This document shows, piece by piece, positions 1-64,000 of a DNA stretch of 64,000 nucleotides. Origin of the DNA: Gimesia sp. (GTDB lineage Bacteria; Planctomycetota; Planctomycetia; Planctomycetales; Planctomycetaceae); the NCBI RefSeq assembly GCF_040219335.1, contig NZ_JAVJSQ010000031.1:1-64000 (forward strand). The letters run 5' to 3'. The notes beneath the pieces were generated by a model. It saw only the letters and a list, made by a program, of their open reading frames with translations. It searched no databases and was not told the origin of the DNA. The stretch's first letter is position 1, and each line of letters begins with the position of its first letter. A program made the translations under genes and the position numbers.

Positions 1-325
1 CTGGTGGGTGAGGTGAGATTCCTCATCAGACCTCGGAAGAGCATTTTTGTCACCAGTAATCTGGTGGTCTACAAAAAACAGGAAGACGGCGTAAATATTC
101 TTTCTGGTGAGAACGAACTTAAGAGCGGAGTTACTAGCGCCATTCCGCTCACAAAAACGGAGTACCAAAGAGGAACAGGCCCTGGTTTCCCTTCCTGTTT
201 ACAAACCACGAACGTCACGAAAGACACGAAAATCCCCTGTGCACAGTATTAATCAACAGGTAGTATTTAAAGGATTGAACCGGACTCCAGGTACCTCACC
301 AGTTCTTTAACAAGGCCCGCTTAAG
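1..325. other. left-edge stretch without a supported gene
   Basis: I see no credible gene here. The short open frames lack a recognisable domain or a good ribosome binding site. Around 207-232 there is a run of the hexamer CACGAA and close variants, a simple low-complexity pattern. The stretch may hold the promoter of the remnant that starts at 326, but I could not pick out a promoter with confidence. Confidence 0.5.
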
Positions 326-572
326 ATGAAACAGCTCAAAGTAATTTATGAGTGTATGATGGGCTGTCTCATTGTCGTGGGTGGCGGTTTCATCATCTAT
401 CACCTGGACACAACGAATTATGCAGTTTCGCGCATCGAGAAACTGGGGGGAGGGGTTCGTTCCGACACCGCTTGGGGATCAACCCTCTACGAAATCGTCA
501 ATCTCAACGGGTGGAGTAAAAGGTGTCAGGAACCTTAAATCCATTTACATTGTAAATCCGCTCTTCTTCTAA
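326..572 (+). pseudogene. frameshifted remnant of a leucine-rich-repeat protein
   Basis: The first frame begins with a short charged N-terminus, a hydrophobic segment (about residues 8-25, with VVGGGFIIYHL) and then AVSRIEKLGGGVRSD. That phrase resembles the segment that precedes the repeats in planctomycete leucine-rich-repeat proteins. The frame continues to EIVNLNG and then runs into a stop at 538. In the +1 frame the sequence continues as GVKGVRNLKSIYIVN, a recognisable leucine-rich-repeat strand, and stops at 572. A single-base slip near 510-515 would join the two parts. Seen: the two complementary frames. Inferred: a decayed gene that lost its reading frame and nearly all of its repeats. 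A sequencing error is possible, but the second frame also stops after one repeat, so the gene would still be truncated. Confidence 0.45.
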
Positions 573-627
573 ATTCATTTTTAGTTCTATGACCTTCTTC
601 TGCTCATATTATCAAAACCCTCTGCAG

Positions 628-1443
628 CTACTCTTTTTCTTCGTCAGCAGGTTTGATTGCCATCAGAGAAACAAGTGCGAGCACAAGCCCAATCAAACAC
701 GATGCACTGACATGCCAAAACAGGGTCAGGAGAGTATTATCAGAGAAGATCAACACGGGAGTCTCCCCAAAGAGCACCCGCCTGATTTCCAATTCATACC
801 AGTTACCCAGTGAGCAAGCGACAAAGCAGGCGACAGGAAACGAATTATAAAGGTGGTATGAAAACCACAGAATGCAAAAAGTGATCAATGAACACAATAG
901 CCAAACCGCGCGAAAACGTCTGGTTTTAATGACCATCAGCGTAACAGGTGCGAAAACAAGGCCCACTAAACACGCTGCAATGACATGCCAGAACAGGACC
1001 AGGAGAGTATTATCAGGTGCGATAAACACGGGAGTATCCCCATAGAGAACACGCCTGATTTCCAATTCATACCAGTTACCCAATATGTAACTGTCACTTC
1101 CGATAACCGATCTGCCATCTTCAGTTTTATACTCCGATGGAAACGAAGCAGTAATCATGTAGGAATACAACAGAGTGTAAAAAGCGATCATTGAACACAT
1201 CAGCCAAACCACGCGAAAACGTTTGGTTTCGATCGCCAGCAGCGTAACAAGTGCAAGCACAAATCCCATTAAACTCGCTGCACTGAGATGCCAGAACAGG
1301 CTCAGGCGAGTACCATCATAACCGAACGACCCTTTAGCAACCCCAAAGAGAGCCCCCCTTACTTCCAGGACATACAAAGTGATCAGGGCACACAATATCC
1401 AGATCACGCTGAAACGTCTGGTTTTGACGAGACTCAAAATCAT
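628..1443 (-). CDS. multi-spanning membrane protein made of three internal repeats
   Basis: Function unknown; no known family recognised. The protein is hydrophobic with about six membrane segments. It consists of three related units (nt 1425-1228, 1227-928 and 927-652). Each begins with a basic turn (KTRRF or TKRFR), then a membrane segment with WxLCxxI, an extramembrane loop, and a second segment around LFWHxxAxxLxGxVxAxVxLxxI. Units 2 and 3 also share LGNWYELEIRRVL in the loop; unit 1 has a shorter, divergent loop. At DNA level units 2 and 3 are nearly identical for tens of bases at an offset of 273 nt (91 codons), so that duplication is recent. I chose the ATG at 1443; an in-frame TTG at 1491 would add 16 residues. 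The next gene is divergent. The low GC suggests accessory DNA. Confidence 0.7.
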   Translation of the reverse strand: MILSLVKTRRFSVIWILCALITLYVLEVRGALFGVAKGSFGYDGTRLSLFWHLSAASLMGFVLALVTLLAIETKRFRVVWLMCSMIAFYTLLYSYMITASFPSEYKTEDGRSVIGSDSYILGNWYELEIRRVLYGDTPVFIAPDNTLLVLFWHVIAACLVGLVFAPVTLMVIKTRRFRAVWLLCSLITFCILWFSYHLYNSFPVACFVACSLGNWYELEIRRVLFGETPVLIFSDNTLLTLFWHVSASCLIGLVLALVSLMAIKPADEEKE

Positions 1444-1505
1444 CTGTACGCCACTCTTGTTAATGAGAACTGCTCCCTTTATTAATTCCAAGGACTTGAA
1501 GAAGA

Positions 1506-1766
1506 ATGAACGCTTCCGATTATGGTGACTGGCGAATCACCGGACAGGAAAAATACCTTAAGGACGCCATTTTGGAATTGCGTGAGTATTCCCCACCGAG
1601 TTCTGAATGGGAGCACGACCATTGCGAGTTCTGCTGGTCCAAGTTTTGCCGATCTGATGAGCCAGAGTGTCTACACGAAGGGTATGTCACTGAAGATGGT
1701 AGACATTGGATTTGTACTAGCTGCTTCCATCATTTTAAAGACCAATTTCGATTCTCTCTAAAATAA
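1506..1766 (+). CDS. small protein with a four-cysteine zinc-ribbon-like motif
   Basis: An 86-residue cytosolic protein with no signal peptide. It holds CEFCWSKFC in the middle and WICTSCFHHF near the C-terminus, so two CxxC pairs are spaced like a zinc ribbon or zinc knuckle. The phrases HDHCEFCWSKF and LHEGYVTEDGRHWIC resemble a small uncharacterised bacterial family that I know only by sequence pattern, not by function. The ATG is preceded by AGGA and AAGAAG, a usable ribosome binding site. It starts 62 nt from the divergent membrane-protein gene, so the two may share a control region. Metal binding is inferred from the cysteines only. Confidence 0.65.
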   Translation: MNASDYGDWRITGQEKYLKDAILELREYSPPSSEWEHDHCEFCWSKFCRSDEPECLHEGYVTEDGRHWICTSCFHHFKDQFRFSLK

Positions 1767-1900
1767 ATTTAGTCCACCAGACTATGAATTTAAAGCACGA
1801 GTTCCTGATAAGTTACAAGAAGGCATAAAAGGGGGTGTGGCAGATCGCTTGAAGCATTGGATCTGCCCCCTTAATTACTTCAAGAAATACCCAACCGCCG

Positions 1901-3247
1901 TCAGATCAGTTCCCGAATCGGTGCCTGGCGTTCCAGCAGATATTGCGGACGGCCATTGTTGTCCGGGATGGTGGTCGTGGCAGGATCAATGCCCAGGTTG
2001 TGATACAGCGTGGCGAAGACCTCCTGCATATGCACGGGGCGGTCGACTGCGGCTTCGGCCCATTTATCCGTCGAGCCGATCACCTGCCCTGCTGGCATTC
2101 CGCCCCCCGCCAGCAGGCCCGCATGCACGCGCGACCAATGATCGCGACCGGCTTTGTCATTGATCTTGGGAGTCCGTCCAAACTCGCCCCACACGATGAC
2201 CGTCACGTCCTGCTCCAGACCGCGTTCATGCAGATCTTCGACCAGCGCCGCCACGCCCTGATCCAGTAACGGAATCACTTTGCGGCCTCTGCCGAAGTTA
2301 TCGCTGTGGTAATCGAAGTCAGCGAAACTGCAGGTCACCATCCGGGCTCCTGCTTCCACAGCACGTCGCGCCTGCAGGAACCGGGACATCAGCGCCTGGT
2401 AGCCCATCTTGGGATCGAAGCCCAGCACTGTCGGATCGTCGATTCCATACCGGGCCCGGACTTGCGGATCGACTTTCTCCAGGTCCAGCGCTTCCACCAG
2501 CCGGGACGACGTCAACACGCCCAATGCCTGTTCGGTAAAGTTGTCGCTGGACTCGGCGGCCAGTTTCTGATCGACCTTCCGCCGAAACGTATCGAGTTCT
2601 TCCAGCAGCCTGGTCCGCTCGTGCAGACGGACCGTGGAAATCGAATTCAGCGTCATGTTGCTCATCACCTCGCCATCAGGGCGAAACGGTGCATGCGCCA
2701 TTCCCAGGAAGCCCGGCCCCTTAATGTTATAAGGATCGTGCGCCATCTTCTGCGACAGATCAATATAAGGGGGCACGGAAGGATCAACGGCCCCCTGCAG
2801 TTTGGAGAGTGCCGACCCCATGGACGGCCAGCCCCCCTGCGGTTTGGGATCTCGGAACTGATGGCCGGTGCAGCATTGAAAGGAATCGTGCCGGCCTTCG
2901 GAACCCACGAGCGAACGGATGATCGAGAACTTGTCCATCATCCCCGCGACGCGAGGCATCAACTCGCTGATTTCAATGCCGGGCACATTGGTCGCAATCG
3001 GTTGAAACTCACCGCGAATCTCGGCGGGGGCATCGGGCTTCAGGTCGAACATGTCCTGATGCGGCGGTCCCCCATTCAGGAAGATCATGATCACGGCTTT
3101 GTGAGACTGACGCTGCGGATTCTGCTGCTCGGCCTGCAGCAATTGAGGCAGCGATAAGCCCCCCATCGCCAGCCCGCCAATCTGTAGGAAAGAGCGGCGG
3201 GAGATTTGATCACAAAATTTCGTGGCACGGCCTTCAATTTTCAGCAT
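1901..3247 (-). CDS. Tat-exported DUF1501 protein
   Basis: About 448 residues from the ATG at 3247. An upstream in-frame ATG at 3367 would add 40 residues that look like leader DNA and push the signal inward, so I prefer 3247. The N-terminus carries a twin-arginine signal (SRRSFLQIGG, followed by a hydrophobic stretch ending LLQA). The body has DUF1501 hallmarks: FLNGGPPHQDMFDLKPDAP near the start, WGEFGRTP late, and the histidine-rich GRDHWSRVHAGLLAGGGM. DUF1501 belongs to the alkaline-phosphatase/sulfatase fold superfamily and is greatly expanded in planctomycetes; its substrate is unknown. It usually sits next to a DUF1553 cytochrome partner. Here the neighbour upstream on the same strand is a sulfatase instead, 201 nt away, which hints at a role in handling sulfated polysaccharides. 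Confidence 0.88.
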   Translation of the reverse strand: MLKIEGRATKFCDQISRRSFLQIGGLAMGGLSLPQLLQAEQQNPQRQSHKAVIMIFLNGGPPHQDMFDLKPDAPAEIRGEFQPIATNVPGIEISELMPRVAGMMDKFSIIRSLVGSEGRHDSFQCCTGHQFRDPKPQGGWPSMGSALSKLQGAVDPSVPPYIDLSQKMAHDPYNIKGPGFLGMAHAPFRPDGEVMSNMTLNSISTVRLHERTRLLEELDTFRRKVDQKLAAESSDNFTEQALGVLTSSRLVEALDLEKVDPQVRARYGIDDPTVLGFDPKMGYQALMSRFLQARRAVEAGARMVTCSFADFDYHSDNFGRGRKVIPLLDQGVAALVEDLHERGLEQDVTVIVWGEFGRTPKINDKAGRDHWSRVHAGLLAGGGMPAGQVIGSTDKWAEAAVDRPVHMQEVFATLYHNLGIDPATTTIPDNNGRPQYLLERQAPIRELI

Positions 3248-3448
3248 GCTGCCTGTTCCGGGAAACCAGGAATAATGAAACCCACACTCCGTTGAGTCTC
3301 CCGATGATACACAGACCATGCATAAAATGATACCGATATCTACCGTTCGAGGTGAACCGGAATCCATTCGTCCATTGACGCGTATCTACTCCCAGGATGA
3401 CCGTAGAGAAAAATGGATCAATACGGGCAATCTCAATCGCGCGTGATA

Positions 3449-6142
3449 CTATTCCCGACCCGCCTCCATTTTCTTCAAACCCTCTTCAAGCTTCTTGATT
3501 TCCTCCGGCGACAATTTCGGTCGGTCAATCGTGATTGTCAGTTTATTGAACTGTGCGGTCAACGGGAACGGTGGCGTGTAATCCGCGTCGTTCACGCCGG
3601 TAATCGTATCGGAGCCGATGTCGAAACTTTCGTCCCACTGCAAAATGATGGGAATCGTTTTCTCCATCTTCTGCGTGGACACCACTCTACCGTCCACCTT
3701 GAGTGTACCGGTTCCGCTTTTACCAATTCCGGAGAAATTGTTATAGGCCATCGTACCCAGGCCGGTGCCATCGTATTTGAAGTCAAACTCCAGAATGTGT
3801 CGGCCGGGGGAGAGCGCCTCGGTGGCTTCCCATTTGGGCCGCTGCAGATCCAGTAGATTCCAGAGAAAGACCGGTTTGCCTTCGAGCAGATAGAACCCCC
3901 AGCCGGCAAAGCGTCCGCCGGAAGTGACGATCATACCCTCGGCGCCCCCTTCCGGTACGGTGATGTCCGCTTTGACCGTGTAGGATGTATCCAGCAGATA
4001 AGGCGCATCCCCCTGCGGCAGCCCTGTCATGGGCCGCGTATAGACCAGTTCCTTTCGCCCCGCGGTCAGGCTCGGTCGCTGGGCCGCAACACGGGCTCCG
4101 ACTGATGCATTCAACGGTAGAACCTGGTATTTTTTCGCTTCTTCCAGGAACATCGCCCGCATGTTTTTGACCTTCTCGGGATGTTCCGCGGCGATGTCGC
4201 TGGTCTGGTTCCAGTCGGTATTCAGGTTGTAGAGCTGAAAGGTCTGGTTATTCAGCGGGTCCGGGTTCGCTGCCGAGAACGCCTGCCAGGGCGCGCGGTT
4301 CACTTTCGTACTCATGAACCAGCCATCATGATACATCGCCCACTGGCCCATCATTTCGAAGTACTGGGTTTTGTGCTGAGACGGTGCCTCGGCGTTTGCT
4401 TTGTCGAAGGTGTAAGCGAAGCTTGTTCCCTCAATCGGTCTCTGCTTAATGCCGTCCACATATTCCGGTGCAGCAATGCCAGTCACTTCCAGCAGCGTCG
4501 GCACATAGTCGATCACATGCACGAACTGCTCCCGCAGCCCTCCCTGGTCTTTAATCCGTTTCGGCCAGGAGATCACCATATTCTGATTGATTCCACCGAG
4601 CCGCGACGCATTCTGTTTGAACCAGTCGAACGGCGTGTCAAAGGCCCAGGACCAGCCGGCCGACATATGGTTGTAGGCAAATTCGGTTCCCCAGGCATCA
4701 TAGAACTTCATCTGCACATCCACCGGTGGTGCCACCCCGTTAAAGAAAGCCACCTCGCTGAAGGTTCCCTCCGGCCCCCCTTCGGCACTGGTGCCATTAT
4801 CGCCGTTCTGGTAGATGACAATTGTGTTTTCAAGTTTGCCCAGGTCTTCAAACGCCTGGATCACGCGGCCCATTTCATAGTCGTTATACGCCACGTAGGC
4901 TGCAAATACTTCGACCTGACGGATAAAGAGCTTCTGGGCTTCCGGTGATAACTCATCCCAGGGTTTCAGCATCTCTTTCGGCCACGGAGTGAGCTCCAGA
5001 TCCGGTGAAATGACCCCGAGTCGTTTTTGATTGGCGAAGATCCGCTCGCGCAACTTTTCGTAGCCGTCGTCAAACAGATGCATCTCATGAATCTTATCCA
5101 CCCATTCTTTTTTCGGATGGTGCGGCGCGTGTGAGGCCCCCGGCACATAGTGCATAAAGATCGGCTGACTCGGGTCGCTCTGGTGAATTCGCGTCATCCA
5201 GTCGATCGCATCGTCGGCCATCGCGGTGATCAGATTCCACTTGCTCTCTTTGCCGGTGACGGGCCAGACCTCTGCTTTGGGATCGGAGCGATCCATCTTC
5301 AACGTCCCTTCGTGCCCCGTCCACGGATAAATCTGCGTCGTATTCCGAAACAGGTTCGGCCCCCACTGGTTGGCGTCGCCTCCTACAAATCCATAGAAGT
5401 AATCAAAGCCCATCCCTGTTGGCCACTGGGTGAAGGGACCCACCTGGCTCGCTTCGTAAGTCGGCGTGTTGTGATCTTTGCCAAACCAGGAGGTTGCATA
5501 GCCGTTGTCGCGCAGAATCCGACCAATGGTCGCGTTGTTCTGGCCAATCACGCTGTTATAGCCAGGGAACCCGGTGGCCTGTTCTGCAATCACACCAAAC
5601 CCTACGGAATGATGATTCCGTCCGGTAATCAACGCTGCCCGGGTCGGCGAACATAACGAAGTCGAAAACACACGGTTATAACGCAGGCCCGCTTTCGCAA
5701 TCCGATCCATCGTCGGCGTCGGAATCACACCACCGAACGTGCTGGGCACACCGAAGCCCGCGTCGTCCGTCATGATCAGCAGAATATTCGGCGCTTCCTT
5801 GGGCGGCACAATCCGCGGCGCCCACCACTCTTTCGACTGCAACGCGTTGTCCTTGATCACGCCCTCGAATTTCGGGGCGGGTGCAGGCAGTTGTTTACCG
5901 TCAATGGTCGTCGTTGCACTGGGAGAACCGATCACCCCCGTTGTCTGGGGCGTGAACGATTTCGACGATTGCGGAGCGGGGGCCTGTGTCGTGACAGTTT
6001 CCGACTGATCAACCTGATCCGCCACCTGGGCAGAGGCAGTACGAGACAGCTCCCCGGAACAACCCACAAATAAGCCGGGCATCCCCAACGTCAGGCAGAA
6101 TAATACGACGAAAGAATTCAAGTCAGTAAGCAGCGTTTTCAT
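3449..6142 (-). CDS. lipoprotein arylsulfatase
   Basis: An 897-residue sulfatase expected to hydrolyse sulfate esters. The N-terminus is a lipoprotein signal with lipobox LFVGC (Cys28), so the enzyme should be anchored on the envelope. The core starts with NILLIMTDDAGFG (Asp pair for metal binding). It carries the signature CSPTRAALITGR at residues 164-175. Cys164 would be converted to formylglycine by a separate maturase that is not in this window. The histidine-rich segment HYVPGASHAPHHP fits the active site. After about residue 700 comes a beta-rich extension of roughly 190 residues (GGRFAGWGFYLLEGKPVF and later) resembling a jelly-roll or LamG-like module. The length fits the long arylsulfatase A-type subgroup. 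The start has GGGGAG upstream. Members act on sulfated algal glycans or aryl sulfates; the substrate here is unknown. Confidence 0.93.
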   Translation of the reverse strand: MKTLLTDLNSFVVLFCLTLGMPGLFVGCSGELSRTASAQVADQVDQSETVTTQAPAPQSSKSFTPQTTGVIGSPSATTTIDGKQLPAPAPKFEGVIKDNALQSKEWWAPRIVPPKEAPNILLIMTDDAGFGVPSTFGGVIPTPTMDRIAKAGLRYNRVFSTSLCSPTRAALITGRNHHSVGFGVIAEQATGFPGYNSVIGQNNATIGRILRDNGYATSWFGKDHNTPTYEASQVGPFTQWPTGMGFDYFYGFVGGDANQWGPNLFRNTTQIYPWTGHEGTLKMDRSDPKAEVWPVTGKESKWNLITAMADDAIDWMTRIHQSDPSQPIFMHYVPGASHAPHHPKKEWVDKIHEMHLFDDGYEKLRERIFANQKRLGVISPDLELTPWPKEMLKPWDELSPEAQKLFIRQVEVFAAYVAYNDYEMGRVIQAFEDLGKLENTIVIYQNGDNGTSAEGGPEGTFSEVAFFNGVAPPVDVQMKFYDAWGTEFAYNHMSAGWSWAFDTPFDWFKQNASRLGGINQNMVISWPKRIKDQGGLREQFVHVIDYVPTLLEVTGIAAPEYVDGIKQRPIEGTSFAYTFDKANAEAPSQHKTQYFEMMGQWAMYHDGWFMSTKVNRAPWQAFSAANPDPLNNQTFQLYNLNTDWNQTSDIAAEHPEKVKNMRAMFLEEAKKYQVLPLNASVGARVAAQRPSLTAGRKELVYTRPMTGLPQGDAPYLLDTSYTVKADITVPEGGAEGMIVTSGGRFAGWGFYLLEGKPVFLWNLLDLQRPKWEATEALSPGRHILEFDFKYDGTGLGTMAYNNFSGIGKSGTGTLKVDGRVVSTQKMEKTIPIILQWDESFDIGSDTITGVNDADYTPPFPLTAQFNKLTITIDRPKLSPEEIKKLEEGLKKMEAGRE

Positions 6143-6861
6143 CTTGCATCTCCCCAGGCCCGTAATTCACTGTTGAAAAGTTCTCACAAGCAGCGTTGAG
6201 TTGAATACGACATGCATCGAGAACGCAACACGCACGCTTGCTCACATCTCTGATTACTTCCCACCGAATAGCTGGCAGGAGGATCAGAAGTGTCAGACCT
6301 CATTCTATCCTGAGCAAAATAAATGACAATTACATCTTGATGTATTTTAGATGAATTAACATTCACACAGAAAAGGAGCAGCAGACATTTGAAGAAATAG
6401 AGATAGATTCATTGCGCACAACAAGGTTGAGTCAGGGGAAACTGAGGGAGCAGTCATCCGCAAATTAGAATCGCGGGTCAGATCGAAACAAGATGAAATC
6501 GCTGCTAAGTTCATAGTATTCTCCCCTCAGCCCGAGTCATTCCAGATCGCGACAGGCAAATAAACCACTGGAGCAAAGTGCGTCTTTCACTCTCCAGCAA
6601 TACGGATTCGGTTTACCATTAACGAACAACTACTGGCTCATCTGGAATAGATTGAGCTTGTATTGCAGCAGTTCCCCAGTTTTTTAGGGACTCTGCTTTA
6701 GATCGCACTTAAATAGTTTGCGATTCTAATCCGAGAGTGTCATAATTAAAATCTGAGTGACAGGTCCAGTTTTAGCAGGTGCTCTGCTGACGACCAAAAC
6801 ATCTAGTCAATCTCACTTATTCTTTGCTTCATTATCTATGTCATTTCTGAAAGCAGTCTGA
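6143..6861. other. 719-nt AT-rich intergenic region
   Basis: No convincing gene. The 60-codon frame on the minus strand at 6184-6366 is rich in Cys, Ser and Arg, has no family resemblance and probably is not translated. The stretch holds a pair of 11-bp inverted copies (6464 and 6731, listed separately), which raises the chance of an old mobile-element insertion. No clear terminator was seen for the flanking genes, which point outward to the left and right. Confidence 0.5.
6464..6731. repeat. 268-nt segment bounded by 11-bp inverted repeats
   Basis: ATTAGAATCGC at 6464-6474 is matched by its reverse complement GCGATTCTAAT at 6721-6731 (the right arm extends one to two bases at its inner side). 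The segment contains no open reading frame of note. A MITE-like or decayed insertion-sequence origin is possible, but I saw no target-site duplication and only one copy in the window. Confidence 0.3.
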
Positions 6862-7839
6862 ATGAATCTTCTGCAACAACTGGTTCGATCCGGGCCGACG
6901 CTCTTTATTCTTATTTTACTCTTCGTGCTGTGCAGTTCCGTTTTACAGGCACAGTCACCAAAGAAGCCAGCATCAGGCAACAGCAGAAATCCGACTGTGA
7001 AAAAACAGCAGGATCATGCACTGACTTCAGATGCGGAACAAGCTATCAAAAAAATGGAAGCAGCCTTTCAAAAGGCCTTCGAAGAAGGGAATGCAGCAAA
7101 AGTAGCCAGCTTCTGGGCTCCAGAGGGAGAGTTGATTGACTCAAATGGTCTGCGACTGGCAGGTAGAGCGGAAATCCAGAGAGCATATACAGACTACTTT
7201 ACGAAAAACAAAGGGGCGAAGCTTCAGCTTTCAATCGATTCTGTACGACAGATTGGTGAAAATCTGGCGATAGAAGAAGGACGCACAATAGTGACTACGC
7301 CCGGGGCAGTTCCGGATTACGGTCACTATACAGCCATACACATGGAGCGGGACGGAAAGTGGCAGACGGTCAGTGTCAAAGAAGAATTCGTGAAGCCTCC
7401 GACTGTGCCACAAGACAAACTGATGGATCTGGAGTGGCTTATCGGGACTTGGGCTGTTGAAAATGAAGGAGTGACCTTAATGACAGTCTATCACTGGATG
7501 CCTGGTAAAAAATTTATTCAACGAACTTTTACTTCAAAATCGGGTAGCAAAACCCAGGCCGTCGGTATGCAGATCATTGGCGTCGATCCACTTAGCGAAG
7601 ACATCATGTCCTGGACTTTTAATGCGGATGGGGGGCACGCAGTGGGGATCTGGACGCCGGTCCCCCAAGGCTGGGCAATTGAATCACGAGGGGTAACTGC
7701 CAGCGGCGTGTTGACCAGTTCCAATGATATCCTGACAAAGATTGATGAAAACGGATGCCGTTGGCAATCTGTGAATCGATGGGCCAATGGAGTCGAACTG
7801 CCGGACGCGCTCGAAGTGGTATCCAAACGCCAAAAGTAA
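6862..7839 (+). CDS. exported NTF2-like (SnoaL/DUF4440-type) protein
   Basis: 325 residues. An N-terminal signal peptide is clear: hydrophobic LFILILLFVLCSSVLQAQ ending about residue 31. Then comes a lysine/proline-rich linker and a domain of roughly residues 55-180. Its pattern (AIKKMEAAFQKAFEEGNAA, FWAPEGELID, GRAEIQRAYTDYF) fits the NTF2-like fold of the SgcJ/EcaC and DUF4440 families. The second half (from LEWLIGTW) resembles a lipocalin-like or DUF1579-type module: LIGTWAVEN, followed by beta-rich sequence with WNxxxGGHAVGIW-like features. NTF2-like folds bind small molecules or catalyse simple reactions, but no specific activity can be assigned. The next gene starts 51 nt downstream on the same strand, so the two may be cotranscribed. 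Confidence 0.75.
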   Translation: MNLLQQLVRSGPTLFILILLFVLCSSVLQAQSPKKPASGNSRNPTVKKQQDHALTSDAEQAIKKMEAAFQKAFEEGNAAKVASFWAPEGELIDSNGLRLAGRAEIQRAYTDYFTKNKGAKLQLSIDSVRQIGENLAIEEGRTIVTTPGAVPDYGHYTAIHMERDGKWQTVSVKEEFVKPPTVPQDKLMDLEWLIGTWAVENEGVTLMTVYHWMPGKKFIQRTFTSKSGSKTQAVGMQIIGVDPLSEDIMSWTFNADGGHAVGIWTPVPQGWAIESRGVTASGVLTSSNDILTKIDENGCRWQSVNRWANGVELPDALEVVSKRQK

Positions 7840-7890
7840 TGCTGTACCTGTGAGAACACCATTTGAACATAAACGACTGTTTTGGGGACC

Positions 7891-9420
7891 ATGAATATGA
7901 GATTTTTTCTTACTTTGCTAGCAGCCGGAGCGTTCTGTTTTTTGAATCCCGACATTTCACTGTCTTGGGCGCGCGGCTTCGGGGGTGGTGGCTTTCACGG
8001 AGGTGGGTCTCGAGGGGGAGGTTTCAGTGGTGGTTCTCGTGGTGGCGGTAGAAGTTTCAGCGGTGGTTTTCAAGGTAGCCGCAGCTCTTTTGGCGGAGGT
8101 TCTCGACAGGGGCAATTCGGAGGGAGTCGTGGTTCTCATGAGAACGAGAGTTCTTTCAGAGGAGGTAATTCACGTGGTGGTGAGAATAGTTTCAGTAGCC
8201 GGGATTCTACTCGCAACTTTAGTTCCGGGGCCAGAGCATATGGAGGCAACTCTGGCGGGAATCAGTTCTCAAACTATGCCAACCGCTTTCATTCTCCCAG
8301 CCAAAGCAGGACAGCTTCCAGTCAAAACAGACCAGATGCCTGGTTTTCAGCAAACCCAGGAAACCAAAGTCGATCGATTCAGCAAAGTAATCCAGCGAAT
8401 CTTAATCGGTTCAATCAACTGCCGATGAATCAGGGTTTGCATCATTTTCCGGGGCTTCCTTCCGATGCAGGGCAACATACTGTTACAAACGCGCATCCCT
8501 ATTTCCAGGATTTCAGTGGGCGTGACACTCTCAATCGGTCGCTGACTCCTGGTGCAAGACCAGAAAACTTGCTTACCGATAATGAAGCGGAAAGAGCCAG
8601 AGCGGATGAACTTGCCAGAGCTCGTGGAAATTCAACTCCTGTCAAAGAGGCCATTGGAGCAGATGGTAGAGACAGGAACGGGGCAATTGCCCGTAGTGCC
8701 GAAAAGGGGTATGCAGCTGGTTTTATGCATGTGCCACCTTCCACCCGGTATTATCATGGAGCGGCGCTACGAGACGGATTTCACAATTATGATCTGTTCA
8801 ATCCCAACTGGTATCGAGCACATCCCGGAACCTGGTCTGTCCCCAGTTGGCCTGCTGGATATGCCTGGAATACCTGCAGCTGGAATTCGATGCTGGCCTG
8901 GTTAACTTTAGTCAATTCGAAACCGGACTATTATGACTATGGAAATACTGTGCAATACCAGAATAACAGCGTCTACGTCAATAATCAGGATATGGGAACT
9001 GCAGAGCAATATACACAACAGGCCAGTCAACTGGCTGCCAGCGGAGCAATGGCCAGTTCCAGCGATCAGCAAAACTGGATGCCATTGGGGGTCTTTGCGC
9101 TATCACAAACCGGTCAAACTACCCAAACGAATTCTGATTTAGTGATGCAGTTGGCCGTAGACCCTCAGGGAATCATCCGAGGAAATCTGAGTAATACGAA
9201 AACCGGCAAATCACAACAGATCCAGGGCGCAGTTGACAAGAAAACGCAACGTGCCGCCTGGACTGTGGGTGATGATCAAAGCAAAGTCTACGACACCGGG
9301 ATTTATAACCTGACCAAAGATGAAGCGCCGCTATTGTTGCATATCGGAAAAGATAAGACACAGCAATGGTTGATGGTGAGGTTGAAGCAAAAAGACAATG
9401 ATACGGCCGGGAAGAACTAA
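7891..9420 (+). CDS. exported glycine/serine/arginine-rich protein
   Basis: About 509 residues. The ATG at 7891 is followed by a signal peptide (MNMRFFLTLLAAGAFCFLN) cut near SWA. Residues about 30-130 are low complexity: repeated GGG, SRGGG, GSRGS blocks. A region rich in Asn, Gln and Ser follows. The central part has tyrosine and tryptophan-rich patches around YNYxxFNPNWYRAHP-like sequence (8780-8930). The last 90 residues form a compact beta-rich domain (VMQLAVDPQGIIRGN onward). Similar glycine-rich exported proteins are common in planctomycetes and are often labelled mu-protocadherin-like or cell-surface; function is unknown. A surface or matrix role is an inference. Alternative frames over the glycine-rich part are compositional shadows. 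Confidence 0.7.
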   Translation: MNMRFFLTLLAAGAFCFLNPDISLSWARGFGGGGFHGGGSRGGGFSGGSRGGGRSFSGGFQGSRSSFGGGSRQGQFGGSRGSHENESSFRGGNSRGGENSFSSRDSTRNFSSGARAYGGNSGGNQFSNYANRFHSPSQSRTASSQNRPDAWFSANPGNQSRSIQQSNPANLNRFNQLPMNQGLHHFPGLPSDAGQHTVTNAHPYFQDFSGRDTLNRSLTPGARPENLLTDNEAERARADELARARGNSTPVKEAIGADGRDRNGAIARSAEKGYAAGFMHVPPSTRYYHGAALRDGFHNYDLFNPNWYRAHPGTWSVPSWPAGYAWNTCSWNSMLAWLTLVNSKPDYYDYGNTVQYQNNSVYVNNQDMGTAEQYTQQASQLAASGAMASSSDQQNWMPLGVFALSQTGQTTQTNSDLVMQLAVDPQGIIRGNLSNTKTGKSQQIQGAVDKKTQRAAWTVGDDQSKVYDTGIYNLTKDEAPLLLHIGKDKTQQWLMVRLKQKDNDTAGKN

Positions 9421-9492
9421 ACTCAGCTGGAAAACGGATTGCTATGATTTAAGTCAGAAAAACGATTGAGTAATTAGTTCTGATAGTGAACT

Positions 9493-10923
9493 CTAAAATC
9501 TCAAATTGGCCCGCAAGCCTGGCAGAACTGAGGTATCATCCGCAGCGTTGGCGTCTTCCAGCACCTGCAGATCGGCGGTCACATGGAACCAGGGGGTCCA
9601 CGCCATGTTGTAGTAGAGTTCCACTCCCTGCACATCGCGGGCCGTTACAATGGAGCTGACCAGCGATTTATAATTCCCGCTCAGTGCATCGTAGAAATAC
9701 CCAATCCCCAATGAGTCCTGTTCGCGACAGCGGAATAATCCATTGGCCTGTAATGCCACATTACCGCTCCAGCTGTACGGATTGGGATTGCCATCGGCGA
9801 GCATCCACTGACTCATCAGCCGGACGTTGCGTTGATCATTACAGCAGTCAGACCACAATTCCTGATCGAGAATATAACTCAGTGTCCACGAACCGGTCTG
9901 CTGTCCGGCGGCAACTACCCCCTGCCCGGGGATCACGGTCCAGCTGGTAGGATCGACTGAGGTGTAAGTCCGGCTGCTCCAGTTCCCCAGCAGCGCATGT
10001 GAACCGGCGTGGCCGCGCCACTCAGTAAAGATCCGCCCGTACCCCAGCACGACGGCCCCTTTATCAAACAGATCATCCAGCCCGGCAGTCGTGGATGAAT
10101 TGGTCGTATCATAAACCAGCAGGGCACTCTGAATCTGTCCTTCATGCAAACCCAGTGCTCCCGCCCCATTAATCGACAGGTTCGTCGTGCGGACAATCGG
10201 CGTCGGGGCAATCAGTGATACGTTCATAAACCCGTTGATTCCCCGACCTGTATTGGGATAGATCATGTTCCACAGGTCGAGCAGGTTATACTTACCTGCT
10301 GTCAACGCGAAGTTCTCACTCAATGCCTGGATGAACATCAGATTGGTAATTGCCGTCTGATGCTGACCGGGCAACGGATAGAGCATACTTCCGTTCGGCA
10401 GACTCAATGCCCCGGCCGAGGCGTTGATGTCATCGCCAAACCGGGTCTCCGCATGCAGAATTGCCGAGAACCCTTTATTCAATCCCAGCTTCTCACCCTG
10501 AAACGTGAAGATATAGTCTCCTTTGCCGCCATACAGAAAATGTCGTCTGCGACCGCCACTGGCAACCCCCTGGTAGAACTGCGTCAACTGAATATCCGCA
10601 ATCACCCCATGCTCTGCCAGCCCGGAACGCGCACCAAACAGATCACCCGTCAGATATTCTCGTGACAAAAGAGACTCGGAACATTCATAGCCACAATCGG
10701 TAGCCCCCACACATTCGTCGCCCAGGCAACCGCCGTCTGTCGATTCGCAGCAAGCCTCCTGCCCCGCAAGATGACTGATCGGCGTCAGCGCAGAATCATT
10801 CAGCAGATCATTGCCCTCCAATGCTGCTTCTGATATCAACAGCGGCGCAGGCTCGTCCGCGCGAACAGAAACACATGCCAGACTGATCGACAGCAGAACC
10901 ACACTGATTACACCGGACTTCAT
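9493..10923 (-). CDS. OprB-type carbohydrate porin 1
   Basis: About 476 residues, outer-membrane beta-barrel of the carbohydrate-selective porin (OprB) family. I chose the ATG at 10923 because AGAAG lies just upstream and a signal peptide follows at once (MKSGVISVVLLSISLACVSVRA). A cysteine-rich linker (QEACCESTDGGCLGDECVG) precedes the barrel, a feature shared with the second porin in this window. The barrel starts near YLTGDLFGARSGLAEHGV and carries QFYQGVASGG, typical of the family, and ends with the aromatic RANLRF, the usual C-terminal signature for outer-membrane assembly. The motif AACCGTTACAA lies 180 nt upstream. Solute specificity cannot be read from sequence. Confidence 0.88.
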   Translation of the reverse strand: MKSGVISVVLLSISLACVSVRADEPAPLLISEAALEGNDLLNDSALTPISHLAGQEACCESTDGGCLGDECVGATDCGYECSESLLSREYLTGDLFGARSGLAEHGVIADIQLTQFYQGVASGGRRRHFLYGGKGDYIFTFQGEKLGLNKGFSAILHAETRFGDDINASAGALSLPNGSMLYPLPGQHQTAITNLMFIQALSENFALTAGKYNLLDLWNMIYPNTGRGINGFMNVSLIAPTPIVRTTNLSINGAGALGLHEGQIQSALLVYDTTNSSTTAGLDDLFDKGAVVLGYGRIFTEWRGHAGSHALLGNWSSRTYTSVDPTSWTVIPGQGVVAAGQQTGSWTLSYILDQELWSDCCNDQRNVRLMSQWMLADGNPNPYSWSGNVALQANGLFRCREQDSLGIGYFYDALSGNYKSLVSSIVTARDVQGVELYYNMAWTPWFHVTADLQVLEDANAADDTSVLPGLRANLRF

Positions 10924-11327
10924 AATTCGCTTCTTCTGAAATGGGCCAGCATGAAAATCGTTTCGCTGAGAAACAGCAGAGAGCCTTGCCCCTCTGTTGT
11001 ACGAAACCGATAACTTCACTTAAATCGACAGAATTAGACCTGAACCAGTGCACCGGAACCTGATTTCACACAGCATTCACAGTCAGTAGTCTGGTTATAT
11101 CGGTTGTAACGGTTATCATCTGGCTGGCGGCAAACCGAAATGTACAGATATAGACACAACAGATAATATTACTACCGTTCCGAACCTGGTTGTGCTTTGA
11201 ATCTGCTTATGTCATCTTGACCGAAACACAAGACTCCAATTCACAATCCATCGGGTTACCTGAAACAGTCCCCCCGTCCTGATCGCGAAACTGAAAACTG
11301 TACTGTTGGAACACTGGGAAAATAACC
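10924..11327. other. 404-nt intergenic region between porin 1 and corA
   Basis: The divergent control region of porin 1 and the CorA-like gene. It contains the AACCGTTACAA motif (11104-11114, minus). No gene, no hairpin with a T-run and no -24/-12 element with correct spacing was found. Confidence 0.5.
11104..11114 (-). promoter_or_regulatory. AACCGTTACAA motif upstream of porin 1
   Basis: The 11-mer reads in the direction of the porin gene that starts at 10923. It contains the near-palindrome TAAC-C-GTTA. Identical copies lie upstream of porin 2 and of the antiporter at 20739-21776, always in gene orientation. Probably a binding site of a shared regulator. Confidence 0.5.
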
Positions 11328-12299
11328 ATGAAAATACGCGTGTTTGGCATCAGCGATAATTCCACACTGCTTCCGTTACCCGAAACCACTCTTTCCGCCT
11401 CCTGGGTAGAAGATGACGTGCATCGCTGGATCGATATCGAGGCCGCGACTCCCCAGGAACTGAATCAACTGCTCACTCCGTTTCATTTGCGACCGGAAGT
11501 GCTGGCAGCCTGTCTCACACCGGAACGTAGCGAACGTTTCATGTCGCAAAAAACAGCCCTCTACATGGAAGTCCCCACGCACCTGGGCTGGGACCAGACG
11601 GAAAAACCTTACGTTTCTTTTCTCTGCCTGCAGTCGACAGTCATCACAATCCATCGAGATAAACTGCATACAATTGAGGACGTCATTCGGGACCTGGATG
11701 GCGATGTCCCCCTCTACTCCAATAACTCTTCGGCTCTGCTCTACTATCTGCTGGTCGAAATCGGGAAACAGACTGTGAACGCGGCCCTGCGGGTCCGCGC
11801 AGAATCAGAACAGCTGGATCAGGCCTGCCATGAAAATCCGGATGCCCTCGATCCCCAAAAAATTGCCGTGCTCCGCCGAAAGATCAGTCATTACGCTGCA
11901 GTCCACGATGACCACGCTTATTGTGCAGGCGTCCTGCAAACCGTCGAATCGGCTGCCTTTCGCTTCAGTGAGCAGTCCCGGTTCTTCGGCGATACGTTGC
12001 AGCTCTCGGGACTTGCCGGACAGATCATCGCCGGCACAGCCGACCGGGTGAACAGCCTGCAGCGGGATTATGACGCCCTCGTGCAGAGCCGCGTCGAAAG
12101 CCGACTGCAGTTCCTGACGATCCTTTCTGCAGTTTTTCTTCCCCTGACATTAATCTCCGGACTCTACGGCATGAATTTCAACGATCTGCCGGGGATGGGA
12201 ATCAAATCCGGATACCTGATCGTCATCGGAATCATGCTGGCAACGGCTTTCATCACAGCCGGTTACTTCTATCTCCGTGGCTGGTTTGACAAAAGCTGA
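11328..12299 (+). CDS. CorA-family divalent cation channel
   Basis: 323 residues. The family forms pentameric inner-membrane channels that carry Mg2+, Co2+ or Zn2+. The N-terminal 260 residues are the cytosolic alpha/beta funnel, with the long helix near the end ([21 protein letters not shown]). Two membrane segments follow ([20 protein letters not shown], then [20 protein letters not shown]). The selectivity signature YGMNF sits between them, Gly281-Met282-Asn283, intact. The length and tail (ending RGWFDKS) fit the CorA/ZntB group; I cannot tell Mg2+ from Zn2+ transport. The start has GGGAAAA upstream. It faces porin 1 across 404 nt and is followed by sbtA on the same strand. Confidence 0.9.
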
Positions 12300-12327
12300 T
12301 CACATCACTTCCCCCCGCCCCTTACAC

Positions 12328-12368
12328 GCAAGATGCTGCACGCACCCTGCAAGTCTTTGCACGCCCTT
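12328..12368 (+). repeat. imperfect tandem 20-mer, possible activator site upstream of sbtA
   Basis: Two adjacent imperfect copies of a GCAAGxTxxTGCACGCxC unit lie at 12328-12348 and 12349-12368. They sit about 145-180 nt before the candidate -24/-12 element at 12494, the distance usual for an enhancer of a sigma-54 activator. The repeat is seen; the role is inferred. Confidence 0.35.
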
Positions 12369-12493
12369 GCTGCAAAATCTGGTTCACTCCTCTCCCTTGC
12401 GAAAAATTATTTCAGATAACTGGATCTGTATCTCAGGCAGAAAACCGGCCAAAACCCTCTCTCTACGTGCCAGCCCCGATTATTTTTCCTCTG

Positions 12494-12509
12494 CGGCACA
12501 CTGCTTGCA
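12494..12509 (+). promoter_or_regulatory. candidate sigma-54 promoter of sbtA-sbtB
   Basis: CGGCACACTGCTTGCA has GG and GC at the obligatory 12-nt step, plus GGCAC and TTGCA. The only clear departure is C for T before GG. It lies 104 nt upstream of the sbtA start, leaving a leader of about 90 nt. Confidence 0.4.
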
Positions 12510-12529
12510 TCTCCCCCAGTCATACTCGC

Positions 12530-12549
12530 CACGTTGGTCAGTCAACGTG
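12530..12549. promoter_or_regulatory. perfect inverted repeat CACGTTG-N6-CAACGTG before sbtA
   Basis: Seven-base arms at 12530-12536 and 12543-12549 with a 6-nt spacer, 63 nt upstream of the sbtA start. It may be an operator or a small leader hairpin. No T-run follows, so it is not a terminator. Confidence 0.4.
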
Positions 12550-12612
12550 CAAATAAATGCGCCCCCCAGCGGCACTGACGCCGACCAAACCCGCCCCCCA
12601 AGGAACACAACC

Positions 12613-13866
12613 ATGTTAGAGGCCTTTCTGGACAATTTCCTGCATAACCTCTTTAAACCGCTGCTGCTTTTCTTTTACATGGGCTTTCTGATTCCTATCC
12701 TCAAAGTTCCCTTTGAGTTTCCCAAAGCCGTCTATCAGGGTCTGACCCTCTACCTGCTGATTGCCATTGGCTGGCACGGCGGTGAAGAACTGGCGTCCCT
12801 CTCGATCTCCGAATTCGGGCAGGCACTCGGATTCATGGTCATCGGCTTTTTCGCAAATCTCATGATCGGGATTTTCGCCTATATCCTCCTGCAAAAAACC
12901 ACCAAGCTGCGTCAGATCGACGCCGCCACCGTGGCCGGTTTCTACGGATCCGACTCAGCCGGTACCTTCGTAACCTGCCTGGGTGTCATCACTGCAGCAC
13001 AAATCGCTTACGCGGCTTACATGCCTGTGATGCTGGCGGTCATGGAAATTCCCGGTTGTCTGGTCGCCCTCTATCTCGTCTCGCGTCTGCGACAGAAAGG
13101 GATGGATGCTCACGGAAACATGCCTCATGAAGCAGACTATCAGCCTCCGCATTCCGCACCGGTCCTGGAAGGTACCGACGGAGAAGAAGTCTCTGTCAGT
13201 AGCGAAGGTGCATCGGTCGGCCACCAGTCTACCGGAACGACTCACACTCAGACCGCCGTCGCCGCGAAAACGGCAGCCCGTCGCGAACTGGCTGCTCAAC
13301 TGGACGTGGAAGTCGCAGAACAGAAAAAACCGATCTTCAGCAAAGAACTCCTGCACGAAGTCTTCCTGAACCCGGGACTCTACCTCCTGTTCGGTGGGAT
13401 TATCATCGGCTTCCTCGGACGCCTGCAGGGCAAAGCAGTCACCAGCCTGGATGACACCCTGTTTGTGAATATCTTCCACGGAATGCTCTGTCTCTTCCTG
13501 CTGGAAATGGGCATCACAGCCTGTCGTCGCCTGAAAGACCTCAAAACAGCCGGCTGGCGGTTCATCATGTTTGCACTGCTCTGCCCCAACCTGTTTGCTT
13601 TGTTCGGCATTCTCGTGGCTCACGGCTACAGCATGGCCCTGGGACAGCCCTTTGATCTGGGAACCTACGCTCTGTTCTCAGTCCTGTGTGCCGCTGCCTC
13701 GTACATCGCAGTACCCGCGGTCCAGAGACTGGCCATCCCTGAAGCCAGCCCGACGCTACCCCTGGCAGCTTCGCTTGGTCTGACCTTCACTTACAACGTG
13801 ACGATCGGAATCCCGGTTTATATGCTCATCGCCGAGCTGGTCATGAAAACCTTACCCGTAGCATAA
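12613..13866 (+). CDS. sbtA: SbtA-type sodium-dependent bicarbonate transporter
   Basis: 417 residues. SbtA proteins are inner-membrane Na+/HCO3- symporters first known from cyanobacteria and present in many heterotrophs. I chose the ATG at 12613 because AAGGAA precedes it and the protein then begins as the family does (MLEAFLDNFLHNLFKPLLLFF). About ten membrane segments are arranged in two inverted halves, with AATVAGFYGSDSAGTF in the first and AAASYIAVPAVQRL in the second half. A hydrophilic loop of about 85 residues, rich in His, Thr, Ala and Glu, joins the halves. In characterised SbtA a cytosolic loop of this kind contacts SbtB. The next gene, 76 nt downstream, is that partner. Confidence 0.9.
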   Translation: MLEAFLDNFLHNLFKPLLLFFYMGFLIPILKVPFEFPKAVYQGLTLYLLIAIGWHGGEELASLSISEFGQALGFMVIGFFANLMIGIFAYILLQKTTKLRQIDAATVAGFYGSDSAGTFVTCLGVITAAQIAYAAYMPVMLAVMEIPGCLVALYLVSRLRQKGMDAHGNMPHEADYQPPHSAPVLEGTDGEEVSVSSEGASVGHQSTGTTHTQTAVAAKTAARRELAAQLDVEVAEQKKPIFSKELLHEVFLNPGLYLLFGGIIIGFLGRLQGKAVTSLDDTLFVNIFHGMLCLFLLEMGITACRRLKDLKTAGWRFIMFALLCPNLFALFGILVAHGYSMALGQPFDLGTYALFSVLCAAASYIAVPAVQRLAIPEASPTLPLAASLGLTFTYNVTIGIPVYMLIAELVMKTLPVA

Positions 13867-13942
13867 CCAACTTTACCCCACTGATTAAATCACCGTTGAA
13901 ACCAGAGAAAGTATCGAGCCCAGTCTCACAGGAAACCACGAC

Positions 13943-14254
13943 ATGGCTACCACCACCGAATTAACCAAAGTCATTGTCATCACCGAAACCCATTTCGAAC
14001 AGGAACTCTTAAACGCGTTCCGCGAACTGGGAATCAAAGGCTTTACCTGTATGAACTGCTGGGGACAGGGTCACCACCAGGTCTACGACGAGCCCTTTAT
14101 CGGACACTCCCAGACCCGCATTGAAATTATCACCACTGAAGAGATCGCCGAATCGATCGTCGATTACTGTCGGCAGCCTCGCTTCGAATCCCATGCGATT
14201 TCCGCCTACCTGGAATCCGTGCGTGTCCGAGACCCTAACAAATTCATCGCCTGA
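13943..14254 (+). CDS. sbtB: SbtB-like PII-family regulator
   Basis: 103 residues, a single PII-like ferredoxin-fold domain. Phrases such as KVIVITETHFEQELLNAFRE, GIKGFTCMNCWGQGHH and RIEIITTEEIAESIVDYC match the PII-like SbtB/DUF3240-like pattern: beta strand, helix, flexible T-loop, second beta-alpha-beta. SbtB trimers bind adenine nucleotides (cAMP, c-di-AMP, AMP, ADP, ATP) and gate SbtA. Position directly after sbtA supports the call. The C-terminus (RVRDPNKFIA) lacks the CGPxGC redox loop found in some cyanobacterial SbtB proteins, so thiol control of the tail is not expected. AGGAAA precedes the ATG. The nucleotide it binds cannot be told from sequence. Confidence 0.85.
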   Translation: MATTTELTKVIVITETHFEQELLNAFRELGIKGFTCMNCWGQGHHQVYDEPFIGHSQTRIEIITTEEIAESIVDYCRQPRFESHAISAYLESVRVRDPNKFIA

Positions 14255-14581
14255 AACGGGTAAACCAACCCTTTCGCGACGGCAGATTTCGTAGTTTGCC
14301 AGTCACCTTCATGTGCTTACTTTGGCGGGTAGCTAGCATGACAGGTGACTGGCGACTACGAATTTTAAATATCTTACCCCCCACTCCAGCCGCAGATCAC
14401 CCATCCTGGAGAACGGCACCCTTCCTCAAAACCCGTGCTGGACAGACACACTATCACATGTTAGCATATTGATGCGTTCAGTCTGCGCGCCACGGCCACG
14501 TCTCAGTTCACGCGTCCCTGGTTCGCTGCAATCACATTCCAGGCCAGCAACAGGCCTGAAGTTCAGAGTGAGGAACGGGTT
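14255..14581. other. 327-nt intergenic region with a long imperfect palindrome
   Basis: The stretch between sbtB and a DUF1501 gene has no gene. Its main content is the 75-nt palindrome listed separately. GAGGAA just before 14582 is the ribosome binding site of the next gene. Confidence 0.6.
14288..14362. repeat. 75-nt imperfect palindrome, REP- or MITE-like
   Basis: The outer arms (14288-14308 and 14343-14362) pair over about 20 bases with one bulge: TTCGTAGTTTGCCAGTCACC against GGTGACTGGCGACTACGAA. Inner bases (CATGxxCTxxC against GxAGCxxxCATG) extend the pairing, with TTTGGCG as loop. No T-run follows. It could be a repetitive extragenic palindrome, a small non-autonomous element, or a structured transcript end after sbtB. 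Confidence 0.5.
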
Positions 14582-15985
14582 ATGCAACGGCGTCAATTTC
14601 TGGTCGCGTCCGGTCTCGGCTTTGCCGGGATGACATTCGGCTCTCCCACCCCCGCCGTTTCCGCTGCTCCGGCTCCCACAACCCCAGGCAGAAAACCCGC
14701 TAAATCAACGATTCTGTTCTTCCTGTGTGGTGGTGCATCGCATATGGATATGTGGGATATGAAGCCGGAAGCCCCCCTGGATTACCGAGGCCCGTTTCAA
14801 CCGATCCAGACTTCCGCACCGGGAGTCCACCTCTCCGAACACCTGCCCCTGCTCGCCAAACAGGCGCATCATCTGGCACTGGTCAATTCGGTCGGAGGCA
14901 CCGTCAACACCAACGATCACCACGCCGGATATTACTACAACCTCACCGGACATATTCCCGATCAGACCTTCGTCACCAAAGGGAACAACCGCACGCCCCA
15001 GCCGGACGACTGGCCTTACATGGGTTCCGTGGTCGCCTCCCGGCGCCCCGCGCATCCGAATCTGCCCAACGCCATCTCGCTGCCGCACATGCCCAGCCGC
15101 GCCCCGTATACCCGCCCCGGTCAGTTCGCTGCCCGCCTGGGCGTCGAACACGATCCGATGTATATCCAGGGCACACGTGAAGAACCTCTGAAGCTCCGCG
15201 GTCCCGCACTCTCGCTGGAAGGCGGCATCACCGCAGACCGGCTCACCGATCGCATTTCCCTGCTCGAACAGCTCGATTCCGCCCGGCGGCAGTTCGACGA
15301 CTTCGCCAGCATCTCCACGATGAATCAGCACCAGGAACGCGCCCTGTCGCTGTTGATGTCTGCCCAGTCCACCTCCGCCTTTGATGTGCAGCAGGAAAAA
15401 CCGGCCACACTCGAACGCTACGGCAAAACCATCAACGGCATGAGCCTGCTCGTTGCCCGTCGTCTGGTGGAAGTCGGTGTCCCCTTCATTACCGTCTTCT
15501 GGAAAGGCGATCTCAGAGCCCTCGGCAAGAAGTGTAAGAGCGCCGGCAGCTGGGATACCCACGGCAACAATTTCCAGTGCCTCAAAGAAGACCTGCTGCC
15601 CGAATTCGATCGTGCCTACTCCGCACTCATCGAAGACCTCGCCGAGCGGGGACTCATCGATGACACGCTGGTCCTCGTCACCAGTGAAATGGGTCGCAAA
15701 CCAAAAATCGGCGATCCCCGTTCCGGCGGCAAATCGGGCGCGGGCCGTGATCACTGGACGCACTGTCTGACTGATGTCCTCGCGGGCGGCGGTATTCAGG
15801 GGGGACAGACCTTTGGTGCCAGCGACAAGCATGGAGAATATCCCAAAGACAAACCGGTCACCCCCGCCGACATCACACATACGGTCTACCACGCGATGGG
15901 CATTCACGACCTGACCGCGTACGACAAACTCGGCCGACTCTACTTCCTGCTCGACAAATCCAGACCGATCACCGAACTCTTCTGA
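14582..15985 (+). CDS. Tat-exported DUF1501 protein 2
   Basis: 467 residues. The start is certain: GAGGAA lies upstream and the twin-arginine signal follows at once (MQRRQFLVASGLGFAG). The body carries FFLCGGASHMDMWDMKPEAP, then GTVNTNDHHAGYYYNLTGH, GSWDTHGNNF and VTSEMGRKP, and closes with GRDHWTHCLTDVLAGGG. These are the metal-site and fold hallmarks of DUF1501 in the alkaline-phosphatase superfamily. Compared with the protein at 1901-3247 it has WDTHGNN where the other has FDYHSDNFG, so they belong to different subgroups. It stands alone, without the DUF1553 partner usual in planctomycetes. Role unknown; periplasmic or surface hydrolase is an inference. Confidence 0.88.
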   Translation: MQRRQFLVASGLGFAGMTFGSPTPAVSAAPAPTTPGRKPAKSTILFFLCGGASHMDMWDMKPEAPLDYRGPFQPIQTSAPGVHLSEHLPLLAKQAHHLALVNSVGGTVNTNDHHAGYYYNLTGHIPDQTFVTKGNNRTPQPDDWPYMGSVVASRRPAHPNLPNAISLPHMPSRAPYTRPGQFAARLGVEHDPMYIQGTREEPLKLRGPALSLEGGITADRLTDRISLLEQLDSARRQFDDFASISTMNQHQERALSLLMSAQSTSAFDVQQEKPATLERYGKTINGMSLLVARRLVEVGVPFITVFWKGDLRALGKKCKSAGSWDTHGNNFQCLKEDLLPEFDRAYSALIEDLAERGLIDDTLVLVTSEMGRKPKIGDPRSGGKSGAGRDHWTHCLTDVLAGGGIQGGQTFGASDKHGEYPKDKPVTPADITHTVYHAMGIHDLTAYDKLGRLYFLLDKSRPITELF

Positions 15986-16351
15986 GTTCGCCCCGGGATC
16001 TGCAGGTTCATACACCTCTTTGCATTCCCGGGCCGTTCTGCTAAATTCCAGCCAGACAGTCAATTAGCGACTGTCCAGCGGCACGCAGATCACCTGCCCG
16101 CTGCGATTATGGATTACCTTATCAAATTCTCCCCCTGCAAATGCAGGCCTGTCCAGTGAATTGATTTTTGCCCAAATCTGACCGCAAAATCAGAGATAGA
16201 TGGGAACAGGATTCGCATTGTGACTATCATCAGTGTGTAACTGGTGCCGAAACACCTGTTCTACAGCAGGGGAGCATTATTCCTGCGCACATTCTGCAAA
16301 TTTAACAGGCACGCCTGCCTCTGCCTGAATGGAAAAGAGTTAATAGAGTCT
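15986..16351. other. 366-nt intergenic region
   Basis: No gene seen. CCTGCA-AA-TGCAGG at 16134-16147 is a small perfect inverted repeat. A GG/GC pair at 16202-16217 has sigma-54 spacing but poor flanks (rejected). An in-frame GTG at 16244 upstream of the next gene is judged not to be its start. Confidence 0.5.
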
Positions 16352-19072
16352 ATGGCTGAAGTAGAATGGGATCGTCTTGCCGCTGAAGCAAATCGTGAAC
16401 CGGGTGCGAACTGGAAACGCTGGGGGCCCTACCTCGCAGAACGACAGTGGGGAACCGTGCGCGAAAGTACGGCCGATGGCGATCCGTGGCTCAATTTCAC
16501 ACACGAAGAGGCTACCTGGCGCACCTATCGCTGGGGAGAGGACGGGCTGCTGGGTATCTGCGACCGTCAGTGCCGACTCTGTTTCGGGCTCGCCCTCTGG
16601 AACGGCGAAGACCCGATCCTCAAGGAACGTCTGTTTGGCCTGACCGGCCCGGAAGGCAATCATGGCGAGGACGTCAAGGAAGCCTATTACTACCTCGACT
16701 CAACCCCCTCGCATTCGTACCTCAAGGCACTCTACAAGTATCCGCAGTCAGAATTTCCCTATGCGGAACTCCGCGAGGAAAACGCACGTCGCTCCCGTCA
16801 GGAACAGGAATACGAACTCACCAATACCGGCATCTTCGACGAAAGCCGCTACTTCGACGTACAGATGGAATACGCCAAGGCAGCCGACGAAGATATTCTG
16901 ATCCGCGTCACCATCTTCAACCGCGGACCGAAATCAGCGCCCCTGCACTTCCTCCCCTCCTGGTGGTTTCGCAACACCTGGAGCTGGGGACCCACACTCG
17001 ATCGCCCCAGCGAAAAACCAAGCATGGAACAGATCGCTGACACCTGCCTGAAAGCAGAGCACGAAACCCTCGGCGAATTCCGACTCTTTACCGATCTCGG
17101 TCCGGATGGAGAAACCCCCGACTGGCTCTTTACCGAAAACGAAACCAATACCTGGCGATTTGAAGACCCGAACAGCCGCCGCCCCTCCTGCAAAGATGCC
17201 TTTCACCTGGCAGTCGTTGATGGAGTCGAAGGCGTTATCAATCCACGCCCTAAAGGCACCAAGGTTGCCGCTCACTTCAAACGCGTCATTCCCGCCGGCG
17301 AATCGGTTGAATTCCGTCTGCGTATGTCCGCCATCGATAAATTACCGGAAACCCCTTTCGGACCGGAATTCGATGAAGTCTTTGCCCAGCGAATTGACGA
17401 AGCCGACCGTTTCGCCGATTCTCTCGTCGAACCGGGACTCTCGCAGGACGAGCAGCAGATCCTCCGCCAGGCCAATGCCGGCCTGCTCTGTACCAAACAG
17501 TTTTATCACTACGTGATTCCCCGCTGGCTCGAAAATGCCGGTAACGGAGACAAGGAACCGGTCCGCCGTCTGCCCGGCATGCCCAGCCCCCGCAATGCAG
17601 ACTGGGGACACCTTTACAACCGCAATATCATCTCCATGCCCGACAAGTGGGAATACCCCTGGTATGCGGCCTGGGACCTTGCGTTTCACCTGATCCCGTT
17701 TTCCAAAATCGATCCCTACTTCGCCAAAGAGCAGGCCATCCTGTTCCTCCGCGAATGGTACATGCACCCCAACGGTCAACTGCCCGCTTACGAATGGAAT
17801 TTCAGCGACGTCAACCCGCCCGTGCACGCCTGGGCCTGCTGGCGCGTCTACCAGATGACCGCCTCCAACGGAGATCGCGATCGTAATTTCCTGGAACGTG
17901 TCTTCCAGAAACTCCTGCTCAACTTCACCTGGTGGGTCAACCGCAAAGACATCCGCGGCAAACACGTCTTCAGTGGCGGCTTCCTCGGACTGGACAACAT
18001 CGGCATCTTCGACCGTTCCAAACCGCTGCCCACAGGCGGCCACCTGGAACAGGCCGACGGCACCGCCTGGATGGCCTTCTTCTGTTCGAGCATGCTTTCC
18101 ATCGCCTTTGAACTGGCCGATGATAATCCTGCTTACGAAGACATGGCGTCCAAGTTCTTCGAACATTACGTCTCGATCGCCGAAGCGATGAACTCACTGG
18201 ACGGCACCGGTCTCTGGGACGAGGAAGACGGTTTCTACTACGATCACCTGCACCTTAACGGACGCAGCATCCCGCTCAAAATCCGTTCCATCGTCGGGCT
18301 GATTCCCCTGTTTACCGTCGACGTACTCTTCGATCATACCATCGAAAAACTCCCGGCCTTCCGCAAGCGAATGGACTGGTTCCTCCAGAGCCGCCCCAAT
18401 CTGCAGAAGTTCATGACCTACATGGAACGCGATTCGGAAACATCCGCAGGCGGACATCGCCTGCTGGCGATTCCCACGCGCGACCGACTCTTGCGCCTGC
18501 TCCGCTACCTGCTCGATGAAGACGAATTTCTTTCCGACTACGGTATTCGCTCGCTCTCCAAGTTCCACGAAGAACATCCGTTCGAATACGAACTCAACGG
18601 CGAAATGTTAAGGGTCCAGTATCTGCCCGCCGAATCGGACAGTGGCCTGTTCGGTGGCAACTCCAACTGGCGGGGGCCCATCTGGTTTCCTCTCAACTAC
18701 CTGTTGATCGAAGCTCTCGAACGCTATCACACTTTCTACGGCAAAACACTCCGCGTCGAATGTCCGACCCGTTCGGGCAACTACATGGACCTGCAGGAAG
18801 TCGCCGACGAAATCCGCCGGCGTCTCGCCCGTCTGTTCCTCTCCGACGAAGCCGGCGATCGTCCCAGTTATGCCCGCACCGATGTCCTGCTCAATGATCC
18901 GCACTGGCGTGACCTGGTTCTGTTCTACGAATATTTCGACGCAGAAACAGGACGCGGACTGGGCGCCAGCCATCAGACCGGCTGGACCGCATTGATCTCT
19001 CCCATCCTGGTCACACTGGCAAGTCGCTGTCGGCAACAATCAGAAACCGGCCAACCCGCTGCCGCTGAATAA
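16352..19072 (+). CDS. GH63/MGH1-like glycoside hydrolase
   Basis: 906 residues from the ATG at 16352, which begins MAEVEWDRLAAEANREPGANWKRWG, the usual start of this bacterial family; an upstream GTG at 16244 would add 36 atypical residues. The N-terminal 380 residues are beta-rich. The C-terminal half forms an alpha/alpha barrel of the mannosyl-oligosaccharide glucosidase (GH63) / MGH1 type, with MPDKWEYPWYAAWDLAFH, HAWACWRVYQM and GNSNWRGPIWFPLNYLL as clear landmarks. There is no signal peptide, so the enzyme is probably cytosolic. Related bacterial enzymes act on small alpha-linked sugars such as glucosyl- or mannosylglycerate, but many members are untested. Stand-alone gene. Confidence 0.85.
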   Translation: MAEVEWDRLAAEANREPGANWKRWGPYLAERQWGTVRESTADGDPWLNFTHEEATWRTYRWGEDGLLGICDRQCRLCFGLALWNGEDPILKERLFGLTGPEGNHGEDVKEAYYYLDSTPSHSYLKALYKYPQSEFPYAELREENARRSRQEQEYELTNTGIFDESRYFDVQMEYAKAADEDILIRVTIFNRGPKSAPLHFLPSWWFRNTWSWGPTLDRPSEKPSMEQIADTCLKAEHETLGEFRLFTDLGPDGETPDWLFTENETNTWRFEDPNSRRPSCKDAFHLAVVDGVEGVINPRPKGTKVAAHFKRVIPAGESVEFRLRMSAIDKLPETPFGPEFDEVFAQRIDEADRFADSLVEPGLSQDEQQILRQANAGLLCTKQFYHYVIPRWLENAGNGDKEPVRRLPGMPSPRNADWGHLYNRNIISMPDKWEYPWYAAWDLAFHLIPFSKIDPYFAKEQAILFLREWYMHPNGQLPAYEWNFSDVNPPVHAWACWRVYQMTASNGDRDRNFLERVFQKLLLNFTWWVNRKDIRGKHVFSGGFLGLDNIGIFDRSKPLPTGGHLEQADGTAWMAFFCSSMLSIAFELADDNPAYEDMASKFFEHYVSIAEAMNSLDGTGLWDEEDGFYYDHLHLNGRSIPLKIRSIVGLIPLFTVDVLFDHTIEKLPAFRKRMDWFLQSRPNLQKFMTYMERDSETSAGGHRLLAIPTRDRLLRLLRYLLDEDEFLSDYGIRSLSKFHEEHPFEYELNGEMLRVQYLPAESDSGLFGGNSNWRGPIWFPLNYLLIEALERYHTFYGKTLRVECPTRSGNYMDLQEVADEIRRRLARLFLSDEAGDRPSYARTDVLLNDPHWRDLVLFYEYFDAETGRGLGASHQTGWTALISPILVTLASRCRQQSETGQPAAAE

Positions 19073-19153
19073 CGGAATTCGATCCTGTGACAACTCTGGG
19101 CGATTCCCGGAAAGATTGGAGACTTCCCAGATAGCATATAGCCCAACCGGCAT

Positions 19154-19164
19154 AACCGTTACAA
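19154..19164 (+). promoter_or_regulatory. AACCGTTACAA motif upstream of porin 2
   Basis: Second copy of the shared 11-mer, 123 nt before the porin 2 start and in the same orientation relative to the gene as at porin 1. The flanks also match porin 1 for ATAACCGTTACAA. Confidence 0.5.
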
Positions 19165-19287
19165 ACTGACCGCCGCCGTTCCGTTTATTCCAGTCTTAAC
19201 GAAAAAAATATTCAGCAGGTGCCGCCAGACGACGAAAAGTATCCAAAGGGTCAGTTTCCTTATACGCTCTACTTTTCGAGAACAACC

Positions 19288-20697
19288 ATGGTCCCAGGCT
19301 CAACCGAAATAGGCTGGATCCTGGAACGCAGTCGCTTAACCGTCTCGATCTTCTGCCTGATTTACTTCTGCTGCTCTGCTTCCCTCAGTCGATCCGCTTT
19401 CGCCGACGATGCGTTGCCAGTCTCCCTCTACGAAGAAATGCAGCAGACAGCCGAATCCGACCTGCTCTGCACTGAGTCAACCTGCGCTGAAAACACCGGT
19501 TCCTGCGTCTATTGTGATGGCCCCGACTTCTGGTACCAGACAACGATGACACAGAACCTGTTTCCCCGTCGCGCCTGTCTGGCTGAGCAGGGAATCACCT
19601 TCGATGCCGACCTGATTCAATATTACATGGGAGTCGCCTCGGGAGGCCGGGAACAGGAATTCCGCTACTCGGGTCATGGTGATTACATCATGAATATCGA
19701 CTCGGGCAAGCTGGGTGGACCTCAAGGCCTGTTCGTCAAACTGCGTGCCGAACACCGTTTTGGCGAAACCATTAACGAAGCGACCGGCGCAATTATTCCC
19801 GCAACCCTGGCCCCCGATTTGCCGGTTTCCTACAGTGATGAACTTTACCTGACCAACGTTCTGTTTACTCAAATGTTTTCCGAATCGTTTGGTGTCTTCG
19901 CCGGGAAACTGGACACCCTCGACGGTGACATGAACGCCTTTGCCCACGGACGCGGCAAAACCCAGTTCTCCAACACCGCCTTTATCGCGACGCCCATCGG
20001 TCTGCGAACCATCGTCTATTCGACACTCGGCGCCGGCTTCCTGATTCTTCAAGAAGGCGAACCGATCTTCACCTTCAGCGTCCTCAACGCAACAGATACC
20101 ACCCGCACCAGTGGCTTCGATGAACTGTTCGCCCACGGTGCTGCCATCGTTCCTGAACTGCGTCTCCCCACGAATCTCTTCGGTAAACCAGGACACTTCC
20201 TGTTCGGAGCCAGTTACAGCACTCGATCATTCGCTTCGCTGGAACAGGACCCCCTGTTCGTGCTGCCCACTGTGCCCATCGACCGCGAATCGGAATCCTG
20301 GTCATTCTACTGGAACTTCGACCAATACCTGGTGGTCGATCCCGACAATCCCCAGCGTGGCTGGGGGCTGTTCGGCCGTGCCGGGATCGCCGATAAGCAG
20401 ACGAATCCCATCGAATGGTTTCTCAGCCTCGGGATTGGCGGCAGCAGCCCCATTGCCAGCCGCGAAGCAGACACGTTCGGTATCGGCTGGTACTATTCCG
20501 CCACCAGCGACCGCCTGACCCCCTTCATCGACAAGGTGCTGGGAGGCGTGGGTGACGGATACGGCGTTGAACTGTTCTACAACGTGGAAGTCACCAAATG
20601 GTTCCACCTGACCACCGACATGCAGGTCATCCGCCCCGCCCGACAAACCGTCGACACCGCCCTGCTCGTCGGCTTACGTGCCGTGATTGATCTCTGA
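19288..20697 (+). CDS. OprB-type carbohydrate porin 2
   Basis: About 469 residues from the ATG at 19288; an upstream in-frame start would add hydrophilic sequence before the signal peptide. The signal (LTVSIFCLIYFCCSASL...SAFA) is followed by a cysteine-containing linker (CTESTCAENTGSCVYC) and then the barrel (FPRRACLAEQGITFDADLIQYYMGVASGGREQ). GVASGG and the RFGETINEATGA block match porin 1, so these are paralogues. The C-terminus RAVIDL ends in leucine rather than the aromatic residue of porin 1. Outer-membrane location is expected. The shared upstream motif suggests common control. Confidence 0.86.
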   Translation: MVPGSTEIGWILERSRLTVSIFCLIYFCCSASLSRSAFADDALPVSLYEEMQQTAESDLLCTESTCAENTGSCVYCDGPDFWYQTTMTQNLFPRRACLAEQGITFDADLIQYYMGVASGGREQEFRYSGHGDYIMNIDSGKLGGPQGLFVKLRAEHRFGETINEATGAIIPATLAPDLPVSYSDELYLTNVLFTQMFSESFGVFAGKLDTLDGDMNAFAHGRGKTQFSNTAFIATPIGLRTIVYSTLGAGFLILQEGEPIFTFSVLNATDTTRTSGFDELFAHGAAIVPELRLPTNLFGKPGHFLFGASYSTRSFASLEQDPLFVLPTVPIDRESESWSFYWNFDQYLVVDPDNPQRGWGLFGRAGIADKQTNPIEWFLSLGIGGSSPIASREADTFGIGWYYSATSDRLTPFIDKVLGGVGDGYGVELFYNVEVTKWFHLTTDMQVIRPARQTVDTALLVGLRAVIDL

Positions 20698-20738
20698 TCC
20701 CCCCCTGGAGATTGATCTCGCTATATTTAGCAAAAACA

Positions 20739-21776
20739 TCACTGCATCAGCGACAGCACAATGAAACCAGCCAGATAAATCACGAGCATCAACAGACTTT
20801 CGAAACCGATATTACCCGGGCCATGCTTCTGTCGGTAGATCAATCCGGAAAGCAGAACCACATTCAGCAACAGCGTGATCGTTGTCAGCAGAATTTCGCG
20901 TGTCCCCATCCCCGGGCCGTGATAGATCGAACCGCTGAGAAATGCGAAATCGGCAGCCGCGATGAACAGCACATCAAAGAAATTCCCGCCGACCACATCG
21001 CTTACGGCCAGCGTCAGTGCGCCGCGCCTGACCGCGGCCAGGCAGGTGACCAGTTCGGGGAGTGACGTCGCCCCCGCCATCAAGAGACCACCGACAATGG
21101 GCGCGGAAAGATTCGTTTTATCCTGAATGTTCCCCGCCGACTCTGCGACCACGCTACCACTGATTAATGTAAGCAGTCCAGAAAACACCAGTCCGGTCCA
21201 CAACAGCCAGAGCCGTTCATGCTGTGAACCGGGCGCAGGTTTATCGAGTACGGTCTCGGAGGTATGCCGCGGATGCCACATCGGTTCTTCCTGTACGCGA
21301 TAGGTCAGCCAGAACGCCATCACTGCACCCGCCAGCAACAGCAGCGTTGCTGGATGCACGGGCCCGATCACCACATCCGGACTACCCAGACCGAGCAATA
21401 CAATTGTGATCAGCAGGATCAGCATGATCGTCTGAATCATCGTCGTCGCAGAAGCAGCCGCATGTTCCAGATTCGCCTTACGATGTAGCACATCCGCCAG
21501 CGCGAGCACCGTCGTCTGAAAGGCAATGCCTCCCATCGCATTACTCAGCGCGAGCACCGCATGTCCCTGCAAAGCTGCCGTCACAGAAGCCGCCAGCCCG
21601 GGCAGCGCGGTGATCAGCCCCAGCATAATCGTCCCGGTGATCGCTTCCCCCAGGCCGGTCCGATCTGCCAGCCGATCAGCGTATTCCGCCAGCTTCACTC
21701 CCGAAACACCGATCACCACTGCCGCCATGATAAACACGGTGACATCGCCCCAGAGTGGCAGGTTCAATTCAAACAT
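20739..21776 (-). CDS. Na+/Ca2+ exchanger-superfamily antiporter with an altered alpha-1 repeat
   Basis: 345 residues with about ten membrane segments in two inverted halves, typical of the CaCA superfamily. The second alpha repeat is canonical: GATSLPELVTCLAAV with Glu241 and VVGGNFFD. The first alpha repeat reads LITALPGLAASV: Gly60 stands where the ion-binding Glu (SLPEL) is expected, and SNAMGG replaces the usual GSN-like end. In characterised exchangers both glutamates bind Ca2+, so ion choice or coupling is probably changed. AACCGTTACAA lies 76 nt upstream. The gene converges with porin 2 across 41 nt. A second, canonical paralogue lies at 27937-29001. Confidence 0.85.
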   Translation of the reverse strand: MFELNLPLWGDVTVFIMAAVVIGVSGVKLAEYADRLADRTGLGEAITGTIMLGLITALPGLAASVTAALQGHAVLALSNAMGGIAFQTTVLALADVLHRKANLEHAAASATTMIQTIMLILLITIVLLGLGSPDVVIGPVHPATLLLLAGAVMAFWLTYRVQEEPMWHPRHTSETVLDKPAPGSQHERLWLLWTGLVFSGLLTLISGSVVAESAGNIQDKTNLSAPIVGGLLMAGATSLPELVTCLAAVRRGALTLAVSDVVGGNFFDVLFIAAADFAFLSGSIYHGPGMGTREILLTTITLLLNVVLLSGLIYRQKHGPGNIGFESLLMLVIYLAGFIVLSLMQ

Positions 21777-21851
21777 GGTGCAGTGATTCTTTTAGCGAAA
21801 GTTCGACAGCAGAATTATTCAGCGCGTCAGGTTGATTTAACTCATACTCTG

Positions 21852-21862
21852 TTGTAACGGTT
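21852..21862 (-). promoter_or_regulatory. AACCGTTACAA motif upstream of the antiporter
   Basis: Third identical copy of the 11-mer, 76 nt upstream of the antiporter start and again in gene orientation. The central AAC-C-GTT is palindromic. Confidence 0.5.
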
Positions 21863-21915
21863 GAGTAGCACGCTGGCAACGCGGCGTCGCGTCGACCTCT
21901 CGCTTCAGACAGACC

Positions 21916-23355
21916 TCACTGTGAAGTAGACATGGTCCCTGATTCGTGCAAGCCTTTCTTCGTGGCATCAGAATGACCATTCCCGCGATTATCCCCGATC
22001 ACCCCCCAGGCTTTCAACTTCCTCTGCAGCGTCCTCACGGATACTCCCAGTGAGCGGGCCGACTGAGTCCGGTTTCCCCGATAGCGTTTGAGTGTCTGTT
22101 CGATCGCCGTGCGTTCCAGGTCTTCCAGCCGGGTCCCTGCCGGAATCGGAATCTGGCCTGAAGTCAGTTGCTCGTCGTGCATCATGTCGGGCAGCTCGGC
22201 CAGTGTCAGCACTTCTTCACGCGACAGCACCAGCATACTCTCCAGACAGTTACGCAGTTGACGAATATTGCCTGGCCAGTGGGCATTCCGCAACCAGGCT
22301 TCCAGCTCAGGATCCAGCAGCGGCACATCGCGCTGCAGATCATGGCAAATCTGTTTCAGGAAAAAGTTCACCAGCATCGGAATATCAGCCCGTCGTTCTC
22401 GTAATGGCGGTAACACCAGATTAACGACATTCAGCCGATAGAACAGGTCTTCGCGAAAGTCTCCCGTCTGTACCATCTGATGCAATGGATGACTGGTCGC
22501 CGCGATGACGCGCACATCCACATCCCGGTCCTGATTACTGCCGATCAGGGTCACACGATGATTTTCCAGTACCCGCAGCAGCTTGGCCTGAGACTCCAGT
22601 TTGAAGTCACCGATCTCATCGATGAACAGGGTTCCGCCATGTGCTGCTTCAAAACGTCCCACTCGGGATTCGCTGGCACCGGTAAAGGAACCTTTCACGT
22701 GTCCGAACAGTTCACTTTCCACCAGGTGTTCCGGCACCGCAGCCATGTTGATCGTCACAAAAGGATGTTCTGCACGCAGGCTGTTACGATGAATCGCTTC
22801 CGCCAGTAGTTCCTTCCCGGTTCCTGATTCACCCGTAATCAATACCGTACTGTCCGTACCGGCGACGCGTTGCACCCGTTCAAACAGCTGCTGCATCACC
22901 TGGGTCGTCCCCACCATCTTTTCGAATCCCACGTAACGCTCCAGCCGGGCAGAGCTGGATCCGTGCTGATCTTCCACAGCAACACGCGATTGACGGGCCT
23001 GCAGATATCCCTTGATCAACTTTACCAGGGACTCAGGCTGCAACGGTTTGACCAGAAATTCGTCTGCCCCCTCTTTCATTGCGGCGACAGCTGTAACCAC
23101 ATCACTGGTGTGTGACAAAATCAGAAAAGGCACATCGGGTGCCTGTTGTTTACAGAGATAAAGCAGCTCGAGAGAGATACTGACATCCTCTCCGGTATCG
23201 CAGAGAATCAGATCGACTCTCTGTTCCAGCTGTCGGGATACCTCATCAGGCACGCAACACGTAATCTGACAGAAATCCTGTTTTGACAGCCAGTTGTATA
23301 TTTCTGAGTCTGAAGATTGTTCTTCTGATATGAGCAGTAAATGGTTGTTAGACAT
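21916..23355 (-). CDS. NtrC-family sigma-54 activator with atypical receiver
   Basis: 479 residues in three parts. Residues 5-120 are a receiver domain with Asp53, Ser81 and Lys103 at the expected places, but the acidic pair that binds Mg2+ is SEE (10-12) instead of the usual DD or DE, so phosphorylation is uncertain. Residues 140-370 are the AAA+ domain: Walker A GESGTGK (175-181), the sigma-54 contact loop GSFTGA (222-227; the usual first residues are GAFTGA) and Walker B LFIDEIGD. The end holds a Fis-type helix-turn-helix ([20 protein letters not shown]). No histidine kinase gene is nearby. The gene has its own strong -24/-12 promoter at 23401-23416, so autoregulation is likely, and GGGGGAG sits before the ATG. 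Confidence 0.93.
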
Positions 23356-23400
23356 GTTTGTTCTCCCCCTTATGAACAGACTTGCGTTACTTTTCAGTTT

Positions 23401-23416
23401 CGCAAAGCCCGTGCCA
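23401..23416 (-). promoter_or_regulatory. sigma-54 promoter of the NtrC-type activator gene
   Basis: Reading leftward: TGGCACGGGCTTTGCG, a full match to TGGCACG-N4-TTGC. The start codon at 23355 lies 46 nt past the -12 GC, which predicts a leader of about 35 nt. Confidence 0.85.
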
Positions 23417-23513
23417 TGGAGAATTACTCATATAATCGTTCCTTTTAGCGTTTCTCCGCCCTGATTTCGGGCTGGTCAGCAAGCAGCCTGACGGCTCAGC
23501 GATCAGTGGGAAA

Positions 23514-23555
23514 GTCAATCTGACATACCGAAAGTCATAAGTACGGCAATATGAC
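23514..23555. promoter_or_regulatory. cluster of four GTCA/TGAC half-sites between two sigma-54 promoters
   Basis: GTCA at 23514 and 23534 and TGAC at 23521 and 23552 form nested inverted repeats, the widest being GTCATA-N10-TATGAC (23534-23555). AAAGTCA is also repeated directly 20 nt apart. The position between the two divergent promoters suits binding by the activator encoded next door. This role is inferred. Confidence 0.4.
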
Positions 23556-23600
23556 TGCATTCTCAGCAGATTGTTGCAATCCAGAGGAAAAATCCCGGGT

Positions 23601-23616
23601 TGGCATTCCAATTGCG
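23601..23616 (+). promoter_or_regulatory. sigma-54 promoter of the epimerase-VKOR-SPW operon
   Basis: TGGCATTCCAATTGCG matches TGGCA...TTGC with exact 12-nt GG-to-GC step. The ATG at 23666 is 50 nt downstream of the -12 GC, preceded by the strong ribosome binding site GGGAGG. Confidence 0.85.
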
Positions 23617-23665
23617 GCACTATTTCTCTGAATTTCAATCGAAACCGACAGAAGGGAGGCAGAGC

Positions 23666-24769
23666 ATGAATGATACATCAATAGAAAAACCGGTTATTCT
23701 GGTCACCGGAGCAGCCGGGCTGATCGGCACACGACTCGTTCAAGCGTTCTCTGAACAGTTCCAGGTAGTCGCATTTGACGTCAAGCCACTGCCCGAAGAG
23801 CAGCATTCCGCAGAATGGATTTCCTGTGATCTGACAGACGATGATTCGGTCGCCCGCGCATTGTCAGACCTCAAGGCTCAGCACGGCAGTAAAATCGCCA
23901 GCGTGGTCCATCTGGCCGCCTACTACGACTTTTCCGGCGAGCCCAGCCCGCTCTACCAGGACCTGACCGTAGCGGGAACCCGGCGACTCTTACAGGGCCT
24001 GCAGGAGTTCGATGTCGAACAGTTTATCTTCTCAAGCTCTCTGCTGGTACAAAAATCAGTCGACGACGGGGAGCTAATTAAGGCATCATCACCTGTCGAA
24101 GCGGAATGGCAATATCCTCAGTCCAAGCTGGAAGCCGAATCCACCATTCGACAGTACGCCGGATCGATTCCGACCGTCATTCTGCGTCTGGCCGGCGTCT
24201 ATGATGAACAATGCCACTCGATTCCTATCGGCCAGCAGATCTCTCGCATCTTCCAGAAGAAGCTGGAAAGTTATTTCTTTCCCGGCGACAAAACACACGG
24301 CCAGGCCTTTCTGCATCTGAACGATCTGGTCGGCTGTTTCGAAGCAGTCATCGGTCATCGCCGCCGACTTCCGGAACACAGTCTGTTCGTTATCGGTGAA
24401 GAAGATGTCATGAGCTACGAAGAACTGCAGGAAAAAATCGGACTCTATCTCCATGGGGACCAGTGGCCCGCCATTCGGATTCCCAAAGCAGCCGCCAAGG
24501 CAGGTGCGTGGGTGAAAGATCAGCTCGCAGCTGATTCGGACGCTCCGTTCATCAAACCCTGGATGATCGATCTGGCAGACCAGAACTATCCGGTCAGCGC
24601 GGAACGGGCCCGGGAACAGCTTGGCTGGGAGCCCCGACATCTGCTCCGCGAAACACTGCCCGATATGATCGACGCGCTGCTCGACGATCCCCAAGCCTGG
24701 TATGAAGAAAACGGCCTGCCGGTCCCTGATGAACTACCGCAGCTCGAAGCCACGGGAGCCCGGAAATGA
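23666..24769 (+). CDS. NAD(P)-dependent epimerase/dehydratase
   Basis: 367 residues from the ATG at 23666, chosen for AAGGGAGG nine bases upstream. It is an extended short-chain dehydrogenase: nucleotide-binding [13 protein letters not shown] near the N-terminus, HLAAYYDF after the fourth strand, and the active-site YPQSK with the catalytic Tyr and Lys. The substrate is unknown. Sugar nucleotides are the usual substrates of the superfamily, but the C-terminal part (residues 250-365) is not a familiar sugar-nucleotide type. Its stop overlaps the next start by 4 nt (ATGA), so the VKOR-like gene is translationally coupled. Expression is expected from the sigma-54 promoter at 23601, controlled by the divergent activator. 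Confidence 0.88.
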
Positions 24770-25407
24770 GCCAGTTATCGCTCAAAGGGTATCCCGCAGA
24801 ACAGGCTGACCTTGAGGTCGCTGTTCCGCCGTTCGACTATAACCCGTCCACCTGGAGTCAGCGGATCCCGATCTGCATCCTGGCCAGCATCGCCTTCTTA
24901 CTGGCAGGGCATATGGCCCTCTTTCAGTGGGGGCTGATCGAAGCCCCCTGGGATCCGGTCTTCGGCGAACAGACGCGCAAGGTACTGACCTCAGATGTCG
25001 CTTTGAAAATGCATTACTGGTTCGGAGTGCCTGACGCAGCCTTGGGTGCGCTCGCGTACCTGGGTGATGCGATCTTCGGTTTGGCTGGTTCGACCCGTCG
25101 CTGGCAATACCGTCCATGGCTGGTCATTCTGTTTGGGATCGATGTCATTCCGCTGGGGATCGTCAGTGCGATTCTCGTCGTCTGCCAGGCAACGATTGTC
25201 GGCAACTGGTGTCTGCTCTGTCTGATCACCGCTGTCATCTCACTAGTACTGGTCGTGATGGCTTATGACGAAGTCTACGCCTCACTCAAGCTGCTCTATC
25301 GCGTCTGGCAGCGGACGCACGATAAAAAAGTGCTCTGGCAGGTCCTCTGGGGACGGCCCACAAAAATCGCCGACGAAATCGCCAGTGAGATGGTTCAGAG
25401 AACCTGA
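24766..25407 (+). CDS. vitamin K epoxide reductase family membrane protein
   Basis: 213 residues with four to five membrane segments. VKOR-family proteins reoxidise thiol oxidoreductases by passing electrons to quinone. Landmarks are [18 protein letters not shown] (the family's quinone-pocket segment) and [10 protein letters not shown] with the active-site pair Cys149 and Cys152. I do not see the second pair of loop cysteines present in VKORs that relay electrons to a DsbA-like partner; the only other cysteines are at 37 and 140, in predicted membrane segments. The start overlaps the epimerase stop. A C-terminal cytosolic tail of about 40 residues ([19 protein letters not shown]) follows the last helix. 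No DsbA-like gene lies nearby, so the physiological partner is unknown. Confidence 0.85.
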
Positions 25408-25426
25408 GTTATCGAGGGAGAATCGC

Positions 25427-25783
25427 ATGTGGTCGCGCGTTATTGAATTCATGCTGGGCTGCTGGCTCGCTATCTGTCCCTTTATCTTCACTGCGGGAGA
25501 ACAGGTGCCTGCATTGACGACTGTGACCTGGGCTTCTGCCCTATTGGTCATCTGCCTCAGCCTGGTTTCGTACTGGCCGCCACTGCGCCACGCACATTTA
25601 GCAACCTTCTTCCTCGCGCTGGCGCTGATCGGCTATGGACGTTTCGCCGTCCCGGCTCCGATTCCCCCCGCACTCCAGAATCTGATCATGACCGGCTTAT
25701 TATTATTGATGTTTGCCCTGGTACCCAACCGGGCCAGTCAGCCTCCCCGCTGCTGGTACAAACAATCTCCGGGGATGTCTTAA
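25427..25783 (+). CDS. SPW-repeat-like membrane protein
   Basis: 118 residues with four hydrophobic segments. I place the start at 25427, where GAGGGAG precedes the ATG; the open frame upstream overlaps the VKOR gene. The opening MWSRVIEFMLGCWLAICPFIF resembles the SPW repeat family (GxWLxxSPxxxx), with Cys-Pro in place of Ser-Pro-Trp. Function of the family is unknown. It lies 19 nt behind the VKOR gene and is probably the last gene of the sigma-54 operon. Co-occurrence of epimerase, VKOR and SPW proteins suggests a membrane redox role, which is inference. Confidence 0.65.
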   Translation: MWSRVIEFMLGCWLAICPFIFTAGEQVPALTTVTWASALLVICLSLVSYWPPLRHAHLATFFLALALIGYGRFAVPAPIPPALQNLIMTGLLLLMFALVPNRASQPPRCWYKQSPGMS

Positions 25784-25962
25784 CTACAGCAACACAAGAC
25801 TTCAGGGAGACAAATCAGCTCTGCGGCTTCTAAGACAGGGTCCGGCCCGGGTGCAACATTTAATTACAACCAATTTTTAAGCGGGTTCACTGAATCAAAG
25901 CACGACACACTCGCGCCAAGATCAAGGGGCTCTCAGCGCCCGCCCTATCCAAGGAGTCAGTC

Positions 25963-27915
25963 ATGGCCGCTAATCTTGCTCAAAAGCTCATCCGCTCGCA
26001 TCTGGTCGAAGGTACTATGGAACCGGGAGAAGAAATCGGTCTCCGCATCGATCAGACTCTCACCCAGGACGCCACCGGCACCCTGGTCATGCTGGAACTC
26101 GAAGCGATGCAACTCGATCGCGTGCACACCGAAGTTTCCGTGCAATACGTCGATCACAATCTCTTGCAGGAAGATTTCAAAAACCCGGATGACCACCTCT
26201 TCCTGCAGAGTGCCTGCCAGCGCTTTGGACTCTGGTTCAGTCGTCCCGGAAATGGCGTCAGTCATCCCCTGCACCAGGAATATTTCGGCAAGCCAGGCAA
26301 AACGCTGCTCGGTTCTGACAGCCATACCTGTTCCGCCGGTGCACTCGGCATGCTGGCCATCGGCGCGGGCGGACTCGAAGTTGCGATGGCCATGGCAGGT
26401 TTTCCGTTTTATCTCAAGATGCCCGAAATCTGGGGCGTTCATCTCACAGGCATGCTCCCCGACTGGGTCAGCGCCAAAGACGTGATTTTAGAAATGTTGC
26501 GTCGGCACGACGTCAAAGGAGCCGTGAATCGCATCATCGAATATCACGGTCCCGGTCTGAAACAACTCTCGGCCATGGACCGCCATGTGATCGCGAATAT
26601 GGGCGCAGAGCTCGGCGCGACTGCCACGGTCTTCCCGGCTGATAAAGAAATTCAGCACTTCCTGCACGAACAGGGACGCACAGACGATTATTCGGAACAG
26701 ACAGCAGACGCGGATGCCAGCTACGACATCGAGGATGAAATCGATCTGGGGACCCTGGAACCATTGATCGCTCTCCCCTCCAGTCCGGGCAATGTGCACA
26801 CTGTCCGCGAACAGGCCGGCGAACCGATCTACCAGGCCTATATCGGTTCCTCTGCCAATCCCGGCTATCGCGACTTCGCCATCGCCGCCGAGATCGTCCG
26901 GGGACGCCAAATTCATCCGCGCGTCTCCCTCGACATCAATCCCAGTTCACGCCAGACCCTGATGTCCCTGGTCGAACAGAGTGCCCTGGGCGCGTTAATT
27001 CAGTCCGGTGCCCGTATCCACCAGGCGGGATGCAATGGCTGCATCGGCATGGGACAGGCCCCCGCCACCGATCAGATCAGTCTGCGTACCGTCCCCCGCA
27101 ACTTTCCCGGGCGGAGTGGAACCCGGGAAGACAAGGTCTGCCTGGTCAGCCCCGAGACAGCCGCCGCTTCCGCATTATCCGGATGCATCACCGATCCCCG
27201 TAACCAGGAAATGCCCTGCCCTTCAATTGAGATTCCCCGGGTCCGGACCAGCCGTGACGAACTCTTTCAGGCACCACCCACGGATGACGACCTCACTCAG
27301 TTCGAACTCCGCAAAGGACCAAATATTCAATCCATCCCCGAATTTGAACCCCTGCCAGATGAACTTGAGGTTCCCGTCTTACTCAAAATGCGCGATAACA
27401 TCTCGACGGACGAAATCCTGCCCGCGGGTGCCCGGGTACTGCCTTATCGCAGCAATATTCCCGAAATCAGTAAGTTCGCTTTCGAACAAATCGACTCCAG
27501 CTATGCAGAACACGCCCTGCATATCCGCGAAGCGGGCGGTCATTCAATTGTCGCCGGAGAAAATTACGGACAGGGTTCCAGTCGCGAACATGCAGCGCTC
27601 GCTCCACGCTATCTCGGATTGCGACTGGTCATCGTCAAAAGCTTTGCCCGCATCCACTGGCAGAACCTCGTCAACTTCGGCATTCTCCCCCTCACGTTTG
27701 AGAACCCGGACGATTACGCTGAGATTGAGCAGAACGTACTGTTGCATATGGAATCACTCAGGCACCAGGTCGCAGATCAGCCGACAATCCAGGTCCATAT
27801 CAATGGTCACAACACCATCACAGCCCGGCATGGACTCTCAGAACGTCAGCGCGAAATCCTGCTGGCAGGCGGGTTGATCAACTGGGCACGTTCGTCCCGT
27901 CAGAAACAGCCCTGA
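25963..27915 (+). CDS. aconitase-family hydratase of the short type
   Basis: 650 residues, matching the compact aconitase subgroup of about 650 rather than the 900-residue AcnA. The domains are in standard order: residues 1-400 catalytic, 470-640 the swivel domain with NYGQGSSREHAALAPRYLG. The aconitase reaction interconverts citrate and isocitrate using a [4Fe-4S] cluster bound by three Cys. Here Cys357 and Cys360 (GCNGCIGMGQ) are present, but the segment usually reading GSCTN is GSSANPGYRDF, so Ser297 stands at the third ligand. Cys123 (DSHTCSAG) is another cysteine near the active-site entry. Whether Ser is normal for this subgroup I cannot check. AAGGAG precedes the ATG. Citrate cycle is the likely pathway but homoaconitate or a related substrate is possible. 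Confidence 0.85.
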   Translation: MAANLAQKLIRSHLVEGTMEPGEEIGLRIDQTLTQDATGTLVMLELEAMQLDRVHTEVSVQYVDHNLLQEDFKNPDDHLFLQSACQRFGLWFSRPGNGVSHPLHQEYFGKPGKTLLGSDSHTCSAGALGMLAIGAGGLEVAMAMAGFPFYLKMPEIWGVHLTGMLPDWVSAKDVILEMLRRHDVKGAVNRIIEYHGPGLKQLSAMDRHVIANMGAELGATATVFPADKEIQHFLHEQGRTDDYSEQTADADASYDIEDEIDLGTLEPLIALPSSPGNVHTVREQAGEPIYQAYIGSSANPGYRDFAIAAEIVRGRQIHPRVSLDINPSSRQTLMSLVEQSALGALIQSGARIHQAGCNGCIGMGQAPATDQISLRTVPRNFPGRSGTREDKVCLVSPETAAASALSGCITDPRNQEMPCPSIEIPRVRTSRDELFQAPPTDDDLTQFELRKGPNIQSIPEFEPLPDELEVPVLLKMRDNISTDEILPAGARVLPYRSNIPEISKFAFEQIDSSYAEHALHIREAGGHSIVAGENYGQGSSREHAALAPRYLGLRLVIVKSFARIHWQNLVNFGILPLTFENPDDYAEIEQNVLLHMESLRHQVADQPTIQVHINGHNTITARHGLSERQREILLAGGLINWARSSRQKQP

Positions 27916-27936
27916 CAGACATCGCCTGAGTACCTC

Positions 27937-29001
27937 TCAAAGCACATAGTAATACAGCCCCATGCCGCCGACATAAACCAGTAGAATCATGGCCGAATCG
28001 TAGCCCATCCCCAGGATGGTCTTATCGCGGCGTTCGAGTATCCCCCACAGATACAGTCCAGTGCAGATGATTCCCAGCGCCGCCAGGAAACTCGCTGAGG
28101 GATCCAGACTGTCAATAATCGCCCCATCCCGATACGCCAGGTCGGCAGGCAGAAACAGCGCGACTTCCAGCAGGTTCGTTCCCAGAATATTAGCCACCGC
28201 CATACTGTAAGCACCGAAACGGACTGCCGTCCACGTAGTACTGACCTCCGGCAGACTGGTCGCCAGCGCCACCAGCGTTGCCCCGATCAGGCTTTGACCG
28301 AGTCCGCTCTGATCCGCCAGCACTTCCCCCGTCCGCGCCACCACAAATCCACTCACCAGCACGCCACCCGCTGCCAGTACAAAGCGTATCACCAGTTGCC
28401 GGGTACTCAGATCACAATATGCGGGATGCGCATCTTTTACATCGCGAGGCGATTCAATCGGCTGTTTATCCTCACCCGTCGGCTCCCAGCGCGGCGCCCC
28501 TTCATAACGATGAAACACCCCCAGGCAAAACAGATAAGCCAGAAACAGCAACACGGGCCAGAGCCCTACTCCCCAGACCACCACCAGTTCGCCGGTCACC
28601 AGCGTAATAATACCGAAGCTCAACATCAGGATCAGAAACACTCCCTGCACCAGCAGCGTCGCCTCAGGAGAGAACAGGGTCAGAGGTTTGTTTCGAAGGA
28701 AAATCGCATCCAGTACGGCCAGCACTGCGATCTGCATCACCACCCCGCCCAGCAGATTGTTACCCGCCATCTCCGCGGCACCGGAGACTGAGGCACTGAG
28801 TGTAGTCCCCAGTTCGGGTAGGCTGGTCGCACCTCCCAGCAGCAACGCCCCGGCAAACGCTTTCCCAATCCCCGTGCGTTCCGCGATCTGATCAACGTAA
28901 AAACTCAGCCTGGAACCACACAACCAGACTCCCCCGGCTGCGAGACTGAACAGGACCAGGTTCAACGCCAGCGGATTTGTCTGCAACTCGAACAATGACA
29001 T
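27937..29001 (-). CDS. Na+/Ca2+ exchanger-superfamily antiporter, canonical
   Basis: 354 residues, ten or so membrane segments in two inverted halves with a cytosolic loop of about 40 residues in the middle (residues 162-200). Both alpha repeats keep the ion-binding glutamate: GGATSLPELGTTLSAS (Glu63) and ALATSLPEVSTTWTAV (Glu252), each followed by a Gly/Asn-rich turn (NNLLGG; NILGTN). The protein is expected to exchange Na+ or H+ for Ca2+ at the inner membrane. It converges with the aconitase gene (21 nt) and is divergent from the rhodanese gene. It is a paralogue of the antiporter at 20739-21776, which lacks one of the two glutamates. Confidence 0.88.
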   Translation of the reverse strand: MSLFELQTNPLALNLVLFSLAAGGVWLCGSRLSFYVDQIAERTGIGKAFAGALLLGGATSLPELGTTLSASVSGAAEMAGNNLLGGVVMQIAVLAVLDAIFLRNKPLTLFSPEATLLVQGVFLILMLSFGIITLVTGELVVVWGVGLWPVLLFLAYLFCLGVFHRYEGAPRWEPTGEDKQPIESPRDVKDAHPAYCDLSTRQLVIRFVLAAGGVLVSGFVVARTGEVLADQSGLGQSLIGATLVALATSLPEVSTTWTAVRFGAYSMAVANILGTNLLEVALFLPADLAYRDGAIIDSLDPSASFLAALGIICTGLYLWGILERRDKTILGMGYDSAMILLVYVGGMGLYYYVL

Positions 29002-29103
29002 TGAGTCAACAACCTCTTTCCAGTTGGAATAACTTAGCTTGCGATAAGACAGACGAACGACCAGAACGAACGCTCAGACAACAGTCCACCCCACTAAAAA
29101 CCA

Positions 29104-29137
29104 GGACAGTCTGTCACACAGGTGCGACAGACTGTCC
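29104..29137. promoter_or_regulatory. 12-bp perfect inverted repeat, possible activator site
   Basis: GGACAGTCTGTC and GACAGACTGTCC flank a 10-nt spacer. It lies between divergent genes, so it cannot terminate either; it is about 120-150 nt upstream of the rhodanese -24/-12 promoter, a usual enhancer distance. The inner TGTC-N10-GACA is the most likely recognition part. Confidence 0.5.
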
Positions 29138-29254
29138 GGTCAACTCATCAGGCCCGAGATGAATCCCTGATAAATGAAACTCATCTCTGCTGAAGCAGGG
29201 GCATTCATGGTATTAACCAGCCCTTCCTCAATATCAGCAAAAGCGGTACCGTCG

Positions 29255-29270
29255 TGGTATGCGTTTTGCA
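29255..29270 (+). promoter_or_regulatory. sigma-54 promoter of the rhodanese gene
   Basis: TGGTATGCGTTTTGCA has TGG, the conserved A and TTGCA at exact spacing. The ATG at 29323 is 53 nt past the -12 GC, close to the geometry of the other sites of this cluster. Confidence 0.75.
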
Positions 29271-29322
29271 CTCTTCTCCGACTGCTACTGTAAAAGTTTT
29301 TAATCAATTCAGGAGGACGATC

Positions 29323-29658
29323 ATGCAAACGATCTCGACCGAAGAACTCCGCGGCAAAATGCAGCGCAATGAAAAAGGTATTCTGGTCAACACCCTGTCA
29401 CAGGATGACTTCCAGAAGGCGCATATCCCGAATTCCATGAACATCCCTCAACAGCAGGACGATTTCGTCTCGCAGGTGGAACAGGCGGCTGGCAGTAAAG
29501 AACAGACCGTTATCGTTTACTGTGCGAGCGAGGATTGCGGTTCCTCCGAGCAGGCTGCACAAAAGCTGGAAGAGGCAGGCTTCTCCAATGTCTATGACTA
29601 CGAAGGGGGATCGAAGTCATGGAGCGAAGCCGGAGAAAAGCTCGTTGCAGGAGCGTAA
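29323..29658 (+). CDS. single-domain rhodanese-like sulfurtransferase
   Basis: 111 residues, cytosolic. The ATG at 29323 is set by AGGAGGA six bases upstream. The domain is complete: ISTEELRGKM at the start, GAHIPNSMN-like HIPNSMNIP, the active-site loop YCASEDCGSS with Cys67 as the persulfide-carrying residue, and GGSKSWSEAG at the end. A second cysteine, Cys72, lies in or beside the loop. Such proteins carry sulfane sulfur in stress, cyanide or sulfide handling and thiol repair. Expected to be driven by the sigma-54 promoter at 29255, which ties it to the NtrC-type activator 6 kb away. Confidence 0.88.
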   Translation: MQTISTEELRGKMQRNEKGILVNTLSQDDFQKAHIPNSMNIPQQQDDFVSQVEQAAGSKEQTVIVYCASEDCGSSEQAAQKLEEAGFSNVYDYEGGSKSWSEAGEKLVAGA

Positions 29659-29681
29659 TTCGAGTGATCCTTACTCAGTGA

Positions 29682-29722
29682 GATGCACTGGTTACTCAAA
29701 TGCCATCAGTAACCAGCGCATC
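29682..29722. repeat. 15-bp-arm inverted repeat after the rhodanese gene
   Basis: GATGCACTGGTTACT pairs with AGTAACCAGCGCATC over 15 positions with one mismatch, separated by 11 nt. It begins 24 nt after the rhodanese stop and ends about 107 nt before the PPOX gene. No T-run follows, so it may be a processing signal, operator or rho-aided transcript end. Confidence 0.5.
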
Positions 29723-29829
29723 CGGTGATCACTCGTCTTACGCTTTACCGCTGGCCGATGGAAATGTTTCCTGCCAATTCATTCATTCTCATCGGTCAGC
29801 TTATTATTAAAGAATCAACAGGTGAATCA

Positions 29830-30342
29830 ATGAATCAGCAAGAACCGAAACAACAGGAACGTCAGCAGTCCATCGAGACACTGCGTGAACTGATCCGCGA
29901 TATTAAAATCTGCATGCTTACAACCCACTCTTCTGAAGCAGGCCTGAGAAGCAGACCCATGATCACAGCCCGGCATGAGTTCGATGGTGAACTCTGGCTG
30001 TTTACCCACGCAGATGATCCCAAGGTCAAGGAAATCGAACGAGACCCGACCGTCAACCTTGTTTACTCAGAACCGAAAGAAGACCGATACATCTCTATCG
30101 CTGGCCAGGCACAACTCATCCAGAACAAGCAGAAAGCAGAGCTGCTCTGGACCGACAGCCTGAATGAATGGTTTTCAGGCGGCCCGGAAGACCCCAGCCT
30201 GATGCTGATTTGTGTGCATGTCGCAGAAGCCGAGTACTGGGATGCGAATGTGCAAAACCTCTCCGATGCGGTAAGAGCACTCTTCTTCACTTCGACGGCA
30301 CCGAAACATGATAAGCTGGAATGGTCAGACACACCATCCTGA
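29830..30342 (+). CDS. PPOX-fold general-stress protein
   Basis: 170 residues. I start at the ATG at 29830 (MNQQEPKQQERQQSIETLREL); longer in-frame starts add hydrophobic leader-like sequence without a binding site. The rest fits the split-barrel flavin-binding fold of the pyridoxamine-phosphate-oxidase superfamily, in the general stress protein 26 group: IRDIKICMLTTHS, RSRPMITARHEFDGELWLFT, DPTVNLVYSEP, ISIAGQAQLI. Members bind FMN or F420, or may reduce small electrophiles; no specific substrate is indicated. It is followed by a bidirectional terminator shared with the convergent helical-protein gene. Confidence 0.85.
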   Translation: MNQQEPKQQERQQSIETLRELIRDIKICMLTTHSSEAGLRSRPMITARHEFDGELWLFTHADDPKVKEIERDPTVNLVYSEPKEDRYISIAGQAQLIQNKQKAELLWTDSLNEWFSGGPEDPSLMLICVHVAEAEYWDANVQNLSDAVRALFFTSTAPKHDKLEWSDTPS

Positions 30343-30380
30343 TCTGATTGAAGCTCAGTCTGCAAAGTCCGGCAGATACA

Positions 30381-30425
30381 AAAAAGCCCCGAAAAGCAAC
30401 ACAACCTGCTTCCCGGGGCTTTTTT
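30381..30425. terminator. bidirectional rho-independent terminator
   Basis: AAAAAGCCCCG and CGGGGCTTTTTT form a strong stem with an A-run on one side and a T-run on the other. It lies between the convergent PPOX gene and the helical-protein gene and serves both. Confidence 0.92.
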
Positions 30426-30448
30426 AGTTTCATTCAATCATGAGCCGA

Positions 30449-30937
30449 TCATGATGACTGTGAGCGAGGCAGACTTTCTGCATCTACCAGGTCCGATTCG
30501 CGTGACTTCTGACTCTGGTCTGCGATCACCGACTTTTCATATTCCAGCAACTGCTCAAACAGTTCTTTAACACGCGGTGCAGAAGAACCGTTGGCCAGCG
30601 ATTCGTACAACTGAATCAATGCCTGGCGAAACCGGATATTCATATCGTTCAACTCATCCAGCGTCATATCACGCTGTACCCGAATTGAATCCAGCTGCTC
30701 GCGCACATCCTCATCCGGGATATACTGCAACCAGGTATCCAGCACACCTTCTGCCACCCGCTTCCCGTAACCGTTCAATGCTGCCTGCCAGTGCAGCTCA
30801 TGCGCCCGTAACTCTTTGGAGAGCCATTCCACGCTTTCGGATCGGGATTCCACTTCCACGCGTTCCAGCGCCTGACGCATCCGTTTATGAAAAGACTCGA
30901 CAAGTCCTAAAATATCTTCGACTTTGCGATATGCCAT
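30449..30937 (-). CDS. all-helical protein, possibly ferritin-like
   Basis: 162 residues with no signal or membrane segment. The pattern suggests four to five long helices: residues 1-30 (DILGLVESFHKRMRQALERV), 35-60 (ESVEWLSKELRAHELHWQAAL), 60-80, 85-115, 120-145. Possible metal ligands are His17, His47 and His49 (with Glu near them), but there is no clean ExxH pair, so metal binding is not shown. The C-terminal 20 residues are polar and probably disordered. The resemblance to ferritin/rubrerythrin-type bundles is loose; no family recognised. AAGGAG sits before the ATG, and a strong sigma-54 promoter lies 39 nt upstream, placing the gene in the same regulon as the rhodanese. Confidence 0.7.
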   Translation of the reverse strand: MAYRKVEDILGLVESFHKRMRQALERVEVESRSESVEWLSKELRAHELHWQAALNGYGKRVAEGVLDTWLQYIPDEDVREQLDSIRVQRDMTLDELNDMNIRFRQALIQLYESLANGSSAPRVKELFEQLLEYEKSVIADQSQKSRESDLVDAESLPRSQSS

Positions 30938-30975
30938 GATGGGTTCTCCTTAATAATGGACCAGCCAGACTAAGG

Positions 30976-30991
30976 TGCAATTCATATGCCA
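30976..30991 (-). promoter_or_regulatory. sigma-54 promoter of the helical-protein gene
   Basis: Reading leftward: TGGCATATGAATTGCA, with TGGCA and TTGCA at exact spacing. The ATG at 30937 is 40 nt past the -12 GC. Confidence 0.85.
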
Positions 30992-31137
30992 GTGTCTGAA
31001 ATCGCTCATACAGTCACCAGAGCCGCTTTAACAACCATGATCGCAGAATTCTGGTCGCTCAGCGCCCACACTGGAAGCTCATCGGGCAGCGACGATCCAG
31101 CACAGGAACATTGAGAAACAAATTAGAGAGCCACACT

Positions 31138-31156
31138 GTCATCACGCAAGGATGAC
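31138..31156. promoter_or_regulatory. inverted repeat GTCATC-N7-GATGAC, possible activator site
   Basis: Perfect 6-bp arms about 150-165 nt upstream of the -24/-12 promoter at 30976. The outer GTCAT/ATGAC match the half-sites near the activator gene, though the spacer differs (9 against 12 nt between those halves). Confidence 0.4.
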
Positions 31157-31759
31157 GTACCGCGCATAAAAAAAGCTGCTGCCCTTCCCGGCACCAGCCA
31201 CTCAGCTCCATAAGCGTGCGAATCGCAGTTCCCCGTATGCAGGATGCCTCGGCCCAACGACCTCAGCCCACTTATCGCGAAATTCACCCTCGATTATGGA
31301 GCTGCCTTCCAATTTAGATATGAGGTACTAACAGCCAGCCTCCTTTCTCACACTTTCAACAGGCGAGGTGGATGACGAGTCCAACCCTCGCAACCCTTTC
31401 GGATCCTCATGATCCCTTTTTTCCTTCCATACTTAATACGTTTTTATGGCGATTTGAGAGAGAAAAATTCGCACTTTTTTCGGAAATCCTGTAGCTGGAA
31501 ACAACCTGTTCCCTTACCTCAGACGGGTATTCAGGTTAGCGAAATTCGACCGAAATCAGGCTTCTGGAGAACCGATTTTTTGATCTCTCCGAAATCCCCT
31601 GCGTTTTCAATAGCAGCAGAGGCATGCTTCAGATTCCTGACAGCATTGTCTGTGGCAAATCCAGCAGATCAAAACACCCTATCTTCTACATTGATAGTGA
31701 ATTGTAGAAACACATTGCTTTCATTCTCGGTCGAGACGGACTCGATCAAAGGAGCAGAA

Positions 31760-33400
31760 ATGAGCGACGAACGATTCAAAGCCAGACTTCTTTTGCTGAA
31801 ATTCGGGATCACCGGCCTCTTCGTCGGCGGTTTATTCCTGATGATTTTCGGGTACGTGGTCTACTCCCAGTTTCGCATCGACGTCCCCGCCCGGCACTTT
31901 GCCGTCCTGACACGCAAGACCGGTAACGACCTCAGCAACGATCAGGAAATTTCGCCTGACCTCACACTCAAGGACGCCACCCACAAAGGGCTCCAGCGGG
32001 AAGTCCTGCCCGAAGGACGCTACTTCTACAACTGCTACACCTGGGACTGGGAAATTTATCCGATGGTCGAAATCCCCGCCGACGCGATGGGCGTCCGCAT
32101 TCGACTCTATGGCGAAGACCTGCCCCCCGGCGACTTCATGTCGACCAGCGAAAAGCACAAAGGCATCATCCAGGAAGTGCTCAAACCAGGTCGCTATGCC
32201 ATCAACGCCCTGGTCATCGATCGTAATTCCAAGCAACCCGTGGGCATACCCCGTCTCAAGAACGACTACATCGAAATCATCGAGCTCTGGGAACCCAAGG
32301 TCATTCCCGCCGGTTATAAAGGCATCGTCACGAACCTGGCCGGCCCCATGCCCAAGGATCCCAACCAGTTACTCGTCGATAACGGCCACCGTGGCCCTCA
32401 GAAAGAAACCCTGGACGAAGGTACGTACTACTTGAACCCGTATACGATCCGCATCAACGCCATCGATACGCGTTCGCTCCGCTTCGACCTCTCACAGGGA
32501 GGCGTGATGATGTTTCCCAGTAAGGACGGTTTCCCGATTACCCTCGACGGCGTCATCGAGTTCCGCGTCATCCCCACCACCGCAGCTCAGACGTACGTAA
32601 CCTACAACGACGTTTCGAACGACGAAACAGGTTCGACAGCGATTGCCGACGAAATCATCAACAAGGTCATCATGCCCAACGCCCGGGCCTTCTGTCGCCT
32701 GCGGGGTTCTAACACCAGTGCCCGCGAATTCATCGGCGGCGAAACCCGTGCGGCTTTCCAGAAGGAGTTCCAGACCAAGATCACCGAAACCTGTAAAGAA
32801 CAGGGCATCGAAATCGTGCAGGCCCTGATCACCACAATCACACCTCCGGAAGCCATCGCGGAACCGCTTCGAAACCGCGAAATTGCCGTCCAGAAAAAAG
32901 GACAGTACGGCCGGGAAACGCTGCAGAAAGAACAGGAAGCCGTCCTCGCCACCGAGACGGCTCTCATCGAACAGAAGACAGCCCTCGTGACTGCAGAGCG
33001 GGAGATCATCAAAAAGATCACCCTCGCCCGCCAGGAACAGGGCGTCGCCCTCGAACAGGCGGAACGGGATAAGGAAGTCGCCCAGGAACAGTTGGAGGCA
33101 GCCAAAGACAAAGCCCAGGCCATTCTCGCCAAGACACGTGCAGAAGCGGCCGTGATCGGCTTTGAGAACGTTGCGGACGCCGCGGGCTGGAAACGGGCCG
33201 TCGAAGCCTTCGGCGGCGACGGTTCCAGCTTCGGACGCTATGTCCTCTACCAGAAGCTGGCACCCGGATTCAAAAAGATCATGACCAACACGGCAGACTC
33301 ACCGCTGATGCGAATCTTCGATCACTTCGCCGATTCTGCACCAGTCACACCGCAACCAGCGAAGACACAACCGGTGACCGCCGTGTCGACAGAAAAGTGA
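31760..33400 (+). CDS. SPFH-domain (flotillin/prohibitin-like) membrane protein 1
   Basis: 546 residues from the ATG at 31760, set by GGAG six bases upstream. One N-terminal membrane segment (residues about 12-37, GITGLFVGGLFLMIFGYVVY) is followed by an extended beta region with three copies of a loop motif of the type VLxPGRYxxN: LPEGRYFYNCY, LKPGRYAINAL and LDEGTYYLNPY. The SPFH fold proper covers about residues 230-400 (GFPITLDGVIEFRV, then QGIEIVQALITTITPPEAI). An Ala/Glu/Lys-rich coiled coil (about 405-475) precedes a short globular tail. SPFH proteins form ring or raft scaffolds on membranes and often regulate proteases. The next gene encodes a paralogue, and a Lon-like protease lies further downstream. 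Confidence 0.88.
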   Translation: MSDERFKARLLLLKFGITGLFVGGLFLMIFGYVVYSQFRIDVPARHFAVLTRKTGNDLSNDQEISPDLTLKDATHKGLQREVLPEGRYFYNCYTWDWEIYPMVEIPADAMGVRIRLYGEDLPPGDFMSTSEKHKGIIQEVLKPGRYAINALVIDRNSKQPVGIPRLKNDYIEIIELWEPKVIPAGYKGIVTNLAGPMPKDPNQLLVDNGHRGPQKETLDEGTYYLNPYTIRINAIDTRSLRFDLSQGGVMMFPSKDGFPITLDGVIEFRVIPTTAAQTYVTYNDVSNDETGSTAIADEIINKVIMPNARAFCRLRGSNTSAREFIGGETRAAFQKEFQTKITETCKEQGIEIVQALITTITPPEAIAEPLRNREIAVQKKGQYGRETLQKEQEAVLATETALIEQKTALVTAEREIIKKITLARQEQGVALEQAERDKEVAQEQLEAAKDKAQAILAKTRAEAAVIGFENVADAAGWKRAVEAFGGDGSSFGRYVLYQKLAPGFKKIMTNTADSPLMRIFDHFADSAPVTPQPAKTQPVTAVSTEK

Positions 33401-33459
33401 TTTAACAGAAACACACTCGATTCAGAAATAACATCCACTCCAGAATGGAGAGAAAACCA

Positions 33460-35088
33460 ATGCAACGCAGTAAACTGATCATCATCCCTGTTGTCGTGCT
33501 GTCGCTGATGCTGGCCATCGCCGCCTTCCTGTTCCACTGGACCATCGACCGCATTTACGTCCCCGAAGGACAAAGCCTGCAGCTCCGCTACAAAGGTCCG
33601 CTGATCTTTGGAGATCGAATTCAGGCCGAGCCCGGTATGTGGGCCAAAGAAGGCCAGATGGGCATCCTCGAAAAAATGCGTGGCCCCGGACGGCACTTCT
33701 ACTGCCCCATCTGGTGGGAACGCAAACTCGTCGATGATGTCGTCATCAAGCCGGGTGAAATCGGGGAAGTCACCTGTAAACTCGGAAAGAACCAGGAAGG
33801 TGCCAACTTCCTCGTCGACGGCGACATCGGTCATACGGAATATAAAGGGGTACTCCGCAAAGTACTGCATCCGGGCCGCTATCGCGTGAATCCCTACGGC
33901 TACACAGTCGAAGTCAAAAAACGAATCGACTTTACCTCGGGACAATCCCAGAAAGTCGCTGGCTGGGTCGAAATCCCCACCGGTTACGTCGGTGTGGTCA
34001 CGCAGCTCTCTGACAATCAGGCGACCGGCGTGAAGAAAGGCGTTCAGGACAAAGTGCTACCCCCGGGTAACTATCCCGTCAATGGTCGCGAACAGCAGAT
34101 CGACATCGTCGAGATCGGCTACCGTCACAGTACTATCTCCGTAGAAGTCAAACATGACGAACTGGGGGAAACGGTTGTGGACGAAAACGGAGAACCACAA
34201 ATCTCCGATCCGCGCAGCGGAATCGCCTTCCCCAGTGCGGACGGCTTCCCGATCCATATCGACTTCACCGGGATCTGGGGGTTGATGCCCGACCAGGCGG
34301 CTCACGCTGTCCGAACATTCGGAAACGTCGACCAGGTCGAAAAGAAAGTCGTCCTGCCCCAGATCGAATCGATCTGTCGTAACAACGGTTCGGAATACAA
34401 GGCAGTCCAGTTGCTGGTCGGCAGTGATCGTGAAGTCTACCAGAAGACCTGCCTCGATCAGTTCCACAGCGTTCTGGATGATAAGGAGATCACCCTGCTC
34501 TACGGCCTGGTGCGACATGTCTACATTCCCAAACAGGTCCGCGAACCGATCCAGCGGGCCTTCATCGCCGATGAATTAAAACTCACCCGCGAGGAGGAAC
34601 AGTCCACCGCCAAAGAAGAAGCCCGACTCCGGGAAGCCGAAAACAAAGTTGAACTGGCCACTGACACCGTGGACGCCGACACGGAAAAGCAGGTGGAAGA
34701 AGCCAAGGCCGGCGGTCAGCGTGAAGCGGCCAAGATCGAAGCGGAAACCGAAAAGCTGGTCGCCGCCATCGACAAAGAGACCGAAGAACTGAAGGCCCAG
34801 GCTGTAACCATTCTGGGGGAAGCGACCAACGAAGGCAAGAAGATGGTTGAGGAAGCCAAATCAGACCGTTTCCGCCTGGCCGTCGATGCCTTCGGTTCTC
34901 CCCAGGCATACAACAACTGGTTCTTCGCCACCAACCTGCCCGACAATGTCGAACTGAACTTTCTCTATGCCGGCGAAGGAACACTCTGGACCGACATGAA
35001 TAAAGCCAACGGTGGTTTCGGCGTCCGAGGCATCATTCCACTCAAGTCGGATTCAACCGCTCCGACGCAGCAGCGACCAGCCCGCTAA
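33460..35088 (+). CDS. SPFH-domain (flotillin/prohibitin-like) membrane protein 2
   Basis: 542 residues from the ATG at 33460, preceded by GGAGAG; an ATG at 33445 overlaps that site. A membrane segment spans residues 4-26 (LIIIPVVVLSLMLAIAAFLF). As in its partner, three loops of the type PGRxxxxP follow: RGPGRHFYCPIW, LHPGRYRVNPY and LPPGNYPVNG. The SPFH domain (GFPIHIDFTGIWGLMPDQAA and after) is followed by a long Glu/Lys/Ala coiled coil (residues about 385-470). The gene starts 59 nt after SPFH 1 and ends in a strong terminator, so the two form an operon and probably a hetero-oligomeric ring, like prohibitins or HflK/HflC. That pairing is inference. Confidence 0.88.
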   Translation: MQRSKLIIIPVVVLSLMLAIAAFLFHWTIDRIYVPEGQSLQLRYKGPLIFGDRIQAEPGMWAKEGQMGILEKMRGPGRHFYCPIWWERKLVDDVVIKPGEIGEVTCKLGKNQEGANFLVDGDIGHTEYKGVLRKVLHPGRYRVNPYGYTVEVKKRIDFTSGQSQKVAGWVEIPTGYVGVVTQLSDNQATGVKKGVQDKVLPPGNYPVNGREQQIDIVEIGYRHSTISVEVKHDELGETVVDENGEPQISDPRSGIAFPSADGFPIHIDFTGIWGLMPDQAAHAVRTFGNVDQVEKKVVLPQIESICRNNGSEYKAVQLLVGSDREVYQKTCLDQFHSVLDDKEITLLYGLVRHVYIPKQVREPIQRAFIADELKLTREEEQSTAKEEARLREAENKVELATDTVDADTEKQVEEAKAGGQREAAKIEAETEKLVAAIDKETEELKAQAVTILGEATNEGKKMVEEAKSDRFRLAVDAFGSPQAYNNWFFATNLPDNVELNFLYAGEGTLWTDMNKANGGFGVRGIIPLKSDSTAPTQQRPAR

Positions 35089-35096
35089 GGCCTGCC

Positions 35097-35155
35097 CACG
35101 GGAAACAGACAGGCGTTTTCGATCAGGAACTCGCCTGCTCTGTTTCCCGTGTTTT
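35097..35155 (+). terminator. long-stem rho-independent terminator of the SPFH operon
   Basis: CACGGGAAACAG (35097-35108) pairs with CTGTTTCCCGTG (35140-35151), and CAGGCG pairs with CGCCTG inside it. TTTT follows at 35152-35155. Confidence 0.9.
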
Positions 35156-35313
35156 CATTTCCAGCTTAAGCCCGGCGTTGCCCCTTTGCCGCTCAACGTG
35201 GGTAGCTCTCTCCCTTCCCGATTCTGGACGAAGTCTTCTCGAATGGGTAAACTGAACAGTATGTCGGCAGCGACTTACTTCTCACGTACTATCGAAAATC
35301 GACAGGTGCTCTC

Positions 35314-35733
35314 ATGTCACAACTTCCCTGGAAACCCATCCGGGTCCGCAACCTCGAACAGCAGATCGATCAGGCCTTCGACGATTTACTCCACGGCCAG
35401 TGGGGCATCTGCGGCCCCTCGGGAGGCTGGCAACCCGAAATCGATATTTATGAAACCCCGGACTCCTATTTCGTGGAAGCCGATATCCCCGGTGTCCCCA
35501 CGGATGAAATTCATATCGAAGTCACCCCGCATACCCTCAGTATCTCAGGCTGGCGTCAGTCCGGCTGTGTCGAGAAATCTGCCCAGGGGGTCAGCATCGA
35601 ACGCCGCAAAGGCAGTTTTTTCCGTCGCTTCCCGCTCGAACACGCCGTCGACCCGCATCGGGTAGAACGCGAAAACAAAGCGGGAACTCTGACATTGAGA
35701 ATCCCCAAACAGAAGCTGAAACAACAACCCTAG
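35314..35733 (+). CDS. Hsp20 (alpha-crystallin) small heat-shock protein
   Basis: 139 residues, ATP-independent holdase chaperone. The alpha-crystallin domain spans about residues 43-130: EIDIYETPDSYFVEADIPGV, EIHIEVTPHTLSISG, then a hallmark ERRKGSFFRRFPLEHAVDP and KAGTLTLRIPKQK, the A-G-x-L signature. The N-terminal arm (NLEQQIDQAFDDLLHGQWG) is of normal length. AGGTG precedes the ATG. The gene is 26 nt before the Lon-like protease and probably in one transcript with it, which links holdase and protease activity. I found no CIRCE element or heat-shock promoter upstream. Confidence 0.92.
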   Translation: MSQLPWKPIRVRNLEQQIDQAFDDLLHGQWGICGPSGGWQPEIDIYETPDSYFVEADIPGVPTDEIHIEVTPHTLSISGWRQSGCVEKSAQGVSIERRKGSFFRRFPLEHAVDPHRVERENKAGTLTLRIPKQKLKQQP

Positions 35734-35759
35734 TCTTTGACTGATCTGGTGAGGAATGC

Positions 35760-38234
35760 ATGACGGACACTCCGCAGTATCGCGCGCTCAGCGCTGACGA
35801 AGTCACTCTCGATATCGATCCCAAGTCGTTCGGATTCAAAACCACGAAAGAACTCGAACCGCTAACCGATATCATCGGCCAGCCCCGCGCCTTGCGGGCC
35901 CTTGACCTGGGAACGGGAATCAAACATCCCAATTACCACATCTACATCTCCGGGCTGGTCGGCACCGGTCGGACCGAGCTCATCACCCATGCCGTCCGGC
36001 AGCGCGTACTCGATGATTCAATTCCCGACGACTGGGTCTATTTGAATAACTTCGATGAACCCGATTGCCCGCATGCCATCAACCTCCCCGCCGGCCAGGG
36101 GATCCAGCTGCGTCAGGAGATGGAAGACCTGATCGAACAGCTGCAGGAACTGCTCCCCAAGGCGTTTAAAGAAGAAGATTTCGGCAAGGAAAAAGAGCGA
36201 CTCCGCCAGGTCTACCGCAAACGGGGTGACGAAGTTTTCGACAAACTGCAGAAGCTGGCCGGTGAACACAACATGACCGTACAACAGCTCCCCGACGGTC
36301 AGATGCTGTTTATCCCGCTCACCGAGGGTCGCCCCATGACCCAAGAAGAGATTGAGAAGCTCACTCCCGAGCAGATGCAGGAAATCGAAAGCCATCAGGA
36401 TGAACTCGTCGAGATGGCCGGTCGGGTCCTGCAGGAACAACGGGAAATCCAGCGACAACTGTCGACGGACGTTCGCGAAGTCGCCCGTAAGTTTGCCACA
36501 CAGATTATCGAACCGATGGTCACGGACCTGCAACAGAAATTCGAGTCCCCGCGACTCGATGAATGGTTCCCCCGTTTCAAGCAGCACGTCATCGAACATC
36601 TCAACCTGTTCCGCGACATCTCCGACATGCCTCCCCAGATGGCGCAGATGATGGCTGGTGAAGGACAGGATGCGCAGCAGCGCTTCCTCGAATATCGCGT
36701 CAACGTGGTTGTCGATAACAGCCAGCTTAAAGAACCGCCAATCATCGTTGAGGATGCTCCCAACTACCGCAACCTGTTTGGTACCATTGAACGCATCGTC
36801 GACCGTGCCGGCCGCATGATGACCAATTTCACCCGGATCAAATCCGGCAGCCTGCACAAAGCCAACGGGGGTTACCTGGTCATCAATCTCATGGATGCCC
36901 TGGTCGAACCATTCGTCTGGAAAGAACTCAAACGCACGCTCAAAAGCCGTTCCCTGGAAATCCAGATCCAGGACCCGTTTTCCATGTTTTCCTCTTCCGC
37001 CCTGCAGCCCGAGTCGATCCCCCTCAATATCCGACTCGTCGCGATGGGGGAACCGCTGATCTACCATCTGCTCTATCTGCACGATGAAGACTTCCGCGAG
37101 ATTTTCCGCGTTAAAGCCGAGTTCGATACCGAAATCGACCGGAACGGCGAAACCGCACAGATCTACGGCATGCTCGTGCGCCAGTTAAGCGACAGGGAAG
37201 GTCTGATTCCCTTCAATGCGGGTGCGGTCGCGGAACTGGTCCGCGTCGGTTCGCGTCTGGCAGACGATAAGAAAAAAGTGACATCCATCTTCAGCCACGT
37301 CGCCGATGTCGCCCGCGAAGCCGGCTTCTGGGCCGAACAGGATAAGCAGAAGGTCGTCAAAGCGAAACACGTACATCAGGCGGTCCAGGAACGCATCTAC
37401 CGTTCCGATCTGGTGGCCGAGAAGATCCGGGAGCTGATCTCCGATGGTACACTGCTGTTTCAACTGGAAGGTTCCGAAACCAGCCAGATCAACGGGCTCG
37501 CCGTCGCCGATCTGGGAGACTACGCTTTCGGCCGCCCGTCTCGACTGACGGCCAGTGTCGGCGTCGGTACCGCAGGCATCATCAATATCGAACGGGAAAG
37601 CCGCTTGAGCGGGAATACCTATGACAAAAGCATGCTGATCCTGGAAGGGCTCCTGCGTAACCTCTACGCCAGCGAACAGCCGCTGACCCTCTCCGCGAGT
37701 ATCGCCATGGAACAAAGCTACGGCGGTATCGATGGTGACAGTGCCACCGTCGCCGAGTTCCTCTGCCTGCTCAGCGCCATTGCGGAAGTCCCCCTGCGCC
37801 AGGATCTGGCCGTTACCGGTTCTGTCAACCAGTGGGGTGAAGTCCAGGCAATCGGCGGCGTCAATGAAAAGGTCGAAGGCTTCTTCGACGTCTGTCGAGC
37901 CCACGGGCTCACCGGAACTCAGGGAGTCTGTATCCCCGTCTCCAATGTGCAGAATCTCGTCCTGCGTTCCGATGTTATCGACGCCGTTCGAAAGAAACAG
38001 TTCCACATCTATGCCATCTCAAATGTGAACCAGGCCATCGAACTCTTTACCGGTCTGCCCGCCGGCGAGATTTCCAATCCCAAGACATTCCACGGCAAAG
38101 TCATGGACCGGCTGTCAGAAATCGCCGAGCTCCTGATCGAACAGAAAATGACCGACACCGGACGGCTGCTCTGGATCCCCGGAACGCCGCTCGACATGCC
38201 TTCAGATCCCCGTCCCCCTCTCCCGGGAAATTGA
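35760..38234 (+). CDS. LonB-like ATP-dependent protease
   Basis: 824 residues, of the Lon-related family with AAA_32 domain. The ATP-binding loop is degenerate: GLVGTGRTELI in place of GPPGxGKT, which is common in this family. A long insertion of about 250 residues with coiled-coil character and QEEIEKLTPEQMQEIE lies within the ATPase part. The C-terminal protease domain is intact. GGIDGDSATVAEFLCLLSAI holds catalytic Ser661 and GGVNEKVEGFFDVC holds catalytic Lys704; the spacing of 43 residues is the same as in E. coli Lon. GTGAGG precedes the ATG. It is cytosolic or membrane-associated and degrades misfolded proteins. Neighbours Hsp20 and SPFH proteins support quality control. Confidence 0.93.
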   Translation: MTDTPQYRALSADEVTLDIDPKSFGFKTTKELEPLTDIIGQPRALRALDLGTGIKHPNYHIYISGLVGTGRTELITHAVRQRVLDDSIPDDWVYLNNFDEPDCPHAINLPAGQGIQLRQEMEDLIEQLQELLPKAFKEEDFGKEKERLRQVYRKRGDEVFDKLQKLAGEHNMTVQQLPDGQMLFIPLTEGRPMTQEEIEKLTPEQMQEIESHQDELVEMAGRVLQEQREIQRQLSTDVREVARKFATQIIEPMVTDLQQKFESPRLDEWFPRFKQHVIEHLNLFRDISDMPPQMAQMMAGEGQDAQQRFLEYRVNVVVDNSQLKEPPIIVEDAPNYRNLFGTIERIVDRAGRMMTNFTRIKSGSLHKANGGYLVINLMDALVEPFVWKELKRTLKSRSLEIQIQDPFSMFSSSALQPESIPLNIRLVAMGEPLIYHLLYLHDEDFREIFRVKAEFDTEIDRNGETAQIYGMLVRQLSDREGLIPFNAGAVAELVRVGSRLADDKKKVTSIFSHVADVAREAGFWAEQDKQKVVKAKHVHQAVQERIYRSDLVAEKIRELISDGTLLFQLEGSETSQINGLAVADLGDYAFGRPSRLTASVGVGTAGIINIERESRLSGNTYDKSMLILEGLLRNLYASEQPLTLSASIAMEQSYGGIDGDSATVAEFLCLLSAIAEVPLRQDLAVTGSVNQWGEVQAIGGVNEKVEGFFDVCRAHGLTGTQGVCIPVSNVQNLVLRSDVIDAVRKKQFHIYAISNVNQAIELFTGLPAGEISNPKTFHGKVMDRLSEIAELLIEQKMTDTGRLLWIPGTPLDMPSDPRPPLPGN

Positions 38235-38610
38235 ACGGACTCAATGACGCAGAGAGAACGATTGATCAGAACCCTGATGCCAAAATCCGCGCAGTCTCTG
38301 ATTAGAAAACAGGCACGCTGCGCCCCTCTCTTCAGTCAGTGGCGATCAAACCCTGTTTTGCTCTTTTGAACAGAATCGGAATTCACTGATCTCACCTAAA
38401 CACCTTCCAATAAATGTTTTAGCATATGTATGACAGCACCAGATCACATCAACCACTTTGCATATAATCAGTAAATTCGGTCCTCATAGAATCTCATGAC
38501 GCTCAATTTAACTTAATTTTTTAATTATCGTTATTTATGGCATCCGCTTTGCATTTATATTTCAGCAACTGAAATTTTCCCGCCTCATTTTCTTTCCCAG
38601 GAACCCACCA
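38235..38610. other. 376-nt AT-rich region with a sigma-54 promoter
   Basis: No gene. The 3' half is very AT-rich and includes the -24/-12 promoter at 38538-38553. No T-tailed hairpin for the Lon-like gene was recognised. Confidence 0.65.
38538..38553 (+). promoter_or_regulatory. sigma-54 promoter of the DUF1559 gene
   Basis: TGGCATCCGCTTTGCA matches TGGCA...TTTGCA at exact spacing; the ATG is 58 nt past the -12 GC. Pilin genes in other bacteria are often sigma-54 dependent, which fits a pilin-like product. Confidence 0.8.
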
Positions 38611-39612
38611 ATGTTAAAACGTACCCTCCCGAAACGTGGTTTTACGCTCATTGAGCTGCTGGTCGTGATCGCTATTATCGCGATTCTGATCGCCCTGCTC
38701 CTGCCGGCTGTCCAGCAGGCCCGCGAAGCAGCCCGTCGTTCTACCTGTAAGAACAATATGAAACAGCTGGGACTCGCACTCCACAATTACAACGATAATT
38801 TCCTGGCGCTCCCCATTGGAACACAAACCGGTTCCTACTCTAACTGGCGTGCTGCCATCCTGCCCTACATTGATCAGGCCAATGTCTACTCGCAGCTGAC
38901 CCGCCCCAACGGTTACTGGGCCCACTCCGGTTTTCCGGGAAACACCATTTTGTATTCGGTCCGTATTCCCGTTTACAAATGTCCGTCCAACCCCTACGGC
39001 ATGACCAACACGACTGACTACACCCTGTCTGACAGCAACTCCGACCCCAGTCTGCAGAGCATGATCATCGACTACGTTGGCATCTCCGGTGCCACACCCG
39101 ATCCCGTAGGCCGCACCAGTGTCTGTACCGGTGATGTGCTGGCAAGCAGTTCCAGCAACTGTAACACCGGGATGATGATCCCCTACAAGAGCGTACGTTT
39201 CCGCGACTGTACCGACGGAACATCGAATACCGTGATCCTTGCTGAACAGTCCGGTCAGGTGAATGGAGCTCAGAAGGGTGCCAATGCACTGGGTGCCTGG
39301 CACGGCTGGGCCAACGCCAGTCTCTCCACCTGGAATGCAGGCACGCCGCTGCCCCTCAGCGCGGGTGGCTACTGGTATGCAGCCGGAACCACCACCGTAC
39401 GGAATCCTCCCAATGCTTTCTGGACTTCCGGTGCACCGACTTACGCCAACAGTGCCTATTCTGCTAACACGGTACTCAACTCGCATCACGTGGGTGGCAT
39501 TCACGCCGTGCTGACCGATGGCTCCGTTCGCTTCCTGTCTGAAAACATTGACATGAACACACTCCGTCAACTGTGTGTACGTGACGACGGACAGGTCATC
39601 GGAGAATTTTAA
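38611..39612 (+). CDS. DUF1559 pilin-like protein 1
   Basis: 333 residues. The N-terminus is a type IV pilin/pseudopilin signal: basic leader KRTLPKRG, then [22 protein letters not shown], which is cut before F by a prepilin peptidase. The helix continues with [30 protein letters not shown], the DUF1559 hallmark. The C-terminus keeps the HxxGG...DGSVRFLSENID signature. The planctomycete DUF1559 family has dozens of paralogues per genome; its function is not established. It is exported through a type II or type IV pilus-like system not encoded here. AGGAA precedes the ATG. A small lipoprotein gene follows, separated by a strong hairpin, the same order as in the second DUF1559 locus. Confidence 0.93.
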   Translation: MLKRTLPKRGFTLIELLVVIAIIAILIALLLPAVQQAREAARRSTCKNNMKQLGLALHNYNDNFLALPIGTQTGSYSNWRAAILPYIDQANVYSQLTRPNGYWAHSGFPGNTILYSVRIPVYKCPSNPYGMTNTTDYTLSDSNSDPSLQSMIIDYVGISGATPDPVGRTSVCTGDVLASSSSNCNTGMMIPYKSVRFRDCTDGTSNTVILAEQSGQVNGAQKGANALGAWHGWANASLSTWNAGTPLPLSAGGYWYAAGTTTVRNPPNAFWTSGAPTYANSAYSANTVLNSHHVGGIHAVLTDGSVRFLSENIDMNTLRQLCVRDDGQVIGEF

Positions 39613-39633
39613 TCCACACCTGTGACCAAACCC

Positions 39634-39662
39634 CCTCCCCCGAGGCTCCGGTCCGGGGGAGG
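39634..39662 (+). terminator. strong hairpin between DUF1559 and lipoprotein genes
   Basis: CCTCCCCCG and CGGGGGAGG form a perfect 9-bp stem with an 11-nt loop. The bases after it are CTTTCCCG, a weak T-run. It may be a partial terminator or an RNA-stabilising structure that lowers expression of the downstream gene. Confidence 0.6.
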
Positions 39663-39705
39663 CTTTCCCGCATGAGACCTCCCTTTTAATCTCCCTGGTA
39701 TCACG

Positions 39706-40155
39706 ATGAACAAGTCCATCCTACGACATAGTGTCCGTTACACCGCATTAATCGCCGTCAGTCTGTTTCTGATCACCCTGAATACGGCCTGTAGTCGTAC
39801 CCCGGGTGCAGACAAGCCCCGCGGTGAAATCTCAATCACAATCACCAACGGCAACGCCCCCGTCCCCGAAGGGCAGGTTGACCTGGCCAATGAAGAGACG
39901 GGAGAAGGCGGAGGAGGCCCGCTGGATGAATCGGGAACTGCCACGATCGAAATGGTCGCCGTGGGTAAATACACAGTCACAATCAATCCGCCACCGCAGG
40001 AACCAATTGCTCCCGGCATGGATCAACCCGCAGCACAACCCAAAGAATACCCGAATATCCCTGCGAAGGTTCGCAAGATTCAGACCAGCCCATTGACCGT
40101 CGATGTGCAATCGGGGGCCAATGAATTCACCTTCGATCTCAAAGAGATCCAGTAA
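39706..40155 (+). CDS. small lipoprotein with carboxypeptidase-regulatory-like fold
   Basis: 149 residues. The signal peptide ends in the lipobox LNTAC (Cys29), so the protein is probably lipid-anchored. The rest is a single beta-sandwich of the carboxypeptidase-regulatory type (ISITITNGNAPVPEGQVDLAN, GTATIEMVAVGKYTVTINPP, ANEFTFDLKE). The domain is common in small planctomycete lipoproteins with no known function. Position directly after a DUF1559 gene repeats the arrangement at 55472-54060, where a related lipoprotein follows the other DUF1559 gene. This suggests a functional pair: pilin-like filament plus lipid-anchored partner. Confidence 0.75.
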   Translation: MNKSILRHSVRYTALIAVSLFLITLNTACSRTPGADKPRGEISITITNGNAPVPEGQVDLANEETGEGGGGPLDESGTATIEMVAVGKYTVTINPPPQEPIAPGMDQPAAQPKEYPNIPAKVRKIQTSPLTVDVQSGANEFTFDLKEIQ

Positions 40156-40539
40156 GCAGACTGGCATTCCGTTTTCGCAACAGCACGAATAATTGTCTGC
40201 ATCTCTGTAAGATCGCACAGCTGGTCTAGCCGAATTGGATTTCTCTGGTAAGATAGGTATCGTCAATCGAGACAGCTCACTCTGTGATCCCAGTTTTGGA
40301 GTCGGCAATTACGGTTTTTGTTTAATAGCTTGCTGCGCGATAAATAGGCATGACATTCTTCGCCTGCTGACTTCCTGCGCTAGATTTTAAACAACCGGGC
40401 ACCAAAAGCTGTGATTTCATCATAGATTCAGGCAATCAACGATTACTTGCTGTGTACGGCACGCAATCTGCTTAAAACTTAAAGCAGACACAAAACCCCG
40501 TAGCAATTCCAACTAGAAGGCTCGTTGAGGAATCGTCAG
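40156..40539. other. 384-nt region upstream of the amidoligase cluster
   Basis: No gene. It ends with a candidate -24/-12 element (40457-40472) overlapped by a 7-bp inverted repeat (40467-40488). A short minus-strand frame that reaches into the lipoprotein gene is not credible as a gene. Confidence 0.5.
40457..40472 (+). promoter_or_regulatory. candidate sigma-54 promoter of the amidoligase cluster
   Basis: CGGCACGCAATCTGCT has GGCACG and TGCT with exact GG-to-GC spacing; C replaces T at two positions. The inverted repeat TCTGCTT-N8-AAGCAGA (40467-40488) overlaps the -12 region and could be an operator. The first ATG is 69 nt past the -12 GC. Confidence 0.4.
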
Positions 40540-42024
40540 ATGAGGTTAGCTCCCTATCAGTCTATAGACTGTTTCGATGAAATGTTTGCGCCCGATGGCC
40601 AGCCCCGGCCCAGCGGCAAAAAGTTTGTGGAACGTCTGCAGACCCTGACCGAAGGCAGTCTGCAGCAACGCCAGAAAGCGGCCGAGCTCTCCCTGCAGAA
40701 CATGGGGATCACCTTCAACGTCTACGGACATGAAGCGGGCACCGAAAAGGTCTGGCCCTTCGATCTGCTCCCCCGCATTATCGACGCCCATGAGTGGGAG
40801 GTCGTAGAAAGCGGACTCAAGCAGCGCATCCACGCCTTGAACCTCTTCATTAACGATGTCTACAACGATTGCAAGATCTTCAAAGACAAAGCCGTTCCCG
40901 AAGACCTGATCCGCAGCTCGAAAACACTTCGCCAACAGTGTCAAGGCTATCAGCCTCCCCAGGGAGTCTGGTGCCACATCACCGGCGTCGATCTGATCCG
41001 CGATGCTGATGGACAGATCTACGTTCTTGAAGACAACCTCCGCTGTCCGTCTGGCGTCTCCTACGTGCTGGAAAACCGCGAACTGATGAAGCGGACCTTC
41101 GCCCCCGTCTTTCAGGGCATGTCCGTCGCCCCCATCGAAGACTACAACGAACAGCTGCTCAAAACACTGCTCGACTGTGCCCCCGTAGGCGTCAGCGATC
41201 CCACCGCGGTCGTACTCACACCGGGCATCTATAACTCGGCCTATTTCGAACACACCTTCCTCGCTCAGCAGATGGGCGTGGAACTTGTTCAGGGTACCGA
41301 CCTGTTCGTGGAAGACGGCTATGTCTTCATGAAGACCACACAGGGACCGCGTCGCGTCGACGTCATCTATCGCCGCATCGACGATGACTTCCTGGATCCG
41401 AAATGTTTCCGTTCCGATTCCTCCCTCGGCGTCGAGAACCTGATGGAAGTCTGTCGCGCCGGTCGCGTCACCCTGGCGAATGCACCGGGAACAGGCGTCG
41501 CTGACGATAAAGCCGTCTACGCCTACGTGCCACAGATCATCAAATACTACCTGGGGGAAGAAGCCATTCTGCCGAATGTGCCGACTTACCTCTGTTCTGA
41601 TCAGAAACAGCGCGATCACGTACTGGGGAACCTGGACCAGCTGGTTGTGAAACCCACCAATGAATCAGGGGGCTACGGCATCCTGATGGGGCCTCAGTCC
41701 TCCCAGGCGGAACGTGATAAATGTGCCGACGCCATTCGTGCCAATCCCCGCGAGTGGATTGCCCAGCCCATGTTGAAACTCTCAACCGTCCCCACCCTGA
41801 TCGGCGATGAACTTTGCCCCAGACATGTGGACCTGCGACCGTTTGTGCTCTGCGGAAAAGATATCTATGTAATGCCGGGAGGCTTGACGCGAGTAGCGCT
41901 GCGAGAAGGATCAATGGTCGTTAACTCTTCACAGGGGGGAGGCAGCAAAGATACGTGGATTCTGCGAAACGGACACACGCTGTCTGATCCGCATTTTTCG
42001 CCCGCAGCTCTGGAGAAGATTTGA
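40540..42024 (+). CDS. circularly permuted ATP-grasp ligase, stand-alone
   Basis: 494 residues from the ATG at 40540 (GAGGAA upstream). The protein belongs to the circularly permuted ATP-grasp group (CP_ATPgrasp, formerly DUF404/DUF407). Landmarks are [21 protein letters not shown] at the start, [41 protein letters not shown]-like sequence in the middle, and, at the end, [18 protein letters not shown] and [14 protein letters not shown]-grasp enzymes join a carboxylate to an amine using ATP. This family was predicted, in comparative work by Iyer, Aravind and colleagues, to act in peptide or metabolite ligation with alpha-E and transglutaminase partners. No substrate is known. The stop overlaps the next start by one base. 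Confidence 0.88.
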
Positions 42025-43013
42025 TGCTCAGTCGTGTCGCTAGTTCCGTATACTGGTTAAGTCGCTATGTCGAACGTGCAGAAAACGTCGCGCGATTTAT
42101 TGACGTTAACTACAACCTCACCCTCGGAGAAACGGACACCCTCGCCAATCAGTGGGCGCCGCTCGTCTATACCACCGGAGATCAGGCTCCCTACGAAAAA
42201 CTCTACGGCGAACCCACGCGGGAAAACGTCCTCAAGTTTCTCTCGTTTGATAAGAAAAATCCGAACTCGATCATCTCCTGTGTCTCACTGGCGCGGGAAA
42301 ACGCCCGCACCATTCGTGAAATTATCCCCACGGTCGTCTGGGAACAGCTAAATCAGTTCTACTTCATGGTCCGCTCGGCAGCCAGTCAGCCCGGCCTGAT
42401 GGATCAGCCACAGGAATTCTGTGAACGTGTCCGCCTCGCCAGCCACATGCTGGTTGGAGCCACGGATGCCACCATGTCGCATGGAGAAGCCTGGCATTTC
42501 TCCCGCACAGGTCGCCTGATTGAACGGGCCGACAAGACCTCGCGCATTGTCGATGTGCAGTACTACATTCTACTCCCCGATGCCCGGGACGTGGGAAGTG
42601 CCCTCGACGTAGTCCGTTGGTCCGCCCTGCTCCGCTCCGCCAGTGCCCTGGCCATGTACCGCAGACAGTACGGCAAAATCACCCCCTCGCGCGTTGCAGA
42701 CTTTCTGATTCTGGATACTCAGTTTCCCCGGGCAATGCACTTCTGCCTGCGGAAAGCTCAACAGTCACTGCGCTACATCACCGGCAGTACCGCGGGCACA
42801 TTCCAGAACCTCGCCGAACAAAGGATGGGGCTCTTATGCTCCAATATGGATTATACCAGCATCGATGACATCATCGATCAGGGACTGCACCAGTATATCG
42901 ACGGGTTCCAGAAGCAGCTCAATCTGGTAGGCGTAGCGATTCAGGATGTGTTCTTCACGCCTCAATATCAGTCACAGGCATCCTCTACGCAAACGCAATC
43001 ACAAACGGGTTGA
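42024..43013 (+). CDS. alpha-E domain protein, stand-alone
   Basis: 329 residues. The alpha-E (DUF403) domain is an all-helical module found next to circularly permuted ATP-grasp enzymes; its biochemical role is unknown. The opening [32 protein letters not shown] is diagnostic. Other landmarks are NARTIREIIPTVVWEQLNQFY, HMLVGATDATMSHGEAWHF and GRLIERADKTSRIVDVQYYIL. The ATG shares one base with the stop of the ATP-grasp gene (TGATG), so translation is coupled. A comparable alpha-E domain is fused to the second ATP-grasp domain of the locus (46580-49117). The last 20 residues are polar and rich in Gln and Ser. It has no signal peptide and is expected to act in the cytosol with the ligase. Confidence 0.88.
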   Translation: MLSRVASSVYWLSRYVERAENVARFIDVNYNLTLGETDTLANQWAPLVYTTGDQAPYEKLYGEPTRENVLKFLSFDKKNPNSIISCVSLARENARTIREIIPTVVWEQLNQFYFMVRSAASQPGLMDQPQEFCERVRLASHMLVGATDATMSHGEAWHFSRTGRLIERADKTSRIVDVQYYILLPDARDVGSALDVVRWSALLRSASALAMYRRQYGKITPSRVADFLILDTQFPRAMHFCLRKAQQSLRYITGSTAGTFQNLAEQRMGLLCSNMDYTSIDDIIDQGLHQYIDGFQKQLNLVGVAIQDVFFTPQYQSQASSTQTQSQTG

Positions 43014-43069
43014 TTTCTGCCCTCTGTCTGGCAGCACCGTTTTCAGTTAACACCGAATGATAAACCAAC

Positions 43070-46000
43070 ATGATCCGCGTCGCTCTCAACCACAAATCAG
43101 TTTATAAGTACGACCGCCTCGTCGAACTGGCGCCCCAACTCGTACGACTCCGTCCAGCACCTCACTGCCGCACACCAATCTGCAGCTACTCCCTGCGGGT
43201 CGAACCGGAAAAACATTTCATTAACTGGCTTCAGGACCCGCATAGTAACCATCTGGCGCGGCTGGTCTTTCCCGAGAAGACACGTAACCTCGAAGTTGAA
43301 ATTGATCTCGTCGCCGAGATGACGGTCGTCAATCCGTTCGACTTCTTCCTCGAACCCGATGCAACCCAATTCCCCTTCACCTACGAACCGGGGCTTGCCA
43401 AGGATCTGCAACCGTTTCTCGATCCGATCACACCCGGCCCAGAACTGACGGCTCTACTCGAATCCATCGATCGCAGCGAATGCAAAACCATCGATTTTCT
43501 CGTGCAGATCAACCAGCGTCTGCAAGAAATGATCGGTTACGTCATTCGCATGGAACCTGGCGTACAATCCCCGGAAGAAACTCTGAAGCTGGGCCGCGGT
43601 TCCTGTCGCGACAGTGCCTGGCTGCTGGTGACGATCCTCCGCCATCTGGGGATGGCGGCCCGCTTTGCATCGGGCTACCTGATCCAGCTCAAGCCCGATG
43701 TCGAATCTCTCGATGGTCCCTCTGGTACAGAAGTGGACTTTACCGACCTGCATGCCTGGACAGAAGTCTTTCTCCCCGGTGCCGGCTGGATTGGTCTCGA
43801 TCCGACCTCAGGACTGCTCGCCGGCGAAGGACACATTCCTCTGGCCTGCACGCCTGAACCACTCAACGCGGCTCCGATCAGCGGAACAGTCGAACAATGT
43901 GAAGTTGAGTTTCACCACGAAATGTCGATCTCACGGGTCTACGAAGATCCGCGCATCACCAAACCCTACACCGAGGAAGAATGGCAGCAGATCAAACAAC
44001 TCGGACACCAGGTTGACGTCGATCTGGAAAAACATGATGTCCGACTGACCATGGGCGGCGAACCAACGTTCGTCTCCATCGACGACATGGATTCGGACGA
44101 ATGGAAAACCGCTGCCGTCGGCCCCACAAAACACATTCTGGCAGGCGAGCTGATTGAACGCCTCCGCGAACGCTTCGCTCCCGACGGCCTGATTCACTAC
44201 GGTCAGGGAAAATGGTATCCCGGCGAATCACTGCCCCGCTGGGCACTCACCTGCCTCTGGCGGACCGACGGACAGCCCATCTGGAAAAACACGAAACTCC
44301 TGGCCGAACCAGGTAAAAACTACGGACACGACATCGATCAGGCGGAGCAGTTCTCGCGACTGCTGTCCGAACGACTCGACCTCAACCCGGATCACGTTTC
44401 GCGGGCATACGAAGACGCGATGTACTACCTCTGGAAAGAGCGTCGCCTGTCCGTGAACGCGGATGTACTGAATGCAGACCTCGACGATGCAGAAGAACGG
44501 GCTCGCCTGGCCCGCGTCTTCGAACGGGGACTCAACAACCCGGTCGGCTGCATGCTCCCCCTGACGCATCAGTGGTGGAACGCCCGTCCCCGCTGGAAAA
44601 GCGGCACCTGGCCTGTTCGCTCCGAACACATGTTCCTGATTCCCGGCGACTCACCGATGGGACTCCGTCTCCCCCTGGATTCGCTGCCTCCCGCACTGGA
44701 AGGCGAATACCAGTCCGTGCCCGTGGTTCCTTTCGAAGCAACTGAACCACTGCCCGACTACGAAGGACTCAAACAGCAGGCCGTCTCTCACCGGACCACC
44801 AGGCAAACCAGTAACCTGGTCCAGCATCAGGTACTGGAACGTGTCGGCTCATCCGGAAATGGAGACGGAGACAAGCACAGCCCCCTCGAGGGCACTCATT
44901 CTGATGAAACCAAATCTGACGAACTCTCCGAGATCATTCGCACCGCGATGTGCTTCGAACCGCGCGACGGATGTCTGCACATCTTCATGCCGCCGGTCGA
45001 CAGGCTCGAATGCTACCTCGAACTGCTGACCGCCATCGAGCAGACGGCGGAAGAACTGGAAATGCCCGTCATCATCGAAGGGTATCTGCCGCCCCCCGAT
45101 TACCGCATCAAGTACATCAAGGCCACACCGGATCCCGGCGTGATTGAAGTCAACGTACATCCCGCCAGCAACTGGGAGGAACTCGTACAGATCACTTCCG
45201 GCGTCTACGAAGACGCCCGCATGTCGCGACTGGGAACCGAACAGTTCGACCTGGACGGAACCCATACCGGAACCGGAGGCGGAAACCATATCGTCATGGG
45301 CTCTCATACTCCTGAAGACAGTCCGTTTCTGCGGCGTCCCGATCTGCTGCGGAGCCTGATCGCCTACTGGCACAATCATCCTTCATTGTCTTATTACTTC
45401 TCCGGTCGCTTTATTGGTCCCACCAGTCAGGCGCCCCGTGTCGATGAAGGCCGCCGCGATGCGATCTACGAATTGCAGATCGCCTTCGAACAGATTCCCG
45501 AATCGGGTCCCGTTCCCCCCTGGCTCGTCGACCGTGTCTTTCGACACCTGCTCGTCGACCTGACCGGCAACACCCACCGTGCCGAATTCTGTATCGACAA
45601 ACTCTATTCTCCCGACAGTGCCACCGGCCGACTGGGGCTGGTCGAGTTCCGCGGTTTCGAAATGCCTCCGCACTGGCAGATGAGTCTCACACAGCAGTTG
45701 CTGCTCCGGGCACTCGTCGCCCGTTTCTGGAACAATCCGTATAACATCCCGCTGATGGACTGGAACACCTCGATTCACGATCGCTGGCTGCTCCCGCATT
45801 TCATCCAGCAGGACTTCGAAGATGTCATCGCGGAAATGCAACAGGCAGGCTATCCCCTGGAAAGCAGCTGGTTCGGTCCACACTTTGAATTCCGTTTTCC
45901 CCATATCGGAGAAATCGAATATCGAAGTGTCCATATCGAATTACGGACTGCGATCGAACCCTGGTACGTCCTCGGCGAAGAAGCGGCAGGGGGTGGAACC

Positions 46001-46447
46001 GCCCGCTATGTCGATTCCTCCGTCGAACGTCTGCAGGTGAAAGTACAGGGATTAGCCGCAGGTCGGCACGTCCTGCTCTGTAACGGCCGCCGCATCCCCC
46101 TGCATCCGACTGGAACCGAAGGAGAGGCCATCGCCGGCGTCCGCTATCGTGCCTGGCAGCCACCCAGCTGCCTCCATCCGACCATTCCCGTCGATGAACC
46201 GCTGGTTTTCGATCTGGTCGACACCTGGAATCAACGCTCCATCGGCGGCTGCACCTACCATGTGGGCCACCCCGGCGGGTTGAATCCAGGCACTTTTCCA
46301 GTGAACGCTTATGAAGCAGAGAGCCGTCGGGCCACCCGATTTTTCAAAATGGGACATACAGGCGGTTTCCGATCCGTTCCGGAAGAGGAAAAAAACGCAC
46401 TGTTTCCCTTCACGCTTGACCTTCGCCGAAACCGGGGCATCGTGTAA
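43070..46447 (+). CDS. transglutaminase-like protein fused to a DUF2126 putative amidoligase
   Basis: 1125 residues. The N-terminal part (1-130) is the bacterial transglutaminase N-domain. Residues 145-250 are the papain-like transglutaminase core with complete triad Cys179 (GRGSCRDSAWL), His228 (DLHAWTEVF) and Asp244 (GLDPTSG). Residues about 310-1110 are DUF2126, a predicted amidoligase, with LTMGGEPTFVSIDD, FAPDGLIHYGQGKWYPGE, THTGTGGGNHIVMGS and GLVEFRGFEMPPHWQMSL. No signal peptide, so cytosolic. The protein thus combines an enzyme that could hydrolyse or transfer an amide with one that could make it, beside ATP-grasp and alpha-E partners. It lies 56 nt after the alpha-E gene. Substrate unknown. 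Confidence 0.9.
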   Translation: MIRVALNHKSVYKYDRLVELAPQLVRLRPAPHCRTPICSYSLRVEPEKHFINWLQDPHSNHLARLVFPEKTRNLEVEIDLVAEMTVVNPFDFFLEPDATQFPFTYEPGLAKDLQPFLDPITPGPELTALLESIDRSECKTIDFLVQINQRLQEMIGYVIRMEPGVQSPEETLKLGRGSCRDSAWLLVTILRHLGMAARFASGYLIQLKPDVESLDGPSGTEVDFTDLHAWTEVFLPGAGWIGLDPTSGLLAGEGHIPLACTPEPLNAAPISGTVEQCEVEFHHEMSISRVYEDPRITKPYTEEEWQQIKQLGHQVDVDLEKHDVRLTMGGEPTFVSIDDMDSDEWKTAAVGPTKHILAGELIERLRERFAPDGLIHYGQGKWYPGESLPRWALTCLWRTDGQPIWKNTKLLAEPGKNYGHDIDQAEQFSRLLSERLDLNPDHVSRAYEDAMYYLWKERRLSVNADVLNADLDDAEERARLARVFERGLNNPVGCMLPLTHQWWNARPRWKSGTWPVRSEHMFLIPGDSPMGLRLPLDSLPPALEGEYQSVPVVPFEATEPLPDYEGLKQQAVSHRTTRQTSNLVQHQVLERVGSSGNGDGDKHSPLEGTHSDETKSDELSEIIRTAMCFEPRDGCLHIFMPPVDRLECYLELLTAIEQTAEELEMPVIIEGYLPPPDYRIKYIKATPDPGVIEVNVHPASNWEELVQITSGVYEDARMSRLGTEQFDLDGTHTGTGGGNHIVMGSHTPEDSPFLRRPDLLRSLIAYWHNHPSLSYYFSGRFIGPTSQAPRVDEGRRDAIYELQIAFEQIPESGPVPPWLVDRVFRHLLVDLTGNTHRAEFCIDKLYSPDSATGRLGLVEFRGFEMPPHWQMSLTQQLLLRALVARFWNNPYNIPLMDWNTSIHDRWLLPHFIQQDFEDVIAEMQQAGYPLESSWFGPHFEFRFPHIGEIEYRSVHIELRTAIEPWYVLGEEAAGGGTARYVDSSVERLQVKVQGLAAGRHVLLCNGRRIPLHPTGTEGEAIAGVRYRAWQPPSCLHPTIPVDEPLVFDLVDTWNQRSIGGCTYHVGHPGGLNPGTFPVNAYEAESRRATRFFKMGHTGGFRSVPEEEKNALFPFTLDLRRNRGIV

Positions 46448-46472
46448 AATAGTCTGATCCCATCCGGGCCGC

Positions 46473-46491
46473 CGGGAGCAAACCGCTCCCG
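46473..46491 (+). other. small hairpin between the two amidoligase sets
   Basis: CGGGAGC and GCTCCCG form a 7-bp stem with a 5-nt loop. It lacks a T-run (TATTATAAA follows), so complete termination is unlikely. TTGAG-N6-CTCAA at 46544-46559 is a second small inverted repeat just before the next ribosome binding site. Confidence 0.4.
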
Positions 46492-46579
46492 TATTATAAA
46501 TACCGACACACGATCAGCGATGAGATATACTTCAATAGAACACTTGAGGTACATCTCAACTTGAGGAATAAAGACTACC

Positions 46580-49117
46580 GTGACAACCTCCCCACTCTCT
46601 GTGAACCATCTGTTTCAAGGATACACGCCGCCCCCCGGCGTGTTTGATGAGTTCCTGCTGGATGGTGGGCAGCCCCGCCCGCAAGCCAAACTCTTTCTGG
46701 ATGCTCTCTCCCGTATCGGCCGCGAAGAATTCGATCACCGCTGGGAACAGGCACAACGCACTGTCCAGGCCAATGACTTCGCCTACAGTGGACATATTAC
46801 CCCCGGCGATCAGCCCCGCCCCTGGGAACTCGATGCCATCCCTTTTCTGATCTCGTCTACCGAGTGGGATGTGATCGCAACCGCGTTAAAACAACGGGCA
46901 CGCCTGGTGAACCTGGTGTTGAGCGACCTGTATGGACAACAGACTCTGCTCACACAGGGAACACTGCCTGCCGAAATCGTATTCTCGCACCCGGGCTTCC
47001 TGCGGGCCTATCATGGACAGGTCCCCCGCGATAACTGCTTCCTGCACTTTTACGCTGCCGATCTGGCTCGTTCACCCAATGGAAAATGGTGGGTACTGGC
47101 CGATCGCACCGAAGCGGCATCGGGTATCGGCTTTGCACTCGAAAATCGTATTCTGACATCGCGGATGTTTCCGGAGCTGTTCAACCAGTGCCATGTCAAA
47201 CGACTGGCCCCCTTCTTCATCGCCGTTCAGGATCGTCTGCGCAGCCTCGCACCTCAGGGAATGGAAAACCCCCGCGTGGTTCTGCTTAGCCATGGCCCCC
47301 AGAGTCCGAACTATTTCGAAGACGCCTACCTGGCACGCTACCTCGGGTACACACTGGTGGAAGGTGGTGACCTCGCGATTCGCCGTAATCAGGTCATGCT
47401 CAAAACACTCGGAGGGCTGATTCCCGTTGACGTCATATTCCGGCGACAGAACAGCAGCGACTGCGATTCCCTGGAATTGAGATCCTCGTCCGGCCGGGGC
47501 ATTTCGGGGCTGACCCAGGCGGCCCGCTCCGGACAGGTCGGCATCGCTAATTCCCTGGGTAGTGGACTGATCGAATCTGCTGCGTTCATGTCCTACATGC
47601 CCCGTCTCTGCAAAGCGCTGCTCGGGGAAGAACTCAAAATGCCCGGCGTCGCCACCTGGTGGTGTGGAGATCCACAGGGACTGAGTTACGTATTGAAGAA
47701 CCTGGAGAAGCTGACCATTCAGTCAGCCTTCCGCATTCGGGGACAGGATCACCCCGCCATGGAAAGCTGGAATCAGCTCCCCCTCAAGAAACGGGCCGAG
47801 CTGATTCAGGCCAACCCCAAACAGTTTGTCGCCCAGGAAAAAGTCATCCGCTCCAGCGTCCCGGTCTGGAAAGGGGAAACAACGCCCGCCCATCTCTCGC
47901 TCAGAGCCTATGCGGTCTCCGCAGGAGATTCTTACACCGTGATGCAGGGCGCCCTGGCCCGGACTGCCAAGGCACTCGATCCGCTGGAAGTCTCGATTCG
48001 CAAAGGGGAAGGCAGCAAGGATACCTGGATTCTCTCCGACCAGCCTGTTGAACATATTTCGCTCCTCAAAGAACAGGGCCGCACGATCTCCCTCCGTCGC
48101 AGCGGATCGGAATTACCGAGTCGCGCGGCAGACAACCTCTTCTGGCTGGGACGACAGCTGGAACGGGCAGAATCGCTGGCCCGGCTGTTGCGCAGCCTGG
48201 TCAATCGGCTCGGCGGTGAAACCCGTTCGAACAGCGATCTGGAAGTCCCTATCCTGCTCCGCTGCCTGGCCGACGAGGGACAGATTGAACCCGGTTACGC
48301 CATCGAAAAAATGCGGAACCAGCTGCCCGATATCGAACATGTTCTGCCCACCGCGGTCTTCGATGAAACCCAGTCGGCTTCGCTCCGTTCGATCATCAAT
48401 GAACTGTTCCGTCTGGGCTCGATAGTCCGCGACCGGGTCTCGCTCGACACCTGGCGGATCATCCGTCGCATCGACAAAGGCTTCCAGCCGGCCCGCTTTG
48501 GCGTCACCAACCTCTCTGACGTACTGACAATGATGAACGACCTGATTACAGAACTCTCTGCTTTCAGCGGGATCATCATGGAAAGCATGACGCGAACCCA
48601 GGCCTTCCGCTTCCTCGAACTGGGACGCCGGCTCGAACGTTCGCTGCAGATTATCAGCCTTGTCAAAAACAGCTTTATCCCGATGCCTGATATCCAGGCG
48701 CCGGTTCTCGAAACCGTACTCGAAGTCGCCGACAGCCTGATGACGTATCGTTCGCGATACCTCTCAAATCTGCAACTGGCGGCTGTTCTGGATCTCCTGC
48801 TGACCGATGAAAGCAATCCACGGTCGCTCGTCTTCCAGTTCATGCAGCTCTCCAAGCAGGTCGAGCGTCTGCCGCGCAACCGGGAACTGCCCGGTTACTC
48901 AGCCGAGCAGCGTCTGGCGATGACGCTCCTGCATTCGGTTCGCATGCTGGATATCCAGGAAGTTTCGGACACGCACTGTCTGGGTGAGTACCAACCACTG
49001 GAGCAATTGATCGAAACCTGGGACGCTCAGCTGCCCAAACTCTCTGAAGCGATCTCGCATCGTTATCTGGTTCACGCGGTTCCCTCTCATCAGCTGGCAG
49101 ATATCAGTCCGCAATGA
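46580..49117 (+). CDS. circularly permuted ATP-grasp ligase fused to alpha-E domain
   Basis: 845 residues from a GTG start at 46580 (GAGGAA 12 nt upstream; no ATG nearby in frame). Residues 1-480 are a circularly permuted ATP-grasp domain (GVFDEFLLDGGQPRPQAKLF, NGKWWVLADRTEAASGIGFALENR, ending [13 protein letters not shown]). Residues 520-830 are an alpha-E domain (LPSRAADNLFWLGRQLERAESLARLLRSLV). In the first set of this locus these two modules are separate genes, so this is a natural fusion that supports physical partnership. The residue pattern departs from the first ATP-grasp: the [10 protein letters not shown] segment of that enzyme is NLEKLTIQSAFR here, which may mean that one of the paralogues has a weakened ATP site. 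Its stop overlaps the next start (ATGA). Confidence 0.88.
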   Translation: MTTSPLSVNHLFQGYTPPPGVFDEFLLDGGQPRPQAKLFLDALSRIGREEFDHRWEQAQRTVQANDFAYSGHITPGDQPRPWELDAIPFLISSTEWDVIATALKQRARLVNLVLSDLYGQQTLLTQGTLPAEIVFSHPGFLRAYHGQVPRDNCFLHFYAADLARSPNGKWWVLADRTEAASGIGFALENRILTSRMFPELFNQCHVKRLAPFFIAVQDRLRSLAPQGMENPRVVLLSHGPQSPNYFEDAYLARYLGYTLVEGGDLAIRRNQVMLKTLGGLIPVDVIFRRQNSSDCDSLELRSSSGRGISGLTQAARSGQVGIANSLGSGLIESAAFMSYMPRLCKALLGEELKMPGVATWWCGDPQGLSYVLKNLEKLTIQSAFRIRGQDHPAMESWNQLPLKKRAELIQANPKQFVAQEKVIRSSVPVWKGETTPAHLSLRAYAVSAGDSYTVMQGALARTAKALDPLEVSIRKGEGSKDTWILSDQPVEHISLLKEQGRTISLRRSGSELPSRAADNLFWLGRQLERAESLARLLRSLVNRLGGETRSNSDLEVPILLRCLADEGQIEPGYAIEKMRNQLPDIEHVLPTAVFDETQSASLRSIINELFRLGSIVRDRVSLDTWRIIRRIDKGFQPARFGVTNLSDVLTMMNDLITELSAFSGIIMESMTRTQAFRFLELGRRLERSLQIISLVKNSFIPMPDIQAPVLETVLEVADSLMTYRSRYLSNLQLAAVLDLLLTDESNPRSLVFQFMQLSKQVERLPRNRELPGYSAEQRLAMTLLHSVRMLDIQEVSDTHCLGEYQPLEQLIETWDAQLPKLSEAISHRYLVHAVPSHQLADISPQ

Positions 49118-50013
49118 AATACAAAATCACCCACATCACGAAATATGCCTACTCCGAGGCGGTGCCGGTCTGTCAGAATGTGGTCCACCTGGCGCCCCGC
49201 GTATTGCCTTACCAGATGTGTGATGATTTCCAGCTGCTGATCCACCCCGATCCCTATAATATCAGTCATCGCGAAGATTATTTCGGGAACAATGTCTCAT
49301 TCTTCTCCATCGACCAGCCTCATACGGGACTCAGCGTGACGGCCACCAGTCAAGTCTCCGTGCTGGCAACACCGGCAATCCCTCCCGCCAGTACGCCGGC
49401 CTGGGAAACCATCTCCCTGGCACTGAAAAGCGATCATAGTCCCGCATTACTCGACGCATATCAGTATGTGTTTCAGTCTCCGGGAGTGAAGCTGTTTCCC
49501 AAACTCATTGATTATGCAGAAGTCTCGTTTACGAAGGGACGTCCGATTCTGGAGGCGGTTCTTGATCTGACCGCGCGGATCCACAAGGAATTCCGCTATG
49601 ATCCCCGCGCCACGAACGTCAATACGCAAATCGATGAGGTCTATGCACAAAAGCATGGCGTCTGTCAGGATTTCGCCCATTTCCAGATCGGCTGCCTGCG
49701 GATCCTGGGCCTGGCCGCCCGCTATGTCAGCGGTTATCTGCGCACGATCCCCCCTCCGGGCAAGCCACGCCTGGTCGGAGCAGATGCCTCCCACGCCTGG
49801 CTCTCAGTTTACTGCGGAGAGAAAGCAGGCTGGATCGATGTCGACCCGACGAACAACGTACCAGCTTCCACAGATCACATCACGGTTGCCTGGGGCCGCG
49901 ATTACTACGACGTCTGTCCCATCCAGGGCACGATCGTGGGTGGCGGCGAACATCGCATGACCGTCTCTGTCGACGTCGCACCGGAAGAACCGGTAACTCC
50001 CGCCGCAAAGTAA
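49114..50013 (+). CDS. transglutaminase-like protein 2
   Basis: 299 residues. The N-terminal beta domain (MKYKITHITKYAYSEAVPVCQNVVHLAPRV) is that of bacterial transglutaminase-like proteins. The core has Cys184 (KHGVCQDFAHF), His227 (DASHAWLSVY) and Asp244 (DVDPTNN), a complete triad. Unlike the first transglutaminase of the locus, it has no DUF2126 part. The start overlaps the stop of the ATP-grasp/alpha-E fusion by 4 nt. No signal peptide. Family members are peptidases, amidases or acyl transferases; with an ATP-grasp partner, trimming or transfer of an amide-linked product is a reasonable guess. The gene converges with the DUF1552 gene after 27 nt. Confidence 0.9.
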   Translation: MKYKITHITKYAYSEAVPVCQNVVHLAPRVLPYQMCDDFQLLIHPDPYNISHREDYFGNNVSFFSIDQPHTGLSVTATSQVSVLATPAIPPASTPAWETISLALKSDHSPALLDAYQYVFQSPGVKLFPKLIDYAEVSFTKGRPILEAVLDLTARIHKEFRYDPRATNVNTQIDEVYAQKHGVCQDFAHFQIGCLRILGLAARYVSGYLRTIPPPGKPRLVGADASHAWLSVYCGEKAGWIDVDPTNNVPASTDHITVAWGRDYYDVCPIQGTIVGGGEHRMTVSVDVAPEEPVTPAAK

Positions 50014-50040
50014 TCATAACGAGTAAGTGTTACGCTGGTC

Positions 50041-51354
50041 TCAACCTTTCAGGCCTGTCAGCGTACTGCTGCTGGAACCGAAGCGATCGGTTTCCACTCC
50101 CATCCTTTGCAGCATACTCAGATACAGATTGCACAAAGGTGCGTTCGCTTCCCGGTTAAACGCGAGGTGCTGGCCATGTTGAAAGCCGCCTCCTGCCAGG
50201 AGAATCGGGAGATTCGTATTATCATGGGTATTCGCATCACCCATGTTACTGCCATACAGCACCATCGTACTGTCCAGCAGTCGTCCCGTATTTCCCTGCA
50301 CGGTCTGCAGTTTCTCAAGCACCCGCTTCAACAACTGCATCTGGCGGCGATCCGCTTTTTCCAGCTGCGCCAGGTGATGAGCCCGCATCCCGTGATGGCT
50401 CAGTGGATGATAACTCGTCAGACTCTTTTCCTGTTCCGACAGTTGAAAGACGGGCGTCGCGAAGGCATCCACCATCAATGTGACGATCCGCGTCGAGTCG
50501 GACTGCAGTGCCAGCACCGCCATCGCCAGCATCTGTTCCAGCTTGTCGAACAGCAGCCCCCGATCCAGAATATCTTCCGGCAATTCCGCCACGATTTTCG
50601 GCTTGGGGCTCTGCTCCCATTCCCCCGCAGTCACCAGTCGCTGTTCCAGTTCGCGGATCGATGTAAAATACTGATCCAGACGCGAACGGTCCTCCGGCCC
50701 CAGTTCACGATTCAATCGCTGCGTCGACTCGGAAACCGCATCCAGAATACTGCCCCGCCGTTTCAGATGTTCCAGCCGCCGCTTAATCTGCGCCGAGTCT
50801 CCCTGAATGAACATCTTCTGAAACAACCGAGCGGGACTGTCTTCCGCAGGTAACAGAACGCCGTCCCGCGTCCACGAGAGACTACGATTCGCCTTGTCGA
50901 TATTCACTCCCAGGTTCAAAGTGGCGAACCGGGTCTGGCGTCCCAGATGCTCGGCCGCATATTGATCGAGAGAAACCGTATTGCGAAAACCGCTGCTCGT
51001 CGGATGTTTGGCTCCAGTCAGGAAACAGTTCTCAGTAGAATGTCCTCCTTCGCAGGCCGGATGCGATAAACCACTGAAGACGGTGAAATCAGAAGTCAAC
51101 TCCTTGAGCTCACTCAGATAAGGAGAGAGCTGGTACTTGGCGCCGCTCTCTTTGGGAAAAAAGTGTTGCGGCAAGACTCCCAGATTATTCGAAATCAACA
51201 GCATGCGACCAGGCATCGCAGCGGAAGACTCCTTCCCCAGCGCAGGTCGCTGCAGACTCTCCAACAGGGGAAGTGCGAGAGCCACACCGGCACCGCGTAA
51301 AAAACGCCGGCGAGCATCATCCACTGTCCGTCGTCGGGCTGAGTGATTTCTCAT
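50041..51354 (-). CDS. Tat-exported DUF1552 protein
   Basis: 437 residues from the ATG at 51354; an upstream in-frame start at 51459 lies inside the DUF1592 gene and is not needed. The signal has RRRFLRGAGVALALPLLESL, a twin-arginine type. The body matches DUF1552: LLISNNLGVLPQHFFPKESG, FSGLSHPACEGGHSTENCFLTGAKHP, SLDQYAAEHLG and the late LYGSNMGDANTHDNTNLPILLAGGG. DUF1552 is widespread in planctomycetes and pairs with DUF1592 cytochrome proteins; function unknown. The start overlaps the stop of the DUF1592 gene (4 nt), so the two are translationally coupled. Fold relationship to the DUF1501/alkaline phosphatase superfamily is suggested in databases but not shown by me. Confidence 0.88.
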   Translation of the reverse strand: MRNHSARRRTVDDARRRFLRGAGVALALPLLESLQRPALGKESSAAMPGRMLLISNNLGVLPQHFFPKESGAKYQLSPYLSELKELTSDFTVFSGLSHPACEGGHSTENCFLTGAKHPTSSGFRNTVSLDQYAAEHLGRQTRFATLNLGVNIDKANRSLSWTRDGVLLPAEDSPARLFQKMFIQGDSAQIKRRLEHLKRRGSILDAVSESTQRLNRELGPEDRSRLDQYFTSIRELEQRLVTAGEWEQSPKPKIVAELPEDILDRGLLFDKLEQMLAMAVLALQSDSTRIVTLMVDAFATPVFQLSEQEKSLTSYHPLSHHGMRAHHLAQLEKADRRQMQLLKRVLEKLQTVQGNTGRLLDSTMVLYGSNMGDANTHDNTNLPILLAGGGFQHGQHLAFNREANAPLCNLYLSMLQRMGVETDRFGSSSSTLTGLKG

Positions 51355-53969
51355 GATTGGCTTCCCTTCGCTGCTGCAACAGGTTCGGTTCCCAGAAAAA
51401 TGCGGCTCTGAACCAGCGCCAGCAGTAAATCGCGAACCCGATATTGATCGGCCTTGCATTGATCGAGAATGGATTCAATCACGGGTCGATCCGAAAAGCG
51501 AACCGGGGTGCCCGTGGCATAGAGGGTCAACTGCTGTAGAAAGTTCCGGGCCAGCTGCCGCGGGTTCTGCACCAGCAACTGTTTTAATTCCTGGATGTTC
51601 TGAAACGCACGACCATCGCGCAACTGACCACCGGCGTCTACGGGACCAGCAATGAAATAAGCATAATCGTGGCCGGCTCGATCGATGCCTGTCACTTTTT
51701 CCCCCCGCCCGAGACTGCGATACCGATTCCGCCAGGCCCCCATGATATCGTAATTTTCCAGTGCAAAGCCGACCGGATCAAAGCGGGCATGGCAGTTCGC
51801 ACAGACCGGATCGCGCGTGTGTTGCGCCAGTTGGTTGCGGATGGTCTTCGCCCCCCGAATGTCGGGTTCGACCGCAGGCACCGACGGCGGTGGCGGAGGC
51901 GGAGGTTCGCCCATAATTCGCTCCATGATCCAGGCGCCCCGAATCACAGGTGAGGTCGTCGTCCCGTTCGCTGTCACTTTCAGGATCGCCCCCTGGGTGA
52001 TCAATCCGCCGTACGGGCTCTCTGCAGGTAACGCAACACGACGGAGCCTGGATCCTTCCAGCGGCGGCAGATCGTAATGCCGGGCCAGTCGGTCGTTCGC
52101 AAAGATAAAATCGGTCTGCACCAGCGCAGTAATCGGCAGGTTCTCTTCAAGCAGATAGCGGAAGAAAGCACGCGTCTCCAGCGCCAGGGAATCGATCAGG
52201 TAATCATCGAAACGATATTCGGGATAGAGCCGCGCATCGGGTTCATCCTGCCGGATGTCTTTCAGCGATAGCCAGTAATCCGTGAAGTTGTTCACAAACG
52301 CCTCGGATGATTCCGCCTTCAGCAGGCGTTCTGTTTCTGAGCGCAATACCGTCGGCTGCAGCAGATCACCGTCAGCCACATGCGACTTCAACTCGCCATC
52401 AGGACAGGTATTCCCCAGGAAGTGTGACAACCGGGACGCCACCGCGTAAGGTAACTGCTCAGAATTCTGCTGGGGCTCAGGCAGGTACAGGTACTGTCCC
52501 GAACAGAGAAAGGCGCTATACCCCGAGAGCAGTGACTCTGCAAGCGGTTCCCCCCGCTTCAGTTCTCCCAGCACCAGTCGTTCATAAACCTGGATTACCT
52601 CTTCCGGAGTGGGCTCCCGCTCGGCCTGTTTAATAAATCGTCTGAGCAGCCTGCGTGCTTCCTGATCAGGTTGCTCTGTCACCAGTTCTACAGGCAGAGC
52701 TCCTTTTTGTGTCGCACGAATCGGTAGATCTCCAAACAGCCGACGATGTGAAGCGGGCGGCCAGACTTCGGAATCGAGGGGGCCGGTAATCTCCAGCCAC
52801 TGAAAGGCAACACCGGGGTGCCCGCCTTCCGGCCGTGGGGGAAAGTCATAGTAGAGCGGTGCATTGGGTGGATTGATCGCCCGGGGAACCGGCAGTCCCA
52901 GCAGACTGTACTCGAAGGTCTCGTTCTGTTTCAGTCGGATCGTCGTCTCATAGATCGTGGGCTCCGGTTGAATGTCCAGAATCTCTTTTGTGGCCCGCAC
53001 GTCGCCGGAGACATCCGCCCCCGACCGTTTACGCGCGCGGAAGTTCATGGGAATCGAAGACTGAGCCGGCTTGAGACTGAAATCCCGTAACTGTCGCACC
53101 GCACGGGCTGAAAATCGCAGTCGATAAGTGCCGGGCTGTACCGCTTTGAACTGATCGGGGTAACCATAGTAAGGCCAGGAGGCAGAACGAAAGATGGCAA
53201 GTTCCATTGCCGGATCATGGCTGTTCTCCTTGCGGATCCGGTTCAGGTCCGCCATCGAGAGAGGCACCAGTTTCGAATCCTTCGCATAGAACATCGCCTC
53301 CCGTTCCCCAAAGGTTTGTGCAGTTAAAAACATCCGCGTGGCCGGCAATCGTTCCTGTTTTCGGGGCCGGGGTTTGACTCCTGAAGCGACCGCCTGCCGC
53401 AATGCAGCATCGGCGGCATCGAGATAGGCTTCCAGTTGAATCCGGGACATGTCCAGCACTTCCGCCACCTTGTTACAATGCAGACGTTCCCGGTCGGCGG
53501 GCAGCATGTCGCGGATATCCAGTTCGGGTAACCGGAGCAGATCACGCAGGTTCTGTTCATACTCCTGACGCGTCAGCCGCCGCATAGGTCCCCGTCCGTG
53601 GTTACTGACTTCCGCCTGATCAACCTGCAGCAGCGCTCGCGACAACGACTCAAGTAACGCCTGCCGATTCTCCGCGGACAGGTCTGCCGGATCGGGGGGC
53701 ATTTCCCCCGCCGCGATTCGATCATAGATCTGAACCCAGCGGTGGCGAGCCGTTTTGTCTTTCAGGTCGAACGAGATCTGCTGCAGATCCAGTTTTGCCT
53801 CTGCCGATTCTCCCGAATGACAGTCCACACAGGTTGACTTCAGCAGTGTACGCTCATTTTGTCCAATACCAGCCGGGACCGCATCAGCAGCCTCGGCTTC
53901 ACAATACGCTGTTATTATCAGGAAAGCACACGCCAGAAACCACGCGAACATAGACGAGACTTCAATCAT
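51351..53969 (-). CDS. exported multi-domain cytochrome-type DUF1592 protein
   Basis: About 872 residues from the ATG at 53969 (MIEVSSMFAWFLACAFLII...); another ATG at 53951 is possible. A signal peptide ends near CEAEAA. A first heme-binding CVDCHSGE follows at once, as expected in a planctomycete PSD1-like protein. The order then is DUF1587 (MRRLTRQEYEQNLRDLLRL), DUF1595, DUF1592 (residues about 480-610), DUF1588 (ANDRLARHYDLPPLEGSRLRRV, with GGLITQGAILKVTANGTTTSPVIRGAWI) with a second CANCHARFDPVGFALENYD heme site, and DUF1585 at the end. Such proteins are thought to be exported c-type cytochromes; reactions are unknown. Partner of the DUF1552 protein encoded directly downstream. Confidence 0.9.
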   Translation of the reverse strand: MIEVSSMFAWFLACAFLIITAYCEAEAADAVPAGIGQNERTLLKSTCVDCHSGESAEAKLDLQQISFDLKDKTARHRWVQIYDRIAAGEMPPDPADLSAENRQALLESLSRALLQVDQAEVSNHGRGPMRRLTRQEYEQNLRDLLRLPELDIRDMLPADRERLHCNKVAEVLDMSRIQLEAYLDAADAALRQAVASGVKPRPRKQERLPATRMFLTAQTFGEREAMFYAKDSKLVPLSMADLNRIRKENSHDPAMELAIFRSASWPYYGYPDQFKAVQPGTYRLRFSARAVRQLRDFSLKPAQSSIPMNFRARKRSGADVSGDVRATKEILDIQPEPTIYETTIRLKQNETFEYSLLGLPVPRAINPPNAPLYYDFPPRPEGGHPGVAFQWLEITGPLDSEVWPPASHRRLFGDLPIRATQKGALPVELVTEQPDQEARRLLRRFIKQAEREPTPEEVIQVYERLVLGELKRGEPLAESLLSGYSAFLCSGQYLYLPEPQQNSEQLPYAVASRLSHFLGNTCPDGELKSHVADGDLLQPTVLRSETERLLKAESSEAFVNNFTDYWLSLKDIRQDEPDARLYPEYRFDDYLIDSLALETRAFFRYLLEENLPITALVQTDFIFANDRLARHYDLPPLEGSRLRRVALPAESPYGGLITQGAILKVTANGTTTSPVIRGAWIMERIMGEPPPPPPPSVPAVEPDIRGAKTIRNQLAQHTRDPVCANCHARFDPVGFALENYDIMGAWRNRYRSLGRGEKVTGIDRAGHDYAYFIAGPVDAGGQLRDGRAFQNIQELKQLLVQNPRQLARNFLQQLTLYATGTPVRFSDRPVIESILDQCKADQYRVRDLLLALVQSRIFLGTEPVAAAKGSQS

Positions 53970-54059
53970 AGTCCGTGTTCCCACAGCGCATTTACATTGG
54001 TCCAGAGAGCGGTCAGGCAGAACCCGGGATTCAGGATACGAATGAAACACGGACACAAA

Positions 54060-54512
54060 TCACTCCCCCGACGGTTGAGAATCGGACTTTAATTCAAAGT
54101 CCAGTTGCAGACTCTGATCGGCTTTGATATCTGCAGTTAACTGACTCTGCTCGTTATAAATCGCAGGCAGGTATTGTTCGGTCTCCTTTATACCGTACTT
54201 CTCATACGGCTTCCCTGTCCAGCGGGAGGCGTGAATTTCCACCCGCTTATTCCCGATCGGAACGTTGACGAGATACTCTCCCTGTTCAATTTTACCCTGG
54301 GCAGAATGCGTCGAATTATCTGCGGAAACAAAGGTAATCGTCCCCTCAGGCAGGGGTTCTCCATCCAGTTGAATCATACCGCTGACCTCCGACTCATTCG
54401 GACCGGCCCCGCCGGAACAGCCGCTGATCAACAGCAGACACAGAAGGGAAACCGGCCTCACAAAACGCCTGTTGAATCTCGCGCTGAACAACATTTCGTT
54501 TAATGCTCCCAT
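54060..54512 (-). CDS. small lipoprotein, carboxypeptidase-regulatory-like
   Basis: 150 residues. Signal peptide VRPVSLLCLLLISGC with lipobox LISGC. The mature part is one beta-sandwich: VSGMIQLDGEPLPEGTITFVSAD, then YLVNVPIGNKRVEIHASRWTG and ADQSLQLDFELKSD. This resembles the lipoprotein downstream of the other DUF1559 gene (39706-40155) in size and position. It starts 16 nt after the DUF1559 stop and ends 91 nt before the DUF1592 gene, so a four-gene leftward operon (DUF1559, lipoprotein, DUF1592, DUF1552) is likely. Function unknown. The start could also be the second Met (MLFSARF), six residues later. Confidence 0.8.
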   Translation of the reverse strand: MGALNEMLFSARFNRRFVRPVSLLCLLLISGCSGGAGPNESEVSGMIQLDGEPLPEGTITFVSADNSTHSAQGKIEQGEYLVNVPIGNKRVEIHASRWTGKPYEKYGIKETEQYLPAIYNEQSQLTADIKADQSLQLDFELKSDSQPSGE

Positions 54513-54527
54513 GTGAAAGAGACCTGC

Positions 54528-55472
54528 TTAAAATTCGTTTATGACTTCCTGACCGGCGCGGGTTCCCAGCCCCTGGTAGGTGGCGCGATCAATATTTTCA
54601 GAAATAAAGCGGACCGCACCATCGGCCAGCAGACCATGTACTCCCCCTGTATGATAGCTGCGGGCAAACGTGCGACTGTTCGTGGTACTGTCCGCCCCGC
54701 AGGGAGCATGCGGAATTTCCAGACAGGCGATTAACACATCACCTACATTCGTATTCGGCGTTTCCAGTGTTGTGATAAACGTTCCCATGCAGCGGGGATT
54801 CATCAGTCGGCCGCGCACATCATGCTTGGAACTGTCGGCTGAGAGAATAATCTCGCTGGCCATCAGGGTCGTAGAAGCACCATCGGTCAGATCACGCAGC
54901 CGCGTACGGGAACGCGAATAAAACATGCCATTCAACTGCGTGTAACTGTTTACGGGTCCAAAGTGCGTCGATCCGGAACAGACTGCATAATTTCCGTGGA
55001 ATCCCTGTGAACCGTTACTGGTGGGACTCGTCTGACCATAGGTCACATTTTTCGGCCCTGCCGGATCGCTGGGACACATCATCATCGGTACGATCGACTC
55101 TTTCCTGCTCCAGTAGATGGCACCGGTCCGCGCTGAGTTCTGCTGCTCTTCCATGAATTCGTTGTACAAGGCCCCCTGTTCGATATAGGGCAGAATCATC
55201 GGATACCAGCCGGTATTGTCTGTCGGTGGACGGGGGGATCCCGGCAGATCTCCATTGGTCGGGTTGATCATGCCAAAGGGAAACACCTGGAAGGTATCGT
55301 GGTAATTGTGCAGCGCCAGTCCCAGTTGTTTCAGATTGTTCTTACACTGACTGCGACGTGCCGCTTCCCGCGCTTGTTGCACAGCCGGAAGCAGGAGCGC
55401 AATTAATATGGCGATGATGGCAATCACCACCAGCAGTTCGATCAACGTGAATCCTCGTCTCCCGCGAAACAT
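54528..55472 (-). CDS. DUF1559 pilin-like protein 2
   Basis: 314 residues. The N-terminal prepilin-like segment is [20 protein letters not shown], followed by [30 protein letters not shown]. These residues are nearly the same as in the DUF1559 protein at 38611. The C-terminal signature is [24 protein letters not shown] lipoprotein gene follows 15 nt downstream, as in the first pair. In contrast to the first DUF1559 gene I found no -24/-12 element within 125 nt upstream. GGAGAC lies 5-10 nt before the ATG. Exported; assembly into filaments is an inference from the N-terminus. Confidence 0.92.
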
Positions 55473-55598
55473 GAGCGTCTCCTTGATGAATAGAAGATAA
55501 ATTCCTTAGCCGGCTGCAGGAACAGCAACGAAACGTATGCGGCTGATATATGAGATGACAAATCGAATCTGATCTGGATTCAGTACGTGCTCCTGCTT

Positions 55599-56309
55599 TC
55601 AATTTTGTATAGCTTCAGTTTCCGGTATCCGGCGCACAAAAATGCCTTCGACGGCCCGCTCACACGTGCCTTTCAAATGACGCTCCATCGCCGCCCCGGC
55701 CGCATCTTTATCACGTTGCAGTATCGCTTCCAGAACCTGCAGATGCTCAGTGAGAATCTGATCCAGGTAAGGCTCCCAGTCTTTGAGCAAAACGCGAATC
55801 ATATGCATCAGTCGATCGTAGCGCTGCAGTTCGGTCTTCAATCGCCTGATTCCGGATGCCTTGACGATCGCGGTATGGGTACGCTGGTCGTTGTCCGAAC
55901 AAAGCAGACTCCAGTCCGCTCCGCGCGGTCCCTGTTGTAATGCCTTGGTTTCCTCCAGCAACTGTCGAATTTCCTCCAGGTCGGCGCACTCACAGGCACA
56001 GCGGGCTGATTCCACTTCGAGAATCCGCCGGATATGGTACATCTCGCGTATTTCAGAAATCCCCAGAGGTGTCACAACTGCCCCGCGATTGGGAATCATC
56101 TCGACGACTCCAATCCCGCTCAATTCAACAATCGCTTCGCGAACCGGCGTGCTGCTGACGCCAAACCGTTGTGCCAGGTGCTGTACTTTGAGTCGCGTTC
56201 CCGAGGGGTATTCGCCTGTAAATATCGAGAGCAGTATCTGACTGAAAATATCCAGTCGTAACGTGCTGACGGGCAGGAGCCGGGTTGCTTCAGGAGTCGA
56301 TGTGCTCAT
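55599..56309 (-). CDS. GntR/FadR-family transcriptional regulator
   Basis: 236 residues. The N-terminal winged helix (residues about 20-90) has LLSIFTGEYPSGTRLKVQHLAQRFGVSSTPVREAIVEL, the classical GntR pattern, with SSTPVREA as recognition segment. The C-terminal FCD domain (residues about 95-225) is helical, with MYHIRRILEVESARCACE and NDQRTHTAIVKASG and later HL. Such domains bind small carboxylic acids, often with a metal ion. The upstream short-chain dehydrogenase is on the same strand, 323 nt away, and is a possible target. A perfect 16-bp palindrome lies 86 nt upstream (56395-56410), a good candidate for its own operator. Confidence 0.9.
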   Translation of the reverse strand: MSTSTPEATRLLPVSTLRLDIFSQILLSIFTGEYPSGTRLKVQHLAQRFGVSSTPVREAIVELSGIGVVEMIPNRGAVVTPLGISEIREMYHIRRILEVESARCACECADLEEIRQLLEETKALQQGPRGADWSLLCSDNDQRTHTAIVKASGIRRLKTELQRYDRLMHMIRVLLKDWEPYLDQILTEHLQVLEAILQRDKDAAGAAMERHLKGTCERAVEGIFVRRIPETEAIQN

Positions 56310-56632
56310 CTGGTTTTGCCTGTTTTTCCTCGTGTAGAGGGGTTCCGCATTTCCGTAACCCCTCTCGAAACGTGCGTAGCCTGTTCATTTCTACGCATAA
56401 TGCATTATGCATTATATATAATATTAACTTTCGGACTGTCAATCATAAATTAGAAAATCAGCGGGCAACCGGGAACGGAATTACCGGAAGTGTAGACAGG
56501 GGAGAATCTTCAGACGATTCCCGGAAGCACATGAAATCGTCATATCCCAAGAACGATGAACACAACGGGTGCGATGAAAAGCTGCAGAGAGCCGCTTTGA
56601 GCAGGTGAGGATAAATTTCACACTGCGGGCTG
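56310..56632. other. 323-nt intergenic region upstream of the FadR-like regulator
   Basis: No gene. Its centre is the palindrome at 56395-56410 followed by an AT-rich run (TATATATAATATTAA), a likely promoter/operator. A GG/GC pair at 56346-56361 has sigma-54 spacing but poor flanks and was rejected. Confidence 0.6.
56395..56410. promoter_or_regulatory. perfect 16-bp palindrome, probable regulator operator
   Basis: GCATAATGCATTATGC reads the same on both strands, and the half ATGCATTAT recurs just after it. It lies 86 nt before the FadR-like gene. Size and symmetry suit a GntR-family dimer; the binding is inferred. Confidence 0.55.
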
Positions 56633-57511
56633 TTATGCAGCCTTCGATGAGAAATCAGCAGACCCTTCGAACTGCTGTTCGGCCTGAAGCGCCAGCTCCT
56701 GTGCCTTCTTCTTCATGCGTCGACGGCGGCCGAATCGAAAAGCAAGATCCAATGACCAGGGCGCAATCCGCTTCAGATAATAAAGCACATAGGCCACCCA
56801 GCCCACCAGGCAAATTCCCTGATCACGGTAGATGGCTTTGACCGCTTTCTGCGCCACCAATTCGGGGGTCGTACAAATCCAGCGGGGAGGAATCGGGGTC
56901 TGCTTGCCGTCTCGTCCTGACGGAGCCACTTCAAACAGACGTGTCGTCACCGGTCCGGGACAGATGGCGGAGACGCCCAGTCCCTGTCGGCTGTATTCGG
57001 CGCGAAGTGCTTCACTGAAACCCAGCAGGCCATATTTACTGACCTGGTAAGCACTGAATCGATTGCCTTGAACGAGGCCGCAAATGCTGGAAACGTTGAC
57101 TATATGAGCTTCGGGGCGGTTTAACAGACTGGGAAGTAGCTCTCGTGTAATCTGGATTGGTGCCAGCAGATTGATACCCAGAAGCCAGTCCCACTGTTCT
57201 GCGGTCATCGTGTGCGTCGGACCGTAGAAGGCAACGCCCGCGTTATTCACCAGAATATCGACACCGTCCCAGGTACTCAGCACTTCCTGCATCGTGGCGG
57301 TAATCTGATGTGAGTCGGTCAGATCACAGCGTCGGCTGATGACCTTCACGCCCAGCAAAGATGCCGTTTCCTCCGTATCTGCTAGACCACTTTCATCGAC
57401 ATCCAGCAGAAACAGATCCACACCTTCCGCAGCCAGCTGCAATGCAATCTCTCTGCCGATCCCCGCAGCGGCACCGGTGATGAGTGCTGTTTTACCTATT
57501 AAATTCTGCAT
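56633..57511 (-). CDS. short-chain dehydrogenase/reductase
   Basis: 292 residues from the ATG at 57511 (MQNLIGKTALITGAAAGIG), where an SDR normally begins; an upstream in-frame start at 57613 would add 34 unneeded residues. The nucleotide-binding motif TGAAAGIG, NNAG (VDILVNNAGV), catalytic Ser in NVSSICG and YQVSK are all present, so it is a classical SDR. The tail (residues about 250-292) contains a hydrophobic segment (GWVAYVLYYLKRIAPWSL) that could associate with membrane, followed by a basic RFGRRRRMKKKAQE. Substrate unknown; similar enzymes reduce ketones or alcohols of lipids. It lies before the FadR-like gene on the same strand. Confidence 0.88.
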   Translation of the reverse strand: MQNLIGKTALITGAAAGIGREIALQLAAEGVDLFLLDVDESGLADTEETASLLGVKVISRRCDLTDSHQITATMQEVLSTWDGVDILVNNAGVAFYGPTHTMTAEQWDWLLGINLLAPIQITRELLPSLLNRPEAHIVNVSSICGLVQGNRFSAYQVSKYGLLGFSEALRAEYSRQGLGVSAICPGPVTTRLFEVAPSGRDGKQTPIPPRWICTTPELVAQKAVKAIYRDQGICLVGWVAYVLYYLKRIAPWSLDLAFRFGRRRRMKKKAQELALQAEQQFEGSADFSSKAA

Positions 57512-57624
57512 CGCTCCATTCGCCTCGTTTAACCGAAACCCTCCCTGTTTCGAGAAGCGGGAGTTTACGCGATCGGGCGAAATGGGTAAAGACATCTCCG
57601 CAGGCCCAGACAATGATCATTCAG

Positions 57625-57834
57625 TCACTCATCAACGCCGGAATCTGCTTCGATCACTTCATGCAGCTGTTTCAGCACAAAATGGGGGTCGAGCCCCATC
57701 TGTCGGCAGACATAATCCAGTGATTTCCCCTGGCAGGACTGATCGATCCCCAGAGATTCAAGTACCCCCTGCACTTCGGGATGCTCAATCACCCATTCAA
57801 CGACACTGGATTCAAGTTCAAGACTGGTCATCAT
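57625..57834 (-). CDS. stand-alone DUF542/ScdA-N-like protein
   Basis: About 69 residues. I start at 57834 because GGGAAG lies directly upstream; a start at 57864 has no good binding site. The sequence VVEWVIEHPEVQGVLESLGIDQSCQGKSLDYVCRQMGL is that of the N-terminal domain of RIC/ScdA/YtfE, the iron-sulfur cluster repair proteins. In that family the loop usually reads CC or CCGG and is followed by a hemerythrin-like iron domain. Here only one Cys (QSCQGK) stands in the loop, with another 9 residues later, and no second domain follows. It may be a thiol-based partner or an accessory. Role unknown. Confidence 0.7.
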   Translation of the reverse strand: MMTSLELESSVVEWVIEHPEVQGVLESLGIDQSCQGKSLDYVCRQMGLDPHFVLKQLHEVIEADSGVDE

Positions 57835-57934
57835 TTTCTTCCCTGGTACGGGACCGCGGTTCATCAGAGAAACCTGATTTACATTCTATGATAGCAAATC
57901 TGCCGCGGAATCAAACGCGTGTTTCTCTCGGGGC

Positions 57935-58402
57935 TCAGGAAGCCAGCGCGTCCCGCTTTTCCTGAATCAGTTTGATATGGTGCGGGATATGCCCCGTGAT
58001 CCGGTCGAGCAGAGTCCACAGCGACAATTCCCCATCACGGGTATGAATGCCCGTGCGTTCGAACTGAGCCGGTTCCAATGTCTTCAGGATTCGTCCCATA
58101 TGATTCCGTACCGCGGAAATCAGCTGCAGTTCCTCTTCCAGATCGCGCTGCTCATACGCCAGTTTTTCAGCGAACTGATCGGGATCGCCTCCCGGCAATG
58201 GTGGATTCTCTTCTACCAGCACCCACTTCATCCGGTCCGCATACACAGGTTCGAAGTCCGCGATGTGACAGACCACCTGTCGCGTCGACCATTTTCCGGG
58301 AATTGGGGCAGCATCCAGTTCAGCGTCAGTCATCCCCTCGATGGCCTGTCGTAATTGTTCCGGTCCGGCCAGGTAGTCTTCGATCCGCTGTCTGATATCC
58401 AT
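57935..58402 (-). CDS. DinB-family protein
   Basis: 155 residues, four-helix bundle of the DinB/YfiT-like superfamily. The three metal-binding histidines are visible: one in VCHIADFE (helix 2) and two in HIPHHIKLI (helix 4). [30 protein letters not shown] is the standard opening of the DinB_2 type. Members include metal-dependent thiol transferases (bacillithiol, mycothiol) and other stress enzymes; the thiol used in planctomycetes is not known to me, so I do not assign a reaction. The neighbours (a thiol-like small protein, a dehydrogenase and an oxygenase) would fit a stress or detoxification group, but I see no common promoter. Confidence 0.85.
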
Positions 58403-58535
58403 ATGAGGTGCTCCTGCAGAATGTGTGACGGGAGTGAAATCGGTTGATCACTGCTGGTGTCGATTATGGGGATCTTATTCCCGTTCATCAACTCTGGCAG
58501 CGGTCAGGAGTACAAAACCGGTTCACTCCCCGTCA

Positions 58536-59282
58536 TTACCTGCGGGGCGGACGCTGTCTGCTGCCGAACTCGGATTTACCGATGCCCCCCTTGATGGTGC
58601 CATCCGGATTTTCTTCTGCGGTTTTCCCCAGAATGATATCAAAGTTCGCAGCCAGCTCTCCCAGCTTCGAATCGGGCAGCGGTTTGAAATCGACCAGAAT
58701 CGTTTCCCGCTGCTGAGGATCGCGGATCTGACGGTAGACGCCATCTTCCGCATTCATCTCGTGCCCTTTGACCAACAGCTGCGTAGTCAGAATCCGGTGT
58801 CCGTTCTGACTGATGGCAACATGTATGTGCGGCGTACGGAATCCCCGCCCCGCCCGATAGGGAACCGGCTTGATCGTGCGGAAATAATACTTCCCCTTAG
58901 AATCAGTCAGGAAGCGGCCGTAGCCCTGAAAGTTGCCGTCACGCCCCTCTTTATTTTCGCCACGCGTGTGAATGTAAGAGGCTTTGTTGTCCACCTGCCA
59001 GATTTCGACAAACGCATTCCGCAGGGGATTCCCTTTGCTGTCCAGAACTTTGCCAGTCAGGTGCGTGACCTCTCCCACCGCAGGCGTGATGGAATCGTTA
59101 ATCACCAGCAGGTCATTGTCCGTATCCAGGGGCATCCGATCCGGGTAGAACGGTCCTTCGGTCATGGATGGCGTCCGGATCAGTTCCTCTGCCATCAACC
59201 CGGGGGTGGTAAACGCCGCCAGGCTGAAAGAAGACCATTTAAGAAAATCCCGCCGACCAGCGCTTGTCGATTGACGTTGCAT
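58536..59282 (-). CDS. Tat-exported intradiol ring-cleavage dioxygenase
   Basis: 248 residues, like the beta subunit of protocatechuate 3,4-dioxygenase. The N-terminus has a twin-arginine signal (GRRDFLKWSSFSLAAF), so this enzyme is exported, unlike the classical cytosolic enzymes. The ferric iron ligands are in place: Tyr103 (ASYIHTRG), Tyr142 (VPYRAGRG), His152 and His154 (TPHIHV). Other landmarks are TEGPFYPD near the N-terminus and GNPLRNAFVEIWQVDNKA. The family cleaves catechol rings between the two hydroxyls. In planctomycetes such exported dioxygenases may act on plant- or algae-derived aromatics, or on other substrates; no partner alpha subunit lies nearby. The C-terminal 25 residues are basic and Gly-rich. 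Confidence 0.9.
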   Translation of the reverse strand: MQRQSTSAGRRDFLKWSSFSLAAFTTPGLMAEELIRTPSMTEGPFYPDRMPLDTDNDLLVINDSITPAVGEVTHLTGKVLDSKGNPLRNAFVEIWQVDNKASYIHTRGENKEGRDGNFQGYGRFLTDSKGKYYFRTIKPVPYRAGRGFRTPHIHVAISQNGHRILTTQLLVKGHEMNAEDGVYRQIRDPQQRETILVDFKPLPDSKLGELAANFDIILGKTAEENPDGTIKGGIGKSEFGSRQRPPRR

Positions 59283-59458
59283 TACATGCTCCCTGTCTCT
59301 CAGAGTTAAAAAAGTTTATCTGTCAACCATTTTAACATTTAACGGGTATTTTCGGCGAATGTTTCGTCAAAAAAAGCGATTTCCGGCAAATTCCCAGAAA
59401 GATCATCCATCCACAATGGCGGATTTCTTCCGACTTTAAGTATCCCTGTAACGTCCGG

Positions 59459-59875
59459 TCAGAACTGGGCAGTCAGCTCTTTCATAAGGTCTACGTCAAA
59501 GGTGTTTGGAATGGTCACGAGCAGCGTATTATGCCCGTCGTCTTCGAATTTGAGAGAATTACGGGGCATGTTTCCGCCAGCAGCTTTAACGAGAATCACG
59601 TTCTTATCCCGGATCAGGAAAAAATGATCTTCCAGCCCCTCTTCACCGACAGTCACAAAGTTGAGCACCCCTTTCTTAAACCTCACAGACTGTACGCGAT
59701 GGAAGAACGTCGTTTTTGCCAGGGGATGCTTTGTCTCAGCATTGAGAGCGTTATGCCGAGTGGGGAGTTCAACGACGCCCGGCGTGGCGTCGGGTGGGTC
59801 TTCGCTCAGAAAAAGGACAGACAGGCAGAACAGGATTACGATCAACGATGAAGTGGTGGTGAGCATATCTTTCAT
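59459..59875 (-). CDS. small exported or membrane-anchored protein of unknown function
   Basis: About 138 residues from the ATG at 59875 (MKDMLTTTSSLIVILFCLSVLFL); GGGGA nine bases upstream supports it, while an ATG at 59884 is also open. It has one hydrophobic N-terminal segment, either signal or anchor. The rest is mostly beta strand: FHRVQSVRFKKGVLNFVTVG, FFLIRDKNVILVKAAGG and NTLLVTIPNTFDV. No family recognised. Compared with nearby genes it is relatively rich in Phe, Val and Lys. It is leftward and stands 176 nt from the dioxygenase gene. Confidence 0.55.
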   Translation of the reverse strand: MKDMLTTTSSLIVILFCLSVLFLSEDPPDATPGVVELPTRHNALNAETKHPLAKTTFFHRVQSVRFKKGVLNFVTVGEEGLEDHFFLIRDKNVILVKAAGGNMPRNSLKFEDDGHNTLLVTIPNTFDVDLMKELTAQF

Positions 59876-59884
59876 TAAAGCCAT

Positions 59885-60317
59885 TCCCCACTTTCGGTGC
59901 CCGCGAAAGTTGATTGAAGTGAAAGTTCAAATGGATTACCCGTACTACGAAACTGCTGTTCTCAGTAAATCACTCCTGTAAGACAATATTCAGATCCCGT
60001 GAGTTGCACGTTTTTGTGCATCATTTCCATTTTTTTATTAATCTCAGTAAGTCGCTGTCAGAGTTGTGATTGCCAGCTGACAAATGGAAGTTCGCCGGTT
60101 AGGGATCAATCTTAAAAAAAGAAGCGACTTTTTCTGTCATTCGTGAAATCAGCCAGCAGCGAAACATTGTCTCCCGGATTCCGCTGGTTACTACTCCCGC
60201 CAGCAGACGTTTGTTAAGATGGCGAAAGAAAATGCGAACTGACCAACGGCCCCTGTGGGATTTCGGGGCTGTGATTCAAACTTATCCCTCGCTCATCTTG
60301 AAATAAGGAACTGCACC
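59885..60317. other. 433-nt intergenic region
   Basis: No gene. TGCAC-N6-GTGCA at 60005-60020 is a small inverted repeat. I saw no clear promoter elements. The in-frame extension from 60255 to the DUF3500 start is judged leader. Confidence 0.5.
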
Positions 60318-61439
60318 GTGAAGACCTACCATCGACTCACCTGCCTGGCCCTGATTACCGGTCTCTGCTGGAACCTGGCCAGCACCGGTCCGGCAGACGC
60401 CGCACCACCCAAGGCACAGAAAACCCAGATCAGCCGCGCCAGCCGCGAAATGGCCAGCGCCGCCAAACGCTTCCTCGCATCGCTGTCCGCAGAAGAACGC
60501 AAAGCGGCGACCTTCAAAATGGACAGCAAAGAACGCGATCAGTGGTACTTCATTCCTGACTTCGCCATCAAAGAAGACGGGGGTCGCACCGGACTGCCGA
60601 TGACGAAAATGTCACCACAGCAGAAGATCTTCGCTGTCACCCTCCCCGCAACAGCACTCTCGCACCGCGGCTATCTCGAGATGAATTCCATCCGCGCCCT
60701 GGAGCAGGTTCTGTTCGAACTGGAAGGGAAAGACTACCGGAACCCGGAACTCTACTACGTCTCCATTTTCGGTAATCCCGATCCCAAGGGAACCTGGGGC
60801 TGGCGGTTCGAAGGGCATCACCTCAGCGTGAATGTCACCATCGTCGACGGCGAAAAATTTTCCGTCACCCCCTCCTTCTTCGGATCCAACCCCGCCACCG
60901 TCATGCAGGGCCCCCTCAAAGGCGTTGAAGTTCTCAAGGAAGAACAGCAGCTGGCTCTGAATCTGGTCAAATCCTTCAATCCGGATCAGCTGGCCATCGC
61001 CACAATTGATACCGCTGAAGTAGACAAGAAACTGCTCGCCAAAAGCGTAATCAAGGAAGTCCTTACCACCGACGATCCTGTCGTCGACAAAGGACTCGTT
61101 CCACACAAAGGCATTCAGTACGCCGACCTCGACCCGAAACAGCAGAAAATGCTGCTGCGTCTGGTCAACGCCTACCTGGGCCGCTTCCGTCCGGAACTGC
61201 TCAAGGGAACCCGCTATCTCGGGAATCTGCGGGATGGCGACCACCTTTACTTCGCCTGGAGTGGCGGTCAGGCCCGCGGCCAGTTCCACTACTACCGCAT
61301 CCAGTCCAAGGTCTTCCTGATTGAATTCGCGAACACCCAGAACGATGCCAATCACGTGCATGCGGTCTTCCGCGAATTTGACGGCGATTTTGGTCGCGAC
61401 CTGCTCAAAGAGCATTACTCGAAGCAGCACAAGAAATAA
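60318..61439 (+). CDS. exported DUF3500 protein
   Basis: 373 residues from a GTG start at 60318, chosen because AAGGAA lies eight bases upstream and a signal peptide follows at once (KTYHRLTCLALITGLCWNLASTGPADA). The upstream ATG at 60255 would add 21 hydrophilic residues and hide the signal. The body matches DUF3500: RFLASLSAEERKAATFKMDS, WYFIPDF, RGLPMTKMSPQQK-like sequence (TGLPMTKMSPQQK), ELYYVSIFGNPDPKGTWGWRFEGHHLSVNVTIVDG and, near the end, LYFAWSGGQARGQFHYYRIQ with HVHAVFREFDGDFG. Function of the family is unknown; it is secreted and found in many bacteria. A strong terminator follows. Confidence 0.88.
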   Translation: MKTYHRLTCLALITGLCWNLASTGPADAAPPKAQKTQISRASREMASAAKRFLASLSAEERKAATFKMDSKERDQWYFIPDFAIKEDGGRTGLPMTKMSPQQKIFAVTLPATALSHRGYLEMNSIRALEQVLFELEGKDYRNPELYYVSIFGNPDPKGTWGWRFEGHHLSVNVTIVDGEKFSVTPSFFGSNPATVMQGPLKGVEVLKEEQQLALNLVKSFNPDQLAIATIDTAEVDKKLLAKSVIKEVLTTDDPVVDKGLVPHKGIQYADLDPKQQKMLLRLVNAYLGRFRPELLKGTRYLGNLRDGDHLYFAWSGGQARGQFHYYRIQSKVFLIEFANTQNDANHVHAVFREFDGDFGRDLLKEHYSKQHKK

Positions 61440-61463
61440 TTCTGAGTTCAAACTTCCCCTCAC

Positions 61464-61500
61464 CAGGCCCGATCCGCGTACTGCGATCGGGCCTGTTTCG
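61464..61500 (+). terminator. rho-independent terminator of the DUF3500 gene
   Basis: CAGGCCCGATC (61464-61474) pairs with GATCGGGCCTG (61485-61495), an 11-bp stem, followed by TTTCGTT. Confidence 0.88.
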
Positions 61501-61551
61501 TTGAGGAGAAGTCATATGGACGGAATTTGATCTACAGGTTAATTTACCCCC

Positions 61552-62184
61552 ATGGACCAGCGCCCCGCCCCTTCAACCAGCTCGAACGCAAACCAGCCTG
61601 CGACTCAGCAGAGAGGTTCGCTACCCCGTCGCGTCCGGATCGGTCCCTGGATCAACGCGATTCTGCTCCTGCTGTTTCTGTTGCTGTTCCCGGTCATCAT
61701 CGCCACTTATCATGACTGTGCGATCTGCGGCATGAAACAGACGCAATGGCGGGTCGTGGGCACAGGCTGGTTCCTCTCCTCGCGAAATCAGCCGACATCC
61801 TGCAGCGACTGGTACCGTACACACGTGGAACCGCAACATCAGCATGTCTGGGTCCGCAGGACCTCCGCGGGTGGGTTCGATCTCTTTGGCTGGCAGGTCG
61901 GAACCTGGCAATCAGGCAGGCTGGCTTCAGGACAGTTCAGCTGGCTCCCCCTCGGACCGCACACACAAAAGCAAATCTATCAGAAATGTCCCCACCCGGC
62001 CCAGGCCCGAACGTTGTTTCTCAAGCTCGCCCGCTTTGATAAACGCACCGGAACAACCATCAATCACCAGGACGAACTCTTCACCCGCCTCAACACCTGG
62101 ATCGAATCCGGCCTGCAAGGCCCCTGGCCATTTGAGGAAGCAGATCTGCGTCTCTCCCTGTCGCGCAGTCCATTCAGAAAATAA
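61552..62184 (+). CDS. single-pass membrane protein of unknown function
   Basis: 210 residues. A polar N-terminus of 30 residues precedes one membrane segment (INAILLLLFLLLFPVIIATY, about 34-53), followed by HDCAICGMKQTQWRV and a soluble domain on the other side. CxxC (Cys56 and Cys59) next to the membrane and more cysteines at the loop (PTSCSDWY, YQKCPHP) could form disulfides. The sequence HVEPQHQHVWVRR is rich in His. No family recognised. There is no strong ribosome binding site (AATTTACCCCC precedes the ATG), so the start is uncertain. The gene lies 112 nt behind the DUF3500 stop, after its terminator. Confidence 0.55.
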   Translation: MDQRPAPSTSSNANQPATQQRGSLPRRVRIGPWINAILLLLFLLLFPVIIATYHDCAICGMKQTQWRVVGTGWFLSSRNQPTSCSDWYRTHVEPQHQHVWVRRTSAGGFDLFGWQVGTWQSGRLASGQFSWLPLGPHTQKQIYQKCPHPAQARTLFLKLARFDKRTGTTINHQDELFTRLNTWIESGLQGPWPFEEADLRLSLSRSPFRK

Positions 62185-62250
62185 TTCGGTATGACGTTAT
62201 GTTTTAGAAGTAGCCACGGTGTGCTGACCTCTGTTTATCGTAGAAAATGA

Positions 62251-62451
62251 TCACGCCGTAGGGCCATCTTGCTGTAATGCGCTTTCGTCATCTTCATTGA
62301 GGTAGCACTCTCCATGGCAGTATCGACAGGAACGATCGTCGTGACCGCCGGTCGTGTAACGATGATGCGCAGTTTTGTCCAATCCAGTACCTTTACAGAC
62401 CGGACAAAGACGCCCCTTGCTTCGACTTTTGTTTGACTTACCAGACATCAT
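62251..62451 (-). CDS. small protein with DnaJ-type zinc motif
   Basis: 66 residues. Two cysteine knuckles are visible, CPVCKGTG and CRYCHGEC, as in the zinc-binding CxxCxGxG repeats of DnaJ. The first eight-residue unit is a full match and the second differs at its last residue (C for G). The ends are polar (SGKSNKSRSKG; EDDESALQQDG). There are no J or client-binding domains, so this is not DnaJ; such small zinc proteins are frequent and functionally obscure. The start has two adjacent ATG codons (62451 and 62448) and no clear binding site. Confidence 0.6.
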   Translation of the reverse strand: MMSGKSNKSRSKGRLCPVCKGTGLDKTAHHRYTTGGHDDRSCRYCHGECYLNEDDESALQQDGPTA

Positions 62452-62635
62452 CTCATTCTAAAGAAATCTGTGAGATTAAAAAGAAATATCTTTCGACGAT
62501 CCCCGAACAACTTCAATTACATCAAAATTCAACCCGAACCTTTTCCCGGTTCTGTTGTCTGCAGATTATCTCCTGCACTGCCCCGTTCAGGGTAGCCCAA
62601 CCACTTCCTGCGAAATCAAAACCGGCGGAATGAAG

Positions 62636-63079
62636 ATGAGTCGAACTGTTCGCGAATACCAGGCTGACGATCTGCAAGACCTGCTCGCTGCCTGGGAGAG
62701 TGCCACGCGTCTGGCACACCCGTTTCTCACCGATGATTTCCTGGATCAGGAACGGCGGAATATCCCCGAGCTCTATCTGCCCAACGCTGAAACCTGGGTC
62801 GTTGAACAGGACCAGCGTGTCATCGGTTTTATCGCTTTGCTCGGCAACGAAGTGGGTGCGATCTTCGTCGATCCCCCACACCAGGGCACCGGGGCCGGTC
62901 GGGCGTTGATGGATCAGGCCCGGGAGTTACGGGGAAACCTGGAGGTGGAAGTGTTCGCTGCCAATGCAATCGGACGCCGCTTTTATGAACAGTACGGCTT
63001 TCAGCCTCTCTCGGAATCCGTCCACGAACCGACGGGAAAAACACTGCTCAGACTACAATTCCAGACCGCGATCACTTAA
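62636..63079 (+). CDS. GNAT-family N-acetyltransferase
   Basis: 147 residues from the ATG at 62636; an ATG two codons earlier (62630) is equally open. GNAT motif A is seen as VGAIFVDPPHQGTGAGRALMDQARE, a clear acetyl-CoA binding loop (Q-G-T-G-A-G). Motif B appears as EVEVFAANAIGRRFYEQYGFQPL. The N-terminal part (VREYQADDLQDLLAAWESA) is standard. The substrate cannot be read from the sequence. The next gene, a VOC protein, starts 38 nt downstream on the same strand, so cotranscription is likely. Related GNAT/VOC pairs occur in toxin or antibiotic resistance, but nothing here indicates that. Confidence 0.85.
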   Translation: MSRTVREYQADDLQDLLAAWESATRLAHPFLTDDFLDQERRNIPELYLPNAETWVVEQDQRVIGFIALLGNEVGAIFVDPPHQGTGAGRALMDQARELRGNLEVEVFAANAIGRRFYEQYGFQPLSESVHEPTGKTLLRLQFQTAIT

Positions 63080-63117
63080 GCTGACGCCAACACATCCTTT
63101 CGTCTGGAGCCCCCTTC

Positions 63118-63471
63118 ATGCCTGACCACGAGCGTCTCAACTACGTCGAATTCCCTGCCCGGGATCTCCCTGCTACCAAAGCCTTCTTCGAAACCGTCTT
63201 CGGCTGGTCGTTCACCGACTATGGCCCGGAATACACGGCCTTCGCGGATGCTGGCCTGGAAGGCGGCTTTTTTCAATCCGACCTCTGCTCCACCACCGAT
63301 GCGGGCGGAGCACTGCTCGTTTTCTTTAGTCAGAATCTGGAGGAGACGCTCAGTAAAGTGGAAGCAGCGGGGGGCAAGATCGTCAAACCAATCTTCTCCT
63401 TTCCCGGCGGCAGGCGTTTCCAGTTTCAGGAACCCTCGGGCAATGAACTGGCCGTCTGGTCGGAGAAGTAA
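63118..63471 (+). CDS. VOC-family protein (glyoxalase-like)
   Basis: 117 residues with a single vicinal-oxygen-chelate fold. NYVEFPARDLPATKAFFETVFGWSFTDYG is the typical opening. The second half has LLVFFSQNLEETLSKVEAAGGKIVKPIF and FQFQEPSGNELAVWSEK, with Glu in the C-terminal metal site region. It resembles the family of small VOC proteins near bleomycin resistance/dioxygenase types; I cannot name a substrate. GGAG nine bases upstream supports the ATG at 63118. The gene stands directly after the GNAT acetyltransferase gene. Metal binding is plausible, as the opening beta strand ends in the usual E position, but the His of some glyoxalases is not seen. Confidence 0.85.
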   Translation: MPDHERLNYVEFPARDLPATKAFFETVFGWSFTDYGPEYTAFADAGLEGGFFQSDLCSTTDAGGALLVFFSQNLEETLSKVEAAGGKIVKPIFSFPGGRRFQFQEPSGNELAVWSEK

Positions 63472-63654
63472 CTCCTCTCTCACATCGCTGTCTGTATTCC
63501 CAAGACAAATATCGATCCACTGAGACGACTTGCGTAATATTCACGCGAACACTACCATGAAGCCGTCTTAATTTTAGTGTGTCGGACACGGGACTGCTAT
63601 TGTTTCGGTGTCCCTACTTCTCTCGATTGATCTTTCTTCAGAATACAAACAGTA

Positions 63655-64000
63655 ATGACAGAAGACGAAGAATCAGGCGCAATCCTGGTGCTCGACTCCT
63701 ACATTGTCGGCCCCTGGTACAAGATTTTCCTGATCACGGAAAGGGAACTGCTGGCTGCCACCATGAAATCAAAATGGCAGCAGGAAGTCCTCGACCAGCT
63801 CAACCAGGGATACGATCCGTTTGAAGTTCTCCAGGGGCACTCCCCCCTGGAAAACCCGGTGAGACGGACTCCCCTGGCCGACATTCAGGCCCTGGAATGG
63901 TCCGAAGGCTTTTTCGGTCAAATTGCTTTTAAAGGCACCTCCAGCCTGAAGGTGCACTATTACGATACGATCAAACAGAAAAACAGGCGGTTCAACCTCC
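63655..64000 (+). CDS. partial gene at the right edge, unknown
   Basis: Open from the ATG at 63655 to the end of the window, 115 codons, with no stop. The protein starts MTEDEESGAILVLDSYIVG and continues PWYKIFLITERELLAATMKSKWQQEVLDQLN, then GYDPFEVLQGHSPLENPVRRTPL and, at the window end, LKVHYYDTIKQKNRRFNL. It looks cytosolic, with alternating strands and helices, and has no family I recognise. The upstream sequence (CAGAATACAAACAGTA) has no good ribosome binding site, so the start is uncertain. It starts 183 nt after the VOC gene. Confidence 0.6.
   Translation, partial: MTEDEESGAILVLDSYIVGPWYKIFLITERELLAATMKSKWQQEVLDQLNQGYDPFEVLQGHSPLENPVRRTPLADIQALEWSEGFFGQIAFKGTSSLKVHYYDTIKQKNRRFNL

Follow-up and report, generated by a model that had tools for sequence, protein, structure and literature searches.

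The window (the whole stretch of 64,000 nucleotides analysed here, part of contig C31 of a 7.93-Mb planctomycete genome) carries a gene pair resembling sbtA-sbtB, which raises the question of what controls such a pair, and to what end, in this organism. No Rubisco large subunit was found in the genome, which fits the reading of its bearer as a heterotroph (other fixation routes were outside the search). In heterotrophs, the carboxylations of anaplerosis and biosynthesis depend on bicarbonate (PMC9894237). No account of how a heterotroph controls its bicarbonate supply was met, the carbon-supply controls encountered being cyanobacterial. A preliminary description of the locus, made from the sequence alone, had proposed a complete SbtA-SbtB pair under sigma-54 control linked to nitrogen or carbon. 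The genome was found to have a single Sbt_1 gene and a single RpoN.

The sbtA gene (12613-13866, plus strand) encodes a 417 aa member of the Na+-dependent bicarbonate transporter family with a long cytoplasmic loop, matching Pfam PF05982 (Sbt_1) with an E value of 2.4e-96 and 323.1 bits against a curated cut-off of 27. NCBIfam gave no name for this product or for the PII-type protein encoded downstream. The SbtA structure 7cye was matched with an E value of 7e-21, and identity to solved SbtA is low at 18–20%. A predicted model (pLDDT 77.7, pTM 0.77, with residues 181-240 forming a low-confidence loop) returned SbtA for all of its top five Foldseek matches in the PDB (E 6e-13 to 4e-10), with ASBT next at 9e-4; the fold is thus predicted to be that of SbtA and not of ASBT or an antiporter. 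Four residues of Synechocystis SbtA have been docked to bicarbonate, namely Ser114, Tyr140, Ser324 and Ser327 (PMC8352866). Two of these are kept in the alignment (Ser115 and Ser363) and two are replaced (Leu141 and Ala366), with alanine at the Ser327 position throughout the 27 aligned SbtA proteins of planctomycetes, those of the short type included.

The second gene (13943-14254, plus strand) begins 76 bp after sbtA and encodes a protein of 103 aa belonging to PF00543 (P-II; E 7.8e-12, 45.9 bits against a cut-off of 25). Its best structure match is TTHA0516 (2cz4, E 2e-8), and SbtB (6mm2 and 6n4a) is matched at E values of 2e-6 to 3e-6. In SbtB, the RxxR of the T-loop holds the phosphates of ATP (PMC10117731). 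This motif is missing from the protein of the window when aligned to 6mm2, His45 and Tyr48 being found there instead, as is the C-terminal CGPxGC redox loop present in only some SbtB proteins (the sequence ends in RDPNKFIA). Since both features are lacking, the protein is referred to as SbtB-like. All eight genus members aligned have Cys36-x2-Cys39 and His44-His45, and it is possible that the protein binds metal or is redox-active. The Cys-x2-Cys and His-His residues (codons 36-48) occupy the stretch where cyanobacterial SbtB has RxxR. The sbtA gene and the sbtB-like PII gene are therefore real, and the claim of a complete pair holds for the genes with the second protein being only SbtB-like; Na+-dependent bicarbonate transport is inferred.

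Upstream of sbtA, an enhancer (upstream activator sequence) was identified at 12327-12362, consisting of two TGCA-N6-TGCA dyads spaced by 21 bp. It conforms with zero mismatches, read on the minus strand, to a pattern drawn from the comparison of relatives (STGCA-N5-TTGCR twice, 21 bp apart), and the two direct repeat copies at 12328-12343 and 12349-12364 are 75% alike at the same 21 bp spacing. The tandem 20-mer which had been described at 12328-12368 therefore holds, as this tandem-dyad enhancer. The sigma-54 consensus consists of GG and GC 10 bases apart in a TGGCAC/TTGC context. The -24/-12 element which had been proposed at 12494 also holds, as CGGCACACTGCTTGCA (12494-12509, plus strand), with a match of 10 out of 12 to TGGCACGN4TTGCW and a transcription start near 12520 inferred from spacing. 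When the examined loci are cut into single-strand windows of 200 bp, 1.1% of these contain a match scoring at least 10. No sigma-70-like site was detected between 12300 and 12612.

Upstream regions of sbtA were compared with those of 10 relatives from the same genus and 10 from other genera. Counting the window there are 11 genus members, and ten of them have a GG-N10-GC element scoring 9–10 of 12 at 117–130 bp ahead of the start codon. The exception is L039 (genome G033), where the ribosome-binding site and the sbtA start codon are separated by an insertion sequence. Beyond it all three elements are intact, namely the enhancer, the inverted repeat described below and a -24/-12 element lying 149 bp from the centre of the enhancer; the stretch concerned is also represented by L140:1440-2760. 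The distance from enhancer centre to CGGCACACTGCTTGCA is likewise 149 bp in the window and 131–162 bp across the sbtA genes of the genus. Among long-type sbtA upstream regions of other genera, 16/30 score 9 or more, the null expectation for one 200-bp window being 4.8%; as the loci are related and several share one genome, the comparison does not amount to a formal test.

The third element described previously, a perfect inverted repeat at 12530-12549 (CACGTTG-N6-CAACGTG, 7-bp arms), holds as sequence, having been read directly as it is shorter than the length cut of the repeat search. It is identical in L034-L036 and L140 (with diverged flanks in L140), is confined to five close genomes and is absent in more distant members of the genus. 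It could be an operator or form an RNA hairpin, and its role remains unsettled. A second, possible short leader hairpin (CGGC-N6-GCCG, 12570-12583, plus strand) lies just before the ribosome-binding site; its pairs are kept in 86.4% of cells, both partners of one pair differ in 3 sequences, and 41 of 500 shuffles score as high. As the covariation is weak, this leader RNA hairpin was rejected.

The enhancer pattern occurs at only three sites in the whole genome. Besides that before sbtA, one is found at C5:269842, with CGGTATGCCTCTTGCA at a distance of 163 bp and then a beta-carbonic anhydrase gene, and one at C5:273806, between a Porin_O_P gene and a kinase/regulator pair, HK2-RR2. No match was obtained in 40 first-order resamples (117 kb of DNA of this genome) compared with the 3 observed. 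The carbonic anhydrase (312 aa; PF00484, 63.9 bits) contains CSDAR and HTGC, words typical of the zinc site, and is 63% identical over the matched part to one encoded between sbtA and sbtB in L033, an arrangement also seen in L040 and L041. Genes joined in a single locus in relatives thus stand separately here, with the same switch kept.

Seventeen genomes of the genus were scanned with up to 1 mismatch allowed, and the neighbours of each site were identified by tblastn. Twelve have the enhancer, at 1–3 distinct sites each, and all twelve carry the sbtA site (in G035 just the final 36 codons of sbtA were detected after the promoter). The 29 distinct sites (from 30 rows, one G025 site having been read on both strands) lie at sbtA (12), at beta-carbonic anhydrase (5), between porin and HK2 (8), at HK2 without porin (3) and at a second sbtB (1), with no other neighbour class among them. 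Measured from the enhancer centre, a -24/-12 element scoring 9 or 10 of 12 follows at 131–164 bp in every one of the sbtA, carbonic anhydrase and second-sbtB sites (18/18); towards the porin gene there is one at 134–164 bp in 6/8 cases and none in 2/8. The reversed pattern had no match in the 17 genomes. The second sbtB-like gene (L115:1709-1963 in G025) is 73% identical over the matched part, lies far from sbtA and has its own enhancer with a -24/-12 element at about 149 bp. Allowing 2 mismatches added known sites read in mirror image or with a shift, some single sites, and a site common to G000, G028, G029 and G030; a similar site is shared by G032, G033 and G035, with no clear target at L282 (G035), the sole one inspected. 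Nitrogen control was considered and rejected, as no nitrogen gene was found among the 29 genus sites; of the two links first proposed, carbon is hence favoured.

It is the pair beside the third site that is the candidate regulator. HK2-RR2 (C5 near 274.0–276.8 kb) is of the NtrC type, RR2 (C5:275411-276769) having a PF00072 receiver, a PF00158 AAA+ domain (230 bits) and a PF02954 Fis HTH. HK2, the membrane histidine kinase of the pair, combines kinase domains with a PAS domain and, as judged by eye, a hydrophobic N-terminal part. Most sigma-54 activators have a GAFTGA loop. The loop of RR2 is GSFSGA here and in the genus, and GSFTGA, GSFSGA or GAFTGA in orthologues elsewhere, while its recognition helix is nearly invariant across genera. 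RR2 was found in 10/17 genus genomes, all ten having both enhancer and sbtA, and the five genomes without the enhancer (G026, G027, G036, G037 and G038) have neither RR2 nor sbtA. It was not found in two enhancer-bearing but incomplete genomes, G035 (76% complete) and G039 (92%). The resulting 10/2/0/5 table gives a one-tailed Fisher probability, calculated by hand, of 66/19448 (~0.003), relatedness being ignored. The enhancer is close to HK2, yet no good -24/-12 element was seen for HK2 itself.

The HK2 PAS domain was considered as the seat of a conserved Cys/His sensor site. This was rejected, since the site is present in both own-genus members aligned but not conserved among 16 HK2 proteins. 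There are 15 matches to sigma-54 activators in the genome (E ≤ 1e-55). A sigma-54 activator domain also lies in the window itself at 22417-22917 (minus strand), ~8.2 kb downstream of sbtB, and is the best match of neither sbtA-linked regulator tested. The one-contig genome G033 possesses RR2 and enhancer sites at carbonic anhydrase and between porin and HK2; RR1, a further regulator discussed below, was not found in it.

In the rest of the family RR2 was detected in 21 of 153 other genomes (E 1e-125 or better), at 64–73% identity. Scanning of 20 of these carriers (G097, a fragmentary match, was omitted) and of 5 genomes without RR2 revealed the pattern in 18/20 and 0/5, respectively, with one match to the reversed pattern (G083). 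The 31 distinct sites are situated at dabA (13), HK2 (3), between porin and HK2 (3), at carbonic anhydrase (2) and elsewhere (10). DabA was confirmed by Pfam for all 10 proteins tested, and for the other three (G047, G095 and G161) by a match to the DabA family next to the site. A -24/-12 element scoring 10 or 11 follows at 126–215 bp in twelve of these 13 cases, the site of G064 having none. The DabA copies of our genome have no enhancer. In G095, a PTS EIIA-2 gene just after RR2 has in front of it both a match to the enhancer (L185:1182-1217) and, at a distance of 188 bp, a -24/-12 element with a score of 11. A SulP transporter accompanies sbtA in L045, L049, L089, L093, L094 and L095, and in the same loci except L095 small proteins of cluster c4 lie beside sbtA; the two of these compared with Pfam gave no match.

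A scan of named genomes yielded 12 planctomycete RR2 loci at 66% identity or above. Within the limited stretch available per locus, the pattern (≤ 2 mismatches) is present in six of these and missing in the other six, including those of Rhodopirellula solitaria, Neorhodopirellula pilleata and Stieleria tagensis. By the same criterion, distant RR2 relatives (40–46%) had the pattern in 0/67 loci. The sole match among 68 such loci, L216 (JAGRAW010000051.1), was excluded from these controls. It belongs to a metagenome bin labelled Bdellovibrionales and holds a 90%-identical RR2 sequence, a porin and the enhancer, and was set aside as it is probably a misbinned contig of our own planctomycete genus.

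Together these observations make it likely that HK2-RR2, acting via sigma-54, governs a small inorganic-carbon regulon to which sbtA-sbtB belongs. The genes, the enhancer, the -24/-12 sites with their spacing, the exclusivity of the pattern and its co-occurrence with RR2 are shown by sequence; binding, activation, the direction of the response and the signal are inferred. Several observations weigh against this reading, namely the two incomplete enhancer-bearing genomes in which RR2 was not found, the 10 of 31 sites elsewhere in other genera, the six named RR2 loci without the pattern, the missing -24/-12 elements for HK2 and at 2/8 porin-side promoters, the DabA copies of our genome with no enhancer, the GSFSGA loop of RR2 and the linkage of RR1 (discussed below) to sbtA. 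The control of sbtA by an enhancer and a -24/-12 promoter, as first proposed, is supported by conservation of both at sbtA throughout the genus (the inverted repeat being restricted as described), by their near-fixed distance and by their reuse at carbonic anhydrase, the second sbtB and dabA, in the absence of expression or binding data. In the proposed mechanism, shortage of CO2 or bicarbonate would lead HK2 to phosphorylate RR2, which would then bind the pair of TGCA dyads, set two turns of the helix apart, and loop to RNA polymerase-sigma-54, giving an open complex at 12494-12509 and a start near 12520. SbtA would import bicarbonate with sodium, gated by the SbtB-like protein, with the beta-carbonic anhydrase balancing CO2 and bicarbonate. 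The outer-membrane anion porin, a probable target, may pass bicarbonate through the outer membrane. The most likely purpose would be to provide bicarbonate for anaplerotic and biosynthetic carboxylations when supply is short. In other genera, HK2-RR2 is predicted to drive DabA and beta-carbonic anhydrase.

A bolder reading, towards which the balance tips only slightly, is that HK2-RR2 is a dedicated planctomycete sensor of CO2/bicarbonate supply controlling whichever importer the lineage has (DabA or SbtA-SbtB) along with carbonic anhydrase and the outer-membrane anion porin. This would be a Rubisco-less, sigma-54-run stimulon in which the importer has been exchanged under a conserved switch.

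The main rival to the HK2-RR2 reading, considered unlikely, is that sbtA is activated by another regulator of the NtrC type, RR1 (C5:245230-246696), with the TGCA enhancer being its site or an auxiliary one. In its favour, RR1 and a hybrid kinase lie upstream of sbtA and co-oriented with it in G032, G025 and G034, RR1 is upstream of the sbtA promoter in G035, and orthologous kinase/regulator pairs adjoin long-type sbtA in L042, L047, L084, L095, L101 and L106, with -24/-12 scores of 9–10. However, the pattern is absent from all four tested genomes with RR1 and without RR2 (G007, G140, G102 and G135), G027 has RR1 with neither sbtA nor enhancer, and G033 has three enhancer sites with RR1 not found. 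The recognition helices of RR1 and RR2 also differ, and sbtA upstream regions linked to RR1 have TGGCCA words instead (11 in 6 regions vs. 7 in 35). As the enhancer and RR1 do not co-occur, RR1 was demoted to a rival. The simplest reading is that long-type sbtA was placed under an NtrC-type regulator on two or more occasions, this regulator being RR2 in our genus and RR1 elsewhere, although joint control by both within the genus is possible and is not excluded.

TGGCCA occurs before RR1-linked sbtA in L042, L084, L095, L101 and L106, with none in L047, and may be the RR1 site. At L103:11479-16133, the gene for RR1 precedes those for a PAS-GAF hybrid kinase that includes Hpt and for a membrane protein with a TrkA_C domain; a TrkA_C membrane protein is encoded directly upstream of sbtA in L033, L038 and L040.

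A second alternative, judged very unlikely, accepts the regulon and disputes the substrate, with the long-loop SbtA carrying an anion other than bicarbonate. It draws on the replacement of 2/4 docked residues (Leu141 and Ala366) and the 18–20% identity to solved SbtA. Against this, carbonic anhydrase, DabA, SulP and the SbtB-like protein are neighbours or co-targets, and the alanine at the Ser327 position is common to all 27 planctomycete SbtA proteins aligned, including the short type. That sbtA is served by a housekeeping promoter, with nothing out of the ordinary in the sequence elements before it, is all but excluded: a lone match of 9 to 10 of 12 is not rare in 8 Mb and there is no mapped transcript, but the conservation, spacing and exclusivity of the elements and the lack of a sigma-70-like site upstream speak against it.

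If the HK2-RR2 reading is correct, two unrelated importers, SbtA and DabA, are joined under one switch. The system combines a kinase/regulator pair with a readable enhancer of 36 bp and has few enough targets for all of them to be tested, and the enhancer could be used as bait for more inorganic-carbon genes in planctomycetes. In the open-access literature searched (titles and abstract openings; most subscription papers and all bioRxiv preprints were outside its scope), neither SbtA nor DabA was found to be described as controlled by sigma-54 or an NtrC-type regulator, and no such planctomycete system was found. DAC is known to occur in heterotrophs (PMC13144422), in a paper where "transcription" is not a word of the main text.

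With respect to known systems, the pair shares its transporter fold and gene pairing with cyanobacterial SbtA-SbtB (Synechocystis slr1512/slr1513). It differs in that the SbtB-like protein is without CGPxGC and RxxR and has CxxC and His-His, in that the genome is without Rubisco, and in its predicted control by an NtrC-type regulator and sigma-54, whereas sbtAB of cyanobacteria is controlled mainly by NdhR (PMC10117731). NdhR is a LysR-type regulator. With NtrC-family two-component sigma-54 systems RR2 has in common its receiver, AAA+ and Fis-type HTH domains, an enhancer 131–164 bp from the -24/-12 element and an RpoN in the genome. Unlike other systems of this family, its predicted targets are inorganic-carbon genes, its motif is a tandem TGCA-N6-TGCA and its loop in the genus is GSFSGA. 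Finally, the link to DabA/DabB (DAC) pumps is through DabA, the target of the same enhancer in other genera; in our own genus the DabA genes are without it, and the enhancer is found at sbtA instead.
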